A DNA stretch of 64,000 bases, from NCBI GenBank assembly GCA_010093705.1, contig MU006096.1, positions 1,400,497 through 1,464,496 of the forward strand, in the 5' to 3' direction. Below are positions 1-64,000 of this stretch, piece by piece. The notes below the pieces were generated by a model. It did not search any database, was not told the origin of the DNA, and saw nothing but the letters and a program-made list of their open reading frames with translations. Position numbers and translations under genes: made by a program. This DNA comes from Patellaria atrata CBS 101060 (lineage: Eukaryota > Ascomycota > Dothideomycetes > Patellariales > Patellariaceae). How positions within the stretch are numbered: the first letter of the stretch is position 1; every line of letters begins with the position of its first letter.

Positions 1-597
1 TTTTTTTTTTTTACCTCTCTACGATATAGTATCCCAGTCTTGAGCGAAACTATAAATAGTGCCGTATATATAGTCTAAGTGTTTTCAAACGATGTGAGGA
101 CTTTTGTACAGGCTGATCGTATCTCATCGTATTGTAGTTCTATAACAGTATAACAGTATTGGTCATCCCTTTACTTTGATCCCTCTACACCGCCTACTGT
201 TTTCACACAGTGGATGTATGTAGTAGGGGATGCGCTCAAATTAGAGCCGTACTCACGGCCCGACTATTACCTTACCCGGTGTCTGTTCGGAAATCTCTTG
301 GATACTGCGGCCGTATAGTGTCACACTTCATTTCAGACCGACCACGTAACGAAACCAAGAGCAATCTGAATTTGAAAGGGCAGATGACACATCCAAATAT
401 ACCGTACTGGGCATTTCATATCTCATATCTCATTTTGATTTCTTCTTCTGTACATATTTGCGTCATGCTAGACTAACCATAAAAGTCCCACATACAACCA
501 CGCATGCAACTTCAACTCCGCCCTATGCACCTTCACCAACATCAACCACCAAACACCGCCAATGCCGCTCCCGCTCCCGCTCCCGTCAATACCCACA
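1..597. other. intergenic, no gene seen
   Basis: A T homopolymer fills the first 12 bases. A short hexamer run (CCGCTC, three copies, about 567-584) lies just beyond the stop of the chitin deacetylase gene, in its probable 3' UTR. The only open frame (210-476 +) shows no family signature or splice context. I see no coding signal. Confidence 0.6.
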
Positions 598-1418
598 CTA
601 GCACGAATTGATCGGCTGGATACCGGTGGCGTTCTTGTACGCGCCGTTGGGATCACCCAAGCAATCAGCAACAGTGACAAGCTGTAGGTTATTCGTCTTA
701 GCCCAATTGATCAACCAGGGCACGAGCTGCTGCACCGTGGTCGCGTACGTCTCGTGCATGAGGGGGATATGACCGTTGCCGCCCGCACCGGCGCGCGTGA
801 ACTGCTGCTGGCTCTGGCTGACGCTGTAGCCGTTCCAGTCGTTGCTGTCCACGTCGTCCGTGATGACGCGGTATCCGAGGTTCCGGAGGGTCGGGAGGAC
901 GTTTCCGCCGGTGGCAAGGTAGGGCGGACGCATGTAGGTCGTCTTGACGCCGATGAGGCTCGCGTACGCCTGCTCGAGCTTGTTCATCTGGTTTGTCAGG
1001 TCGTTCGTCGACATGGAGCCGAAGTTTTGCGGGTGGCTCCACGTGTGGCTGGCGACCTGGTGGCCGGAGGCGAAGGCCGCTTTGACGGCCGCGGCTTGAT
1101 TGAAGATGCAACCGTAGAGAGTGCCGGTCCAGAAGAAGGTGCCCTTGGCGCCGGCCTTGTCGAGTGTGTCGATGAGTTGCCTGGTGTAGGTGTATGGGCC
1201 TTCGTCAGGGATTAGCTCTGCTCTTATACCGAGGGGAGGGGATATGTCTCACCGTCATCGAAAGCAAGGGCGAGGACACCCGGTCTGCTGCATTTGTTGA
1301 TGACGATACCGGCGCTGGGACCGGCTTGTCTGATGTAGTGGATCGGGTTCGGGATCGGCTTGGCGACGGCCTCGACCACAAGTAAGAGGGCGGAAGCTAG
1401 GATAGTAGAAACGCGCAT
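598..1418 (-). CDS. secreted chitin deacetylase (polysaccharide deacetylase, CE4 family)
   Basis: Two exons, 1418-1253 and 1199-598, joined across a 53-nt GT-AG intron, give 255 aa. The start is the internal ATG at 1418, because it opens a clean signal peptide (MRVSTILASALLLVVEAVA) that an upstream ATG in the same frame would bury. CE4 motifs appear in order: FDDG (motif 1, split by the intron, continuing PYTYT), SHTWSH (motif 2, the metal-binding His pair), RPPY (motif 3), DVDSNDW (motif 4) and LMHE (motif 5). CE4 enzymes of this form remove acetyl groups from chitin to give chitosan in the wall or on released oligomers. The protein has no chitin-binding module and no GPI tail, so it is probably soluble and extracellular. 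All catalytic motifs are intact. The exact substrate (chitin polymer or oligomer) is inference. Confidence 0.93.
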
Positions 1419-2746
1419 GGTGATGACGAAGTTGATAACGGTATAGAAGCAAGAGAGAGACCTCAACCCAAAGGTGATGGGAAAGCTCTTTATATATTCT
1501 TCATTCTTCTACCCAATTGAGACGGCCCGCCGGGGCGACGATGTAATAGCCAGGTAAACCCAAGCTTTTCTCCGTGACAGGGACGACCCCATATTTTACT
1601 GATCTCGTGTATAAGATGCCCGGTCGATATAGTATTTAAGAGGAGATTGAGCCTCTAAGCATCGATGAAGCCCCACACAAGCTTTGACGACAACTATACA
1701 GCACTTGGCGCTCTTTCCGTTTCCCGATTACCTTAAATTTGAATCTTTAAACCGGGTTAAAAATATCCAAACAGAAAGGCGAAGATCTTATGCTGGGTCG
1801 GAGGTCTCTTTAAGCCTCACAACTGTTCCATCGCTTCAGGGGTCCATAATCACCAAATTGTTTTCAAAATCTGTCGGGATGAGCTCAGTTGTTTACCGTC
1901 GCTTGCGGTACTTAAAAGCTTTCCGGTTGTGGAGTTTGTGGGGTTGAGGCTTGAAACAACGGTATGCAAGCTTTAATAATCCGATTCAGGCTGAAAGAAT
2001 TGAACCCTTCGATATAGCGGAGACTAAGATCGTAGTGTGAAGATCTGAACCGTCTGTCCGTAATTTCCTTCTGTCCGTTGGGAAAAAGCGTTCTGGAAGC
2101 CTTGCAGGTTCTGCTTGGAATTTGTGGGGTGCAGAAACAAGGGGTCGAAGCAGGGTGGTGGTCCTGTAAAGCTGTGATCATGTTATACTTACGCTACCTT
2201 TTCTAACACTTAGAACTACGCCTAATGAGAATAGCTAGGAAAGATTAAGGTCAAAAGGAAGAAAATTGTTAAGGTAGGACGGTTATGCGAAATAATACGC
2301 AGCAGGATGCACTAATTAATTGAGTCAGAGCCAGAGAGCCGTCCAGTAAATAAGGAATGTTTGAAGACGACGTTGAGAATTGGTCTTTTCATAATCAATT
2401 CGTGTGGTGTCCTTCCCCTCTCGCGGCATTCCTCGCCTACTGTATGCTCACCCTTAAAGGCATTCCGACTGTACTGTGGAGACAGGATGGAGATAAGCGG
2501 AACGGCCATAGCTGTGCGAACAGCCTCAGAATATCAATTTGCTTACATACTTCCTCTTGAAGGAGTGTCTGACTCCTGTGTACAGTACAGGAAGGTTGAA
2601 AGATACGAGATAAGCACCGCTATAGTTAGGGCTTGACTGGATAGACAACTGAGAGCACTGAAATTGAAAATTCATCTGTTGAGTCGAGAAATATCAGCAC
2701 AAGAAAAGAAATTATTGAACTTATGGGGTGTCTATAAGTTAACCAT
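1419..2746. other. intergenic, no gene seen
   Basis: This is the promoter side of the chitin deacetylase (a likely TATA-like TTTATATATT lies near 1489-1498 on the + strand) and the 3' flank of the GCP4 gene. Small open frames on both strands (for example 1684-1947 + and 1912-2181 -) have no recognisable motifs and no splice partners. Confidence 0.55.
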
Positions 2747-5092
2747 TCATAGCTGTACGAGTCCTTTACCATCACCATTTTCCTCCTCTATAGTCATGTT
2801 ACCGAAATCCAGCTTCATCAGCAACCTATCGACTCCTCCACCTTTCCAAGGCTCGAAATCTTCTTGTCCTTTATGATCGAATTGACGACTGCCAATGCGC
2901 TCAACGTCGATTTCACGAAGTCGCCCAACGAGAGATTTCATATCGCTGTCTACGCGCTTACGTGCTCGGTCGAGCTCAAGAGATATATCTTGTTCGTCCT
3001 GGGCATAATTTGCGAGCGCATCGACGACCCCATCATCTTCTTCCAGGTCAAGGTTTTGATGAATTCTTTGGAGTCGAACAATGAAAGCCACGTACTCATC
3101 AACATGAATCAAAAAGAGCTGCAAGGTACGAGCAAAAGACACATCTGTCAACAAGAGAGAGTAAACAAGGGCGCTTAGGAATTTGCGATGTGCTGTAGCA
3201 ATCGTTTCAGGGTCAAGCTGTACGCGCTCCGATGAAGTCTGACATCGAGGGATACCCGAGCTTCGCAGAGAAGAATCCGATCTCATGCTCGTACGGAGAA
3301 GGTCTTTGGTGATGCCATCTATGGATTCGGAGGACGTTTGTCTACCTGGATTATCGGCATTCTCATCATGCGCAGTCAACCACCCATAGAGATGCTTCCA
3401 TGATTCCCGAACAACTTCACCTTCGAAGTAAGCTCCAATCTCGGAAAGTAAGAACACGGCGGAACCGCAGCTTGCCCAAACTTTACGCATCGCCATTCTA
3501 CGTGCTCGAGCCCGTTCTCGGCGTTGTTTAAGTAACTTCTGACCTGCTGCACTAGTACTTTGAGGAGGTCCCATCGGCGATGGATGATCTCGTCTAAGGG
3601 AGCTCTGTTTCCATAGGTCTGCAAGATGTATATGCGAACGACGGATTCCAAGGAGATAAGAATGAACAGTCGAATATATATCAACTTCAGAAATGGTAAG
3701 AAACAGGTCTAGAGGGGGCGGCACAACAAAAGAAAGGTTAACCGGGACAGATAACAACAGGTCATTGAAGACAATGTTGGGAATCTGGGGCAAAATCTCG
3801 TTCTCTAGCGCTCTTCCAGGTGTAGCTGGTCGACTAGACTTCGAGTTGGGAATTGTTAAGTGAATTAACTCTCTGGCCAAGTCTAGTAGATCATCCATCA
3901 TATCTTCTTCATTTATGAGGGAGGACAATACTGCCCATGTTTTTGACAGAACTGCATTAACTTCTCCTTCTTTGAGAAGAACATCATGGAGACCTGCAAT
4001 ACGTCTTGTAGATTGTAAACTAGGCCTTCGATGTCGCGATTTGATACATTCATCGGCTTCTGCTATGAGATTAACTGCAAACTCTCCTCGACCGAGAAGA
4101 AAGAACTGTTGCAGCAACAAAAGTGCCTGCACAATTTTAGACAAGGGGAGAAGTTGCCGTAAAGTATTACGAGACAACGAGGTCCGTATTGTTGATATTG
4201 ATTCTGCTAGTCGCGCAGAGATTATTGGTACTTCGATGCCCGAGAGATACTGCAGATGGGTGGGAACCAGAGCCAGTTCTGAAGCGACACCCCCTCCATA
4301 CCCGGAAAGTGCTGGACCATTTCGACTCCTGATTTGATTGAGAGACTTCCCAATAAATAAGACTGAGGAGACGGTCTGTGTAGATACGAATTTGGGCGAC
4401 AGCTTGTTGACGGATCGAAAGTGAGGAGGTGAGCCCGTGTCCTCACTCTCTATTTGGATGAAGAAGTCTTCTTTTCCGACTGATGGAATGCGTCCATAGA
4501 GTACAAATGTTGAAAGTTGCCTCAACCAGGTAGTCTCAGCAATTTTGCTCAGGCTGAGGGCGACCTCCTCAATGTCAGGATAGCCAGTCTGGCCCTCCTG
4601 CCGCAGTCTGTCAATGATAGCCGCACCGGAGCATGGAGAATCATCTCCTGTAGGTTTGCTTCCGAATTTACGCTCCGGTAGGATATAGCATAGTATGTCC
4701 CAATACCATTCCATTCTTCTTGTCCATTCGTCGAACTCGCTGACTATTCCAGCTAGAGGGACAATATTGTAAGCGCCAACGATGGAAGCATCCTTGCGCA
4801 AGATTCGTTGCTCCACATCGAGAATCTTTTGCTGGAACTTATCTAAATGTGCAGACCTTATTGCTGTCGCGACGGCGCGACATATAGTAGACCCATGGGA
4901 AGAAGATATTGTCTCAGAGTGGCTTCGGATGTTACGATGGATGTTCGCGAGGTGCTCTATTGACGAAAGGAGAGCCGCTTCAGGAGGTGATAACAGGGGA
5001 AACGGGCTCTCATTGTTATTCCCATGGGACCTAGATTGGTCGAACAGAGCTGAGGGGTGCCCGGATAGACAGAGGAGAATCTCGTGGAGCAT
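2747..5092 (-). CDS. gamma-tubulin complex component GCP4 (Spc97/Spc98 family)
   Basis: An intronless frame of 781 aa. The N-terminus (MLHEILLCLSGHPSALF) is the diagnostic start of GCP4 and begins the GRIP1 region. Around residues 190-220 there is a tryptophan/leucine stretch followed by YGRI and EDFFIQ, the conserved 'hinge' segment of the Spc97/Spc98 fold. The rest, with an acidic linker and a basic RERARARRMAM segment in the second half, is the GRIP2 part that contacts gamma-tubulin. In filamentous fungi GCP4-6 supplement the core GCP2/GCP3 complex at spindle pole bodies and septa. The length is larger than the human protein (about 667 aa), mainly through low-conservation inserts. The gene is complete and its codon use matches its neighbours. 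Confidence 0.92.
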   Translation of the reverse strand: MLHEILLCLSGHPSALFDQSRSHGNNNESPFPLLSPPEAALLSSIEHLANIHRNIRSHSETISSSHGSTICRAVATAIRSAHLDKFQQKILDVEQRILRKDASIVGAYNIVPLAGIVSEFDEWTRRMEWYWDILCYILPERKFGSKPTGDDSPCSGAAIIDRLRQEGQTGYPDIEEVALSLSKIAETTWLRQLSTFVLYGRIPSVGKEDFFIQIESEDTGSPPHFRSVNKLSPKFVSTQTVSSVLFIGKSLNQIRSRNGPALSGYGGGVASELALVPTHLQYLSGIEVPIISARLAESISTIRTSLSRNTLRQLLPLSKIVQALLLLQQFFLLGRGEFAVNLIAEADECIKSRHRRPSLQSTRRIAGLHDVLLKEGEVNAVLSKTWAVLSSLINEEDMMDDLLDLARELIHLTIPNSKSSRPATPGRALENEILPQIPNIVFNDLLLSVPVNLSFVVPPPLDLFLTISEVDIYSTVHSYLLGIRRSHIHLADLWKQSSLRRDHPSPMGPPQSTSAAGQKLLKQRRERARARRMAMRKVWASCGSAVFLLSEIGAYFEGEVVRESWKHLYGWLTAHDENADNPGRQTSSESIDGITKDLLRTSMRSDSSLRSSGIPRCQTSSERVQLDPETIATAHRKFLSALVYSLLLTDVSFARTLQLFLIHVDEYVAFIVRLQRIHQNLDLEEDDGVVDALANYAQDEQDISLELDRARKRVDSDMKSLVGRLREIDVERIGSRQFDHKGQEDFEPWKGGGVDRLLMKLDFGNMTIEEENGDGKGLVQL

Positions 5093-6314
5093 CGCCGCTC
5101 TATGTTAGCTGACGATCGAACGGTATCTGTGATACACCGTTAGTTTTGCTGTGCGTTTGAAAGCCTTGTTTATTTTACGGAGCTCCCAAATCTCCACGCT
5201 CAATGTCACGAGCCACTCCTGAAGGGCGAGATTTTGTACGAAGCCTGTGAAGGAATTGTATAAAAACACCAATGAGCTCGAACCGACACATTTGATCGTA
5301 AGATATTACTTAGCCAAAGAAGTTCGCTTGGTAAAGGAGCATACTCGCCATCGAGCAGGACATACTCGCAATAACTTAAAAGGTATCGTGTTACTCGACA
5401 TAGTTTACTGTACGCGTTTGAGTAGGACTAGGGAAGAATTGAGGTCACGACCGGTTGTCATCTTGGCGAAATGATCTTGCCAAAACGTCACAGCGCAATT
5501 GACGACAACTTCCTCGCAGCAAGAAGGAACTTTTTGGCCCTCGAACTAAAAGAGACAAGGCCTTTCAGCCCTCATTATTTTCCGTATTATCACCTCCATT
5601 ATCTCCGTTCGCAACCTAACTACTATACTGAACATCAACCGGGACTGATTAAACTCCGAACTGCTGAATACATCTCTGCAGTTTGCACTTCTTGTTAAGA
5701 CAATTCTGTATACGGACCGACTAATTTGTTTACTTTGAAGTCCGGCATCTCGAGAGAACCCATAAGAGAGTGAGGAATACTGCGAAAAAAGGGGAAGGTG
5801 GGGGGGGGGGGGGGGGGGGGGGGGGGGATGGATGAGAAGGGGTTGGGAGGGGTAGTTGCAGATATAGGACTACAACCATGTCGATATCACTTCACTCTCG
5901 AACCAAAACGTGCTCATCTGGAATCTTGAATAATGAACCGTTGTGTAACCTCCGGCCGTCATGCAGACCATCGATGATCGACGAGGGTCTCAGCTACATC
6001 GACAAAAACGGTGTGCCATTATACGCAAGGGGTATTTGATTCGCAAGTCACGAAGAAAGAGACTTGTGCGATGCATGTAAGATATGGTCGTCAAAGTGTA
6101 TATTTTTGTATCCTTTCGATCTTCAGATCGTGTAGTATGTTATACAGGTATCAAAAGTAAGGAAAAGAGCATCCCATTCCGATAATCAGGTGCATAGCCA
6201 TGCCAGACAATTCATCATGTTCTTCCATGGCGTGATCATCACGCAGTCGGAAAACACGCCGCCCAAATGGAAGCCATTGAAGAAACAGAAGAGAATCCCG
6301 TTATGGGGCAGGAT
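5093..6314. other. intergenic with long G homopolymer
   Basis: Upstream region of GCP4 and 3' flank of the next gene. It contains an uninterrupted run of 28 G (5800-5827), preceded by a purine-rich stretch. The 75-aa open frames at 5247-5474 and 5471-5698 have no family features. No gene is supported. Confidence 0.55.
5800..5827 (+). repeat. G homopolymer (28 nt)
   Basis: Twenty-eight consecutive G on the + strand, flanked on the left by GAAAAAAGGGGAAGGT and on the right by ATGGATGAGAAGGGG. Its length may be approximate, because homopolymers of this size are error-prone in sequencing. Confidence 0.9.
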
Positions 6315-6803
6315 CTAATTCCAACCCTTTTGAAAGATGAGTCAGTATAGGAATGGTATTGACGTGATGGTCGTATTCTTACCTTCTCCTTGAGCTTCTC
6401 GTGGTATGCTTTATCCCTCGTCGATCCCTTGATATGACTGTCACGGGAGTTGGGTGTTGCGTAGATGCTACCCTTTCGCTTCTGGAATTGTGAAGGAGGT
6501 ACCTTCGATGCGTCCCAGTTGTCGCTCATGCGTCTGGCACCCGAGGGGCTGTCGGAAGATGGTGACATGTCATCGCTACCAGAGACCTTTTCCAAGTCAC
6601 CTGCGAAGGGGTCATTTCCCGCTTCACGCTCGGAGGCGAAAGGATCTTGGGCTAATGATGAGAGGTCAGCGGGGAGATCCTTTATGAAAGACCAACGATG
6701 ACCAAGTACGGGGGTGGTGGGAATTTGAGGCACAAGGGGCGACGACAGTATGGTTGAGAGGTCATGATAGCATACCTGCTTGATTTTGGTTTTCTGCTGC
6801 CAT
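6315..6803 (-). CDS. small disordered protein with KRKGSIYATPNSRD motif
   Basis: Three exons, 6803-6776, 6651-6383 and 6326-6315, give 102 aa. Phases close exactly: a 28-nt first exon, a 269-nt middle exon and a 12-nt last exon encoding only Gly-Trp-Asn-stop. The start (MAAENQNQAA) was chosen because the GTATGC donor follows directly. The protein is hydrophilic and has no membrane segment. It contains two DPFA repeats (residues about 12-26), a Ser/Pro-rich linker, the motif KRKGSIYATPNSRD and the end YHEKLKEKGWN. From memory, this motif and Gly-Trp end belong to short fungal proteins of the stress/conidiation type; I cannot name the family with certainty. A simple reading through the introns yields a spurious longer protein. 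Confidence 0.75.
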
Positions 6804-9028
6804 TGTGGTACCTCGTTGGATGTGTGTTTTGGTATGTAGAGTTTGGATGGTCTGAGTGAATAATGTTTTCGGACTGTTTTGTTTTAAGTTTGGTGTTTGA
6901 GAAGGAGGTCAAGATCGATGAAAGAGCGATCTTGGGGATCTTTATATACAGTCAACGTAAGGAGGGGTGCGTCCAATCCAGCATGACGATGGGCAGGCCG
7001 CTTGCTCAGCTGGCATATTGATTTGCACGGATTTTACGCCTCTTGTCTAGGATATCATCCCATAGGAATTTGGGACACAATATGCAATTGGGTAGACCGC
7101 AAGCGTGCCTTCTGGATGGAGGTTGATAGTGAGAAACAAAGGAGATACAGCTAACTACGTCAGGCTGTAGATCTAATCCACCATTCGCTACCAAGTGGGC
7201 AAATCGCAATGATTGCACTTAATAACGACCACACACCATCAATCTTCTTTTGTGACTGGATGATAGAGCGGACCTTTTGGTTGGAGCACTGCCTCAAGTA
7301 TGCAAACTAAAGTCAACTAACCCGAGCCCTTGGTGTGACAAGGGGAACTACGAGAGAAGCGTGTTGAGGGAATTCCGGTGGTGGAAAAGACGAAGCTGAG
7401 TGGATAAAGACTTAAGTGGCATTCTGTGTGCATGTACTTGTACTGTGTAATGTTTTAGATTCTCTGAATATTTTCTTATCATCTCAAGGATGAAGTGCCA
7501 TGACGACGACTCTGTCCATCTTTCTCCGCTTTTGGTAAAGGGGATGCCCATCCGATACTTCAGTCCAATAACAAGCCATAGGAGCCCGTCGGTGATGGTG
7601 AGAGGAAGTTCTTGTGCGGTCTGGCCCATGATTTTTCTAGTCCCTTGTCACATGAAGGTGGCCTTCGTGCATAGATTAGATTGCCTCTCTTACAGAACGC
7701 CTTCAGATACGAGAATGAGAAGAACAAGAAGAAGAAGAAGCTGTTCTCTGACGGGGTTAGTGTTGTCATCACCTAACTACCTTAGGTAAGGTAAACGTAC
7801 CCCAGATTTTAAAATCGCCTTGTTGCCCCTCCTTACCCCTCCTCCACCATAAATCTACGTAAGCCCTTCTACCATCTTGCTCTCAGACTTCCATTATTGG
7901 GAATCCGATATGCCAATTTCGAGAGCAAAGAAACGACATCAATATCGCTAATCTAATGGTTTGATTGCGGAGAACCATGGGTAAAACTAATTCTAATATT
8001 GGATAGCACAGATATTAGTGAAGCATCAGTACCCGCTTTCTCCGAAAAACCAACGCCCCTTGCTGATATTTGGAGTTACCCGCTGCACATGTGATGTAAC
8101 TAGAAGTACGGGCGTAGATGTTCGCTGTACGGAAATTTCGATATCAACTCCTTAGCTTCGAAGACGTTATCTATCGATCATACTGTACACCAATGTCGAT
8201 CTCTACAACTAGCCTGAAGCTTTCATCTTTAGAATTGCTTGTATAACGGACGAGAAATGTGATAATAGTCTGCATGCCTAGCCGGGCAGTGCAAACTTTG
8301 CCTAACCGTGGCCAAAATCCAAGAGTGCTTGCTTCTTTCAAATATCTGAGCCCGACTTATTAGAAATAATAGTCAAGGCGACGCTGAAGTCTTACTGTGG
8401 GGAGCGCTGAACAGCACCTGAATCGCTCACGGCAGTCTGATTTCGAAGAGCGAGACTTAAGGTACTGGAACTATGTTGTATACACTTCCGTACGTCAGAC
8501 TAAGTACTTGTGATGGCTGAGAAATCAAGAAAGCTACCAGTCCCAGGGAAAGAAGTACGAGAGAACGCCGAGACGGATATCGTAGAAGATCTCGAAATGT
8601 CATCTAATGCGTGGAGATGGCGTCAAACCTCATCACATGGAGGAACGACCGCTCACAGCTGACATGTCGCGGTTGAACGCGGGCTGACAGCTTCATGAAC
8701 ATCCGTGGACCTAATCTAGGGTATCGGCATGACACGAGCGTACAGAAGTCTGATTAGCGACTATTCCTGTGAGGCGCCAGTGAACGCTATTGAGAAGCTA
8801 AGGTAAGGTTGTAAATGCTAGAAGTACCTATAGGAGGCCTACCATAACCCAGTGGCAGATGTCAACATGGAACAATTATATCTTATTAGTAGTGGGAGGA
8901 ACAGACAGCCTTGATTATACATTCTTCCGAACTAATGTGTCCTCAATGTTTCGAGAATCAATCCTTTTTAATCTACCAGTCCCTTCGTCGCTCAAACGCC
9001 AAGCAATGCTGGTCTTCGTCGGAGGTAC
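6804..9028. other. intergenic, 2.2 kb, no gene seen
   Basis: Contains the promoter of the small disordered protein (TTTATATACAG near 6940) and the 3' side of DDB1. Several 60-150-aa frames occur (7006-7218, 7348-7629, 7490-7789, 8859-9314) but none has motif content. The last is the antisense shadow of the DDB1 C-terminus. Base composition is normal and there is no RIP signature. I see no gene. Confidence 0.5.
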
Positions 9029-12000
9029 TCATCTCAGTCTCCTCAGACCCTCAACTAATTCCTTGACCTCTTCGACTCCCATTCCCAAACCAGTGATGCA
9101 ACGCTCCTGTACCTCAGCATCCACGTCTAGAAATTTCTCCACCAATTCACCGTCTACAAAACGCATCGGCTCTTTGCTCTCACGGAGCCGAGTCTTGAAA
9201 GCACGGTATTGTTGGAAAGGTACATGTCCCGGACTCTGCACGCAGTCCGCGAGATTGCTCTGCAATGTCATCAAGACATTTTGGAACTTTGGCGTAATGA
9301 GCGCAAGTAAGTAAATAGAACCCTCGACAGTTGCCACGAGACCCCTCGGCACAACCGCAGCATCTGGTGATGTAGCGACATCGATTCGCCGGATCTTGTT
9401 GATCATCTCGCTTAATCGCATCTCTGAACTGACGACTAGTCTTCGCTTATCTTCGTTGGTGACCCCTTGGACATCCCGATACAGGATCCTTAGATTGCCT
9501 TCAACATCACTTTCCACATAGGTGTTTTCGGCAAGTTCTGCAACTGCGGTTGACCAGACAGTTTCAAAGTGGCGGGCGATCTCCACGAGCGTGTCTGGTA
9601 ACCCGCCGGTTCCAGGGGTGAATTCAACAATGGAAAGGGACCTCATCATGTCGGCGATCGCAATGGTGCGACCTGTAACAACAATATCGATGGGAGCAGT
9701 GGAGGTACGGTAACTTGCGGTCTTCTTGAGGGATGGAGTAGATGTTGAGGTGTATTCAAACTTGTAGATAACGATCTATCAATCATTAGCACCCCAATAG
9801 CTTTCCTCCCGTGTTAGAACAACGTACTGTTTTCATAAGTGCAGCAACGATTTTGCCTTCCATGATCCCTAAGCACCTACAAGCGCCCATCACCTGAACC
9901 TCAGTCACTACTTTCAACAACCGATCCTCGGTGACTTCAAAAACAAGAATTCGGCCCCTCGCGGTCTCCTCACTGGGATCATCGAGGTACGCTGTACCGA
10001 CAACGAATCGTTCAGCAAGGCCGCCAGAGCCATCGTTCAACTCAGCTCGAATGACACTTTCGACAAGCTCATCTTCATTCAGCGCGAATGTGTCCAGCTC
10101 CTTGAAGATAACTTCGTCTACGAGCTTGAAGAAGCTCTCCACGATTTCCTCTTTGTCCTTAAGCGTACGTTTTATTGTCCCTAGACCGAAGCCCTTGAGT
10201 GAGGGAGAGTACGCTATCCGACGAACTGTTTGGTTGACCGCCATTGTCTGTACATGAGTTGTCCGCTCAGGGTCAATGACAGCTATCCTAATATCTTCTG
10301 AAGTCGCGATGGCTACTGCTCCTGGATACGCTTCAGCATCGAACGGACAGACGGAGGTGGCTTTCTCAGCCGTCACTGACGAATAGATTATACGCCCTTC
10401 GGAACCGTAGATTAAGCTGGGATGCTCACATGTAGCGAAGACATTGTACAAGCCAATTCCTCTTGGTAGTTCCCGAAAGCTTGCCTGCTGTGTTCCGAGT
10501 ACGATACTTTTCCTCTCTGAGAGCGCGTACATGGCCAGGTCCACGGAGTATGTGATCACATTGCCATCTGCTAAAGCTATGAATAGTGTAGGTGGCTTAC
10601 CTGGTATTACTTGCGTAAGAAGCAATGATCTCGGAATAGCAACCTCATCATCGGCTACAATCACCGTTTCGATTACTTCAAGATTGTCTAGGGTCAGGAA
10701 TGACACGACCGGTCCTTCCCAGAAGCCGACCGCGCAAATATTGGGAGCAATGTCCGGTAGTGTCAGGCAAGAAACTTGACTTTCGCCCCTAAATACTTTT
10801 TTAGACCTTACACTTACGTCGTTTCCAACACTCAATATGACCAAATGGGTGCCGCCAATGGCAACAGCGACGTGATCGTCATTTGCAGCAACTGCGGTAA
10901 TCGATTGAGAGTTGGGTACAGTCCAGGCGCCCGTTTTCATACCGCTGTCCAAATCTATCACCTGTACAGTAGTGTTCGTAATCTGAAGTAGTCGGTTACT
11001 CGGGAGATTTCCCGCATGGAGAGTTGAGTCTGAAAGGTCTAATCCTTTGAAATCATCCACCTCCTCGACATCCCCATCCCCACTGAAGCGGAAAACTCGG
11101 GTCTCTCCGATCAACGAAACTAGTAGAGTATCCTCAAATCTTGAAGTATGATCCGATTTCAGCTCGAACATGTTCAAGATGTGGCCCATTTCGCATAGAA
11201 CACCGAGATCTTCCAGACCTACACCGCTCCGCACACTCCTGAGACTACCATCTTGATATGCGCCGCTACAGGTTACGAGTCGCGCTTGACCGGTAGAATA
11301 TTCGTTGCTATAACCCTCTCCAGAGCGGTTTCCCATGTCCATGATTGTGAAGTCCAGGATAGGACCAAGGTTATTGAATGTTTGGAGTATTTCGATTGAC
11401 CCTTCTATAATCTGTATGACTTGCGAGTCACCTTGGTGCGATCCAACGAATATTCTTCCCGCATCTAGATAAACCAGAGTAGATGCTCTGGACGTTTGCC
11501 CTAGGACGTCCAGTTTCCAGTCTATCACGGCGTTCTTCTTATTCAGAATTAGCATCAAAAGATATAATCTTCCATAATCATCAGCGAGGATAAATCTTTG
11601 ATTGTCAATCCGCTCCCAACAAACGAATATGGTAGCTTCATCGAGAGGCAGACTAAACGCTTCCTCAGTGATATCGTCGATATAAGTGATGAGAGTTTCG
11701 CAAAGTATTAAGATACCATCTGGTTACGTCAGCTTTTCCGTGATACTAAATCTCGTTTAAACGTACATGCGGGCTCCGATACCGGTATTATATGGCTGGC
11801 CCCGAGGTTGATTTCTTCCTCATATCCGTGTGCGTCTTCAAGGTCCACGCTTCCTGCTTCGTTACCCATACCCGGGTCGTACACAAGGTGCCGAAACTTG
11901 AGATACACTCGCTGTGAAAGATTGTTTTGATATAATATTACCATCTTGGGTCTGTGTAATTTTCGTTGCAAAAATGCCGAGCTTCTTACAAACAGTTCTG

Positions 12001-12553
12001 GAATCCTCGCTGGTAAGGGCTCACCGAGACCTCCAATTTCAGCATTTGGTTTGGTCTTCTTCGTCTTTTGTATGATTGGTATGACATTTACCACGCCCTC
12101 ATAAATCTCCAAAGTGATGAATTTACCACTAGGATCTACTAAGAGTCTGTCTCCAGTCTGAGAGTCTCTCGCACCCTTATCCGCTAAATCTATATAACTT
12201 CGTTCAGTCTGAAATTGCTTGGAATCCGAGTTCCATGACAGGGTGAAGTACATAAACCGGTCGGTCGCGACGAAGAGGTGATCAGTTTGTGAGGAAGCCG
12301 GGCGGATCTTGTGGAGAATCGTGACTTTGCCATATATGGTTCTTGTATATAGTAGAGAAAGTCCATCTTCAGTCTGGTGGTATAGCTCAAGCCGATTAGC
12401 CTTCCTATAAGATCCGGGGTTAGTAGAGAACAATCAAGCTTATATGGATCAATCGTACGCGACGACGAGACATTCTTCATCGGGTGTCAGCAAATTGAGT
12501 TTTATGGCATGCCTGACGCTGGTAGCCCGATGGATTGGCGCGAGGTAGGCCAT
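9029..12553 (-). CDS. DDB1 homologue, UV-damaged DNA-binding protein / CRL4 adaptor
   Basis: A four-exon gene of about 1,110 aa (human DDB1 is 1,140). Exon 1 starts at 12553 (MAYLAPIHRATSVRHAIKLN) and splices from GC|GTACGA, through a CTAAC branch, to TAG|GAAGGCTAA near 12400. Further introns lie near 11,765-11,715 and 9,830-9,775. The protein reads as three seven-bladed propellers followed by a C-terminal helical domain. DDB1 signatures are visible: VFVGSHQGDSQ-like GRIFVGSHQGDSQVIQI, RLVTCSGAYQDGSLRSVRSG, GLYNVFATCEHPSLIY, FVVGTAYLDDPSEETARGRI, and a C-terminal FVDGELVEKFLD. DDB1 links the CUL4 scaffold to DCAF substrate receptors and acts in nucleotide-excision repair and chromatin regulation. 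It is divergent from RPC37 with only 249 bp between start codons. The CPSF160 paralogue can be excluded because the GDSQ and SGAYQDGSLR blocks are DDB1-type. Confidence 0.95.
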
Positions 12554-12802
12554 GATGCGCTACCAGCAGGATATAAAGGCCTCCGTAGTCTTCGTCACTT
12601 GCACTCCGAACGTGAAGGGACAGAATGAAGTAGACAACTCCAATGTTTATGCCGTGCATGTAGTCTGCCTGTAGCTGTAGGTCGCCTTAGCTCGGGCGGA
12701 ATGAATTCCGAGATGCTACCCCGCTAAGGGCATGAATAATTCTGGCAGCTTTTTCTTTTAGAGCTCGAAAAGTTCACGTCCAACTTTTATTTCTATATAA
12801 TC
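12554..12802. promoter_or_regulatory. bidirectional promoter between DDB1 and RPC37
   Basis: Only 249 bp separate the two divergent start codons, so both core promoters must lie here or overlap the neighbouring gene. A T/A-rich stretch (TTTTATTTCTATATAA, near 12786-12801) sits immediately before the RPC37 ATG. No specific factor site is assigned. Confidence 0.6.
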
Positions 12803-13914
12803 ATGCCACGTAAGTATTCCCCTTATCCGCTTCCTAATAGGTCTCTCTATTGCTATAATGCTCGATCGAAGTACCAAAACACAATCGCTAACGAAAAGAT
12901 GGTACAGCTCCCGCTGAGGTTATAGACGATGACCCCGTCGTGGGAGAATACGACGTGTACCTCACACCCGAAGTTGAAGAACAAGTATATCTCCTACAAT
13001 ACCCTCACCGTGCACGCGACCAGGCATTATCGTACCAAAACCATGCAGAACCCATGGAACTCCGCATCAAGCCCGCTTCCGGGTTCATGGAGCTGGATCT
13101 TCCCATCCATGTGCATCACAACTTCGATAAGACAAAAGGGATTAAATGGGGTGAAGCCATGAGAAAATCTAAAGATGACGGTATCACGGCATTCGGTATG
13201 GCAGGTGGATTTGGAGGTAGTCGCGGCACAATGGTATCCGGGCAGAACGTCAAAAGCAGAACAGCCACAGCGGATCACAATGCCGGAGACGAATCAGATG
13301 AGGACCCGATAGACGCATTACTTGTACGGTTCGATGATGCCAATGACAAGGGACACGTTTTGAACAAACAGACACTGGGTGGTCAAGTTCTCAAAGACGA
13401 GAAGGGCAAACCAATGTATATGCTAGGAGCGTTCCGCGGCGGCGAACTCCATCTGACGAAAGTTACAGGCGTAGTTCAGATGCGACCACAGTTTCATCAT
13501 CTTGATGCTGTGACCCACACGGAGAATGTTAGTCGTCGAAAGGATCGAGAACAGCAGGGTGATGGTCTGCGCGTGAACGAGCCTAAGTCCGTGAACATGA
13601 CTATGAAGGTTGCGGATGGTGGAGACATGGAGGGCGTCCTGCTGAGGCAATCTCTTCAATCCCATTACGCGGAGCCTTGGACAAGGCTGAGATATCATGC
13701 AGACACGAGCGCCGAAGCATATGGAACCTACTATGAGAAGCTATTCGTCCAGGACCCACCGAGTGCGCCGATATTGAAATCATCGGTGAACAACGAGGAA
13801 TACTTGGAGGCTATCAGTGCACCACGCAATGACCCTAGTGGTCGGGTGAAGAAGAAACCACTTACTGAAAAGCAAATGCGGGTTCTGGAGGAGAACGAAG
13901 GACCAGAGGCATAG
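12803..13914 (+). CDS. RNA polymerase III subunit RPC37 / RPC5 (Rpc5 family)
   Basis: Two exons. The first has only 7 nt (12803-12809, ATGCCAC), a GTAAGT donor and a 98-nt intron. The second runs 12908-13914. The product is 337 aa and begins MPPPAEVIDDDPVVGEYDVY. The start was chosen because it joins in frame and supplies the acidic segment before EYDVYLTPEVEEQVYLLQYP, the typical start of the Rpc5 dimerisation domain. RPC37 pairs with RPC53 as a TFIIF-like module that aids initiation, termination and reinitiation on tRNA and 5S genes. The region LHLTKVTGVVQMRPQFHHLD matches the conserved second half of the dimerisation fold. A shorter start at 12940 (MGEYDVY) is possible but would drop the acidic leader. 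Confidence 0.88.
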
Positions 13915-14770
13915 GCTGACATACCTCATCGGCAATAACGTTTACTGTGGGACCAAGGGGATATCACCGCTGTGATGAAAAGTATCATGTTCAATGCATG
14001 GATGGGCGCTTCTGGGTATTAAGGGATTTCTGCATTCAGAGGGTTGGTGAATCTCTTGACTTGATGCATGGCGATGGCGTTTGTTAAATATACGGACATC
14101 TAAGCATGACCCATATGTCTTCATAAACGATATCATCGAAGCTACCTACCTTTACGATTCCTTATGGTCAATTCTATGCAGAATCCTGAAGGAATAATAG
14201 AACAGCTAATCAGAGTATCGTGAAAGGACAGGGAGATGGACTATAAGCTATCTCATGAATCTATTACTTTGAGTACCTGGACTTTTTGTATCTTTCGTGT
14301 TTTAATCTTTCTGAATCACTCGCCTCGAGCATCCTCAAACTCCCAAATTTCATAAATCACTAGCTTTCGGCAATCATTGCCTGTCGGCATGTTCTTATCG
14401 GCTCGAACTGCCCCTTGAGGTGTGCACGTTGCTGGAAAATCTTTGCCGGTCCCTTCTTCTCCCATTTTCTGCTAGAACTAGCACTCCTACCGCCAGAGCA
14501 ACACGATTATTTCATCGGATAAAGATGGTACTGTCAAGAATCCACCGCTAATTGTACTAGATAGCCCAAATCAGGCTCCAAAGCTCAGCAGCATTTGAGT
14601 CGCTGATGGCGCGCTTTCGCACGCCTTTACGGAGTATGGTGACCTCGGCTTAGCTCTAGATAGATGTCAACCGTACCTGTCAGAAAAGCTACCTAGCATT
14701 TCATGTCATTCATAGTCTACTATCACTTACACTCTTGGTCTTAATAAGGTAGAGCCTCAATCCCGACAGC
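13915..14770. other. intergenic, no gene seen
   Basis: 3' flank of RPC37 and promoter of the dehydrogenase. No ORF with recognisable motifs and no repeats were seen. Confidence 0.55.
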
Positions 14771-16054
14771 ATGCGAATTTCTTCGAAGTTTGCTCTGCCG
14801 TTGAGGCGTGTGGGAACATGGGCCACACCACACTCGTCGGGAAGATCTTTCTCGAGTTCAACTGCCTTGCAAACGGGCTGGGGGTTCATAGGTCTCGGCC
14901 GCATGGGTATAAGATGGAATATCTACCTTCGCTGATAATTTGCTGATTCAATGATAGGATATCCAATGGCCAAAAATCTCCGAGCAAAGATTCCAGCAGA
15001 GGATACCTTAGTGGTTTATGATATTAACGGCCAGGCTACCAGTGACCTAGTCAAAGAAGCTGGCGAGGGTGTTATCGTCGCCGGTACTGCAAGGGAGGTC
15101 GCCGAGAGAGCCGTAGGTGATATTCTATGTTACCACCACCCTACCTTTTAAGTGATGAGCATGTTCTATTGTTCTATCTATGATCTAAGTTGGGGGCTTC
15201 GTTCCGTTGCTCTTTCTATGATTTTCTTTTTACATCAAAGCCAATCCTCTGATATTCTTTATTCCAACCACTATGTTGTAACATTACTCACCTCCCCCTT
15301 CAACTAATAAACGCCCTAGGACACGGTCATCACTTCGTTACCAGAGCCGCAACATGTGCAAGGGGTCTACAAATCAATGCTTGACCCCCCAACCCTTCTC
15401 AAAAACGGTATTCCAACAGAGAGATTATTCATAGATACATCAACAATCGACCCGATGACCTCTGCTTCAGTCGCTGACCTTGCTCACTCTACACGCCAGG
15501 GTAAGTTCATCGATGCTCCAATGTCTGGTGGTGTCGTTGGAGCTCAAGCTGGGACTTTGACCTTCATGATCGGATGCCCCCAAGAGCTTGTTGAGCGTGC
15601 AACGACTGTTCTAAGCTTCGTGGGTCGCCGAGTCCTTCATCTTGGTGCTCAGGGCGCTGGATTAAAAGGGAAACTGGCCAATAACTATCTTTTGGCTCTC
15701 AACAATATCGCAACCGCCGAAGCCATGTCAATGGGAGTTCAGTGGGGACTTGACCCAAAGGCTCTAGCTAGCATGATTAACATCAGCACCGGTCGGTGTT
15801 GGCCGAGCGAGGTCAACAACCCGGTCCCAGGAGTTATCGAAGGTTCTCCGGCCACCAGAGGGTATGAAGGCGGCTTTGGCGTGTCATTAGCAAATAAGGA
15901 CCTTAGGTTAGCGTTAAAGGCTGCTGAGGAAGCGGATGTAAAACTCGCTTTAGGCCAGCACGCGAAGGAACTGTATGATAAGGTGGAGAAGGATGAGAGG
16001 TGTAAAGGACGTGATTTCTCGGTCGTATATAGGTACCTTGGCGGTCCTGAATAG
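14771..16054 (+). CDS. mitochondrial 3-hydroxyisobutyrate dehydrogenase
   Basis: Three exons, 14771-14906, 14958-15112 and 15320-16054, give 341 aa. The middle donor is GTAGGT at 15113, because the nearby GTGATA four bases later breaks the frame. The ATG at 14771 gives an Arg/Ser-rich, acid-free leader (MRISSKFALPLRRVGTWA) ending near RSFSSS, a typical mitochondrial presequence. Next comes the Rossmann motif GFIGLGRMGYPMAKNL (residues about 38-53), then DAPMSGGVVGAQAGTLTFM (substrate-binding signature), then GAGLKGKLANNYLLALNN with the catalytic Lys. The enzyme oxidises 3-hydroxyisobutyrate to methylmalonate semialdehyde with NAD in valine breakdown. The first intron lies inside the Rossmann signature. 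The stop faces the stop of D-amino-acid oxidase about 420 bp away. The related beta-hydroxyacid dehydrogenases (glyoxylate reductases) lack this leader. Confidence 0.9.
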
Positions 16055-16474
16055 ATTCAATTTGTTATTTTGTCAACTACTGTACACAAAAGAAATATAA
16101 CGTGTCTTTGATGACTCATTTAATTTGATAGAACCATATGGCTTCAGGTTCTCATCTGCCTTCTTGTGTTACCTGGCGTCTTTCAGGATTGACCCAATTA
16201 CATAGACTGCACGCCGTTCTATCCCTTGTATATTGGTTTCCTACACTCTTCTAAAAGGAAAAGATCTCAATAAAGAAGTGTTCTAAATAAGAAAATCTGC
16301 ACTTAGGAAGTTCTTCAAAGGGGAAATATGAAAATAACTAAACCTCAAATTGGATGCTCGGTAAACTATGGAAGAGGAGCGTAAGGGATACGGACATGTA
16401 ATCCTCGTTCTTATAGATGAGAAGCTCCATATTGCCGTCATATGTCGTAAAATAGTACCTTGGTAACCTCGCAC
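16055..16474. other. convergent 3' flanks
   Basis: This stretch separates two converging stop codons. It holds AT-rich probable polyadenylation regions for both genes (for example AAAGAAATATAACG near 16088). No gene is visible. Confidence 0.55.
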
Positions 16475-18120
16475 TCACAGCTTGGCCCTACCACCCTGCT
16501 CGAGAGCCTCCCCAACCAGCTTGACCACCTCCTTCGCGCTACCATAAGAGCTTTGATACCCGTAACCTCCATGCCCATAGCAATGCACCACCCAGGTGCC
16601 CTCTATCTTCTCCTTCTCCACCCTCGGGCCATCCTTCCTCATCGGCCTTAACCCGACGCCGTGACGGATGATACTCAATCCGTCAACGCCCTTCCCACCA
16701 CCCAAACTCGGCACAAGCTCAACACAGCGCCTCATAATTCTCATCGCGAGATTTGGGTCCGGCTGTGACTCCCACTTGCCCTTCTGCAGACAACCGCCGA
16801 GGATGGTTCCACCACCGGCGGCACGCTGCATGACGTACGTCGCCTCATCACCCCCATCGTCCGTCCCAGAAATGCTGACCATGACGTTCGGTTCGTCGCG
16901 GACAACCACGATTTGGCCGCGCCCGGGATAAAGGGTATTGTCCATGACGCCGCCGAGCTTGAGAGAGGAGAGTCCGGTGCAGTTGACGATGATGGAGGCT
17001 TTGCTACCGGTGTGGTGCAGGGATACCGCGTCCAGGACATGAGAGGTGATGCCTCGTCGGATTATGACGCCGTTTTTGAGGCATTGTCCTGCGAGCCAGG
17101 GGAGGTATATTGCCGTATTTATGCAGACGGAGGTAAATGCCGTAGCAGAGTCGATGCCAGGAGGGAGCTCGGAGGTTGAGAGAACGCGGAACTTTGACTA
17201 GATTAGTTTGCTGATAGCATGTTTGTAGGAATAGGAGATGCAGGGAAGATAGTAGGGAGATGTACATTTGGCATGAGATCTTTCCACCAAGGGTCGGTTT
17301 TCAGAAGCTCCGCAAACCAGTCCGCAGTATCGGACCCAAAGTCTTTATTTCGGTTATACATGAGGGTATCTACAAACAATAAGTACTTGCACTAGTATTT
17401 GTAACCTCTTTGTGAATTCAGACCTTGGAAGTGGACACCAGCTTCGAGCACATTTGTAGCAAGCTCTTTTAGCTCTGCGAACGTGTTTTTCTCGAACTTT
17501 TGAAGATTACTTTCTGGTTTGCCCACACTGATAGTGGACAAATTAGTAAAAACAGATATGGTTTGCTCTGATTAAAGTTGAGTTGGAAAAGTATGGTACA
17601 GGGTTATAGACCCATGTGAATTAAATCCCCTGCCAGAGAAGGCGAGACTCGATACTGTACAATGAGTATAGAAGAGAAAATGAAGAAATATGTATTACTT
17701 TGTATGTTATCAAATGCAGCCTCTGGTATACTACTCCTAGAGTAGCGTTTAATAGCCCCTTCCCAAATTCGAAAACCCAGGAAGAAAAATGATTACAAAT
17801 ATGATTTAGGAAAACACGGGGGATAGGTCGCAAATGAGTGTGAGACATGAACATACGGGAAGTAGTTTGCACCAGCCCAAGGAGAAGCATATTCTATGTC
17901 ATAATCCCCTGGCATATGCTTTGCTACAACGGTAATTCTGTATTTGGGGTTCCTAGACAGCAACAAGGCAGAAGTCAAGCCGACCACGCCAGCGCTGATT
18001 TACTAGTCTCAGCTTATTGTCCTTTGGCAAAAAACAGCTGACCATGTATTGTCTAATCCAGCTTGTGAGTTTTTGAGTGACTCACCCCAGGACTGTAATA
18101 TTAACTTCCTGAGAAGCCAT
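16475..18120 (-). CDS. D-amino-acid oxidase, peroxisomal
   Basis: Five exons, 18120-18086, 17994-17857, 17527-17424, 17369-17266 and 17197-16475, give 367 aa, with all phases closing. The N-terminus (MASQEVNITVLGAGVVGLTSALLL) is the FAD-binding GxGxxG fold. SPWAGANYFP follows (the DAO-family flavin contact). Near the C-terminus is the family signature VVHCYGHGGYGYQSSYGSA. The last three residues, AKL, form a good type-1 peroxisomal targeting signal. The enzyme deaminates D-amino acids to oxo acids, with H2O2 and ammonia as products, and lets fungi use D-amino acids as nitrogen sources. D-aspartate oxidase is the main alternative, and I did not resolve the substrate-pocket residues. The gene is intact. 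Confidence 0.9.
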
Positions 18121-18774
18121 GAGCGTCGCTGTGCACCGATAAGGATATCTTATTGTTACAGTCTACTCCGTAAACTGCAAATCGTGAACAGATTACCCGA
18201 ATAGAAAGAAAACCTGAACGAGAAAATTTTTGGACTCAGAAAAAAAGTGGCTGGGGCTATTGTTCTATTGAGACAATTTATAGATTGTCGTGTGAAGAGT
18301 ATGAGGTCACAGGAATAGTTCAAAAGGCCTTGGGACCACCGTGGATGAGCTCTCCGCAAGGGGACGATATCCTCACCGCTCAAAACGTAGCCTGCACGAG
18401 AGTATGTAACGTAGAATAAACTGATAAAGATATCCACACTCTCTCAAATACTGAATATCAGATTATTTTGAGAAAGTATTCAGAAGAAAAGTTGAAAATT
18501 GAATATGATAGTCGAAGGAATTGCGGAGAGTTCATGGGGAACGGGGGCGGAGTAACTCCGGGATTTTTATTTCGACTACCTCCTACTCGTCAAGCCGTAG
18601 GACATCATGAAAGTCGTGCATTCAGTCACGAACAATAGCTCTATTGTCGCCTGATGGCTATAAGGGCACCACCTCCAGCCCTTCCTCCTCTCTTCTTTTT
18701 CTCTATTCCTTCCTCACTTCGTCTGTCAGCAACGCGTTTTCGACCAGCAAAACAACTTTCACAGCACATTCAAC
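18121..18774. other. intergenic between divergent genes
   Basis: Shared upstream region of D-amino-acid oxidase (-) and the OTU protein (+). A pyrimidine-rich stretch (CCTCCTCTCTTCTTTTTCTC, near 18685-18704) precedes the OTU start, as is common in fungal core promoters. The reverse frame at 18156-18437 has no domain content. Confidence 0.5.
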
Positions 18775-20246
18775 ATGCGTTCTCAAACCCTCGAAGACGA
18801 ATTTCCTCAGCTTAAGGAGCATGGCCTCCGGATTCTTAACATCAGGGGTGATGGTAAGTTTTCTCTCATTTTAGCACTACAAGACCATCCTATGAAGTTT
18901 CGACCCTATGAAGGGCCTAACTAACCTAAATTCCAGGCAATTGCCTCTTTTCCGCCCTCTCTGATCAACTCTACGGTCATCCTGGCGAGCATAAGACCAT
19001 TCGAGACAGAGTGATCCAATATATGTATCACCGCCGCGAAGAGTACAAACCATTTGTCGAAGTCAATCCGACCAGACGCAATCCTAAACGCAAGAATGTT
19101 GGAGCGTACACTGGACCTATCGATACAGTTCCGGCGTCTGAAGAGGCACACAATCGTGCATTCGATCAGCGCATGAAGCAAATGTCACGAACTGGTACAT
19201 TTGGCGACAATCTTGAGATCCATGCGTTCAGCAACGAATTCAACGTCAACGTTCGGATTTGGCAAGAGAGAAACAACATCATCATCAAGTGTGACTCCGA
19301 AGAATGCGGCAAGACTCTTCATATCACGTACCATACCTGGGAACACTACTCTTCCGTACGCAAAATCAATTCACCAAATACCGGTATTCCCAACGTGGAA
19401 ACTACCGAAGAATCCTCGACCCCGACCTCATCTTCCTCTCCTGCGGACTCTTCAAACCCATCACAATCCGCAGACGAGCGCCGCTCCTCGCCTCCTTCAA
19501 AGCCAACCGCCTCCTCAACCTCCTCGAACTCGTTGCAGTATACAAGTACAGCAAGCCTCTCGACATCTTCCTGTATATCCAAGGTGGAACCTTGGATGGT
19601 CAAAAAGGTCAAGATGTCGCTTCCAAACCTCACGGATGAACTCACCATCCGGAAGGCTTTGGAGCTGTACAAGTGCGACGTCATCGTCACTGTCGCAAAA
19701 CTCATGACAAATTACGACTCTGGGTTCACTTCATCGAGCCAAGAGAGTTCAAGCATTGAACGCGATGCTGACAGTGACGATGAGGAGGTCTACGGACCAA
19801 ACAAGCGTCGAGTCCACCGGCTAAGCCGTGCGGCTCGTACTGCCGCGAAGGAGACTGAGGAGCGGCGCAAAAGAATCGTTCACCAATTGGCTGGTGACGA
19901 TCACCAGAATGCTGTTTCGCGAGCACCTTCCGAGGATAGTATCGCGCACCAGATCCCCCGGGTCAAATCTCTCCCAGTTCCTTGCTTGGACGGTGATGAG
20001 GGGGATGGTGAGAAAGAAGACTCGGCTGTCGAAACGCCGAAGAAGTCTGGCCCTCGGGTCAAACTCTTGGTGAATCCACCGGTCGAGCCCCGTCGCCGGC
20101 TCATAACGGCACGGGGAAAGAAGGAGCTTCAAAAGAAAGCCCAGAAAGCCGCTCGTAAAGAGCGAGCTCAAATGGAGGCGAAAGCCCCATTGAAAATGGC
20201 CAGGGCTTCGGCTCCTGAGCCAAAGATTAGCACTCTCGTTATTTGA
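18775..20246 (+). CDS. OTU-domain deubiquitinase, OTUD3-like
   Basis: Two exons, 18775-18853 and 18937-20246, give 462 aa. The active-site loop is split by the intron: ...NIRGDG|NCLFSALSDQLYG contains the Asp-Gly-Asn-Cys core with the nucleophile Cys. The catalytic His lies in ITYHTWEHYSSVR (about residue 140), which ends the OTU fold. A Ser/Pro-rich linker follows. Then a UBA-like helical segment (VKKVKMSLPNLTDELTIRKAL...) ends in an LMTNYDSG block, as in OTUD3 where a UBA-like domain follows the catalytic domain. The C-terminal third is highly basic with an acidic DGDEGDGEKED patch, consistent with a nuclear or ribosome-associated protein. The likely role is cleavage of ubiquitin chains; chain type cannot be inferred. 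It lies about 0.9 kb upstream of the NEDD8 E1 subunit gene on the same strand. Confidence 0.88.
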
Positions 20247-21185
20247 GGTGCTTGACGACTGATGAGAGACGGCTGCACAGAGATACCCACCCGTACATGG
20301 TACGGTAAATGCATTGGGCGGTAGAATCTTGCATAGCGAATGGCGTTATATACCAGCATCATTGGGGATGCATTTGGCAGGTGTTTTGGAGTTTTTGTCT
20401 TTGTTCTAGTCACCAGTGGTCTCTTGACCACACTCTCGTAGATAGAGAAATTCAGGCCTTATCCCGGCCAGTGTACTATTTGCCAACCTTCAATCGCAAA
20501 TTTGATGTGATTTCACGTAATTATCATCCCATTATCATGCTCGCACCAGCACCATCCCCTACAGAATCGCTTTATCCCACTAGCAGTTCCATCCGTACTA
20601 ATTATCAGACGGGGAACATAGAGCTTTCTTGTACGCTCCCTGGCCAAGATGAGCCCACGTTCACCGTCTAGGAAACATATACTAACCGAACAGTACCCCT
20701 ACAGTAAGGGGGTGTACAATACTGTTCGGCGTACGATTGGGTAAGAACTCCAGCTGTTCTACGGCTCGGTTATATTCGAAGTGTAGAGCTATGCCGAAAT
20801 CCCAAGAACTGCAAGCTTTTACCTCTATAGAAAGCGTACGGGCCTGTCAGTATGCTCAATTGGCGAAGATGTCTCATTACCCCTATTCGTAAATATGACA
20901 TATGCCCCTGAGCGGGGCAGCCACCGGCCCCTGAGCTAGAGGGAATTGAGCGACAGGGGTAGCTAAGCTCCCCGCCGGAAAAAATATTCTCCGCAAGATG
21001 CCTTCCGGTAGCTCCCGTAAGAGTACTCCTTAGCGATTGCAAACAGTTCAAACTTCTCCTCCAGGACCTGAAAGCTTCACTTCGTCATTTTGTATGCGAA
21101 AAGAGAAATTCAGGATTGCCGCTGCTTCAGATGTGTTTATAATGCGGATTAGGACTCTCTTCTTCCTCCAAATTTATCAACCACA
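20247..21185. other. intergenic, no gene seen
   Basis: 3' flank of the OTU gene and promoter of the NEDD8 E1 gene. A 120-aa open frame (20309-20671 +) has no motifs and sits in the probable 3' UTR. Short inverted matches around AACAGTAC (20690-20730) are noted without interpretation. Confidence 0.5.
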
Positions 21186-23165
21186 ATGATCGAGACTACA
21201 CCTCCACCCCTCCAGGGCCCTACATCCAAGGAGAAGAAGTATGATCGCCAGCTCCGGCTATGGGCAGCAAGTGGTCAAGCTGCATTAGAAGACGCCCACA
21301 TATTGCTGGTAAATTCGGGTTCAGGTGTCCTTGGGGTTGAAACTCTTAAGAATCTAGTACTCCCCGGTTGGTACTCTACATATACGCCCTCGCAAGAGAA
21401 TTCCTAATAGAGGTGTAGGGATCGGTAACTTCACTATCCTGGACTCTTCTGTGGTATCAGAGGCTGATTTAGGTATAAATTTCTTCCTTGAGGAGGATAG
21501 CCTTGGGGGTTTTCGCGCCGAGCATACCTGCAAACTTCTGAAGGAGTTGAATCCGGATGTGCAGGGTCATTTCATTGCAGAGGTACCGTCTATTACCTAC
21601 TTAAGATACAACCATTAACGACTTCGCAAAAGCCAATAGAATCCTTCATAACGAAAGAAAAGCCCCTTGATCCTTACACTCTCATTCTTGTCGCCGCCCC
21701 CATTGATCCAGAGATACTTACCAAGATCACCCTTCACGCTCAAGCTACTCAGAAACCAGTGTTCTACTTTCATAACGTCGGATTCTACTCACATTTTTCA
21801 ATATATCTCTCCCATGTGTTCCCGATAGTCGACACACATCCGGATTCGGCTACCACCTCGGACCTACGGCTTCTCAAACCATGGCCCGGGCTCCTAGAAT
21901 TCATGACCAAGAAGACGACAGATTTGGAACAAATGAGCGATCATGACCACGGCCATATCCCTTACGTACTGTTGATATTATATTATCTCGAGAAGTGGAA
22001 AGGTGATCACGATGGGAAAGTCCCACGGAATTACAAGGAAAAGATTGCGTTTAGAGATCAAGTTCGGCAAGGTGCGAGAACACATACAGCGGAGGGTGGG
22101 GAGGAAAATTATGATGAAGCTATTGCTGCTGTGTTAAAGAGCTTGAACCCACCAAGCGCGAGCAGTGCAGTCAAGGAGGTCTTCAAATCTGAAGAATGCA
22201 AACTCCTAGCCAAAGATGTAAGGATAAAATTTTCCTTCGAAATGAGTAAATAACCTCAGCTAATGCTTACAGTCACCTTCGTTCTGGGTTGTCGCAAATG
22301 CAATTTCTCAATTCTACGAGGAGAGGGGCGAACTACCACTACCAGGTTCCGTACCAGATATGAAAGCTCAATCAGCAGATTATATTCAGTTACAGAACGT
22401 CTATAAGTCAAAAGCACGAGAAGATTTTACGGATGTTGTCTCGCGGGTTAGAAGACTAGAAGACAAATTAGGCCGTACGGTGCCAGTAGCGGATAAGGAG
22501 ATTGAAGCCTTCTGTAAGAATGCGGACCACATCAAATTGATATGTGGTAGACCGTTCCATATTGCGAGAGCAGGTGAGAAAGTGAGATGGAATGAGAGAG
22601 CAAAAGTCGCAGGTGAGCTACACCTTAAACACGGATTCGAGTGCACCTTATATGCAAAATGGACTAACAACATGCATATAGCTTCCATGCTGGAGAACCG
22701 AGAATCTCTCATACACCTTTATATTGCTTTCCTCGCTTACGATATCTTCACTAACTCTCATGATGCCGATGCTCTGGGTGGCGCTCCGCTAGCGCCTGGT
22801 GAGCAAGACCTGCAATTAGATGGTGAGAAAATGGCCGGCATAGCATACAAAATAGTCGATGATCTCCTAACTGAAGCGAATAAATTCCTCGAGGGTGAGG
22901 AGTATGATACTGTGAAGTCCAGGACGAAGCAGTTCGTCGAAGAGATGTAAGCTTTATCTTTGTCCCTTCAACACTAAAATACTCAAGCTTACTAACGGTC
23001 AATAGCGTTCGCGCGGGTGGGGCAGAACTTCATAATATTGCCACGCTCAGTGGTGGCCTTATTGCTCAAGAAGTGATCAAGGCCGTGACGAAACAGTATG
23101 TCCCAGTTGACAATACTTGTATGTTTGACGGAGTGGTTAGCAAAATGGAAGTGCTACGGCTTTGA
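21186..23165 (+). CDS. NEDD8-activating enzyme E1 regulatory subunit (NAE1/ULA1/APP-BP1)
   Basis: Five to six exons, with introns near 21367-21419, 21582-21637, 22218-22273 and 22948-23005, give about 550-570 aa (human NAE1 is 534). The start [34 protein letters not shown] carries the signature of the inactive adenylation half: [10 protein letters not shown]-like sequence, then [24 protein letters not shown]. No catalytic Cys domain is present, as expected for the regulatory half of the heterodimer with UBA3. The C-terminus ([35 protein letters not shown]) is the conserved end of the adenylation fold. The complex activates NEDD8 for transfer to cullins, which switches on CRL ligases, including CUL4-DDB1. 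The exon end at 21366 splices inside Gly of LPG|IGNF. No disruption was seen. Confidence 0.93.
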
Positions 23166-23918
23166 AGCAAGAACCAGCTGAAGAAGGCAATTATAACTGG
23201 AGAAGGGAGCATAATCACTTCGACAACGGTGCATCAGCAGCTTGGTCACATCTAAGGGGGTAACTCTACAGTGTGTTAGGGCACAATTCCACCATGAGAA
23301 GTATGAGCCTCAAGGGTATATGAACATCTTCCTAGTGGATCCCCTCGAGCATTCTCCCTTTCTTTGTTAAGGCCTGGCTTACCGTACCCTGTTGATCCGT
23401 AAAGCTTCTTTTACGGGAATCCACATTGGTGAGGTGATATTTATATGATAGTATGCCGCTATACGCAAAGTAAGCGCACAACGACGAGAAATCCCGATAG
23501 TTACAGAGGAAGTGATGATCCGGACGGGCTAGTATTTATCCTGATCTTCTACTAACCTACGGTCTCCCGAAGCGCCGCGGAGGACGATCTTTCGAAAGGT
23601 ATGGCGGTGCAAGCGGCACCGCCCCCTGATCTTCACCAGTCGTCCCGCCAAGCATCAACCAAGAGGAAACGGACCCTTGCGACGCCCAAGAATGTGCTTG
23701 TTTCAACTTTCCATTCCCATTTACGGCGCTTATCATAAATAGGTGGCCATTTTCTTATGTCTAAATTCTTTCTGCTCTTTCTCTCTTTAGTCCCACCCTC
23801 TTCAACTTTCCAGAACGCATCCGGCTCTGTTGTTTTCACCTGTATATACAACTGCAGAGTAAATATAACGAGCAGTTAAGGAAAACAATTAGTGCTTTGA
23901 CCCGATCTCTCTTGAACT
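23166..23918. other. intergenic, no gene seen
   Basis: 3' flank of the E1 gene and promoter of the membrane protein. A CT-rich run (TTCTTTCTGCTCTTTCTCTC, near 23767-23786) lies about 130 bp before the next start. No supported ORF. Confidence 0.5.
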
Positions 23919-25021
23919 ATGGGTTTCGATCGGCGAAATTGCACCAACGTACCGAACTCAGCCGCAACCGACGCAGGCGTCGCTGGTACGGGCGTAAGTA
24001 CTCTATATTGAAAGTCCGAGCAATCGAGCTTCTGAAATTGACGCTGATGTAGGTTTTACTTTCATTTATCATAACAGCTGGCATCTCCCTTCTTCTCTCA
24101 CTCATAATTGTCTTGCATGAAAGCCGCCGAAAGAATGAGGCGAGAATCTCGCGCAAGCTTCTTCTATCCTTCTCTGATCAACAGATTATTACTGGTATAG
24201 GCATCCAAAGCGTTGCGCTATCGAAAATGCAGTATATGGTACCATACCATTTCTTCATGGTTTGGATGCTCTCTATCCTTTCAACCGCTACGCATATATC
24301 CACCCTGCTAGCGCTCGTAAATGATTTCAAGCGCGACTGGGTACTTCGATGGCTTCGTCAATTCCTTATGTTCGTCAACCTTGTCCTGAGTATCGTCTCT
24401 GGAGTCTTTGTACTCCTGTCCACCACAAAAGACCTTAAAGATACCCTTCCTATCGCCTGCGTCTGGGAGGTTCCATATCCGAAATTCCAACCTAGGAATG
24501 CCGCGATCTCAATTGCAGGTACAATGGCTGTGATGGCTGGTAATTGCATCTTCTTCGTGCTTGCAGTATGGTATCTGCACAGCCGCGGCCAACGGTGGCT
24601 GCGATTCGTACAAATCGCCGGTCTCCTTGTTCTGATTGCAATTGGCGCAGGCGCTGCTATTCGAGTGCTTCTCATTAGCCAAGCATTTGGAAATCCCCCT
24701 TCGGATCTTAAATTCAAAGATCAAGCGGAGAAGGACTGGAGCTTTGGGCAGCTGTTGCCTCTTTTATTACTACTATTACCGGTCGTTTCGGCCCTGGAGA
24801 TCACTAGAGGTGAGTTTCGCATCAGCTACAGTTTGTTCAATGTGACCGAGATAAGCGTACTGGATTTTAACTGTTTCAACATAGGTGAAATGAGGGTACC
24901 AGCACCTATGGTTGATGGGCATATGCCTCTTGATCACGAATCGAAACCGGCCTCACGGATCCGGGAATCGTGGCAGCGCAATCCGTTCTTCAGTACAGGT
25001 CGCAGTCGATTTAGTAACTAG
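23919..25021 (+). CDS. multi-pass membrane protein, fungal-specific, function unknown
   Basis: Three exons, 23919-23993, 24053-24809 and 24885-25021, give 322 aa. The short first exon (MGFDRRNCTNVPNSAATDAG...) resembles the N-terminus of a large Pezizomycotina family in which a CxxxxNxDxxGxGV-like motif precedes the first transmembrane segment. Hydrophobic segments are visible near residues 26-46 (VLLSFIITAGISLLLSLIIV), 75-105, 115-140, 160-185, 195-220 and 240-255, about six to seven helices. The C-terminal tail of about 65 residues is hydrophilic, with RIRESWQRNPFFSTGRSR. No transporter or receptor signature is recognised. The family is common in filamentous fungi and remains undefined. The first intron sits exactly at the GTG|V junction before helix 1. 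Confidence 0.75.
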
Positions 25022-25876
25022 CAAATAGAGATTATTCCCACCGCTGTCTCTTACAAATCAGTCATACTTGTCCTTTATCTACGCATTTCAGGGCGTCTTC
25101 AACGACGTTTACAAGTAACCGAAATCATTGTAAGTCTCAAGTTTATGGCTCATCAACGATACAAATTTGTCTGATTGTATTTAGTGGAGTAAACAATGGT
25201 TCTAATCTGGCATTCGTCATGTGTTTTCTCATTGTAAAGCTCCTGGTCAAGGATGAATTTATTCGTTTCCTAAGGACAACAATCCAATCGGTTCATGAAT
25301 ATTTAACTCTTCCGTTGATATGTTTAACGCTCAACTTCAAGTCTGAGACTTTTCTGAATCAAACCTTTATCTGACGAGCTTACGGATTGTCACAATAGCG
25401 GGATTTATTCAATCGCTGCACTTCCCCATAATTCGAGGGATATACCTAGAATCTAGGCGGCTAGGAGGACATGGAAAACTGCAGTCCGCGGATTACTGTT
25501 CTAAATACCTATATCTAAACGCAACACCCCGAGTCAATTTATCCGGATGACTGGACTCTAATTGGCCGACACCGATACCAAGGGGGTGGAAACCCATGTG
25601 CCGACCATTACAAGCTTACTTATTCCACATGGTACATAAGGCTGATGCAACTTAGGTCTGACAAACTAGGATCTTGGATATTTGCGTACTTCGATCCTAC
25701 ATATGCCCAGTGGAGAAGAGTTCTGGGCCTTCGACATACGTTGTTTGAATCTGCATCATGCATATCATATAAAAACGTGTACACGGCCGAGGTTAGACCC
25801 CCTGAACGATCCATTATATATAAACCCCTCTCGTTAATCCTTCTGATTGCTAGAAAACTCTGCAAAACTTACTGAA
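25022..25876. other. intergenic, no gene seen
   Basis: No convincing ORF. The short frames at 25620-25875 on both strands overlap each other and a TATATAAA element (25816-25823, + strand), which is probably the core promoter of the following gene. Confidence 0.5.
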
Positions 25877-27304
25877 ATGTTGCTGAATTTGTTTCGAAAA
25901 TTTTCTAGCATCTACTTGATACTTATAGCAGTTGTCCCCTGGAGTATCAATGCGACCAAACACCATTTGTTTGCGGGAACACTTCTGAATGATGGATACA
26001 TATACGCTCTCGAATTTGATGATATAGCTGCTACTCTCAAAATGACGAAGCGCAATGCTGCAGTCAAGCCTCATGGCTGGATCGCGTTTGACGTATGTTC
26101 ATTCTCAACAACTTATCGAGGATCATACCATTGGAAATAGTTTAACACCAAAAAGAACTTCTCATTACATCTGAAGCTAACCTAGCCCCCCAAAAAGCAC
26201 AAAAAACAAAATATTTACGGCTCCGCCATCAACACGACCAAATTCGCCAGCTACCGCATCGTCAATGAGAACACTTTAGAACACGAAAGCACGGTCGATG
26301 TCCCCGCCGGCTGTAAATACCCCCAATTACGGTAGCAAAGAGCCCCAACGAGAGAAAAAACACTAACGCCAATCTTCCCCCCTAGGCGACAACGGCCAGA
26401 CAATCTACGTCCTCGCATCCCCAAACCCGCCATACGACGTCTACGGCTCTCTCTTTCCCGGGCCTTCTCCCTGCGGTCTCGCCCTCCCCGTCACCTCCTC
26501 CGGCGCCCTCTCCACGTCCTTCCCGCCGCAAACCTTCCGCTACAGAAACGAGACCGGCGTCCATGGCACCGCGCTGACCGAGGACGGGAAGTTCTTGTAC
26601 ACGGCGGACTATTCCGCGAACGCGATCTGGACGCACAGGATTGAGAGGGGAACGGGGAAGGTAAAATTTGTGAAGAGGACGGAGGCGCATGGGAAGGATG
26701 TGGAACCGAGGCATGTGGCTGTCAGAGGCGGTGGCGGGAAGGGGAAAGGGGGACGGTTGTACGTGCTCGCAGAGAAGAGTAACGAGGTCGTGGATTACAC
26801 ACTGGACCGGAAGACTGGCACACCCAAGTTTGTGAAAGCGTGGGGACTGTTGCCGCGGGGTGAGTAGTCCCTATATAATTTTCCTTGTCCCCTTCTACTA
26901 ATCGATCGTCTACAGGAGCAAATAACTCGGCCTTCTGGTCCGCTGAGGTCGCAACCACCGCCTCGGGCAACTACCTCTGGGCCACCGCCCGCCACCGCTC
27001 CGGCGGCCGCGGGCACATCTCCCTTTTCGCCCTCGACTCCTCTTCGGGCGCGATCACGGGGCTTGCGGATCGCAAGCAAACGACGACTGAGGGCGGTATC
27101 GCGAACTCTGCGAGTCCGGCAACGTGGGCGGGCGGTGACGAGTGGATGGCGCTGACGGATTGGAGGAATAATGGGAGCGGTGGGGTAGAGGTGTGGCGGG
27201 CTATGGGGTTAGATGGGAAGAGGGGGAAGATTAAGATTGAGAGTGTGGCGAGGGTGGAGCCGGATGAGGATGATTGCTGTGCTAATGTTATTTGGTTGGA
27301 TTGA
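25877..27304 (+). CDS. secreted lactonase / carboxy-cis,cis-muconate cyclase-like beta-propeller
   Basis: Four exons: 25877-26092, about 26200-26312, about 26387-26860, and about 26916-27304, roughly 395 aa. The start at 25877 gives an n-region with Arg/Lys and a hydrophobic core (IYLILIAVVPWSINA), a probable signal peptide. The body is a seven-bladed propeller of the lactonase type: LFAGTLLNDGYIYALEFD (blade 1), VKPHGWIAFD, then HGTALTEDGKFLYTADYSANAIWTHRI and AFWSAEVATTASGNYLWATARHR. These match fungal 3-carboxymuconate cyclases of protocatechuate breakdown, but many relatives are only 'lactonase-like'. The signal peptide argues against an intracellular aromatic-pathway role here. The second half of the gene is GC-rich relative to the first exon. 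The substrate is unknown. Confidence 0.8.
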
Positions 27305-27996
27305 GATGATTTGGGGGTAAGGGGTGTATGTGGGAAGTCAGTTTGCTGTGTACAAAAAGCTAAATTGCAGGCGGAATAGTTATTATATATATCTGAATTG
27401 TGTCTACGAGGAGCGACTTTGAAGAAAATCCTACGTGATTTTAATAAAAGATCACATTGCGTTTCCTGCAGTATCTAGACGGTATTCTAAACTATGAGTG
27501 AGCAGAAGTCTCGTGAGAAAACCTACTTTCTATGACCGAATGATCGAAGACGAAAGAAACGGTCTTACAATTTCCTAACCAGGTAGTAACCGTTGAGGTA
27601 GAACTAACATTTCGTCCGAGCTGTCGTGGCTTGATACCACAACCGCAGCCTCTAAGCTTAGGATAGAGAAAGAAATTTACCATGTAATCACCTTTTGAGA
27701 CACAAGTAGACTGAATAGTAAATCGGAAGATAAAATAAGTAGGACTTAAACCGATTCTATTGAATGGGAGTAACTCTGAAAATGTTTCGACTCGGGATTG
27801 ATCCTTCGGCACTGAATTTGAAGACGCCGAGAAATTTGAATAGACGTCAAGATTAAGAGTTCTATATTTTTAATTTGAGATGAGTAACGTACTCGGTCAA
27901 GAAGTAGAGATAGGGCTTTGGATATGAACTATACTGTACTCTCTCTCCAATTTACAGCAATCCAAAGCAACTCCTCTAACTCTTAAGATATCATAC
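27305..27996. other. convergent 3' flanks
   Basis: Separates the stops of the lactonase-like gene and the quinone reductase. It includes AATAAAAGATC near 27441 (a polyadenylation-like signal). The 27492-27812 reverse frame has no features. Confidence 0.5.
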
Positions 27997-29229
27997 TCAT
28001 GGCTTCAGTAGCAATTTTCCTGTCGTTTTTCTTCCCTCGATATCCTATATCACATATTAGTATGAAAGACCCTTGTGTCGATAGTAGTCGAACACTTACC
28101 GAATGCGCTCGCGCAACGTCTCTCAAAGGGTACACATCATGTATCCTCACCTGGAGCTTATCCTTCAACATAAAATCCCACAGCTCGCTCGCATAATGCT
28201 CCGCCTCCTCCCTTGTAGCCAGGTATCCGAAAAGCATCGGTCTTGACAGTTTAACCACTTTCGGGGAGAGGCGCCTATAAACCCCGTCAGTTTCCGCACC
28301 ACCTCTATCAAACGCGATCCGCGTAAATTTACATAGGGGAGTACTCACGCAATGGTAACCGGGGGAACAGCTCCACTTGCATTCCCAAAGCTGACCAGAC
28401 TCCCCTTGCGCGCGACACACTCTAAAGAGATATCGAAGGTATCCTGTCCGACACCATCGAAGACGGCGATGACACCCTTCCCGTTCGTAACCTCGTTAAC
28501 AGTCTTTACGATATCCTCTTTGGCATAATTCACCGTCACTTCCGCCCCAAATTGCTTCGCGAGCTCCAACTTCTCATCGCTACTCGCCGTCGCTACTGTA
28601 TGTGCGCCCACGGCCTTCAATAGCTGACACAACCACAACCCGACGCCCCCAGCGGCAGCATGAACTAAGACCCAATCGCCCGGTTTTACATGATGTGACT
28701 CTCTTATGAGGGTCAGTGCAGTGAGCCCCTGAAGGATACCGGCACATGCAGTCTCTGTAGATATGCCGTCAGGGATAGAGAATACATGGAGGGAGGGGAC
28801 GGCCGAGTACTCTGCATAAGCTGCCGAGCCCATGTATACGACTCGTTGGCCCTCTTGTAGGTCATATGTTTCTCCTCCGCCGAGAGCGGCTATTATGCCC
28901 CCCCCTTCGCGACCGAGGGTATATGGGAAGGAGGGCGCTTGGTAGAGGCCTGTGCGGAAGTACGTATCGATATAGTTCACTCCGATAACCTCATTCTTGA
29001 TCAAAATCTCTCCTTTCTTCGGCTCAGGTACGGGTAGATCATCCTTATACTGTAAAACCTCTGTGCCACCGGTCTTCTCAATGATCACTCCGAACATCTT
29101 TTTAGGTGTTTCCGATACCATTGTGCGGACAAAATAGGAATTTAAAGTCGCTCTAAGTACTGATTGACGCCGTAAAGCTTTAAGTCTGAAGGTAGATGTA
29201 AGAGAGGTGGAAAGGAGACGGATAGACAT
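27997..29229 (-). CDS. NADPH:quinone reductase, zeta-crystallin type
   Basis: Three exons, 29229-28349, 28274-28100 and 28044-27997, give 367 aa; the last exon encodes only 15 residues ending KTTGKLLLKP. From the second Met region on, the protein is a standard medium-chain reductase: MFGVIIEKTGGTEVLQYKD, GVNYIDTYFRTGLY, the substrate-side block LGREGGGIIAALG, the cofactor fold VLVHAAAGGVGLWLCQL, and FDGVGQDTF. No zinc ligands are present, as expected for quinone oxidoreductases. The first about 44 residues (MSIRLLSTSLTSTFRLKALRR...) are Arg/Ser-rich without acids, a probable mitochondrial leader. The internal Met at residue 37 (MVSETPKK) would give a cytosolic form. It catalyses one-electron reduction of quinones with NADPH. 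Confidence 0.92.
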
Positions 29230-29330
29230 GTAGAGGAATATATTGTTTGGATGGTAGCTTATATGGGATGATTACGATCTGATAGCTACGAACAATGACG
29301 AAAGCGGGGCCGGAATTAGAGAATGGGGGG

Positions 29331-29412
29331 TAACCTTATGCGAGTTACCTTATGGGAATAACCTTATGGGAGTAATCTTAACCTTATAGGTAACCTTATA
29401 GTTAACCTTAGA
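29331..29412 (+). repeat. imperfect TAACCTTAT array upstream of quinone reductase
   Basis: Six spaced copies of the core (T)AACCTTA(T), starting near 29331, 29345, 29358, 29379, 29391 and 29403, with spacers GGGAG, GGGAA, GG and AG. On the coding strand of the quinone reductase the unit reads ATAAGGTTA. The position in the promoter suggests a regulatory or microsatellite-derived element. No known factor site is claimed. Confidence 0.75.
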
Positions 29413-29505
29413 ACTTTAACCAGATCGAAATATTGTAATACTTTCCTTCACCAAGTATAAATTATCAACTCACTGTTTTAAGAATTGATCATCCCTACTA
29501 ACTAG

Positions 29506-29865
29506 CTATCTAACTACCAGGAGAATCAATGTCACTAAACATATTGCCCGAGTCACCCCCGAAGCATTGCATCCTCCTGCCTCATTTAGCTTCCCAGAAG
29601 TTCCAGGTCTGCTCACTGAACCTGGAATAATATCTCCAGTATGCGCCTGTATACTGTAGTGAGATAACAGAGACCAGTTCGGTGGACGTAGAGCATGGCG
29701 TGTTGTCACCGTAGGTACCTGGGGAGTTATTAAATTTCCAGACGAGGGGGTGGAAGGTACAGTTCCAAATATTGAGCTCATGAGCGATGATAACTGTTCA
29801 GGTGGAGTTGTTGAATATTCGCTCTTGACATTTGGAACTGAACTCGCACTCGTTGACACCAGCCC
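29506..29865 (-). CDS. possible small Ser/Thr-rich protein or exon with GPI-like tail
   Basis: An open frame of about 117-120 codons on the strand of, and 170-530 bp downstream from, the GH72 stop. It is rich in Ser, Thr and Pro and ends GGCNASGVTRAICLVTLILLVVR, which resembles a GPI-attachment tail (small residues then a hydrophobic end). There is no ATG at its start: the frame opens after TAG, which could be an intron acceptor (ATTTTAG|AGCC). No signal peptide is visible. It could be an alternative 3' exon, a separate gene with an unseen first exon, or chance. Confidence 0.25.
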   Translation of the reverse strand, partial: GLVSTSASSVPNVKSEYSTTPPEQLSSLMSSIFGTVPSTPSSGNLITPQVPTVTTRHALRPPNWSLLSHYSIQAHTGDIIPGSVSRPGTSGKLNEAGGCNASGVTRAICLVTLILLVVR

Positions 29866-30038
29866 GTGGCTCTAAAATTACAATGCCGCTTGCAGATACC
29901 CAACATAAAAGGTCTTTGAGACATAACAGAAGGAGGATAAGATGTAGAAGTAAAGACAATGGTGAAAGGAGAAGTAAAAGTAAATGTGCTTCATAACAGA
30001 AGAAGAAACCGCACCTCCGTGTCCCGGATAAGTATAAC

Positions 30039-31640
30039 CTACAACAATCCAAACATCAGTAACATCGCAACAAACAAACTCGATGTCGATCCGAGAGACG
30101 GATCAATCGCATCCGCAGCATTGGTCTTAGTTGGCTTCGCGCCGCTAGCCGTTCCTGAAGGACTGGTATCCTCGCCGCTGGGTACGTTGCTTTGACCGTT
30201 GCGAACAGGTTTGACTGCAAGGCCAGTGATTTCTTGTCCGTTGCTAGCGTATACCGGATATGGCACTTTGAGATCACCAATCTCAACCAGCTCACCTCGG
30301 TTGGGATTCGATAGGCCGTTGTTAATAAGGTCTTGCACGTCATCTGGGGTATCCGGGATATCAAACGACTTGCTGAACATGTCATTCGTGATGAGGTTAC
30401 GGTTGCAGCGGGGTGGGCGTAGCGATGTCGCTTCCGGATTGGTTGACTGAAGAAGACCGAGATCCAAATCGTTGAATTGGCCTTGTAGATTGTCGAAATC
30501 AACCATGAGAGAGACGGAATTGTTGCCATTGATGGTAACAAGACCGAAATCGTGCTCCTCTTGACTGTACTCGTAGACCAAACCACCGGATAGGGACGTC
30601 ATTTTCGTGCCATAGATGGTTCCGACTTCCTCGAAAACACGTGGTTGTACTTCGTTGCAGCCATATTCCGAGAAGAAGACTGGGATAGTGCTGTTGCCGA
30701 AGATTTCCACAAGGTCATCATAACCAGCAGTTTCGAAAGTCGCATCCCCGCCGCACCAGGAGTAGGAGTTTACACCGAAGAAGTCGGAGCTTGACACGTT
30801 ATCATCCTCCCCATCCAAGGCGCATTGCAAGTACTCCCACTGGTCCTGAAGAATGGGCCGAACATCGGCAGCGGAGTATCCAACAGGGATAGGTCTATCC
30901 GCGTGGTTCTTGATGTAGTTTTTCAAGTCGCGCTGAATAGCCTAGCGAAGGGATTTAATTACGTACAACGCTAGGTGGGGATCGCTACTTACCCTGATAT
31001 ACGGTGGATTGTCCTTGGATGTCGGTATATCGTTCATAACCTCATTCGCCGAAAAGAAGCCCATGACGTTGGGGAAGGCCTTGAAGGCTTCAACCACGCC
31101 AAATACTCTCTTTAGGTAGCCTACATGATACGACGATGCAGGATCGGATCTGTCCAGACTCTCGCCGGCTAAGGGAGAATTGACATCGATAATGACGTAG
31201 ATACCGGCTGTATTCCAGATGCTCATACACTCATCATGATCCGCTCTAGGATCCGTGTTATAGACTCGAATGGTATTGATACCCAGTCGTTGAAGGATAG
31301 CAGCATCGCGAAGGCAAGCTTTGGCGTCACTCAGCGCGTCCTCTTGTGCTTCTGGGTTGTATCCTGCTTGCCCTCCAGGTTGATAACTGGTAGACTATTT
31401 AGTTCCCGTGGCAGCCTAGTCTTTTACTATAGTATATACTCACTCAACACCAATAATCATAACCCGCTTATTCGTCACGGTGTCCACAAAATCCTGGCCT
31501 CGGACCTCGACTGTGTTGACGGCGTATGCGACACTGGTGAGCGAGGCAAGCAGCACTGGGACTGACTTTGACTGAAGTTCACGTTAGTGCCCCGGCGCAT
31601 ATCCATATCATGAGTCGTTTGAAAGACTTACAAATATCAT
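30039..31640 (-). CDS. GPI-anchored beta-1,3-glucanosyltransferase (GAS/GEL, GH72)
   Basis: Four exons, 31640-31632 (only 9 nt), 31571-31444, 31386-30993 and 30941-30039, give 477 aa with exact phase closure. The N-terminus (MIFSKSVPVLLASLTSVAYA) is a signal peptide. The GH72 fold follows: NTVEVRGQDFVDTVTNKRVMIIGVDYQPGG, LGINTIRVYNTDP, the acid/base glutamate in FFSANEVMND and the nucleophile in FFSEYGCN. After the catalytic domain there is no clear Cys-rich CBM43 module, so it belongs to the GH72-minus group. A Ser/Thr/Pro linker leads to a hydrophobic end (SSLFVAMLLMFGLL), a GPI signal. The enzyme cuts and rejoins beta-1,3-glucan chains during wall assembly at the plasma membrane. Confidence 0.93.
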
Positions 31641-32476
31641 GGCGTCCAATACTCAGTATCCAATCGCTCTTAATAGGGTATTATGTGCCCGATGTGGTGT
31701 TGACGCGAGGTATGTATATAATCTCCCAGATCAACTGGAATGTAGTCACAACGAGCGTTAACCTATTCCCGAAAACGAAAGAACGTAAGCAATTCGATTG
31801 CTAGCGAGTGCAATTGGGACAGAGCCCGTCTATTGTGTCAAAATTATCTAAGGTACAGTGTTGGAAGAAAAAGGAAGAGAGTAGTGGGAGGGCATAAGGT
31901 ATAAGGTAGTTCTAATAAGTCGCGACGGGCGCCAGGAAGCAGAGCAGACGTGCCAGACAAGAAAAGGCAGGTGAGTTGCGGGCTGACGTTTGATAATAAT
32001 AAATAATAATAATACGAAGCACCCAAGTACAGCCAAGACCCTAATAAGTCTCAGGTCTTTGCATGCGTATATCCAGCGAACGTTCTCTTTGTACACCTTT
32101 AAGACAAAGACCTCAGTGACGCATGTTTCAAGTTTCAATAATGAGGAACGCAAGGAATCTTGTACGGAGAGTAACTTTAGCAGCCGCCACCACTCTATCA
32201 CTTACGCACTATAACTTCATCCTCTACCTGCAATACAACTCTTATTTTGTACAATTAGTATATATTGTAAATCAAGATTAGAAATAAACATTTTGAATCC
32301 CCTATCTTCAAGCTTGCGACGCCCATCCGATGCTCTCTACAATACTAACCTAGGTGTACTGTACTGTACACCAAAAACACCCCCTACCTTACGTTTCCCT
32401 AGGTACACTTTCTAGAGAATAAAGAAAGCTAAGATCCCCACTATCATAAGTATACAATGAACTGCGCTCCCATTCC
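31641..32476. other. intergenic, no gene seen
   Basis: Promoter of the GH72 gene and 3' flank of GEA. It holds an AATAAT-rich stretch (31994-32015) and a 7-bp inverted repeat GGTGTAC/GTACACC separated by 6 nt (32353-32372). The small frames here lack motifs. Confidence 0.5.
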
Positions 32477-35400
32477 TTACGGTTCACTCTTTGTCCCCGC
32501 CACATTTTCTCCTTCCGTCTCTGCAGGAGCGGCTGCTGGGGGAGCAGGAGGAGGGGGAGCATGAGGAGCATTAACTCCACCGGAGCCGGCAGCATTTTTC
32601 TCCCCTTCCTTCTTCTTTTCCACTGCCCTCTTCCTCCTCTCAACCTCCTCCGGGAAGACTTCCCCAAACAAGTCCGGTAAAAATCTCTCCAACCTCTTCC
32701 ACGTCTCGGTCCACAGATTTTCCAACTCAGGCCTCTCCTCCGGGGTTGCTAGATAACCTCCGTTCTTCATAACATATAGAATATTCTTCAAGTTCTCCGC
32801 CACCGCCTCTTCCAGATGCTCGCCCTGCCCGCTGTTCATCAACCTATCCATGATGGCTAGAATGCGGAGCCAAAGTTCAACCATGCCCTCCCATTCCGAC
32901 AGATCAACGAGGTGATGTAGGAAAATCTTGCAGAGCAGAGTCGCCGCCTGGACCCTTGTCTCGCTCATGCCGACCGGGTCAGATTGCCAGACCTCGGGTT
33001 TCAGCAGTTGCGTGATGAGTGGGAAAAGAACTTCGGTGAAGATGGCCGTCCATTCTTTGTGCTCCGGCGAGGCGAGGTCGTTCGACAGTAGCGAGCGTTG
33101 GAGTGATGAGAAAGCTTGTTGGCGGACCTCCCGGCTTGGGTTGAGGCATTGCGTCGTAAGCGCCCTAAAGATAGGCGACCAGTACGCGTTCCATGCTGAA
33201 GAATGTTAGAGAACTGTAGAAAATGGCCTTGAGTTAAGTTTACCTTCTGTTGCCTCCAAATGGGATTGCTCTATGAAATAAGGAACCCGGCTCGTCATCG
33301 AATGAATCATATGAACGGCCTTTACGCCACGCACTACCACTTCGCTTGTCCTGCAATATAATCAGCTTGTGTTGAGATTGTCACCAAAGATGGACCTACT
33401 GAGTTTTCTTCAGTGCCTGTTTCGCCGCATTTGCCTTCCTGGTTGCTTGCTCGCGCTTATGCATTTCTGCAGCACCTAAGCTACCAGCCGTAGCGAATTC
33501 ATTGAGCAATGAAATTGCAGCTTCGTAATTGTCAGCCGTAATCCCAGGTTGGGAAGCTTCAAACAGAGCTTGCACAACGTTGAAGACTGCAGCTGCGGAT
33601 TTCTTGTTCGAAGCTAGCGAATGTAAGATTGACCAAAAATTGGGCGAATTTGCCATTTCACTGCGAAGACCAGCGGGCCCATCAATGCATTCAGAAAGAC
33701 CTTTGAGAAGGGGCAAAGCACATTGATTTAAGAGGTCAGGGTTGAAGCTAGAGAATGTATGGAGAACTACAGGTGCTCGGATAAAGTCGTGATCCTGGAT
33801 GCCGTCATTAACTGGTTGCGGTAGTGAGCCTCCTGGTTCAGCTTTACTTACGTTACTCTCCCTTAGGAGACACAGAAGGTAGTATACCGTTCTCGAAACG
33901 ACAACAGGGTTGTAATTCTGGGAGTCCCGAATGACCGTCTGGAGCGCATCCGCCACCTCCTTCCCGAATGCTTCAATGGTTTTAGCATCTCTTAGGACGA
34001 GAGTGGTTGCTAGTTCCAGGACGAATACGATGGATGGATCGTATATAGGCTTCTTAATCTTAGCCTTCGTGCCGTTTGGCCTTAACGGGCTTGGAGCAGG
34101 AAGATCGGGCTTAACTACGATGACGCGCGGTGATGAATCCTCTGGTATTTGCTCTAGAAGTGTCATGAGCAGTGACTTTACACCTTCAGTTGGCATTTGG
34201 CTAGAGGCATTCAGTAACTGATCCCTTTTCAATTTTCAATCGGTCTTACCTAATGTTTCGGAAGATATCATCGAAATTACAGGAGTTTATGGCATCAATC
34301 GCACACAACGTATACTCAATCTCCTGTTCTGACGGCTCGGGGGGTTCATCCGTTGCAAAACTTGAAACGTAAGAGGTGAATGCAGAGAATAATCCAGTCT
34401 CTACTGGTCGCTCCCCGCGTTCTATGATCTGAGCGGGGCTTTGGAGAGGAATCGGTGGAAGATCCATTGTTTTAGGTATCGAGGAGAAAGTCGGAGGGAT
34501 GAGGGCGTTCACAAAAAGGTTTAGAATAATGCGAACAATCTGCAAATTATTAGTGACCTGTATGAAAAAGGCTGTGTGTACTCACGGGTCCCCAGCCGTC
34601 CCTAACAGCCAACTCATTGTTGTGAACGACACCGAAAAGCACCACAGTCGCTAACTGCGCCCTATCGTCACGGCCGAATCGAACGGCGGTCTCGCTAACC
34701 ATGACGCTCTTCTTCTCAACTTGAACTTCTGTATTGAGTGATGTGCTAGCAGGCGTCTCAGGCGCCAGCGTGCTGATATAGCTTAGAGAATTCACAATGC
34801 GATCTAGACATTCCGTCAACCCATATCTGGATGCAATCTGTGCGCACTGATTGAAAGCAGCGATTACACGCGAATAAACAGCATCCTCTGAAGCCGACAT
34901 GAACACGAAAGATAAAGTGGCCACGATAGGTTTCCACGTCGCAGCAAACATATCTGCGTCGAAAAGATTCGTGTCACATATCGCCAAATGAGCCGCCGAT
35001 TGAACCTTGACCTGAAGCTCTTTCCACGCGTGGTCGTACGCATTCCTGTTGTCGTGCTCCTCTGGTAAGATAATCTCATTAGTCTTGATAGAATCGTAGA
35101 TGCCTTGGAGATATTCTTGGTCGAAGTCGTTTCCGTCATTAACCCCACGGAGATTTTTCGCGAAATCTGTATAAGCCATGCGCTGCTGAGATTTCAGATT
35201 CGGATTATGTTGATCGGTGTTCAACATAATGATAGCGAAACAAAGAACATAGACAGCATCTTGATTCGCGAGACCGTCAGGGGGGGAGTTAGCACAGTAT
35301 CGTGCTGCGAACTCCGTCACTATGCGATCAATCAACTGAGCCTCTCCGGGTAGACGGAACGAGATAAGAAGATGCCTCAGAGCTTCATCCACCCTCAGAC

Positions 35401-37599
35401 CAGAGAAGTCGAAAGTGCCCATAAATGCAGTGAGGATCTCTTCGTTACCTCTTTTAGTCAGAAATTCACCGAGTATCTTTTTGTCGAGCCGTGATGTGGC
35501 TCGACAAAATTTGGCAACCGAAATAGGATTGTTTGGGTCATCAATAACTCCCTGTGATGCTAAATATGCGATGCCAGTTTTCGGCCTCTCGTTGAACTTT
35601 CTTGCGCCTCTAATGATAGTCCTTTTCAGGGCTCGCTGCTGTCTTAGAAATTCGACATCTGGGAAGGGATCACGATTTGGTTCGTCATCCAATCGATCCG
35701 CAATGAACTGCACGTAGCCTAGAAGAGCGTCCAAACAGAGTGGCGGAACATTAGTCGTACTCCAGGTCGCAGAATCTGGGAAGGCATTGCGTGACAACAG
35801 GCCCACCATATCCGTACAAAGATCACCGCGGTCGATTTCGCAGTCGTAATTGACGAATAGTTCAACCATAAAAGAGGGTATCCTAATAAGTGCGCCAACA
35901 CTTTCAACCATCGCTTCTCTTGCATCTGGTTTACGTGCTCCCCCTTCCAACCCAAGTTTCTGTCGGTCTTTAACAGGGACCGGTGTCGATCTTCCACTGT
36001 TAGGAGCCGGCGAGGATGGAGGGTTCTTTGATAAACTTGGGGCCTGTGGAACACCTTCGTATATTTCAGGAGGTATACCCGGCTCTAGTGGAATGTCGAC
36101 CTTCGGGAATAGACAAGCAACGAGGTAAGATAAGAACAACTCTTGTTGTAGCTTGAGCACACCTCTGCACGTCGCTATAAGAGTATACGCTACTCTTAGA
36201 GACTCGTTCAATATGGCCATATTTTCGGACCTAACAAGCTGGAATAGGTGTCGACAAAGGGTGTCTTTTGCCAATGAAGCCAAACTTGGATGATTTGCTA
36301 TTGAGGGTCCCGCAACTTCAAGCGCTACATCAACAATCCTGAGTCCCATAATACGCATAGTATCGGTATGTTGACGGTCATGTGGATCTAGCAGATCGAC
36401 AAGTACCCTCAGCAGTTCTCGAATGGATGGTAGCGAGTATGGTTTGACAATAACATCCTCTTCCGAAGTTAGTTCTTTAGGAAGGTCTATATGGCTGCCA
36501 TTAATGTTGCCTATTACCGGCTTTTCTTCGCTCCTATCCTGGGATCTTTCCTCTCGTGGAGTATCGACCCTCGTATCAGAGCTGGTTGAAGGTCTCGCCT
36601 CGGCCTCCTTGGTGCTCGGTACGGTGAGATTGGTACCGTTTACCGTAGGATCCATTTTCACGGCATCCATATCGTCTTTGGTGTCCTCATCTAAAGCACC
36701 CGGCTCTTCTCCCGCCTCAATCTCCAGATGTTTTAGCCGTTCAAATATGACCTGACACATCGTGATCATGGATATCTCTGCAGCCCGCCGTAACTGTTCT
36801 GACAACCTGCTCTGGCAGCACATGCTTAGTCCCGTCTCCATCATCTCACAAATGCTCTCGTCTCCCAGTATATCTCCCCCAGGTCCGGAAATCATGCCTT
36901 CCATAAGCTTCAGTATTCTTAGTAAGACAACCTCATCAGAAGAGGAATCCGTAGCTTCAAACCGGCAATGTGTGATCGCGGAGGAGAGCAGTTGCATAGC
37001 AACTGACAATCGAGGGGAATCTCGACAAATGATATTGTATTGGAGAAACTTAGTAATAGCAACGAGAGCTAAAGAGGTGATCGGGGCCGAAGTCGAGGAA
37101 GACCGAATTACTTGGAGAAAAGGGTGAAAGAGCGCCGGCGTGTCGAATTGTCTGATATCTGAATTTACTTAGCATAGACCTAGTTCGTCTCTTATCAGAC
37201 CATACCTTTACAGCCTTTCAGATCTGCCCTCAACCGTGCAAATGCTGCCATAAGCGGGTTGTCCTGCATGCTTTTCCCTTTCTTGCCCCTCAGACCCCAT
37301 CGCGACACTGAATCCTCCTCCTCCAAGTTGATACTGCTCGCCGAAGCTTGCTTTGGTTTATGCGTCCTCGGCGTCGGAGGCGGTCTACTTGATCCTCCGC
37401 CTAGGATAGCAGCTACTGACGAGTGTGCCCACCGTGCATGCTTTCGCATGGCAGATGTGACAGTTATACATTCTGTGACAACGAGGGCGACGGGGTCCAC
37501 AGCTATAGGAATAGGTCTGGTGTGAGTAAGGGTAGGAGTAGATGCTTGGGGCCTCGAAAGGACAGCAGAGTCCTCCTTATGTCTGTCATTGCTCATCAT
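32477..37599 (-). CDS. ARF guanine-nucleotide exchange factor GEA/GBF1 (Sec7 domain)
   Basis: About six exons, roughly 1,600 aa. Exon 1 (37599-37206) ends AAA G|GTATGG and joins 37157 onward. The large exon runs to about 34,590, with further introns near 34,590-34,545, 34,250-34,230, 33,400-33,350 and 33,245-33,195. The N-terminal DCB region includes HARWAHSSVAAILGGG and DNPLMAAFARLRADL. The HUS box precedes the Sec7 domain, which shows FDFSGLRVDEALRHLLISF, the glutamic-finger loop FRLPGEAQLIDRI, and CFAIIMLNTDQHNPN. The C-terminal HDS regions follow, and the tail is Pro/Ala-rich and acidic. GEA loads GTP on ARF1 at the early Golgi for COPI coat formation. The ATG doublet at 37599/37596 leaves the exact start ambiguous by one codon. 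The gene is intact. Confidence 0.93.
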
Positions 37600-38516
37600 G
37601 CGTACGAAACCCTAGGTGTAGAGGGTTCGAACGTTGTTCAAGGTTGGTCGTTCGCGAAATGTCCACGGTTGGGTTGAACTTAAATGCTGTTAACTTGAGC
37701 AGCCATAGTGCTAAGAGCTTCAGAGCGGTCGTGGTATTATTCAGCTTTTGGAAGATAAGACGTCGAGTAGAAAAAACTCTTGTGAAGTTGTGATATAGAG
37801 CTATTATTTCACTGAGGTTTCTGTCAGGTATCTAGTCTACTGTACTCGATTCACTAAAGCGGAAAAGATCGCAAGGCGATTGGACACATATCAGCTCCTT
37901 TTCAGCGCACGCCACTCTACGGTTAGCCACATATAGTAAACTCCTACGCAAAATTGGTATACGGTATCTTAAACAGTATGTGTACTAATGATACAAAACT
38001 CGATGTCCACTATATGCTCGAAATTTGTATTCGAGATGCTCAAAGCCTGTCTATATACAGCTCTCGCCAACTCCCACCCGTCCCTGGTAAAACGCATCTT
38101 TTAGTGGTAATATGCATTGCAGAAAATAACAGATGCCAAAGAATATGTGCTCTCTGAGCATCAGACAATTATTATGTCAAGCTCTGAAATCTACCATCGA
38201 ACTTCATTCATTCATAGCCAACAGTCCATGTTGTAGCTGTAGATCTTAGAGACGGGAACCCCACCCAACGGCAGCCTTTTAGACAAAGATGGTCGTTCAC
38301 TGCCGTGCAAAAATGATGTGCGGGAAGGTGTATTGTAGTCCTGATGACGTGACGTTGTTTCCAATGAGTAACAGTTCATCAAGGTGTTGAGCGAGCGCGC
38401 GGGCTCTCGCCCCCTTGTTCCTAGTATCCTAATGACATGTTCTTAATGACCTTGCCTAAGACCAGAAGTATATGTTAGCATTCTGCATGTATAGATGATT
38501 GATAGTTAGAGGAGAC
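37600..38516. other. intergenic, no gene seen
   Basis: GEA promoter and 3' flank of the Anp1-type gene. No ORF here has motif support. A GGGTTCGAAC tract at 37622-37631 looks like a tRNA T-loop but has no pairing arms. Confidence 0.5.
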
Positions 38517-39986
38517 CTACGCTTCCGCTGGTCTTGGTGGTCTATCCTCTTCAGCCGGTTTTTCTTTAACTTCTACATTGGCTCTCTCTTCTTCCACATA
38601 TTGTTTCTTAGCAGCATCCTTGATCTGAGCTTTATCCTGCTCCCACTGCCCGGCTGGACTATCAAATTCAGCTTGAATTCTCTTCATTCGCTCATTCTTC
38701 TCCTTTTCTTCCGCCTCCTTCTTGACCCTTTCTTTCTCCATCTCCTCCATGTGCCGGATATCGTCAACACTCGGTTCGTACAAGTGCCAGATGGTGTAAT
38801 GGGGTAGGCCAACCACAGAGAATTTCATACGCTTCGCCATCTATTACCATGTTAGCCGAAAGGATCCTGCCATTCCTCAACTCCAAGATAGCTAACAAAC
38901 CTTTCCAAAACCTTCCGTCTCAGCATGCTTCTCAAAGCTGAAGGCCGGGAAGTGCACGCCTGCCCGGAACACTCTCGCTTTTGCAAGGATGCTGACACCA
39001 CCGACACCATCAATCTCCATTTCCATATCAGGATCGCCATACGGATCCCGCAAATAGGCCAGATGAGGTCTCCACGTCGCGTACTCTGCATAACCTTCGA
39101 CGATCACGGCATCCTCATCTAGAGTCTCGGCTAGAGCAAGAGCGGTCTCTGACTCTTGCCATGAGTTAAGGTCGTAGGGTTGTTCTCCGCCAAGCCAATC
39201 AGGTAGAGGGCGCCAGACGTCTGGAATACGTTTAGTTCCTGCCATGAAAATAGATCATGATCACATACTTGGTACGATTATGTCCTTGTTATGGCGCATG
39301 AGGTCTTCTAAAATGGTGACCGGTGCTGTCTCTACGTCTACATCTCTCCAATATACCCAACTGTGAGTGGGACGTAGCGCAGCACTTAATAGCCAATTTC
39401 TAGCTTGCGCCATAGATTTTCTTCTGCTTGCTTGTGCTGCAAATCCGTGTCTGCTCTCCACGTCCTGATTGACTTTTTGACCAAAATCCTTCTCCATGAT
39501 AGAGACTTCACCGAAATGTTGCTTAGGGTCTTCATCTGCCTGTAGTTCCTCCAGGAATTTGGTTAGCAGCTCTATGGTGTTATCCTTGGAATCTCCGACG
39601 AGAAACGCAAGATCGATAAGGTGATGCGGATATGTGAGATTCCTCAGGTGTGAGAAAAACATGGGTAGGTGTGGTGCCGCATCTCTTAGAGGAGCGCAGA
39701 GCAGTATTCTTTCCTCTCTTTCCCATCCCCGATTCGTGCCCTGCACATTGTTTAAGTCGTAATATCGTACAGTTTCCAGTTGGAAGTCCTCTCCAGCAGA
39801 AGCTAAGCCAAACGAAAGCGCGGGTATAAGGCTAAAGCGCAGGGAAGGAAAGAATAGCAAAACGACGCAAAAGAAAAGCAGGGCGCCGATCCCTAATCGG
39901 AGGATAAGCTGTCTTCTTCGTCTTAGTGCAGGTTGCGATCGCGGCTGGAATCTGTAAAAACCCATGTTATTAGTGAACCCAACCAT
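38517..39986 (-). CDS. Golgi mannosyltransferase of the Anp1/Van1/Mnn9 family, Anp1-like
   Basis: Three exons, 39986-39269, 39220-38901 and 38840-38517, give 453 aa. The acceptor at 39221 (TATTCCAG) is preferred over a nearer GGCAG, because it restores the conserved VPNVWRPLPDW. This is a type II membrane protein: a short basic cytosolic end (QPALRRRRQLILRL), one helix (GALLFFCVVLLFFPSL), then a luminal GT62 domain. The DxD metal motif is in YWRDVDVETAP. VSILAKARVFRAGVHFPAFSFEKHAETEGFGKM is the family's conserved C-terminal block. The last about 75 residues are a charged coiled coil (EKERVKKEAEEKEKNERMKR), a feature I associate with Anp1 orthologues. It extends the alpha-1,6-mannan backbone of N-glycans within the M-Pol complexes. 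Confidence 0.9.
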
Positions 39987-41750
39987 CTCGAAGATTATAA
40001 CAGTTCTAGAATAACAGTTTGGGCGTTATATAAAATGTAGGTATGCATACTTGTGAGGTTGAATGGAAAAGGAGCCACTTCCGCCCAAAGGATAGGAAAT
40101 ATGTCCGTTCGAGTATGCATGTCTATGCATCTTTCCTCTGGGCGATTTCGATGTAAGCACTGGTAGCATCCAACCTAAGGTGATGTATTGTGGGAACGGA
40201 TGCGCGGCCGGCGGATACTCCTTTCTTATTGAATACCCGCACTCTCTCTTCGACCTCCTCCCAAACCAGCAGAACAGGCCAATGCGAATGCTGGCGCAGG
40301 TGGGAACCTATCGTTCAGCGAAAGAGACTTAACTCGTAAGGCATAGAAGTGGCCGTGTAAAAGATATGGGAGGTTGAAGGAGGTAAGGTAAAGTGGACGG
40401 CAAAAGTTCGAGGTGTCCTGTTTAAAGATTTCGTGGCACAGATGGTCCAAGGTCGAATACGGGGGTGAGCCAAGAAGTTGGAATTTAGATGCTGTACTGT
40501 AGTCTACTACCGGTAGTGTAACTGACTGTTATAACCCGTCATACCTTTGTGTACAAAGGGGACCTTTAAAAAATATATTGGAGGAGAATAGAGATGAAAG
40601 GGTGGAAGAGACACGGTTCTCTCTCGCTGGGTAGTCAAATCGACAGGCTAAGGTCCGTTTGATTGCTTCTCCAGGGGTTCCTTAAATTGTTGTTGATAGT
40701 CTAAACGTCGACTTTGATGATCTACTTTCAGGCTATCACCTACATACATACTGTACAACTCGTCGCAGAAGAATAACATCACGTCCCAACAACTCGAGGC
40801 CATTAATTGTCTACGTTCTTCAGGCATCTGTTAGTACAGGATGGGGCTTCATTGTCCTGTACAGTATATTCGCTTTCATTCATACAATAGGGCTGGACTC
40901 CGTTTAGCCCTCAGCATATACAGCAAGTTAGAGTATTATGAGAGGTAAAGGATAGGCGCAACGTTGTACGCCCAGCTCAACATTTTCGATATAGAATGTC
41001 GGCATCGGAAACCACAGAATCATCTATCACTGTATTGCAACCCCAAAGATGATACTTTCATATTTTTTATCAATTATCTTCATTGATGTGGGATACAAAG
41101 CTTTCATCTCTCTGTCTAATTCAAAAATCCCCTCTGCAGTGGAATTAGTAGCAGACGCACGTGCGGTATCTATTGAAAAGAGATATTAGCACGATTCATT
41201 TCCAAGACCTTTTTCAAGAATAGAATGAACATAAAGCATGTGCTCAGAAAAGCCGATTTACTCATGCTCCATCGCCGGCTGAAGGTCCAGAGCAGCCCAA
41301 GACGGACCGTCCTAGCCAAAAGCTCTGAAGCCAGCATTACACACATCGGATACCGTCCGGGAGACGATACCACGACGTACAACTCCACAACCAATCATCC
41401 CTGTCAAAGACAAGTCCGGTGCGGAAGGGTGGCTCGGGGAAAAAGCGTCATTGAATGGATAGACTGTTGTCATCGTCGCAGGGGGATAAAGAGAATAGAT
41501 TAATACGTACCCTTTCTGAGATAACAAATGTGTGCTGGACCCTCGGATATTAGGTGATATCTATCGTTCAGATGTTAATGAAGCACTACGGACAACGTCT
41601 TATATTCATAATGAGAGTGAGGCTCGTAAGTCAGACAATGTAAGCTTTGGTATATATTTTCCTCAATGTAGTTCGGTAGCAGAACTGAAATTGAATACGC
41701 TCATCATGCGAGCTAGAGATGAAGTGAGAAGTGTAAGACGGGATTGTAAC
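39987..41750. other. intergenic, 1.8 kb, no confirmed gene
   Basis: Upstream of the Anp1-type gene and downstream of the next reverse-strand gene. One weak candidate lies on the - strand near 41473-41260 (a 53-codon frame with a possible GTACGT...TTCAG intron). It is described under findings. The rest, including the 40226-40450 frame, shows no coding signal. Confidence 0.45.
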
Positions 41751-42476
41751 TTACCATCTCTCTAAAAGTGAGTCTTGATCAGTAAGGGCTGCATCAAGAT
41801 CTTGCGCGAGGGCAGCACTTGGATTATTGATTTCGTCCAAATTCAATGACGGGATGTCTTCCGCGTCAGTTACCGCGACTACGACGGATGCGTGAGGTGG
41901 TCCCTCAACCGGTCCAACAGGGAAAACGCGTGTGATCAGGGTCGCAATATCAGCAAGTTTCGCCTTCTGTTGTTGTGCGATCTCCGTCATATCTGCTGCA
42001 GCAGGACTGCCTTGCAGAAGACTAAATGAGAGTGTCTCAACCTCCCCCAAGCAAATTTCGAAATAGCTCAACATCCGGGGCAGAAACAAAGTATTTATTG
42101 CGACGACGTTGACGAGCAGGCCTCTCCTTGGGTTTTGCGCCAACAGGGGACTGAACATCCTTCTCTCCGTGTGCTTGACCAGCAGTCTCTAGGAGACAAT
42201 TTGCTCCAATTCTCGTTTTAGCTTTCGATCCCGATGTTTCGTGACTAATACGTTTAAAGCCACCGGCGTTATCCCATTCAAAACATTCGAAGAATTCATA
42301 CCTTTGTTCACGTGGGAGGGATTTCCCCTTTTTATACGGCGACCACTCGACCCAAGCATCGCTTGTGCAGCAGTTTCAAAGTCTCTCTTTCTGCCGCCTG
42401 TGGTGCGATTTCCACCACTTGCTTCCGACTGATGTCCCTGAGCCTTCCCTCGCACTCTATTTCTTGTTGTAGCCAT
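41751..42476 (-). CDS. hypothetical protein, probably spliced
   Basis: Not recognised. Starting at ATG 42476 (MATTRNRVRGKAQGHQS) the frame is open to a TAG at 42191-42189. The same frame then continues without shift to the TAA at 41751. A 63-nt GT...TAG intron (42251-42189) would remove the stop in phase 0 and give about 220 aa. The N-terminal part is basic and polar (GGRKRDFETAAQAMLGSSGRRIKRG), which suggests a nuclear protein. The C-terminal part has helical segments (MTEIAQQQKAKLADIATLITR and PSAALAQDLDAALTDQDSLLERW). If the intron is not used, two short proteins or a broken gene result. The stop codon overlaps a perfect donor (G|GTAAGT), so a further 3' exon is possible. Divergent from MTR3. 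Confidence 0.45.
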
Positions 42477-43141
42477 TGTAGATTTGAAACACAACCGTCA
42501 ATGTCTCTAGATAGTGCAAGGTCAGTGCAAAAACTCGGCAAGTGGCGCCAGTGTGTACGATAGAGCCAAGTGAACTCAGTTGGTGGTGCATGTTCGAATG
42601 ATCACGGAGGAATATCCAGAACTATATGTGATTTGTCTCATCATATAAAGAAAGCTTGTTAGGAATGCTGAAAACGGATGTTCAACTTACGAGAGACACA
42701 CACCGACTTAATTATGTTAAAGAAGTTGGTCTATCCTAGTAGGACCTCGAAATTTATGCAATTGCATAGTCTATGCGTTGAAATGGAAGAGTATTGACTC
42801 TTATCAAAAAGACGCACCATGATCCCACACCACCAAAGGTGGTTGGGCACAGGTACGAAGCCATGTTTACTCGAGAATGCTGAAATAGTTTCTTAATAGA
42901 TGGCGTTTGATTTCATCTTTCGAGAAATGTTAAATCTCGATGTAGAGTTCGGTGCTGCTGCGTTGGTGATGAGACAGGTTGTCAGTATTCGGTACGGTAA
43001 AAGAAAGTGAAAAACTTAGAGTGGTCTAAGCTCCCCAATCCTTGCTTCAATGGACATATCTATAAACCACCACATTCCAGTTCCCACTTTCTGAGCATCA
43101 ATTCGGCTCCCAATGGCCAACAACCCCAAAAGTTTACCAAA
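42477..43141. other. intergenic between divergent genes
   Basis: Shared upstream region of the hypothetical gene (-) and MTR3 (+). Normal composition. No ORF or repeat of note. Confidence 0.5.
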
Positions 43142-44126
43142 ATGACAGATAGAAGGCGAATTAATGGGCCTCCCAGCGGGACACAAACCCCAATCTTTGC
43201 CTCCACCCTAAAACAAACCCCGACTGTCCGTCTCTCTCCTCCCACTAGAACTCGCGAGCCCACCGAGCTCCGCAAAATCTGTCAGTTCCCCTCTTTAGAA
43301 ATAAAGGCTAACATATAGCTAACGCTGTCTTAAAGTTCTCAAAACCGGGCTCGTCCCTTCATCCTCCGGCTCCGCCTACCTCGAACTCCAACACTCCTCT
43401 CAACTCACCTCGCTCAAAATAACCTGCACCGCGCATGGCCCGCGTCCTCTCCCACGGTCTGCGCCTTTCTCCCCGCAACTAGTCCTCTCGACTACCGTCA
43501 AGTTTGCTCCTTTCGCTTCTCGGGTGCGCCGTGGATATGTCCGCGACAGTGCAGAGCGTGACTTAGCCGTCCACCTGGAAACCGCGCTAAGAGGTGTTGT
43601 ATTGGGGGACCGCTGGCCGAAGAGCGGTTGCGACGTGGTAGTAACGGTGCTCGAGGGCGAAGAGGACGCGTGGTGGGGTGATGTCGCAGGAGCAAGAGAG
43701 AGAGGAGAAGGGTGGGGGCTGATGTGCGTGTTGGCCGGGTGTATTACGGTTGCGAGTGCGGCGATTATGGATGCGGGGATCGATTGCGTGGATCTGATCA
43801 CAGGAGGAGTAGCAGCAGTTGTCGAAGAGGGAGGAGGAAAGAGAGGGGAGGTTATGGTTCTAGATCCTTGTCCCGCTGAGCATAGAAATGTGCTTGCGGC
43901 CTGTGTGGTTGGGTACTTGGCGAGTAGGGATGAAATAACAGAGGTGTGGATGAAGGGGAACGCGAGCGCTGCAATATCAGCGGAAGAGCTTATTGAAAAA
44001 GCTGTTGGTGCTGCTGCCGCGACGAAGGCGGTGCTTGAGGAGGCGATAAAGGAGGCAGCGTTTGTTAAGTTTCCGGAGCTTGCTAAGAGTCGCGGAGGCC
44101 TGAATGATATTGATATGAACGGCTAA
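43142..44126 (+). CDS. exosome core subunit MTR3 (RNase PH-like)
   Basis: Two exons, 43142-43280 and 43336-44126, give 309 aa. The join restores Ile-Phe-Leu-Lys-Thr-Gly (I|FLKTG). The N-terminus (MTDRRRINGPPSGTQTPIFA) is typical of fungal MTR3. The RNase PH fold shows SSGSAYLELQHSSQLTSLKITCTAHGP near residues 56-85 and VLAGCITVASAAIMDAGIDCVDLITGGVAAV in the second half. The catalytic residues of active RNase PH enzymes are not conserved, as expected for a structural ring subunit. MTR3 is part of the six-membered exosome ring, which threads RNA to RRP44 and RRP6 for rRNA processing and mRNA decay. The gene has an unusually GC-rich, purine-strand-biased body. Confidence 0.88.
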
Positions 44127-44528
44127 ATTTGAAACGAAATATTTCTCTTAATTTCTGTATGGATTATGGGTTGTGTTAAGATTAGACCGGGGCTTGTGCT
44201 GCATCGCGTCGGCGTTCTGGGGACAATATCAAAGTAAATTTGCACGTTTCTTAATGACAATCACAGGCTCTTATGAACAGATTGAAGTGTTTTCTTTTAC
44301 CATCTAAAGCAGGTTCATCAGCCTCGCTTCCCCCTAGTTCGAAATAATTTCATCGAGCTAGCCAAAGCAAAGTCCCAAACTCATATTCAGTCAGCCATCC
44401 CAATGTACAGAAAACATCGAAGGTTGAAGAGTCATCCATGGTCCACGAGGATGTACCAAGACTCTTCCCCTTTTATTAGCGGAGCATATGCAGATACCAG
44501 AACTTCTCTCCAGTTCCAACACCAAGAA
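44127..44528. other. convergent 3' flanks
   Basis: Between the converging stops of MTR3 and the Myb-like gene. Nothing beyond probable 3' UTR sequence is seen. Confidence 0.5.
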
Positions 44529-45200
44529 TCAGATGGGGTATTCATCGTTTGTTTCGTATTTGAAGTTGGTATTATCGTCGAGGGCGTACTCATCGTGCTC
44601 ATGATATACATCCTCCTCATCGAGATCCTCTTCATCATCATCACTGCCCTCATCTTTGACTTTAGGACTCTTTGAAGCCACAGCACGAACCGGTCGCTGC
44701 TTCTTCGGGATAGGAGTGGCGGAATAGGTACCGGCATCATCGTCGCTATCGTCGTCGTCATCCTTGCTGGGCTTCTTGCGCTTTGTACCCGTAGTTGGCC
44801 TTTTAATAGGACTAACTGAGCCGCCCTTCGTTGCAGTGGTCTTCTTGGAGGGGGTAGCGGGCTTTGAGGCATCAGCTACGGACATGCCTTCGTCTAACGC
44901 CTTCTTGAGACGCCCGAAACGTTGGGCGGCGCCAGATTTCGAGCAACCCAAAGCTTTGCCAACTGCGTCGAAATCGATCTGCAACGCATTAGAATGATGA
45001 AGATGTTGCGCTATGAGTCACAGTCGACAGTCTGACAATAGCTGACGAAGGTGGTAGATATAATTTCCTTCTCAAGGACATAATTGGAGGTGAGACTCAT
45101 GAGGAAGAATTAAGATTTTACTCACTGTCTTCATGTCCGAATTCTTGACACAGAGCCATAAGAGCTGGGCTGTGCCCTCGAGAGGAATCTTGGCTGGCAT
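44529..45200 (-). CDS. small Myb/SANT-like nuclear protein
   Basis: Two exons, 45200-45126 and 44978-44529, give 174 aa. The N-terminal 60 residues (GTAQLLWLCVKNSDMKT, then IDFDAVGKALGCSKSGAAQRF and GRLKKAL) form a compact three-helix segment of the Myb/SANT-like type found in many short fungal proteins. The intron splits it between helix 1 and helix 2. The rest is disordered: Lys/Thr/Pro-rich with SPIKRP and KRKKPSKDDDDDSDDD (likely nuclear import), and a strongly acidic tail (DEGSDDDEEDLDEEDVYHEHDEYALDD). It looks like a chromatin or DNA-associated protein. No specific target can be deduced. Confidence 0.72.
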
Positions 45201-45688
45201 AACGATTGATTTTTCGTGCCTACGGGAGTTGTCCGTTGTCGTTAGCAAATGGCGGAAAATGGCTCAGCAACAGAGGAGAATCGATACATACTGATTGGTA
45301 TGCGCTGTTGAGAAAGTTCGATGCGTTGAAGAAATTGTTTCAATTTCGGGTCGATGTTGTGAAGGTTGGTTGATAAAGGTTTGATCAAGGTAGATGTCAA
45401 CAACAGAATCGGCAAGCAGGCAAGGAAATTACGTCCGCCTAAGACAAACGGACGATGGCGTGACTTTGACCAGAATAAGGTGGGGTAACTAGAATTTTAA
45501 AAATTGATCCGGTTGCATGATAGCGACAGTGAGAATTGCAGTGTTGCTGGTTAGCCGTGCGTCTGAAGTGATAGATCACAATGACGATGAGACCATGAAA
45601 TTACAGGAAAGAAACGAGATATGAAATTCACATTGAGCATTGGGTATCATGCGGCTATCAAAAGAAACTTGAATGCTATCCAACCAGA
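45201..45688. other. intergenic, no gene seen
   Basis: Promoter of the Myb-like gene and 3' flank of EXO84. The + strand frame 45621-46007 is antisense to the EXO84 last exon. Confidence 0.5.
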
Positions 45689-47876
45689 TCAACTTAAACC
45701 TAGTCCTACGCCTTGTCCTTCCTGCTTTTGTACGTCTATCCCTTTGCCTATCAAACCTTTGAAATCAAGTCCAACATCAGATAGCATAGACGCATGCGCA
45801 ATTGCACGCTCCATACAGTCTCTCCATGTGTCACTTCCTGATCTTACACTACTCAACTGTCTTGAAAGGATAGCGTTGAATTCGTCGACTTGCTCCTTCG
45901 CCCATTTGACGGACGCTGAGGTCATGACTGGGGGGAAGCATTTCGAATATACATCTACCGTGTTCTTGATTATTGTGAAATATATGAACGATATTTCAAA
46001 AATGTAGGCATGGAGGTCGCCCTCGAAGACGCATTGTCTAGGATCGGGTCGGTCAGCCGAAGAACAATTACGATAACTCACAAAATCTATCACAGCGCGA
46101 CACCGAGCCGTGGAAACTCACCTCGATCGTTTTTGTACGGTTTCAGTACGCGCGGAAAGATAAACTTCCCTAGCACGATCCTCAAATCCAAGGCGCACTA
46201 ACCATTCCACATGTCGTTTCGTCGAAGTGGCCCAGTTATGTGTATTCTGTAATCGTCGTGCAATCAGCCCTGCTAACTTCGCAGCTCTTTCATTGACCTT
46301 ATGCGTGACAATCTCCTGTGCCAAAATGTTGTTTCTAATATGCTTCGCCAATCGCTTTAGCTTTTCTACTTTGACTACCGCGTCCTCGAACTGTTGCAGG
46401 GCGATATCGATATCTAATTCATCCATCTGGCTTTCCACTCCACGGATGCTTTGCTGCTTTCCGTCAACGTCGATAAACGTAGAATTCTTCGTCGCTGAGG
46501 GATTGTCAGAAATATCAGAAAGGGAGGTAGACTTCCGCAGTGCGCTAAAATCCTTATTGTATATACTAGATGAACTAGTAAACTCTTTTTGTCCTCCCCT
46601 TTCAACTTCGGTAGTTTTCCGTAAATCATCTACTGCTTTATGGAACGCAGATAGAAACGCAGCTTTATCGGTACCGCTAGAAGAACCGGTGGCGCAATAG
46701 GTGAAGGACTCTGTTCCGACACGAATATTAATCGCATCCGAAACATTGTGCTTATCATCATCCCTTCCACCTATTCCAGATCTTGTCGAGAGATCGGCTA
46801 GTCGGACGTCTTGTAACGGCCAACATCTTTGCGCGACCAAATGCGAGGATCCCTGGTTCTGACGCTGTTTGACATCTCTCGGATTCTGGGATGGAAGCTC
46901 GGCCCGCTTCTTCTCCGTTGCGATGAGCAAGTGGTCATTAAGCAAAACAGGGATGATTCTGCGCTGAGCTTTCCAAGTTGCTGCATCTAATTGGACCCAT
47001 TTCTTAGATTCGTAGATAACGTGTCGCCCAGGAACAGCCGGGAGAAATTTCTGGGATCCTTCAACTCTCCTCCATAATTCCTGTAGATGAGTATTCCAAA
47101 GTGCCTCCAGATTAGCGACAGAGCTTCGATTCGCCTGCTTCCTGACCGTAGTTGTGTCCACTTTATTCGCCGAAGAGAATGACTGGCTGTCTATGGCAGA
47201 GCTCAGTTCTGCAATCAGTCCTCGAAGAGTCCGCATTTCATCTTTCAATTTATCGGCCTCTTTGCTGATCTTGATAAACTGTGTCCTATTCTGGAAGACG
47301 TTCAATTGTAGATCTGTTGAGGTGCGGTTTTTAAGCTTCCTCAGAGCCTCTTGATATTGGTATACATCATCCTCTGTGGCATCGGCGAGTATTTGCGCAA
47401 CATCTGCCACATATGTAAGCTCACGAACTCAGGAGGCGCAATGAGAGTTTCGTACACTGCTCGGGTCTTAGATTTGGGTCTCTCATCGCCTTGACATCGA
47501 CCTTGATCCTTTGCCCTTCACCACCCGTACTGGGTCTTCCATCTCTTGAAGGAGGCTTATCATTGAGAAATTGCTTTGGCATAGACGGAAGGCTAGGTAT
47601 CGGTGGAGCTTCGCCGTCGAGATCCTGAGGATTGGCGAATCTTGTCGAATACCTCCGCTTGACTAGATCGGAGGTTTTACCACCTGGAGGTGCTGGCCTG
47701 GAGCGTGGTAAATCGAGTTTAGAACTGTCATTGGACTTGCTACGAGCTTGTGCCTCTTGGATTGACTGTACATTGAGGCCTGCGGGCAGAGGGCCACTGA
47801 TTTGTTTCGGGGCGCTGATTTTGGGCCGCACAGAGCGCTTTTTGCGAAGTGAAATTCCCTTGCTCTTTTCTTCCAT
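45689..47876 (-). CDS. exocyst subunit EXO84
   Basis: Three exons, roughly 680 aa. The start at 47876 (MEEKSKGISLRKKRSVRPKI) is the second Met of a longer frame; the upstream one is in the leader. The first intron (52 nt, GTACGA...GGCAG) restores RPEQYVAQILADATEDD. The second intron (near 46,117-46,055) restores RSRQCVFEGDLH. Layout: basic disordered N-terminus with DPNLRPEQ; coiled coil (residues about 155-240, ALRKLKNR...ADKLKDEMRTLRGLIAEL); PH-type domain around LPAVPGRHVIYESKKWVQLDAATW...LLNDHLLIAT; then the CATCHR helical C-terminus. EXO84 tethers secretory vesicles to the plasma membrane, and in fungi acts at hyphal tips and septa. It is divergent from TOM20, with 294 bp between starts. 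Confidence 0.9.
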
Positions 47877-48170
47877 TGTTTTTTCCTTTCTAGAAATAAT
47901 ACGTGAAGCGACAGCGGCGAAAAGCAAAGAAACGAGTTACTTTATTCAATATCTAAGAGCTACCGCGTCAACGAGCACGCTTGTCTTGGCATAAGGTAGA
48001 CCACAGCTTCTCCTTCCTTGGAAATTTTCCATCTACCTACACCCAGCTCTCATCTAAATAACACCTGCATAAACAGCCTTCTTCTCCATCTCTCCGTCTC
48101 TACCTGCGCTTTACCTGGTTTCCAACTTAATTCTAGTTTATCGCTCGTCTTCACGTCTCTCCGAACCGCA
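47877..48170. promoter_or_regulatory. bidirectional promoter between EXO84 and TOM20
   Basis: The 294 bp between divergent starts contains long pyrimidine tracts on the + strand (CTTCTCCTTCC near 48007 and CCTTCTTCTCCATCTCTCCG near 48078-48097), typical of fungal core promoters close to transcription starts. No factor sites assigned. Confidence 0.55.
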
Positions 48171-48832
48171 ATGTCAACCTCATCCGGCGTCAAGACCTCT
48201 ACTGTCGTCACCGCAACAGTTGGCGTGATAGCAACCGGCCTTCTTGCATACGCTATTTATTTTGACTATCGCCGACGGACGGACCCGGACTTTCGCAAAG
48301 CGCTGAAGCGCGAATCTAAGAAACAAGCTCGCGCGGCGAAAGAGGAGGCCGAGACGAACCAGAAACAGAAGAGGAAGGCTATCAGGGAAGCAATTGATAG
48401 GGCAAATGAAGAGGGATATCCCAGAGATCCGGAAGAGATTGAAGCGTACTTCATGCAAGAAGTCGCTCAGGGGGAACAGATGATTCAAGAAGGTGAGTTC
48501 TTCTTCCTCACTTTCAGAGTGGATCACTACTATGTAAACTTGAGTGACACGAGGCTAATGATTTTTCCACAGGCAATGACCAAATCGAGACTGCGCTATG
48601 CTTCTACAGAGCGCTAAAGGTCTACCCACAACCAAAGGAACTCATTAATATATACGACAAAACCGTACCTAAGGTATATCACATCTTCAATGTTTGAACG
48701 ATCTTTAACGTTGAGTAGCCTATCCTCGATGTCCTCGCCGAGATGATTGCAGTAGACCCCAGTATCCCTTCGCTACGCGGACCCGGCTCTACAGCCTCAG
48801 AATCCGGATCTGCAGCTGGTGTCGATGAGTAG
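48171..48832 (+). CDS. mitochondrial import receptor TOM20
   Basis: Three exons, 48171-48492, 48573-48673 and 48719-48832, give 178 aa. The start at 48171 ([13 protein letters not shown]) is favoured over an upstream in-frame ATG, because the N-terminal anchor ([25 protein letters not shown]) then begins within 12 residues, as in all TOM20 proteins. A Lys/Arg/Glu-rich linker follows ([20 protein letters not shown]). The receptor domain contains [16 protein letters not shown] and [26 protein letters not shown], the single TPR-like motif that binds presequences. The tail is short and acidic ([12 protein letters not shown]). TOM20 sits in the outer membrane and recognises presequence preproteins. 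Confidence 0.95.
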
Positions 48833-49160
48833 AACCACTACCTCCAAAGGTACATTACTTGCCCATAGCTATCATCGCAGGCGATTTACCCACTCATACC
48901 TCTTCTCTCATCTTGACATTCTAACATGTACATATATACATCGCTCATATTCTCGGGCTACGGGACGGTTCTGTTGCTTCTGGCACGGTTTTGCATAGAG
49001 TAAGGTTTCGAGTGGTGGGCAAGTAGCTCAGAAGTCATTTAAAGAGCGAACGATGACGACTTCGCTTCGTGGTTGTATTGCTTTGGGAAAATATGTAACT
49101 CTATTCCACGTCGTCACCTAGGTGTTCATAAATCTTGATTCAAGCCCCCGCCGAAGTAGT
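48833..49160. other. convergent 3' flanks
   Basis: 328 bp between the TOM20 and NOP53 stops. Probable 3' UTRs only. Confidence 0.5.
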
Positions 49161-50567
49161 TTACTTCAGCTTCCAGTCCTTGTATGACCATTTCTCCGTG
49201 ACCGTCGTCTTCGGCTTCTTCGGTTGTGTGATAGGCCGACGCGTTTCGATCTTCCCATTGATCAACAAGTTACGAAAACGGTCTTTCAACAAGTTCCCTT
49301 CAGGTTTTAGAAGCCTCAGTGACTCCTGAAGCTCGTCCGCAAGAACTACCTCAAGCGGTGCTTGGGGTATGCTTTAACGCAGTTAGTAATGTCAAACGGA
49401 AATACGGAAAGGGTCTTTCACATACGGTATTTTGCCAAATCTCCGTCTTCTCAACTCGTCATCTTCGGCATCTGAAGAGTGGGCGCCACCTGTCGACGTT
49501 ACAGCCATGGCCCTAGCCCGCTCTTTTTCTTCTACGGCCTTCGCAAGTGCTCGTACCTGTGCAACTTGCTGTTCACGCTTTCTCTGCTTCGCTTCCCATA
49601 GTGCCTGTCTCTCTGTTTCTTTTCTTCGCTTTATCTTCTTACGCTGTTGTTGCGTCTTTCTTTCTGGTCGTTTCCTCTGTGCCCATTCTCCCTCTGGTTC
49701 ACTTTGAATCCCCTCCCACTCACTTTCCCACGCACTCTCGACCTCGGATTCTGGATCAGGCTCTGCAGCCGTAGCCAAAGCCCGTTCCATGCGCTCCTTC
49801 TCTTCCCGCTCCTCTTTCAATCTCTTCTTTTCAGCTTCCACTTCCTTTTTACCTTCCTTGTCAATCAGCTCTAACCAGTCCTGGAGGACCGGGTTATAAC
49901 TCTTTCCAGCTTCTGGCTTCTTGACAGCTGGAAATGCTTTTCCGTTCGCTGCAAGTGAAATAGGGGCCTGCTTCAACGTCCCAGGTTCCCGTACAGGTTG
50001 CTTCTCCTGTAGGAAAGAAAAACACTCCTCTTTGGCCTTGGGCTGCTCCATCCATGGGTCATAACTAGCTTGTCCATCGGACTTGACGCTATCCTTGGTC
50101 GCGGCATCTCCATGGTAAGCAATACGTCTCAATCTCTCCAAATCCTTGTACGATACACCCGTACGGCGCTTTTTGGAAGGTTCGAGGACACCGTTAGTTA
50201 TGCGGGATGCAGAACGCTTGCGAGAGTCTACCGCGGAGATGCTAGAGCGCTGGGCAAGTATTTGATCCGCTTTGAGAGACTTGTGGGTTTTGTTGTAGGC
50301 ATTTTGAATTGCGGCAGAGCCGGTGGTATCGGTCGTGAAAAGCTCTTCTGAAGTTTTCTCGGCGATTACACCACTAAAAGATATATTTCTTAGTTTGCGT
50401 TAGGTAGAAGAGTAGATATGGAGCTAGAAGTACCCTATGATTATCTCCTCTCGCACATTCTCAAGGCCTTCTTGAACCTCCGAGATATCGACGTTCTTGC
50501 GCCAGGCCTTTTTGCCTTTCCTGGAAGGCTGCTTATATTGCTGTGGTGCCTGCGCAATTTCCGCCAT
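49161..50567 (-). CDS. ribosome biogenesis factor NOP53
   Basis: Three exons, 50567-50434, 50373-49426 and 49371-49161, give 430 aa. A reading that ignores the last splice ends falsely at 49392. The N-terminus has QPSRKGKKAWRKNVDISEVQEGL, the conserved start that contains the arch-interaction region recruiting the exosome helicase MTR4. The middle is highly charged, with acidic ESEVESAWESEWEG followed by a basic coiled coil (KKIKRRKETERQALWEAKQR). The C-terminal block LADELQESLRLLKPEGNLLKDRFRNLL is the conserved NOP53 signature. The protein acts in 27S/7S pre-rRNA processing in the nucleolus. It is divergent from YPT6 (337 bp). Its neighbour in function, exosome MTR3, lies 6 kb away. Confidence 0.9.
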
Positions 50568-50904
50568 GTCCGTAAATTGTTAGTGGGCGACTACCTAGGG
50601 TTGATCGCCCGTTCAAAATTTTTCAGAAAGTGAGGTGAACATTTATTACAAAAGTATTTTTTTTCCCACTCCACCTCCACCCGCACTCGTGCCAAGCCCG
50701 CGGTTCCGCTTGCAGGACCAAATCCTGCAACTCTAGAAACTCCTGAGGTAGATGGTCGACCGCAAAGCCACCCTCATCCGTACAAACTATCTCGATATCA
50801 TTTCTTAACTTCAATCTCTTCCTTTGCCCCTTCGATTCTCCTTTTTTCTTTTCGCACTAGGTCCTTCTCCGAGTCTTGTCCACACCTTTAAACGATCGCA
50901 TACG
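50568..50904. promoter_or_regulatory. bidirectional promoter between NOP53 and YPT6
   Basis: 337 bp between divergent starts. On the + strand a T/C-rich run (CCTTTGCCCCTTCGATTCTCC and TTTTTTCTTTTCG, about 50,820-50,855) precedes the YPT6 start. An antisense 63-codon frame in this gap is not supported as a gene. Confidence 0.55.
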
Positions 50905-51875
<971 letters not shown>

Positions 51876-52686
51876 ATTTACTAGCGTTTTCGTGCCCTAC
51901 AACGCCTTCTCCTCGCGTCCTTTTCTGCTGTATATCTTGTATTCGTAATTCATGTCCCTTTACTTACCCGTTCAAGCATCTACAAGCATGGCGTCTCGGT
52001 TGACTTGCAAGGAGGTAAGAATATATAGGAAGGGTTGGGAGGGTATATCCATGATGCGCAATACTGTGCCAATAGATCTGTATATGTAAACTAATAGACG
52101 ATGTTCTCATTACTATGGTTCCAATTCTATTACGAGATACATATTCTTATTGTATCTGTGCCACCACTGTGAGATAGGTACACCCGTTGCGGCCTATTGT
52201 CACATTACCCATCTATTCTCCATCCTTATCGTAAACACCAACCAATTTCAATATCTTCTCTCTGCGCCAACTTGTTCAAGTCCCGTTCCAGCTTCTGTCC
52301 TGTCCCCACCTAGGTTATCTTCGAACACCGATAACCGTATATCGATACCAACCCATAGTCACCATTCGAACGGAATTTTCTGATTCTGGAACGCGTACGT
52401 ATGAATCCCGTCAAAATTCCATAATCCCTAGATCTGCCATTTCCTTAGCCGGTACAGCTTACCTCGATCACGAAAAGCGGGAAGGGTACAGCTGGAGCAC
52501 AAGGAGCGGAAAGGGGTGTGGAGGTTGAGCGACAGCAATTCATTCGACTGTCTCGTACGTTGAGAAAGAGCATACGTACCGAATCTAAAGATCTATTCGA
52601 ATAACAGGAGACTGAATTCGCTTTGCTCTAATACATTGAACTATAGTAATAGCCCTACCGCCATACCTACTTTAGAACAAAGAACT
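51876..52686. other. convergent 3' flanks, no gene seen
   Basis: Between the YPT6 and HAK stops. The + frames at 51602-52003 and 52150-52383 carry no motifs. Two short ATAC/GTAC-rich stretches are unremarkable. Confidence 0.5.
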
Positions 52687-55502
52687 CTAGATCTCCCTCA
52701 CGAACCCCACCTCAACCAACTTCTCTACTGGAACCCTCATCTGCGCGATTCTCGATCTCGAATTCGATCTAACCCACAAAAATACCCCAAGCACCATACG
52801 CTTAAGCCGATTATTCTTTTCAACAAGCAGACGCAACTCCTCTTTCCCGACGACGTAGACGACTTGTTTAGCGTAGGCTGCGTCGAGGAGGTGAACACGG
52901 CGTGAGATGTCGGACTCGCATAAGGCATCGACAGTGCGGGGTGCGAGGGTTGCTGCTGAGGTTGAATGAATGTCGATGGGCTCGGAGGACGAAGAGGAAG
53001 CATGATGAGGAGTGGGAGGGGATGTCGCAATGTAGTGGCGGAGTTGCTCGTAGACAATATTAGCGAGATTCGGGGAAACCACACGGTCGTTGTAACCGTG
53101 TCGAATGATGAGGCGGTAGCAGTTAGAGATCGATGTGCGAGAGACTGTGTAAGCTTCGTCTTCCGCAACCTTCAGGGACAGATTTAGTGAGGCAACTTCT
53201 ATGAGACTTAATATGGAGAGAGGCTTACGTGAGGTTTAGAAAGTGCACGCATATGTAGGAAGACATGGACTTCTTGTTGCGCTTCAAATTTACGGAGAAA
53301 TTCCTCGTATACGGTCGGCACCATGTCGCCCGATTTGTCAAAGAAGATACCGAGACCTGATTTATACTTAGTGTGTATAATGTGATGCCATAAAGAATAG
53401 AGTGGGTACCTTTAATAGTTGTCAACTCCGCGCCTCCATACTGATCGGCCAATCTGACTTTCCTGTCCTCGGTTTTTGTCACTAACTGAGTGAGACGGAC
53501 ATTCTTCTTGCGCTCTGATTTCCACTGGGACTCCTTTCCGTACCGCCACAGCACGAAGAAACTTGAAAGAATTACTGCCAGTAAGAGCGTAAACCAAGCA
53601 CCGTCTGGGAGCTTGATAACAGAAGACGAGAGGTACAGTCCGTCCAAAGTGATGAAGGTGAGCCAGACAGCAAACACTAGAAACCAATTGAGACGCCATA
53701 CGATCAGTCCAACGAGAGAGACTAAACAGGTAGTGATGAAAGTAACGAGAATAACACAGAAACCGTAAGCATGGCCGAGCTTGGTTGTCTATAAAATTAA
53801 GTGTCAATAAACTACTTTTCTTCTTGATGGAATGTGTGAGGGATACTGACGTTGTTATAGACCGCGGTGACAACCACGGTTCCGAGCATCATTAGCCAAT
53901 TTGCAGCTGGAATATATACCTGGCCATGAAAACGGTCACTAGTATAGATCATCTTTATCTGGGGGAAGTAACTGGTATTCATGACCTGAGAAAGCAATTG
54001 GAAAGTGGAAGTGATCATAGCTTGTGAGGCAACGATAGCAGCTAGAATGGAAATTACCAGCGACGGATAAAGTAGTCCATCAGGTACCGTATTGAAGAAA
54101 GGGTTCGAGTAAGCGGAAGGTATGCGCGAAATATAAGCGGCTTGACCAATGTATGCAATAAGGAGACAGGGATATGCTAGGAACAACCAAGATATCTGAA
54201 CGGCACTGCACACCAAGTTAGATCTTTCACGGAGGTGAATGTTGCTCCAGTGACCACGTACCTCTTAGTGAAAGCACCCATATCGGCAAATAGAGCTTCA
54301 ACTCCGGTGAAGCAAAGCAGGATCCCACCTAGAGAGACCCATCCATCGTACTTGTTGCGGATAAAGTACTGCCCCGCAAAGTATGGTGAAAATGCTTTCA
54401 GGACGCTGTGATCGTAGTAGACAAGGTTCTAGTCGTATGAGTAGAGTCATCATGTGTATAAAGTTGAAGAGAGCATACGTATATCCCAAAAACTAGGTTG
54501 AAGAGCAACCAAACAATAACTACAGGAGCAAAACAACTAGCAAGTTTATGGATCCCAAAAGGTTGGAGGAGGAATAGTACAATTAGAATTGCACATGAAA
54601 CTCCGACGACAGTATCGGTTCCTATGCTAGGCGTGACGACCTTCAAACCTGGGCGCCGTGAGTTAGACTTCCGAGGCATATGTAAGGATCCTTACCTTGT
54701 ACAGCTCCAAGAACGGATTGAGCAGGGGTGAGAATGCTGTCAGCTAAGATTAAGCTTACACCGAACACTGCAAGCACCTTCAAAAGAGCATGAGCAACAC
54801 GGCTCCTCTCGATAACGTTTCTCACAGTCCGATTGCTCGGTTGTAACTGGTCACTGAGATGACGTTCAAGCTTGACCATATTCTCAGTCTTGGGATCCCG
54901 TTTAGTGATGTTACTCTGGCTATACATGAGTGTATGGATCTAAGTGGGTGGGGTAGTTATTGCCTTACGAAGCGGGCCAGTAGATTGTATATGGCGAATG
55001 TACCACCTTCTCCCTCATCATCAGCACATAGCACGATTAGTACGTACTTGATTGTGACTATCAGGGTGATAGACCAGATGATAAGGGATAGCGCGCCAAC
55101 TAGATTCTCATAAGAAGGCTCGGATGAGAACGTCGAGGAGTAGACGTAGAGCGGGCTGGTCCCGATGTCACCGTATATGACCCCAGTCGACTGATAGGCC
55201 AGCCTACAGAGATCAGAGAACATCCGAGTGTATCAAAAAGATGTTGGGTATACCATAGGAGAACCCATCCTCTGAAAACCTATGAGGAATGTTAGACTGT
55301 TCGACAATAGAGATTACTCTGGAATTACTTGTTTCTGCTTAAAGTCGCCCTCGTGAACGCCAGGCGCTTCTTTATCATACATTGACTCGATGTCAATCTC
55401 CTTCATCACTGTCATTTTATTTTTTTCTTCGGGAAGGTCTCGTATATGACGGGTGTTCTCCCCATCTACATGGGCGAAGTGCACGCCATCCTTTGTTTCC
55501 AT
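52687..55502 (-). CDS. high-affinity potassium transporter, HAK/KUP/KT family
   Basis: About eight exons from ATG 55502 ([20 protein letters not shown]) to the stop at 52687, roughly 780-800 aa. After a hydrophilic N-terminus comes the family hallmark [21 protein letters not shown] (residues about 70-90). Further hallmarks are [62 protein letters not shown], and membrane segments through [15 protein letters not shown]. The C-terminal cytosolic part has [11 protein letters not shown] and ends VEVGFVREI, as in the family. The proteins are K+/H+ symporters active at low external potassium. Exon joins lie near 55,310-55,230, 54,955-54,930, 54,690-54,655, 54,480-54,430, 54,260-54,205, 53,840-53,790, 53,410-53,360 and 53,225-53,190, estimated by eye. 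Confidence 0.88.
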
Positions 55503-56820
55503 TTCACGATTGATAACGGCACAAAGAAAGCACCGAGAGAGGTGTCCCAGGAGTTCAGAAGGAGGAGAAAGTGGCCGGATTACGAGAGGAGCAAACAGGA
55601 AACAACTTAAATTTCAATCACTCAGGAGGCGCACGCGAGAAAACGATTTCCACACTACAATCCTAAGCTCTGAGCTTTTTACCGTAACAGATCATGATAC
55701 GCGATCTACGTAGTTCGTGCTCGGAAAGTGTCCTATGGTTGGTTAGGGAGCAAGAGAGATAGATTGCAGATTGCATTATCTCACTTTACATATCGACCAG
55801 ATGTTCGGCGTATCTGCTTATGCTCCTTTCGAGTTTAACAGTGTGGCAGTGTTGAATCTTGGCGGTAGAAGTTCTATCATGTTAAACAACCGAATGGTAA
55901 ACATAAATCGCGCAAAGTCCTTGCCCCTCCCTGTTCGGAAGATGCATTGATTCGAACTCTCTCAAGTCCTGATTCATGATAGAACTAGCTCCCGTGCGTG
56001 TTGCATCACACCATCCAGTAAATAATATCAACATCAATATCAAGAAATGAAAGGGAAAGAAAAGAAAGAGAAGAAATGGTGTTGATACTCTGTACTGGGG
56101 ATATATTAGGGACTGATGTACTTTCGGGTAGTTATAATTTATGGTTCATATAAGCTTTCGCGTAATTCGGGAAGCCCGTATGCGCGGACACATAATTGGT
56201 CTTTGCTACAAAGGTTATTCTTAACTGATCAAGGGATCCAGTATACCGTACAGAGTACTCGTACTGTACTATGGGAAACCTGGAACCGCAAAGATCTTAG
56301 GTAAGGTACTTCAGGAAATTTTTTACAGCGTAAGCCGGATAATAGCTAAAAGATCCACAAAAGAGAATGACCGCTCAAATTCGCTATATCGTCTATAGAA
56401 CTATCATTTCTTTGTCGCCAACGGCGCTCAATCTTATCCATTTCTGGCCATTCCATCCAGAAAGTAGTTCTGTTGTTTAATTCGAAGGTATGTTCGGTCC
56501 ATTTGTGGCAAAGACAGTGAATAGACTGAACTGGAACCCACGTAAAACTGATATAAGGTAGCATGCCCCTCTCGCACGTTGTAATCATGTTGCATTAAAT
56601 CATGTGCATAATGCCATAATCCAAGTGTTGAACACTGTGATCTTTTCCCAGCGCTCATCACTGAGATTGACTGACTTCATTGATCATCGCTAAACAAGTT
56701 ACGGGCTATAAGGCCAGTAAAAATCGAAGATCCCCCAAATTTGAGCATTGACCACCAGGGGCCGATCGAGCGGGAGCTTTCCAATAAGATTTACACTGTT
56801 ACCGTACACAGCTATCAGCG
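55503..56820. other. intergenic, 1.3 kb, no gene seen
   Basis: HAK promoter and 3' flank of the next reverse-strand gene. Contains a near-palindromic TACCGTACAGAGTACTCGTACTGTAC stretch around 56,240-56,270. Frames at 56116-56661 show no motifs. Confidence 0.5.
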
Positions 56821-57621
56821 TTAAATCAATCCTTGTACTTTTGCTTTGCCATCGTCAAGCGCCTCGAATCTGCACCATCTTTCTGCAACCATCTTCGCTT
56901 TCACCGTTCTACCCACCCATCCTCGTTCACTAGCTCCAAACGTTCGTGTTGTTACATTAAGGATTGCTAGTTGCTGTTGCCATGGATCGTTAGTTGCAAT
57001 CTGTGCCTGGGTGTTTGCTCCCGCCATAACATAATCCGTTTCTTCTCCGAGCTCTTCCTCGTTACGATCTCTCCGGAAATTCGCACAGCATTCTGCAATT
57101 AGAAGTTGCTGAGCAGCCCTCGAAGCAGCTTCGACTGCAGACGCAAAGGTGCGGCCTAGACCTTGTGCGGAATATGAAGATGTCTCTTCATGTAGCGCAA
57201 TTGGGTTTAGGAGACCGAGAGTGGGTGTACCTGTGCCGCTGTATTTGCTCCCCGACTTCTTCATGACCGTGTAGACTGATAGGTAAGCTTGGAGAGCTGG
57301 AAGTGAAGAGCAAAATACCACTTTGAGGGTGCGGGATGCGGCAAGAAGATTAATAGTTGGGACGAGAAGATGAGATCTTTTGGTTACTGGAGCAATTTCT
57401 TCAACATTCCCTGCATATAATTCAAACAGGGTATTCTCGGGTAATGCTCCCAATAAGTGGTGTATGAAATCATCTCGGGCAGAGCACACGATCAATGTTG
57501 ATGGCTCCGCATGGTGACGGAGAAGGTATTCTATGAAATCTGGAAGCAAAACGGGGTGAAGAACCGTTGGTGGTTGCTCTCTTCTCCTTCCATCTTGACT
57601 CCAGCTTTTGGAGTCCATCAT
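56821..57621 (-). CDS. conserved fungal protein of unknown function
   Basis: A single-exon frame of 266 aa. The ATG doublet at 57621/57618 makes the start uncertain by one codon. No catalytic motif is recognised. Visible features: LLPDFIEYLLRHHAEPSTLIVCSARDDFIHHLL near the N-terminus, hydrophobic strand-helix pairs (HLLVPTINLLAASRTLKVVFCSSLPALQAYLSVY), and a C-terminal part with AERWCRFEAL. The pattern of hydrophobic strands looks like an alpha/beta fold, possibly a degenerate RecA/P-loop core lacking Walker A. Similar uncharacterised proteins occur in Pezizomycotina, as far as I recall. It is the last intact gene before the mutated transposon island, about 470 bp away, and itself shows no RIP-type stops. 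Confidence 0.65.
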   Translation of the reverse strand: MMDSKSWSQDGRRREQPPTVLHPVLLPDFIEYLLRHHAEPSTLIVCSARDDFIHHLLGALPENTLFELYAGNVEEIAPVTKRSHLLVPTINLLAASRTLKVVFCSSLPALQAYLSVYTVMKKSGSKYSGTGTPTLGLLNPIALHEETSSYSAQGLGRTFASAVEAASRAAQQLLIAECCANFRRDRNEEELGEETDYVMAGANTQAQIATNDPWQQQLAILNVTTRTFGASERGWVGRTVKAKMVAERWCRFEALDDGKAKVQGLI

Positions 57622-58091
57622 TATGGAAGCAATATGACCGCTATCCTCAATTTTTCAGTGTTGGCTTATTTTATGCAAGAAGCCGTATGATGTACGTATA
57701 CGCGTAAGCCTCAAGGTTTAGCTTCGGGTCGCACGCGGTCTACAGCTAGTTTATATCGCGTCTGGTTTATGAGGGATAACTGGGTACTTTGCATGTTTCT
57801 TTTTGAGAGTGTTTATGCTGATTCCCGTTTCAATGTTGATGGGATCGGGTAATGGTCAAGGGATTTACAATACTATAGAAGTTCTAGACAGTCCATGCAT
57901 GAAAACACTATACACTTTTTCTAAATATTTTAAGAAAAGAAAAACTCTAATAATCTCTTAATTTTAAAAAAATAAATTTAAAATATTAAAAATAATTCTT
58001 CAAATAAAATAACGTAAAGCATCACCGAGTGTCGCACACCACCGAGTGTCGCAGAATTTCTTGGCAGCTATTACCTCTACTACAACACGAA
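57622..58091. other. edge of AT-rich island
   Basis: Promoter of the preceding gene, then from about 57,895 the base composition falls to A/T-rich. Just before the transposase start there are two direct copies of CACCGAGTGTCGCA (58023-58036 and 58040-58053). They may be part of a terminal sequence of the element. Confidence 0.55.
58023..58053 (+). repeat. two direct repeats CACCGAGTGTCGCA, 17-nt period
   Basis: Two exact 14-nt copies separated by CAC, 39 nt upstream of the transposase ATG. The position suggests subterminal repeats that bind transposase. No inverted partner was found at the far side, where the DNA is too mutated to judge. Confidence 0.85.
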
Positions 58092-59168
58092 ATGTCTCAA
58101 CAACAACAAGATAATAAAGCTCAACAAGAAGGCCGAATAGAGCTTGCACTTCAAGCCTATAAGGAAGGCCAATTTCGAAGCCTACGACGCGCCGCCGCCG
58201 CGTATAACGCGTGCCCACGAAAGCTTCAGCGAAGATACAACCAAACCCTCGCCCGAGCCAATTGCCAGCCTAATTGCCAGAAGCTCACCGCGACCGAAGA
58301 GCAAACGATCGTCCGATATATTCTTGACCTCGATTCGCGAGGATTTGCGCCCCGGCTATGTGAGGTAGCAGATATGGCAGATAAACTATTGGACGCGCGG
58401 GGTGGGGAGCGAGTAGGTAAGAACTGGCCTGAAAGATTTGTAACGCGTTCAGATGAGCTAAAGATGGCCTTCAATCGAGCAAAGGATCGTCAAAGAATAC
58501 TCTAGGAAGATCCTAAGACAATTGGCGCGTGGTTTAAGCTCGTTAGGGAGACAAAAGTCAAGTACAGCGTCTATAACGACGACGTCCACAATTTCGACGA
58601 GACTGGCTTCCAGATGGGTGTAATTGGGTCAATGAAAGTTGTTACAGGCGCAGAGAGGCGTACGAGGCCTGATATTATCCAGCCAGGCGATCGGGAGTGG
58701 GTTACAGTCATCTAGAGCATCTGCGCTGCAGGGTACGCGATCCCACCCTTCATCATCTATAAAGGCCGCGTCCACATCTCTACATGGTACGAGGAGATAG
58801 ATATACCGCGTAACTGGAAGATCTCAGTCTCTAAGAACGGCTGGACAAATAACGCGCTTAGTCTTGAGTGGTTGAAGCACTTTAACGCGCATATAAAGGC
58901 GCGTACGGTAGGGGTATACCGGCTGCTTATCCTCGACGGCCATGAGAGCCACCTTAACTAGGATTTCAAGAATTACTACCTAGAGAACAAGATCTTAACG
59001 CTCTATATACCTCCTCATTTATCGTATATACTCTAACCACTTAACGTAATCTACTTTTCGCCATTAAAGCGTAAGTACTCCTAACGCGTTCAAGACTTAA
59101 TACGCCGACATGTCTTCTATATTAATAAAGAGAGCTTTCTATTAACCTTTAAAAACGTGTTTTTTTAA
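58092..59168 (+). pseudogene. RIP-damaged pogo/Fot1-type DDE transposase
   Basis: One uninterrupted frame, apart from stops, from ATG 58092 (MSQQQQDNKAQQEGRIELAL). The N-terminus has a Psq-type helix-turn-helix (FRSLRRAAAAYNACPRKLQRRY) followed by a CENP-B-like Tc5 DNA-binding region. The DDE core shows NFDETGFQMG (first Asp) and LLILDGHESHLN (second Asp). The third block reads PLNVIYFSPLK where the family has PLDV, so the Asp is probably changed to Asn. In-frame stops occur at 58503 (TAG), 58713 (TAG), 58959 (TAG), 59034 (TAA), 59082 (TAA) and 59166 (TAA). Each fits an original CAG/CAA codon hit by C-to-T; the last is less certain. The C-terminus dissolves into the AT-rich block. The element is dead. 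Confidence 0.9.
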
Positions 59169-59384
59169 TATATTTATAGAGAAGAACTATTATAAAATCT
59201 TTAAAATATTAGATCTTATTTCTATTAATATATAAATAATACTAGATTATTTTAAAATATATTTATATATTTTATTAAAATCTTTATTATTATAAATATT
59301 ATAATAATTAAAAACTTTAAATAATATATTTAAATTTAAATTATAATTAAAGTTTATATAAAATTTTATTATTAAATTATTTAT

Positions 59385-59595
59385 TATTATAATAATATAG
59401 CGGTTATAGAGAATCGAATTAAATTATAACTAATATAATTTAACTATAATATAAAGAGATTAAATTAAAGAAAAAAGAAGTTATAATTATATAATCTATT
59501 AATATTAAATATATAATAATAGAACTTTAATATAACTATTATTAATAAAGAAAAGTAAGAAATAATAATCTATAATATTATTATATTATCTCTTT
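59385..59595 (+). repeat. left arm of diverged inverted repeat
   Basis: Sequence such as GCGGTTATAGAGAATCGAAT, through ATATAAAGAGATTAAATTAA, to TAATAATCTATAATATTATT is matched by the reverse complement of about 61545-61755. The match extends about 200 nt with scattered transitions. Confidence 0.75.
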
Positions 59596-61544
59596 TTTTA
59601 AAAGTAAAAATTATTAATTAATTATAAATTTTTATAATAATATTCGTTTTATTTATATTTACTTTTAATATTTTTAAATTTAAGTTAAATCTTTCTTTTT
59701 AATTTTATTATTATTTAGATATAGTTTTAGTTTATAATTATTAATTTAATAGATTTTAAGTTATATATTTAATTAAATTAAAAACTTAATATTTAATAAT
59801 CTTTTATTATAAAATTTCTCTATTTTATATAAAGTTTTAATAAAATTTAAGACTAAATATTATATATTATCGAGATTATAATTTACTTAACTTACTTTAT
59901 ATTATAGTTAACTTTATATAATATAGCTAGCTAATATTTTATCGACTTTATATTTTAATTCTCTATTAATTTTAATTAATAAAGATAATTTTAACTATTA
60001 ATTTAAAAATAAATTTATAATAACTTTTCTTAATTTATCCGCGTGAAATATATTTAATATCTTTATATTAAATAGTAAATTTATTATATAAAAGTATCTC
60101 TTTATATTAATAATTTTATATAGTCTAATATTTTAGTAATCTAGTTTAATACTTAATTTATTTAAAGTTTAATCTTTTTAAATAATAAAGATATAATTAT
60201 TTAGCTTAAAGTTTAACTTTTAATAATATTTATTAGTTACTTTAATTTATATTACTTATACTTAAATTAAATTCCCTTTAATTTATTTAATAATATTATA
60301 AGTTTATTTTATAAACTATTATATCTTTTCTTAACTTATATAATTTTTAATAATTTTATAATTATTTAGATTAATACGCTTATATTAATTAAAATATATT
60401 TATAGTTTATATCTAAATTCTAATTTATATAGTAAAATATTTATTAATTTATAGATTAATATTATTTAAATAAAGTTTATAATTAATATTAATTTTAATT
60501 AATTATTTTAATAGTAATTTATAAAGAAGTATAATTTTAAATTAATATATTAATTTATAATCTTTATATTATTATTTATTTAGAAATAATATATTATAAA
60601 TAGCTTTTATTTAACTTTTATTAATTTATATAATTTATTTATAAATATTAAAATAAATTAGAGTTTTTAATTAAATATTACTATTTTAAATATATTATAT
60701 ATTCTTTATATATATTTATAATATAGTTTAGCTATTAATTTAGCGGATATATTTTATTTATAAGATATAAAGATAATTTATTTTCTAAATCTATTAATAA
60801 TAATAAAAATTATCTTAAATTTATATTTATTTTTTAGAAATAATTTAAAATAAAATATTATATATTATTAATATTTATCTTTAATTAATAAAGATTTTAG
60901 TAAATTTAAAATTTTATCTTTTAATATATATATTTAATAATATATATAATAGTTTTATATATATCTTTTTATATTAATTATTAAGCCTAGTTAATAATAT
61001 TAATTTTTAACTAAATTTTTTATTTTCTATACTTTTAAATATTCGATTATTAGAATATTATAGATATTTTAAAGTAAATATATATAAAGATTATTAATAT
61101 CTAATATTATTAACTAATTAAACTATAATAATAGACTTTTACGAATATTTTAATACTTTTTTCTTATCTTAACTTATTTTTAAAAGAGAGTTAATAATTT
61201 ATATATTCTATTCTCTTAAATAATTTTATTAATAAGTTTAATTAGTAATAATTACTTTATTAATATTTTTTAAAATCTTAAAATTAATTATTTATATAAT
61301 TTAGAATTATTTTTCTTTATATTAAATTCTAATTAATTTATAATAGTTTTAAATCTTCTTCTTTTCTTTTTTCCGATTCTATAATTTTCTAGGCTAAATT
61401 AAAGTAAATTAAATATAATATTTATTTAATTTTAATTTAATATAGTTAATTTAATTATATTTTTTTTCTTCTTAAATATATATTTTATTAGTTTTATTAT
61501 TATAATAAAAGATATTAAAAACTTAATTAAAGTATTCTTAAATA

Positions 61545-61755
61545 TTATAATAATATTATAAATTATTATTTTCTATTTTCCTTTATTAATAGTAGTCGCG
61601 TTAAAATTCTATTATTATATACTTAATATTAATAAATTATATAATTATAATTTTTTCTTTTTTTAATTTAATCTCTTTATATTATAATTAAATTATATTA
61701 ATTATAATTTAATTTAATTCTCTATAATTATTATATTATTATATTAAATTAAGTT
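61545..61755 (-). repeat. right arm of diverged inverted repeat
   Basis: Its reverse complement reads AATTATAGAGAATTAAATTA, then ATATAAAGAGATTAAATTAA, then GCGACTACTATTAATAAAGG, in the same order as the left arm at 59385-59595. The pair could be terminal inverted repeats of a 2.4-kb element or two opposite copies of one sequence. Confidence 0.75.
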
Positions 61756-61796
61756 CTACTACTATAATCTTAAAAAGATAATATAATATTTTAACT

Positions 61797-62035
61797 TAAT
61801 ATTTAAAAGTATTAAAATTAAAGATTATAAATTTATTTAATATCTAAAAATATTAAAATCGATAATAATAAGAAAAACCTAATACTTAAAAATATTAAAA
61901 CTAAAAATTATAAGTTTATTTAGTATTTAAAAGTATTAAAATCGATAATAATAAAAGAAACTCGATATTTAAAAATATTAAAATTAAAGATTATAAATTT
62001 ATCTAATATTTAAAAGTATTAAAATTAATAATAAG
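61797..62035 (+). repeat. 83-bp tandem repeat, about 3 copies
   Basis: The segment ATCGATAATAATA recurs at about 61858 and 61941. The segment AA(A/T)TTATAA(A/G)TTTAT recurs at about 61822, 61905 and 61988. Both give an 83-nt period. Copies differ by transitions only, as far as read. Confidence 0.7.
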
Positions 62036-63802
62036 TAAATTATTATAAAATAATTAAATTATTAGAAATAATAATACGGGAAAATATTATAAAAGATATT
62101 AAATTTATAAATTATTTTATTATAAAATATAATATTAAATTAAAAGAAAAAAATATTAAATATAATTAATATTTTTTAAAAATCGCGTTAATTAATATAT
62201 TAATTATAGAGGAAATATTTAAGAAAGATCTTTAAAATATATTATAATAATATAAAAATAAATATAAATAATAAAAGTTAAGATATAAAATTATTTTAAA
62301 TTAAGAATATATTAATAATATTAAAAATATTAAATAAATATTATAAAATAATTTAAATAACTTTATAAAAAAATATTTATAAAGTTTATTATAATTAATA
62401 GTTTATAAAAAGTAAATAAAGATATTAGCTAAAATAATTAAATAATATTATAAAAAAATAATATAGAAAATAATTATATATAAAGTTAATAAGAAAATTA
62501 TAAAAAATCTTTAAAATAAGAATTAAATTCTATATAATTAATTAATATAAATATAGATTAATTAAAACTAAATTAACTATATTATAATAAAAGATATAAT
62601 AGAAAGTATAAGAACTTTAAAAAGTAAAAATAATAAATTAAATAAATTTCCTAATTTATTTATATTAATTAATAATAAGAATCTAATTTACTAAATATAA
62701 AAGAGTTAATTAATAGATAAACTTAAATATAATATTAACTAATATTTAATAAATAAAGATTAAATAATATATATTAAGATAAAGATAAATAATTAATTAA
62801 TTAATTAAATATATTTATATTTAAAATTAAAAATAAAAGATAATAAAATTATTATATTTAAAAATTTACTTAAATTTATTTATTAAATTTATAAAGACTT
62901 TAATAAATATCTTAAAATTAAAGATAAACTAAAAAAGTTAAATTAAAACTATTTAATAAACTTTATAAAATTTTAGTTAAATTTTATTTATTTAGCTATA
63001 AAGATTAAATTATTTAAAGATTAATAGAAAGAAAAGATTTATAAGAAACTATATAATTCTTTATAATAGATTATAATATTAAATATAATAAATAATAATA
63101 TTAGTTTTAAAGAATTTTATTAATAAATAATATTTTAAATATAAGGCTTAAAGAAATAAAGTTAAAAGTTAAAAAAACGATAAAAGAAGTAATAAAAATA
63201 TAAGACTATTAAAGTAATTTTAAATATTATAATAATAAATAGAACTATAATTTAATAATTAAATAAAGTTTTAAATATAATTACTTCTTTATAATAATTA
63301 ATAGATTAGAGTACTATAATAATTTAAAAGTTTATAGAAAATTACTTTAATTATAGTAAATCGAGGTATTAATTAGTTAATTACTAAGTATAAAGAAAGA
63401 TAGTCGAGATTAAGTTAATTTAAATGGAGTAAAATAAATTAAACTAGAAATTAGAACTAAAAAATAAGAAACTTTAAATAAAGACTTTATTTTAAAATTA
63501 TTAATAAAAGTATTAAAAGTATTAATAAATAATTTAATTATAAAGAAATTTTTTATTATATTATATCGAGTATTAAAAAACGAAATTATAATATAACTTA
63601 AGATCTTAATTAATATAAGAGTCTAAATATAATAATATAATATAGCTATAGTAATTATATTTTAACTATCTCTATTATTAACTATTAAGTATAGAGATTA
63701 AATTAAGAAATAATAATATTATAGACTAAATATCTATATATAATAGTCCTATCTTATTAAGTTTCGGCCTAATTATCTTCCATTTAACTAATTAGCGCTT
63801 AG

Positions 63803-64000
63803 AGATCTTTTCCACGTCTAATTTAGTAAAGATCTCTTATAAATAAACTAAACACTTAATATAGAAAATACGGGATTAGTATTATAATATATCGTTATAT
63901 TATTATGACGACGTGTCACGATGCTAATCCCGTATTTCCTATGCTGAGTGTTTGGTTTATTTGCAAGAGATCTTTGCCGGGTCGGACGCGGAAAAGATCT
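63803..64000. repeat. large palindrome with one RIP-mutated arm
   Basis: Left arm from AGATCTTTTCCACGTC (63803), right arm ending GACGCGGAAAAGATCT (64000), centre near 63,901. Aligned with the reverse complement of the right arm, the left arm differs only by C-to-T and G-to-A changes (for example TAATTTAGTA against CGACCCGGCA, and CACTTAATATAGAA against CACTCAGCATAGGA). The shared core ATACGGGATTAG is intact in both. The feature is cut by the window end only if the arms extend further. Confidence 0.88.

What the first reader, a model, noticed from the sequence alone, without database searches (positions are those of the whole stretch)
63803..64000. 198-bp palindrome in which one arm is RIP-mutated and the other is not
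The two arms are inverted copies of one sequence. All differences I see run one way: the left arm has T or A where the right arm has C or G. The transition from mutated to clean DNA therefore falls at the symmetry axis (about 63,901). RIP normally hits both copies of a repeat. A clean arm joined to a damaged one suggests that the right part arrived later (a fresh insertion next to an old copy in inverted orientation), or that mutation spread stopped at the hairpin axis. It may be the end of a new transposon or a fold-back element.
Basis: partly seen in the sequence, partly recalled or inferred. Interest (0 to 1): 0.75.

Follow-up and report, generated by a model that had tools for sequence, protein, structure and literature searches.

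The report
Head-to-head LTRs, old and young
The palindrome is the front ends of two copies of one fungal retrotransposon repeat standing head to head, an old copy riddled with RIP mutations and a younger, nearly intact one that most likely landed beside it and is cut off by the end of the assembled contig; this is ordinary transposon nesting.

Summary
Arms 63803-63899 and 63904-64000 are 97 nt each with a 4-nt spacer, and all 23 differences are C/G in the right arm against T/A in the left. Each arm is the first 97 bp of one 272-bp LTR (TGTGAC...GTCACA) with 41 matches in this fungal assembly. The left LTR is complete (63628-63899, minus strand): 66 one-way transitions, no transversion, no gap. 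The right LTR is nearly clean and is truncated because the window ends exactly where contig C8 ends. The likely history is sequential: an element inserted into an older relative and was RIP-mutated, then a younger copy inserted 4 bp from its end in the opposite orientation. Self-nesting is common here: 10 of 20 other copies tested sit in a copy of the same or a related element. A chimeric assembly junction is not excluded, but the right arm is identical to none of the 14 nearly clean copies compared. Low interest.

The parts
63628..63899 (-). Complete 272-bp LTR, heavily RIP-mutated (old copy); contains the left arm 63803-63899. Read here as the 3' LTR of a minus-strand element whose body would lie to the right of 63899.
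   Evidence: Gapless 272/272 alignment to the solo LTR on C21: 66 C>T/G>A, 0 reverse, 0 transversions. No PBS-side sequence follows it and no TSD match; the 4 nt before it (ATAA in LTR orientation) fit the PPT end GTAA with one transition.
63623..63627 (.). Left flank CTAAA of the old insertion (presumed left target duplication), inside the body of an older related element
   Evidence: Uninterrupted paralogous sequence at this point in L047, L013, L022, L012 and L020
63900..63903 (.). Spacer TTAT between the two LTRs: read as the first 4 nt of the RIP-mutated PPT (TTACCCCC...) of the old element; last 4 nt of the presumed target duplication (ATTAT, 63899-63903) of the young copy
   Evidence: Comparison of flanks in 24 LTR copies; TTAT or TTAC makes up 4.7% of 4-mers in the AT block, so this is suggestive only
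63904..64000 (+). First 97 bp of a second, nearly clean copy of the same LTR (young copy), cut off by the end of contig C8
   Evidence: 2 differences from the C21 copy, 1 from the C4 and C26 copies over 97 bp; contig end
62609..63627 (+). Part of the body of an older related element, extremely RIP-mutated (GC 0.09 over 61601-63627), interrupted by the old LTR
   Evidence: Purine/pyrimidine matches: 62609-63631 to L020 5640-6658 (body of the C42 copy) at 83%, 63282-63631 to L047 at 99.7%; composition
59382..61556 (.). Further RIP-mutated transposon remains of the same AT-rich block, which carry in unoccupied form the site that a solo LTR occupies on C14
   Evidence: 59828-61556 and 59382-59837 match L022 on the two sides of its solo LTR at 99.8% and 99.1% in purine/pyrimidine code

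Best explanation
Two insertions of one LTR retrotransposon family at different times. Step 1 (shown by comparison with paralogous unoccupied sites): an element in minus orientation inserted into the body of an older, related element; its LTR is 63628-63899. Step 2 (shown by the mutation pattern and context): RIP mutated this DNA, turning 66 of the LTR's C/G positions into T/A. Step 3 (inferred from structure): later another copy of the same family inserted in plus orientation 4 bp beyond the outer end of that LTR, so the 5' ends of the two LTRs face each other and form a palindrome with one damaged and one clean arm. The young copy shows no heavy RIP because it arrived after, or has not yet passed through, a RIP cycle, or because it is a solo LTR too short to be recognised (inferred). 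The clean arm stops at 97 bp because the assembly broke there, in a repeat with many near-identical copies.
For: Both arms start exactly at LTR position 1. Of the 41 LTR matches, 30 were fetched as loci; 24 of these are complete main-type copies (3 of a divergent subtype and 3 truncated ones set aside). 23 of the 24 resolve as 5' LTR (11, followed by CTAGATTAAG or its transition variants), 3' LTR (4, preceded by a PPT) or solo LTR (8 with 5-bp target duplications, 7 exact and 1 with one transition); the 24th ends with its contig. One-way changes against the C21 copy: 14 copies with 0-11, 10 with 35-65. RIP dinucleotide preference. Unoccupied paralogous site for the left LTR. Clean LTRs bordering very AT-rich DNA: 5'-side GC 0.06, 0.07, 0.08 and 0.17 in 4 of 14. 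Copies nested in a copy of the same or a related element: 10 of 20 other flanks, 104-577 bits against at most 68 for reversed-sequence controls; two more (L028 at 78, L050 at 89 bits) lie between and were not counted. LTR matches within 1,000 bp of a contig end: 14 of 41, four reaching the last base (C8, C34, C10, C27) (with contig lengths). RT lies before integrase in the C42 and C14 copies.
Against: The rest of the young LTR, its body and its right target duplication are not in the contig, so a complete insertion is not shown. No other contig was established as its continuation: 3' flanks ACTTT (C10), GTATT (C27), GTTAT (C17) and GAAAT (C1 end) differ from ATTAT; C11 has ATTAT but carries a divergent LTR subtype, and its further flank, judged by eye, fits neither expected continuation. 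Not all contig ends were read. The old LTR lacks a matching right target duplication, explained here by its being a 3' LTR; that rests on 4 nt. The 9 nt before the young LTR (TTATATTAT) are the same as before the C26 copy, and C26 aligns to 61 of the 66 junction bases at 87% and to 126 of the 200 bases at 94%, which leaves room for a chimeric junction.
Confidence: 0.85

Rival explanations
1. Assembly or library chimera: the last about 100 bases of contig C8 come from another clean LTR copy, joined by short shared sequence, and the true neighbour of the old LTR is different.
For: The junction lies at the contig end; contigs often break in this LTR; the 9 nt TTATATTAT before the LTR are shared with the C26 copy, which aligns to 61 of 66 junction bases at 87%.
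Against: The right arm is identical to none of the 14 nearly clean complete copies compared over 97 bp; the nearest, C4 and C26, differ at LTR position 2. Before the shared 9 nt the C26 flank differs from the window with several transversions (by eye). The junction falls exactly at LTR position 1. No other of the 10 places found matches all 66 junction bases.
Confidence: 0.1
2. Autointegration or another rearrangement of one element that put two LTRs head to head at the same time, followed by RIP of one arm only.
For: Head-to-head LTR starts with a 4-nt spacer are compatible with an inverted autointegration product (recalled, no call).
Against: 23 of 45 G/C sites are changed in the left arm while the right arm is almost unchanged; RIP of paired repeats changes both sequences (RIPCAL abstract, PMC2621366, seen in a search listing).
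Confidence: 0.03
3. A fold-back (Foldback/TIR) DNA element, or RIP spreading that stopped at the hairpin axis.
For: The palindromic geometry alone.
Against: Elsewhere the LTR occurs as 5', 3' or solo copy, and no other place among the matches covers both arms in one stretch (the first look scores only the best candidates). Clean copies abut very AT-rich DNA without the second arm.
Confidence: 0.02

Closest known systems
Ty3/gypsy-type LTR retrotransposons of filamentous ascomycetes (RT before integrase)
   Same: LTR with inverted terminal hexanucleotides TGTGAC...GTCACA, 5-bp target duplications, PPT before the 3' LTR, RT before integrase; an open RT frame of the C42 copy hits PF00078 at 1.6e-36, and many of its 120 listed homologues also carry PF17919/PF17917 (RNase H-type domains, names recalled); named ones include proteins from Talaromyces, Podosphaera and Sordaria, but also from two frogs and one record labelled Escherichia coli
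   Different: The sequence after the 5' LTR (CTAGATTAAGTTCACC) does not start with the TGG usual in tRNA-primed elements (recalled); protease, RNase H and Gag of the family were not tested; no family name could be assigned with these tools
crapaud LTR family of Podospora under RIP (PMC10787394; 12 passages read)
   Same: Mix of RIP-mutated and unmutated LTR copies with a bimodal GC distribution; [quoted passage not shown]
   Different: Different host and a 272-bp LTR; here 3 of 8 solo LTRs are RIP-mutated; head-to-head LTRs are not mentioned in the passages seen
RIP (repeat-induced point mutation)
   Same: One-way C:G to T:A changes with CpA preference
   Different: Nothing notable; CpG is also strongly hit

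Membership tests
Ty3/gypsy-type LTR retrotransposon | LTRs with short inverted ends starting TG and ending CA | tested here: met
   TGTGAC...GTCACA in unmutated copies, 272 bp, gapless in the 24 complete main-type copies compared; in both window copies TG reads TA, a transition
Ty3/gypsy-type LTR retrotransposon | Short target-site duplication (4-6 bp) | tested here: met
   5 bp in the 8 solo copies among 24, 7 exact and 1 with one transition; not testable for the young copy in the window
Ty3/gypsy-type LTR retrotransposon | RT before integrase in the body | tested here: met
   C42: RT 33694-34173, integrase 35461-35742; C14: RT 691796-692275, integrase 693800-694063, all on plus. Family copies elsewhere, not the window copies
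Ty3/gypsy-type LTR retrotransposon | PPT before the 3' LTR | tested here: met
   Purine run plus TAA before 4 of 24 main-type copies; in the window only 4 nt fit
Ty3/gypsy-type LTR retrotransposon | tRNA primer binding site after the 5' LTR | tested here: inconclusive
   Conserved sequence CTAGATTAAG after 11 of 24 copies, but no match to a tRNA was sought
RIP | One-way C:G>T:A transitions in repeats with dinucleotide preference | tested here: met
   66 of 66 changes one-way; CpA 29/30, CpG 22/34, CpC 8/25, CpT 7/32
RIP | RIP machinery (RID/DIM-2-type cytosine methyltransferases) | tested here: inconclusive
   Three places match PF00145 DNA_methylase, two of them without stops inside; the RID subfamily was not tested
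Foldback element | Both arms belong to one mobile unit that recurs as a unit | tested here: not met
   No second locus with both arms among the matches found (capped candidate lists); the arm sequence occurs elsewhere as an LTR

The most novel reading that the evidence does not exclude
The family's integrase is guided to old, RIP-mutated copies of its own kind (heterochromatin or sequence guided self-nesting), so that new copies land safely inside dead relatives; the head-to-head pair at the window end would be an extreme case, 4 bp from an old LTR. 10 of 20 other copies are self-nested, but the insertion points are scattered, and the share of such targets in the genome was not measured.
Probability: 0.15. 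Interest if true: 0.35.

Novelty: new member of a known kind. Interest (0 to 1): 0.15.

Why it matters
It shows that an abrupt border between RIP-mutated and clean DNA can simply be the border between two insertions of different age, and that such borders turn up at contig ends because young near-identical LTRs break assemblies. The layering (older element, old LTR, young LTR) gives a relative chronology of transposition and RIP at one locus. No new mechanism is needed.

Tried and rejected
Fold-back element: rejected, since the arm sequence occurs elsewhere as an LTR and no second two-armed locus was found. Left LTR as a 5' LTR with its body to the left: rejected, the expected PBS-side sequence is absent at 63627. 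Left LTR as a solo LTR: disfavoured by the flanks; the duplication would need CTAAA after 63899 and TTAT is there, with a transversion at the fourth base. A second LTR of the old element within 58000-63700: none found by transition-tolerant alignment. Telomere at the contig end: no (TTAGGG)4 in the readable sequence of the assembly. Continuation on another contig: C10, C27, C17 and the C1 end rejected on their 3' flanks; C11 shares ATTAT but has a divergent LTR subtype and a further flank that, by eye, fits neither the PPT nor the unoccupied site; not all contig ends were read. A constant k-mer length behind the contig breaks: not seen, the four breaks inside or at the end of the LTR fall at positions 97, 101, 157 and 272. 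Plasmid collection search with the palindrome: 74 records at an E-value limit of 10, the 20 listed ones at E 2-7, so chance. Host identity: 120 of 1030 homologues of the Sec7 gene were listed; the best named one is from Macrophomina phaseolina at 75% identity; the species was not determined. Paper searches on RIP with solo LTR/nested (1 paper), with palindrome/LTR retrotransposon (9 papers) and with 400 bp/CpA/LTR (15 papers, 10 listed) gave no listing whose title or abstract start describes such a head-to-head pair; only passages of PMC5445492 and PMC10787394 were read.

Full report
What is there. The palindrome is real: arms 63803-63899 and 63904-64000, 97 nt each, 4-nt spacer, 74 of 97 complementary. 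All 23 differences run one way, from C/G on the right to T/A on the left; none of the 52 A/T positions differs. The window is G000:C8:1400497-1464496, and contig C8 is 1464496 bases long, so position 64000 is the end of the contig, not of a repeat.

What the arms are. A genome search with the 200 bases gave 71 matches, many of them the same place on both strands because the query is a palindrome (40 of 71 candidates scored). Aligned in one orientation, the copies define a 272-bp LTR that starts TGTGAC and ends GTCACA. A search with one complete copy gave 41 matches, 30 of which were fetched; 3 of the 30 are of a divergent subtype (L038, L044, L046) and 3 are truncated (L037, L042, L051), leaving 24 complete main-type copies; the other 11 matches, the two in the window among them, were not put into this count. 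Of the 24, 11 are followed by CTAGATTAAG or its transition variants (5' LTRs), 4 are preceded by a purine run and TAA (3' LTRs), 8 are solo LTRs with 5-bp target duplications (7 exact, 1 with one transition), and 1 ends with its contig. The C42 and C14 copies have RT before integrase, the Ty3/gypsy order; an open frame in the C42 copy hits RVT_1 with E 1.6e-36.

Old and young. The left LTR spans 63628-63899 on the minus strand. Against the clean C21 copy it has 66 C>T/G>A changes, no reverse change, no transversion and no gap, with the RIP preference CpA 29/30, CpG 22/34, CpC 8/25, CpT 7/32. The right LTR has 2 changes in 97 bp against the same copy, one of them at the second base of the LTR. 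Across the 24 complete copies, one-way changes fall into two groups: 14 copies with 0-11 and 10 with 35-65; the window's left LTR has 66.

Order of events. In purine/pyrimidine code, which makes transitions invisible, the DNA left of 63628 matches the body of related elements (62609-63631 with L020 at 83%, 63282-63631 with L047 at 99.7%). In L047, L013, L022, L012 and L020 the sequence runs on uninterrupted where the window has the LTR, so the old LTR is an insertion into an older relative. Right of the old LTR stands TTAT instead of the duplication CTAAA; TTAT fits the reverse complement of the PPT end (TTAC...) with one transition, so I read the old LTR as the 3' LTR of a minus-strand element whose body continued to the right. 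This rests on 4 nt that make up 4.7% of 4-mers locally. The young copy then inserted 4 bp further, facing the old one. This order is inferred; the damage difference supports it.

Why the clean arm is clean. The mutation border coincides with the insertion border. Other clean LTRs also border very AT-rich DNA without the second arm (5'-side GC 0.06-0.17 in 4 of 14). A young copy may not have met RIP yet, or may be a solo LTR below the size RIP recognises; [quoted passage not shown] Against size as the whole reason, 3 of the 8 solo LTRs here are RIP-mutated, though they may have been hit before they became solo.

How ordinary it is. The 300 bp before 20 other copies (the 24 less the four 3' LTRs) were compared with one family copy in purine/pyrimidine code: 10 of 20 match it with 104-577 bits against at most 68 for reversed controls, at scattered positions; two more (78 and 89 bits) are undecided and 8 do not rise above the controls. 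One of the 10 (C17) has a copy preceded by positions 1-229 of another LTR of the same family. Of 41 LTR matches, 14 lie within 1,000 bp of a contig end (two of them the window's own pair) and four reach the last base; 92 such zones make up about 0.3% of 28.3 Mb, so about 0.1 would be expected if contig breaks and this repeat were unrelated (lengths).

Doubts. The junction is at a contig end and could be chimeric. Against this, the right arm is identical to none of the 14 nearly clean copies (nearest: 1 difference, C4 and C26), the junction is exactly at LTR position 1, and no other place matches it in full. In favour of doubt, 9 nt before the LTR are shared with the C26 copy, C26 aligns to 61 of 66 junction bases at 87%, and no contig with the other side of the insertion was found.

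Host. A filamentous ascomycete by its conserved genes (Sec7, Exo84, gamma-tubulin complex; named homologues of the Sec7 gene), an inference; three DNA methylase matches fit a RIP-competent genome but were not typed.

Noticed in passing
window 58001-59160: A stretch of normal GC content that reads like a pogo/Fot1-type transposase with stops (motif recalled; one ORF in it, 58029-58505, gave no Pfam hit) loses its GC content at about 59150; 96-98% purine/pyrimidine matches recur in the first 2 kb of C35 and C28 and on C26.
   Followed up: partly
L020/L038 (C42:30517-37007): A stretch of 6.5 kb with a main-type 5' LTR, RT, integrase and a 3' LTR of a divergent subtype (12 transversions, 2 gaps), whose outer flanks show no target duplication; recombinant element, two elements or a misjoin.
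   Followed up: no
L048 (C17:63695-63966): An LTR copy directly preceded, in the same orientation, by positions 1-229 of another LTR of the same family, as if inserted inside it.
   Followed up: partly
window 59382-61556 against L022: The window carries the unoccupied form of the site that holds a solo LTR on C14 with target duplication AGCCC.
   Followed up: yes
LTR positions about 63-99, in the window 63966-64000: An imperfect palindrome of about 35 bp inside the LTR (AGAGATCTTT...AAAAGATCT), which gives the extra direct repeat with 63801-63835; contig C8 ends at it.
   Followed up: no
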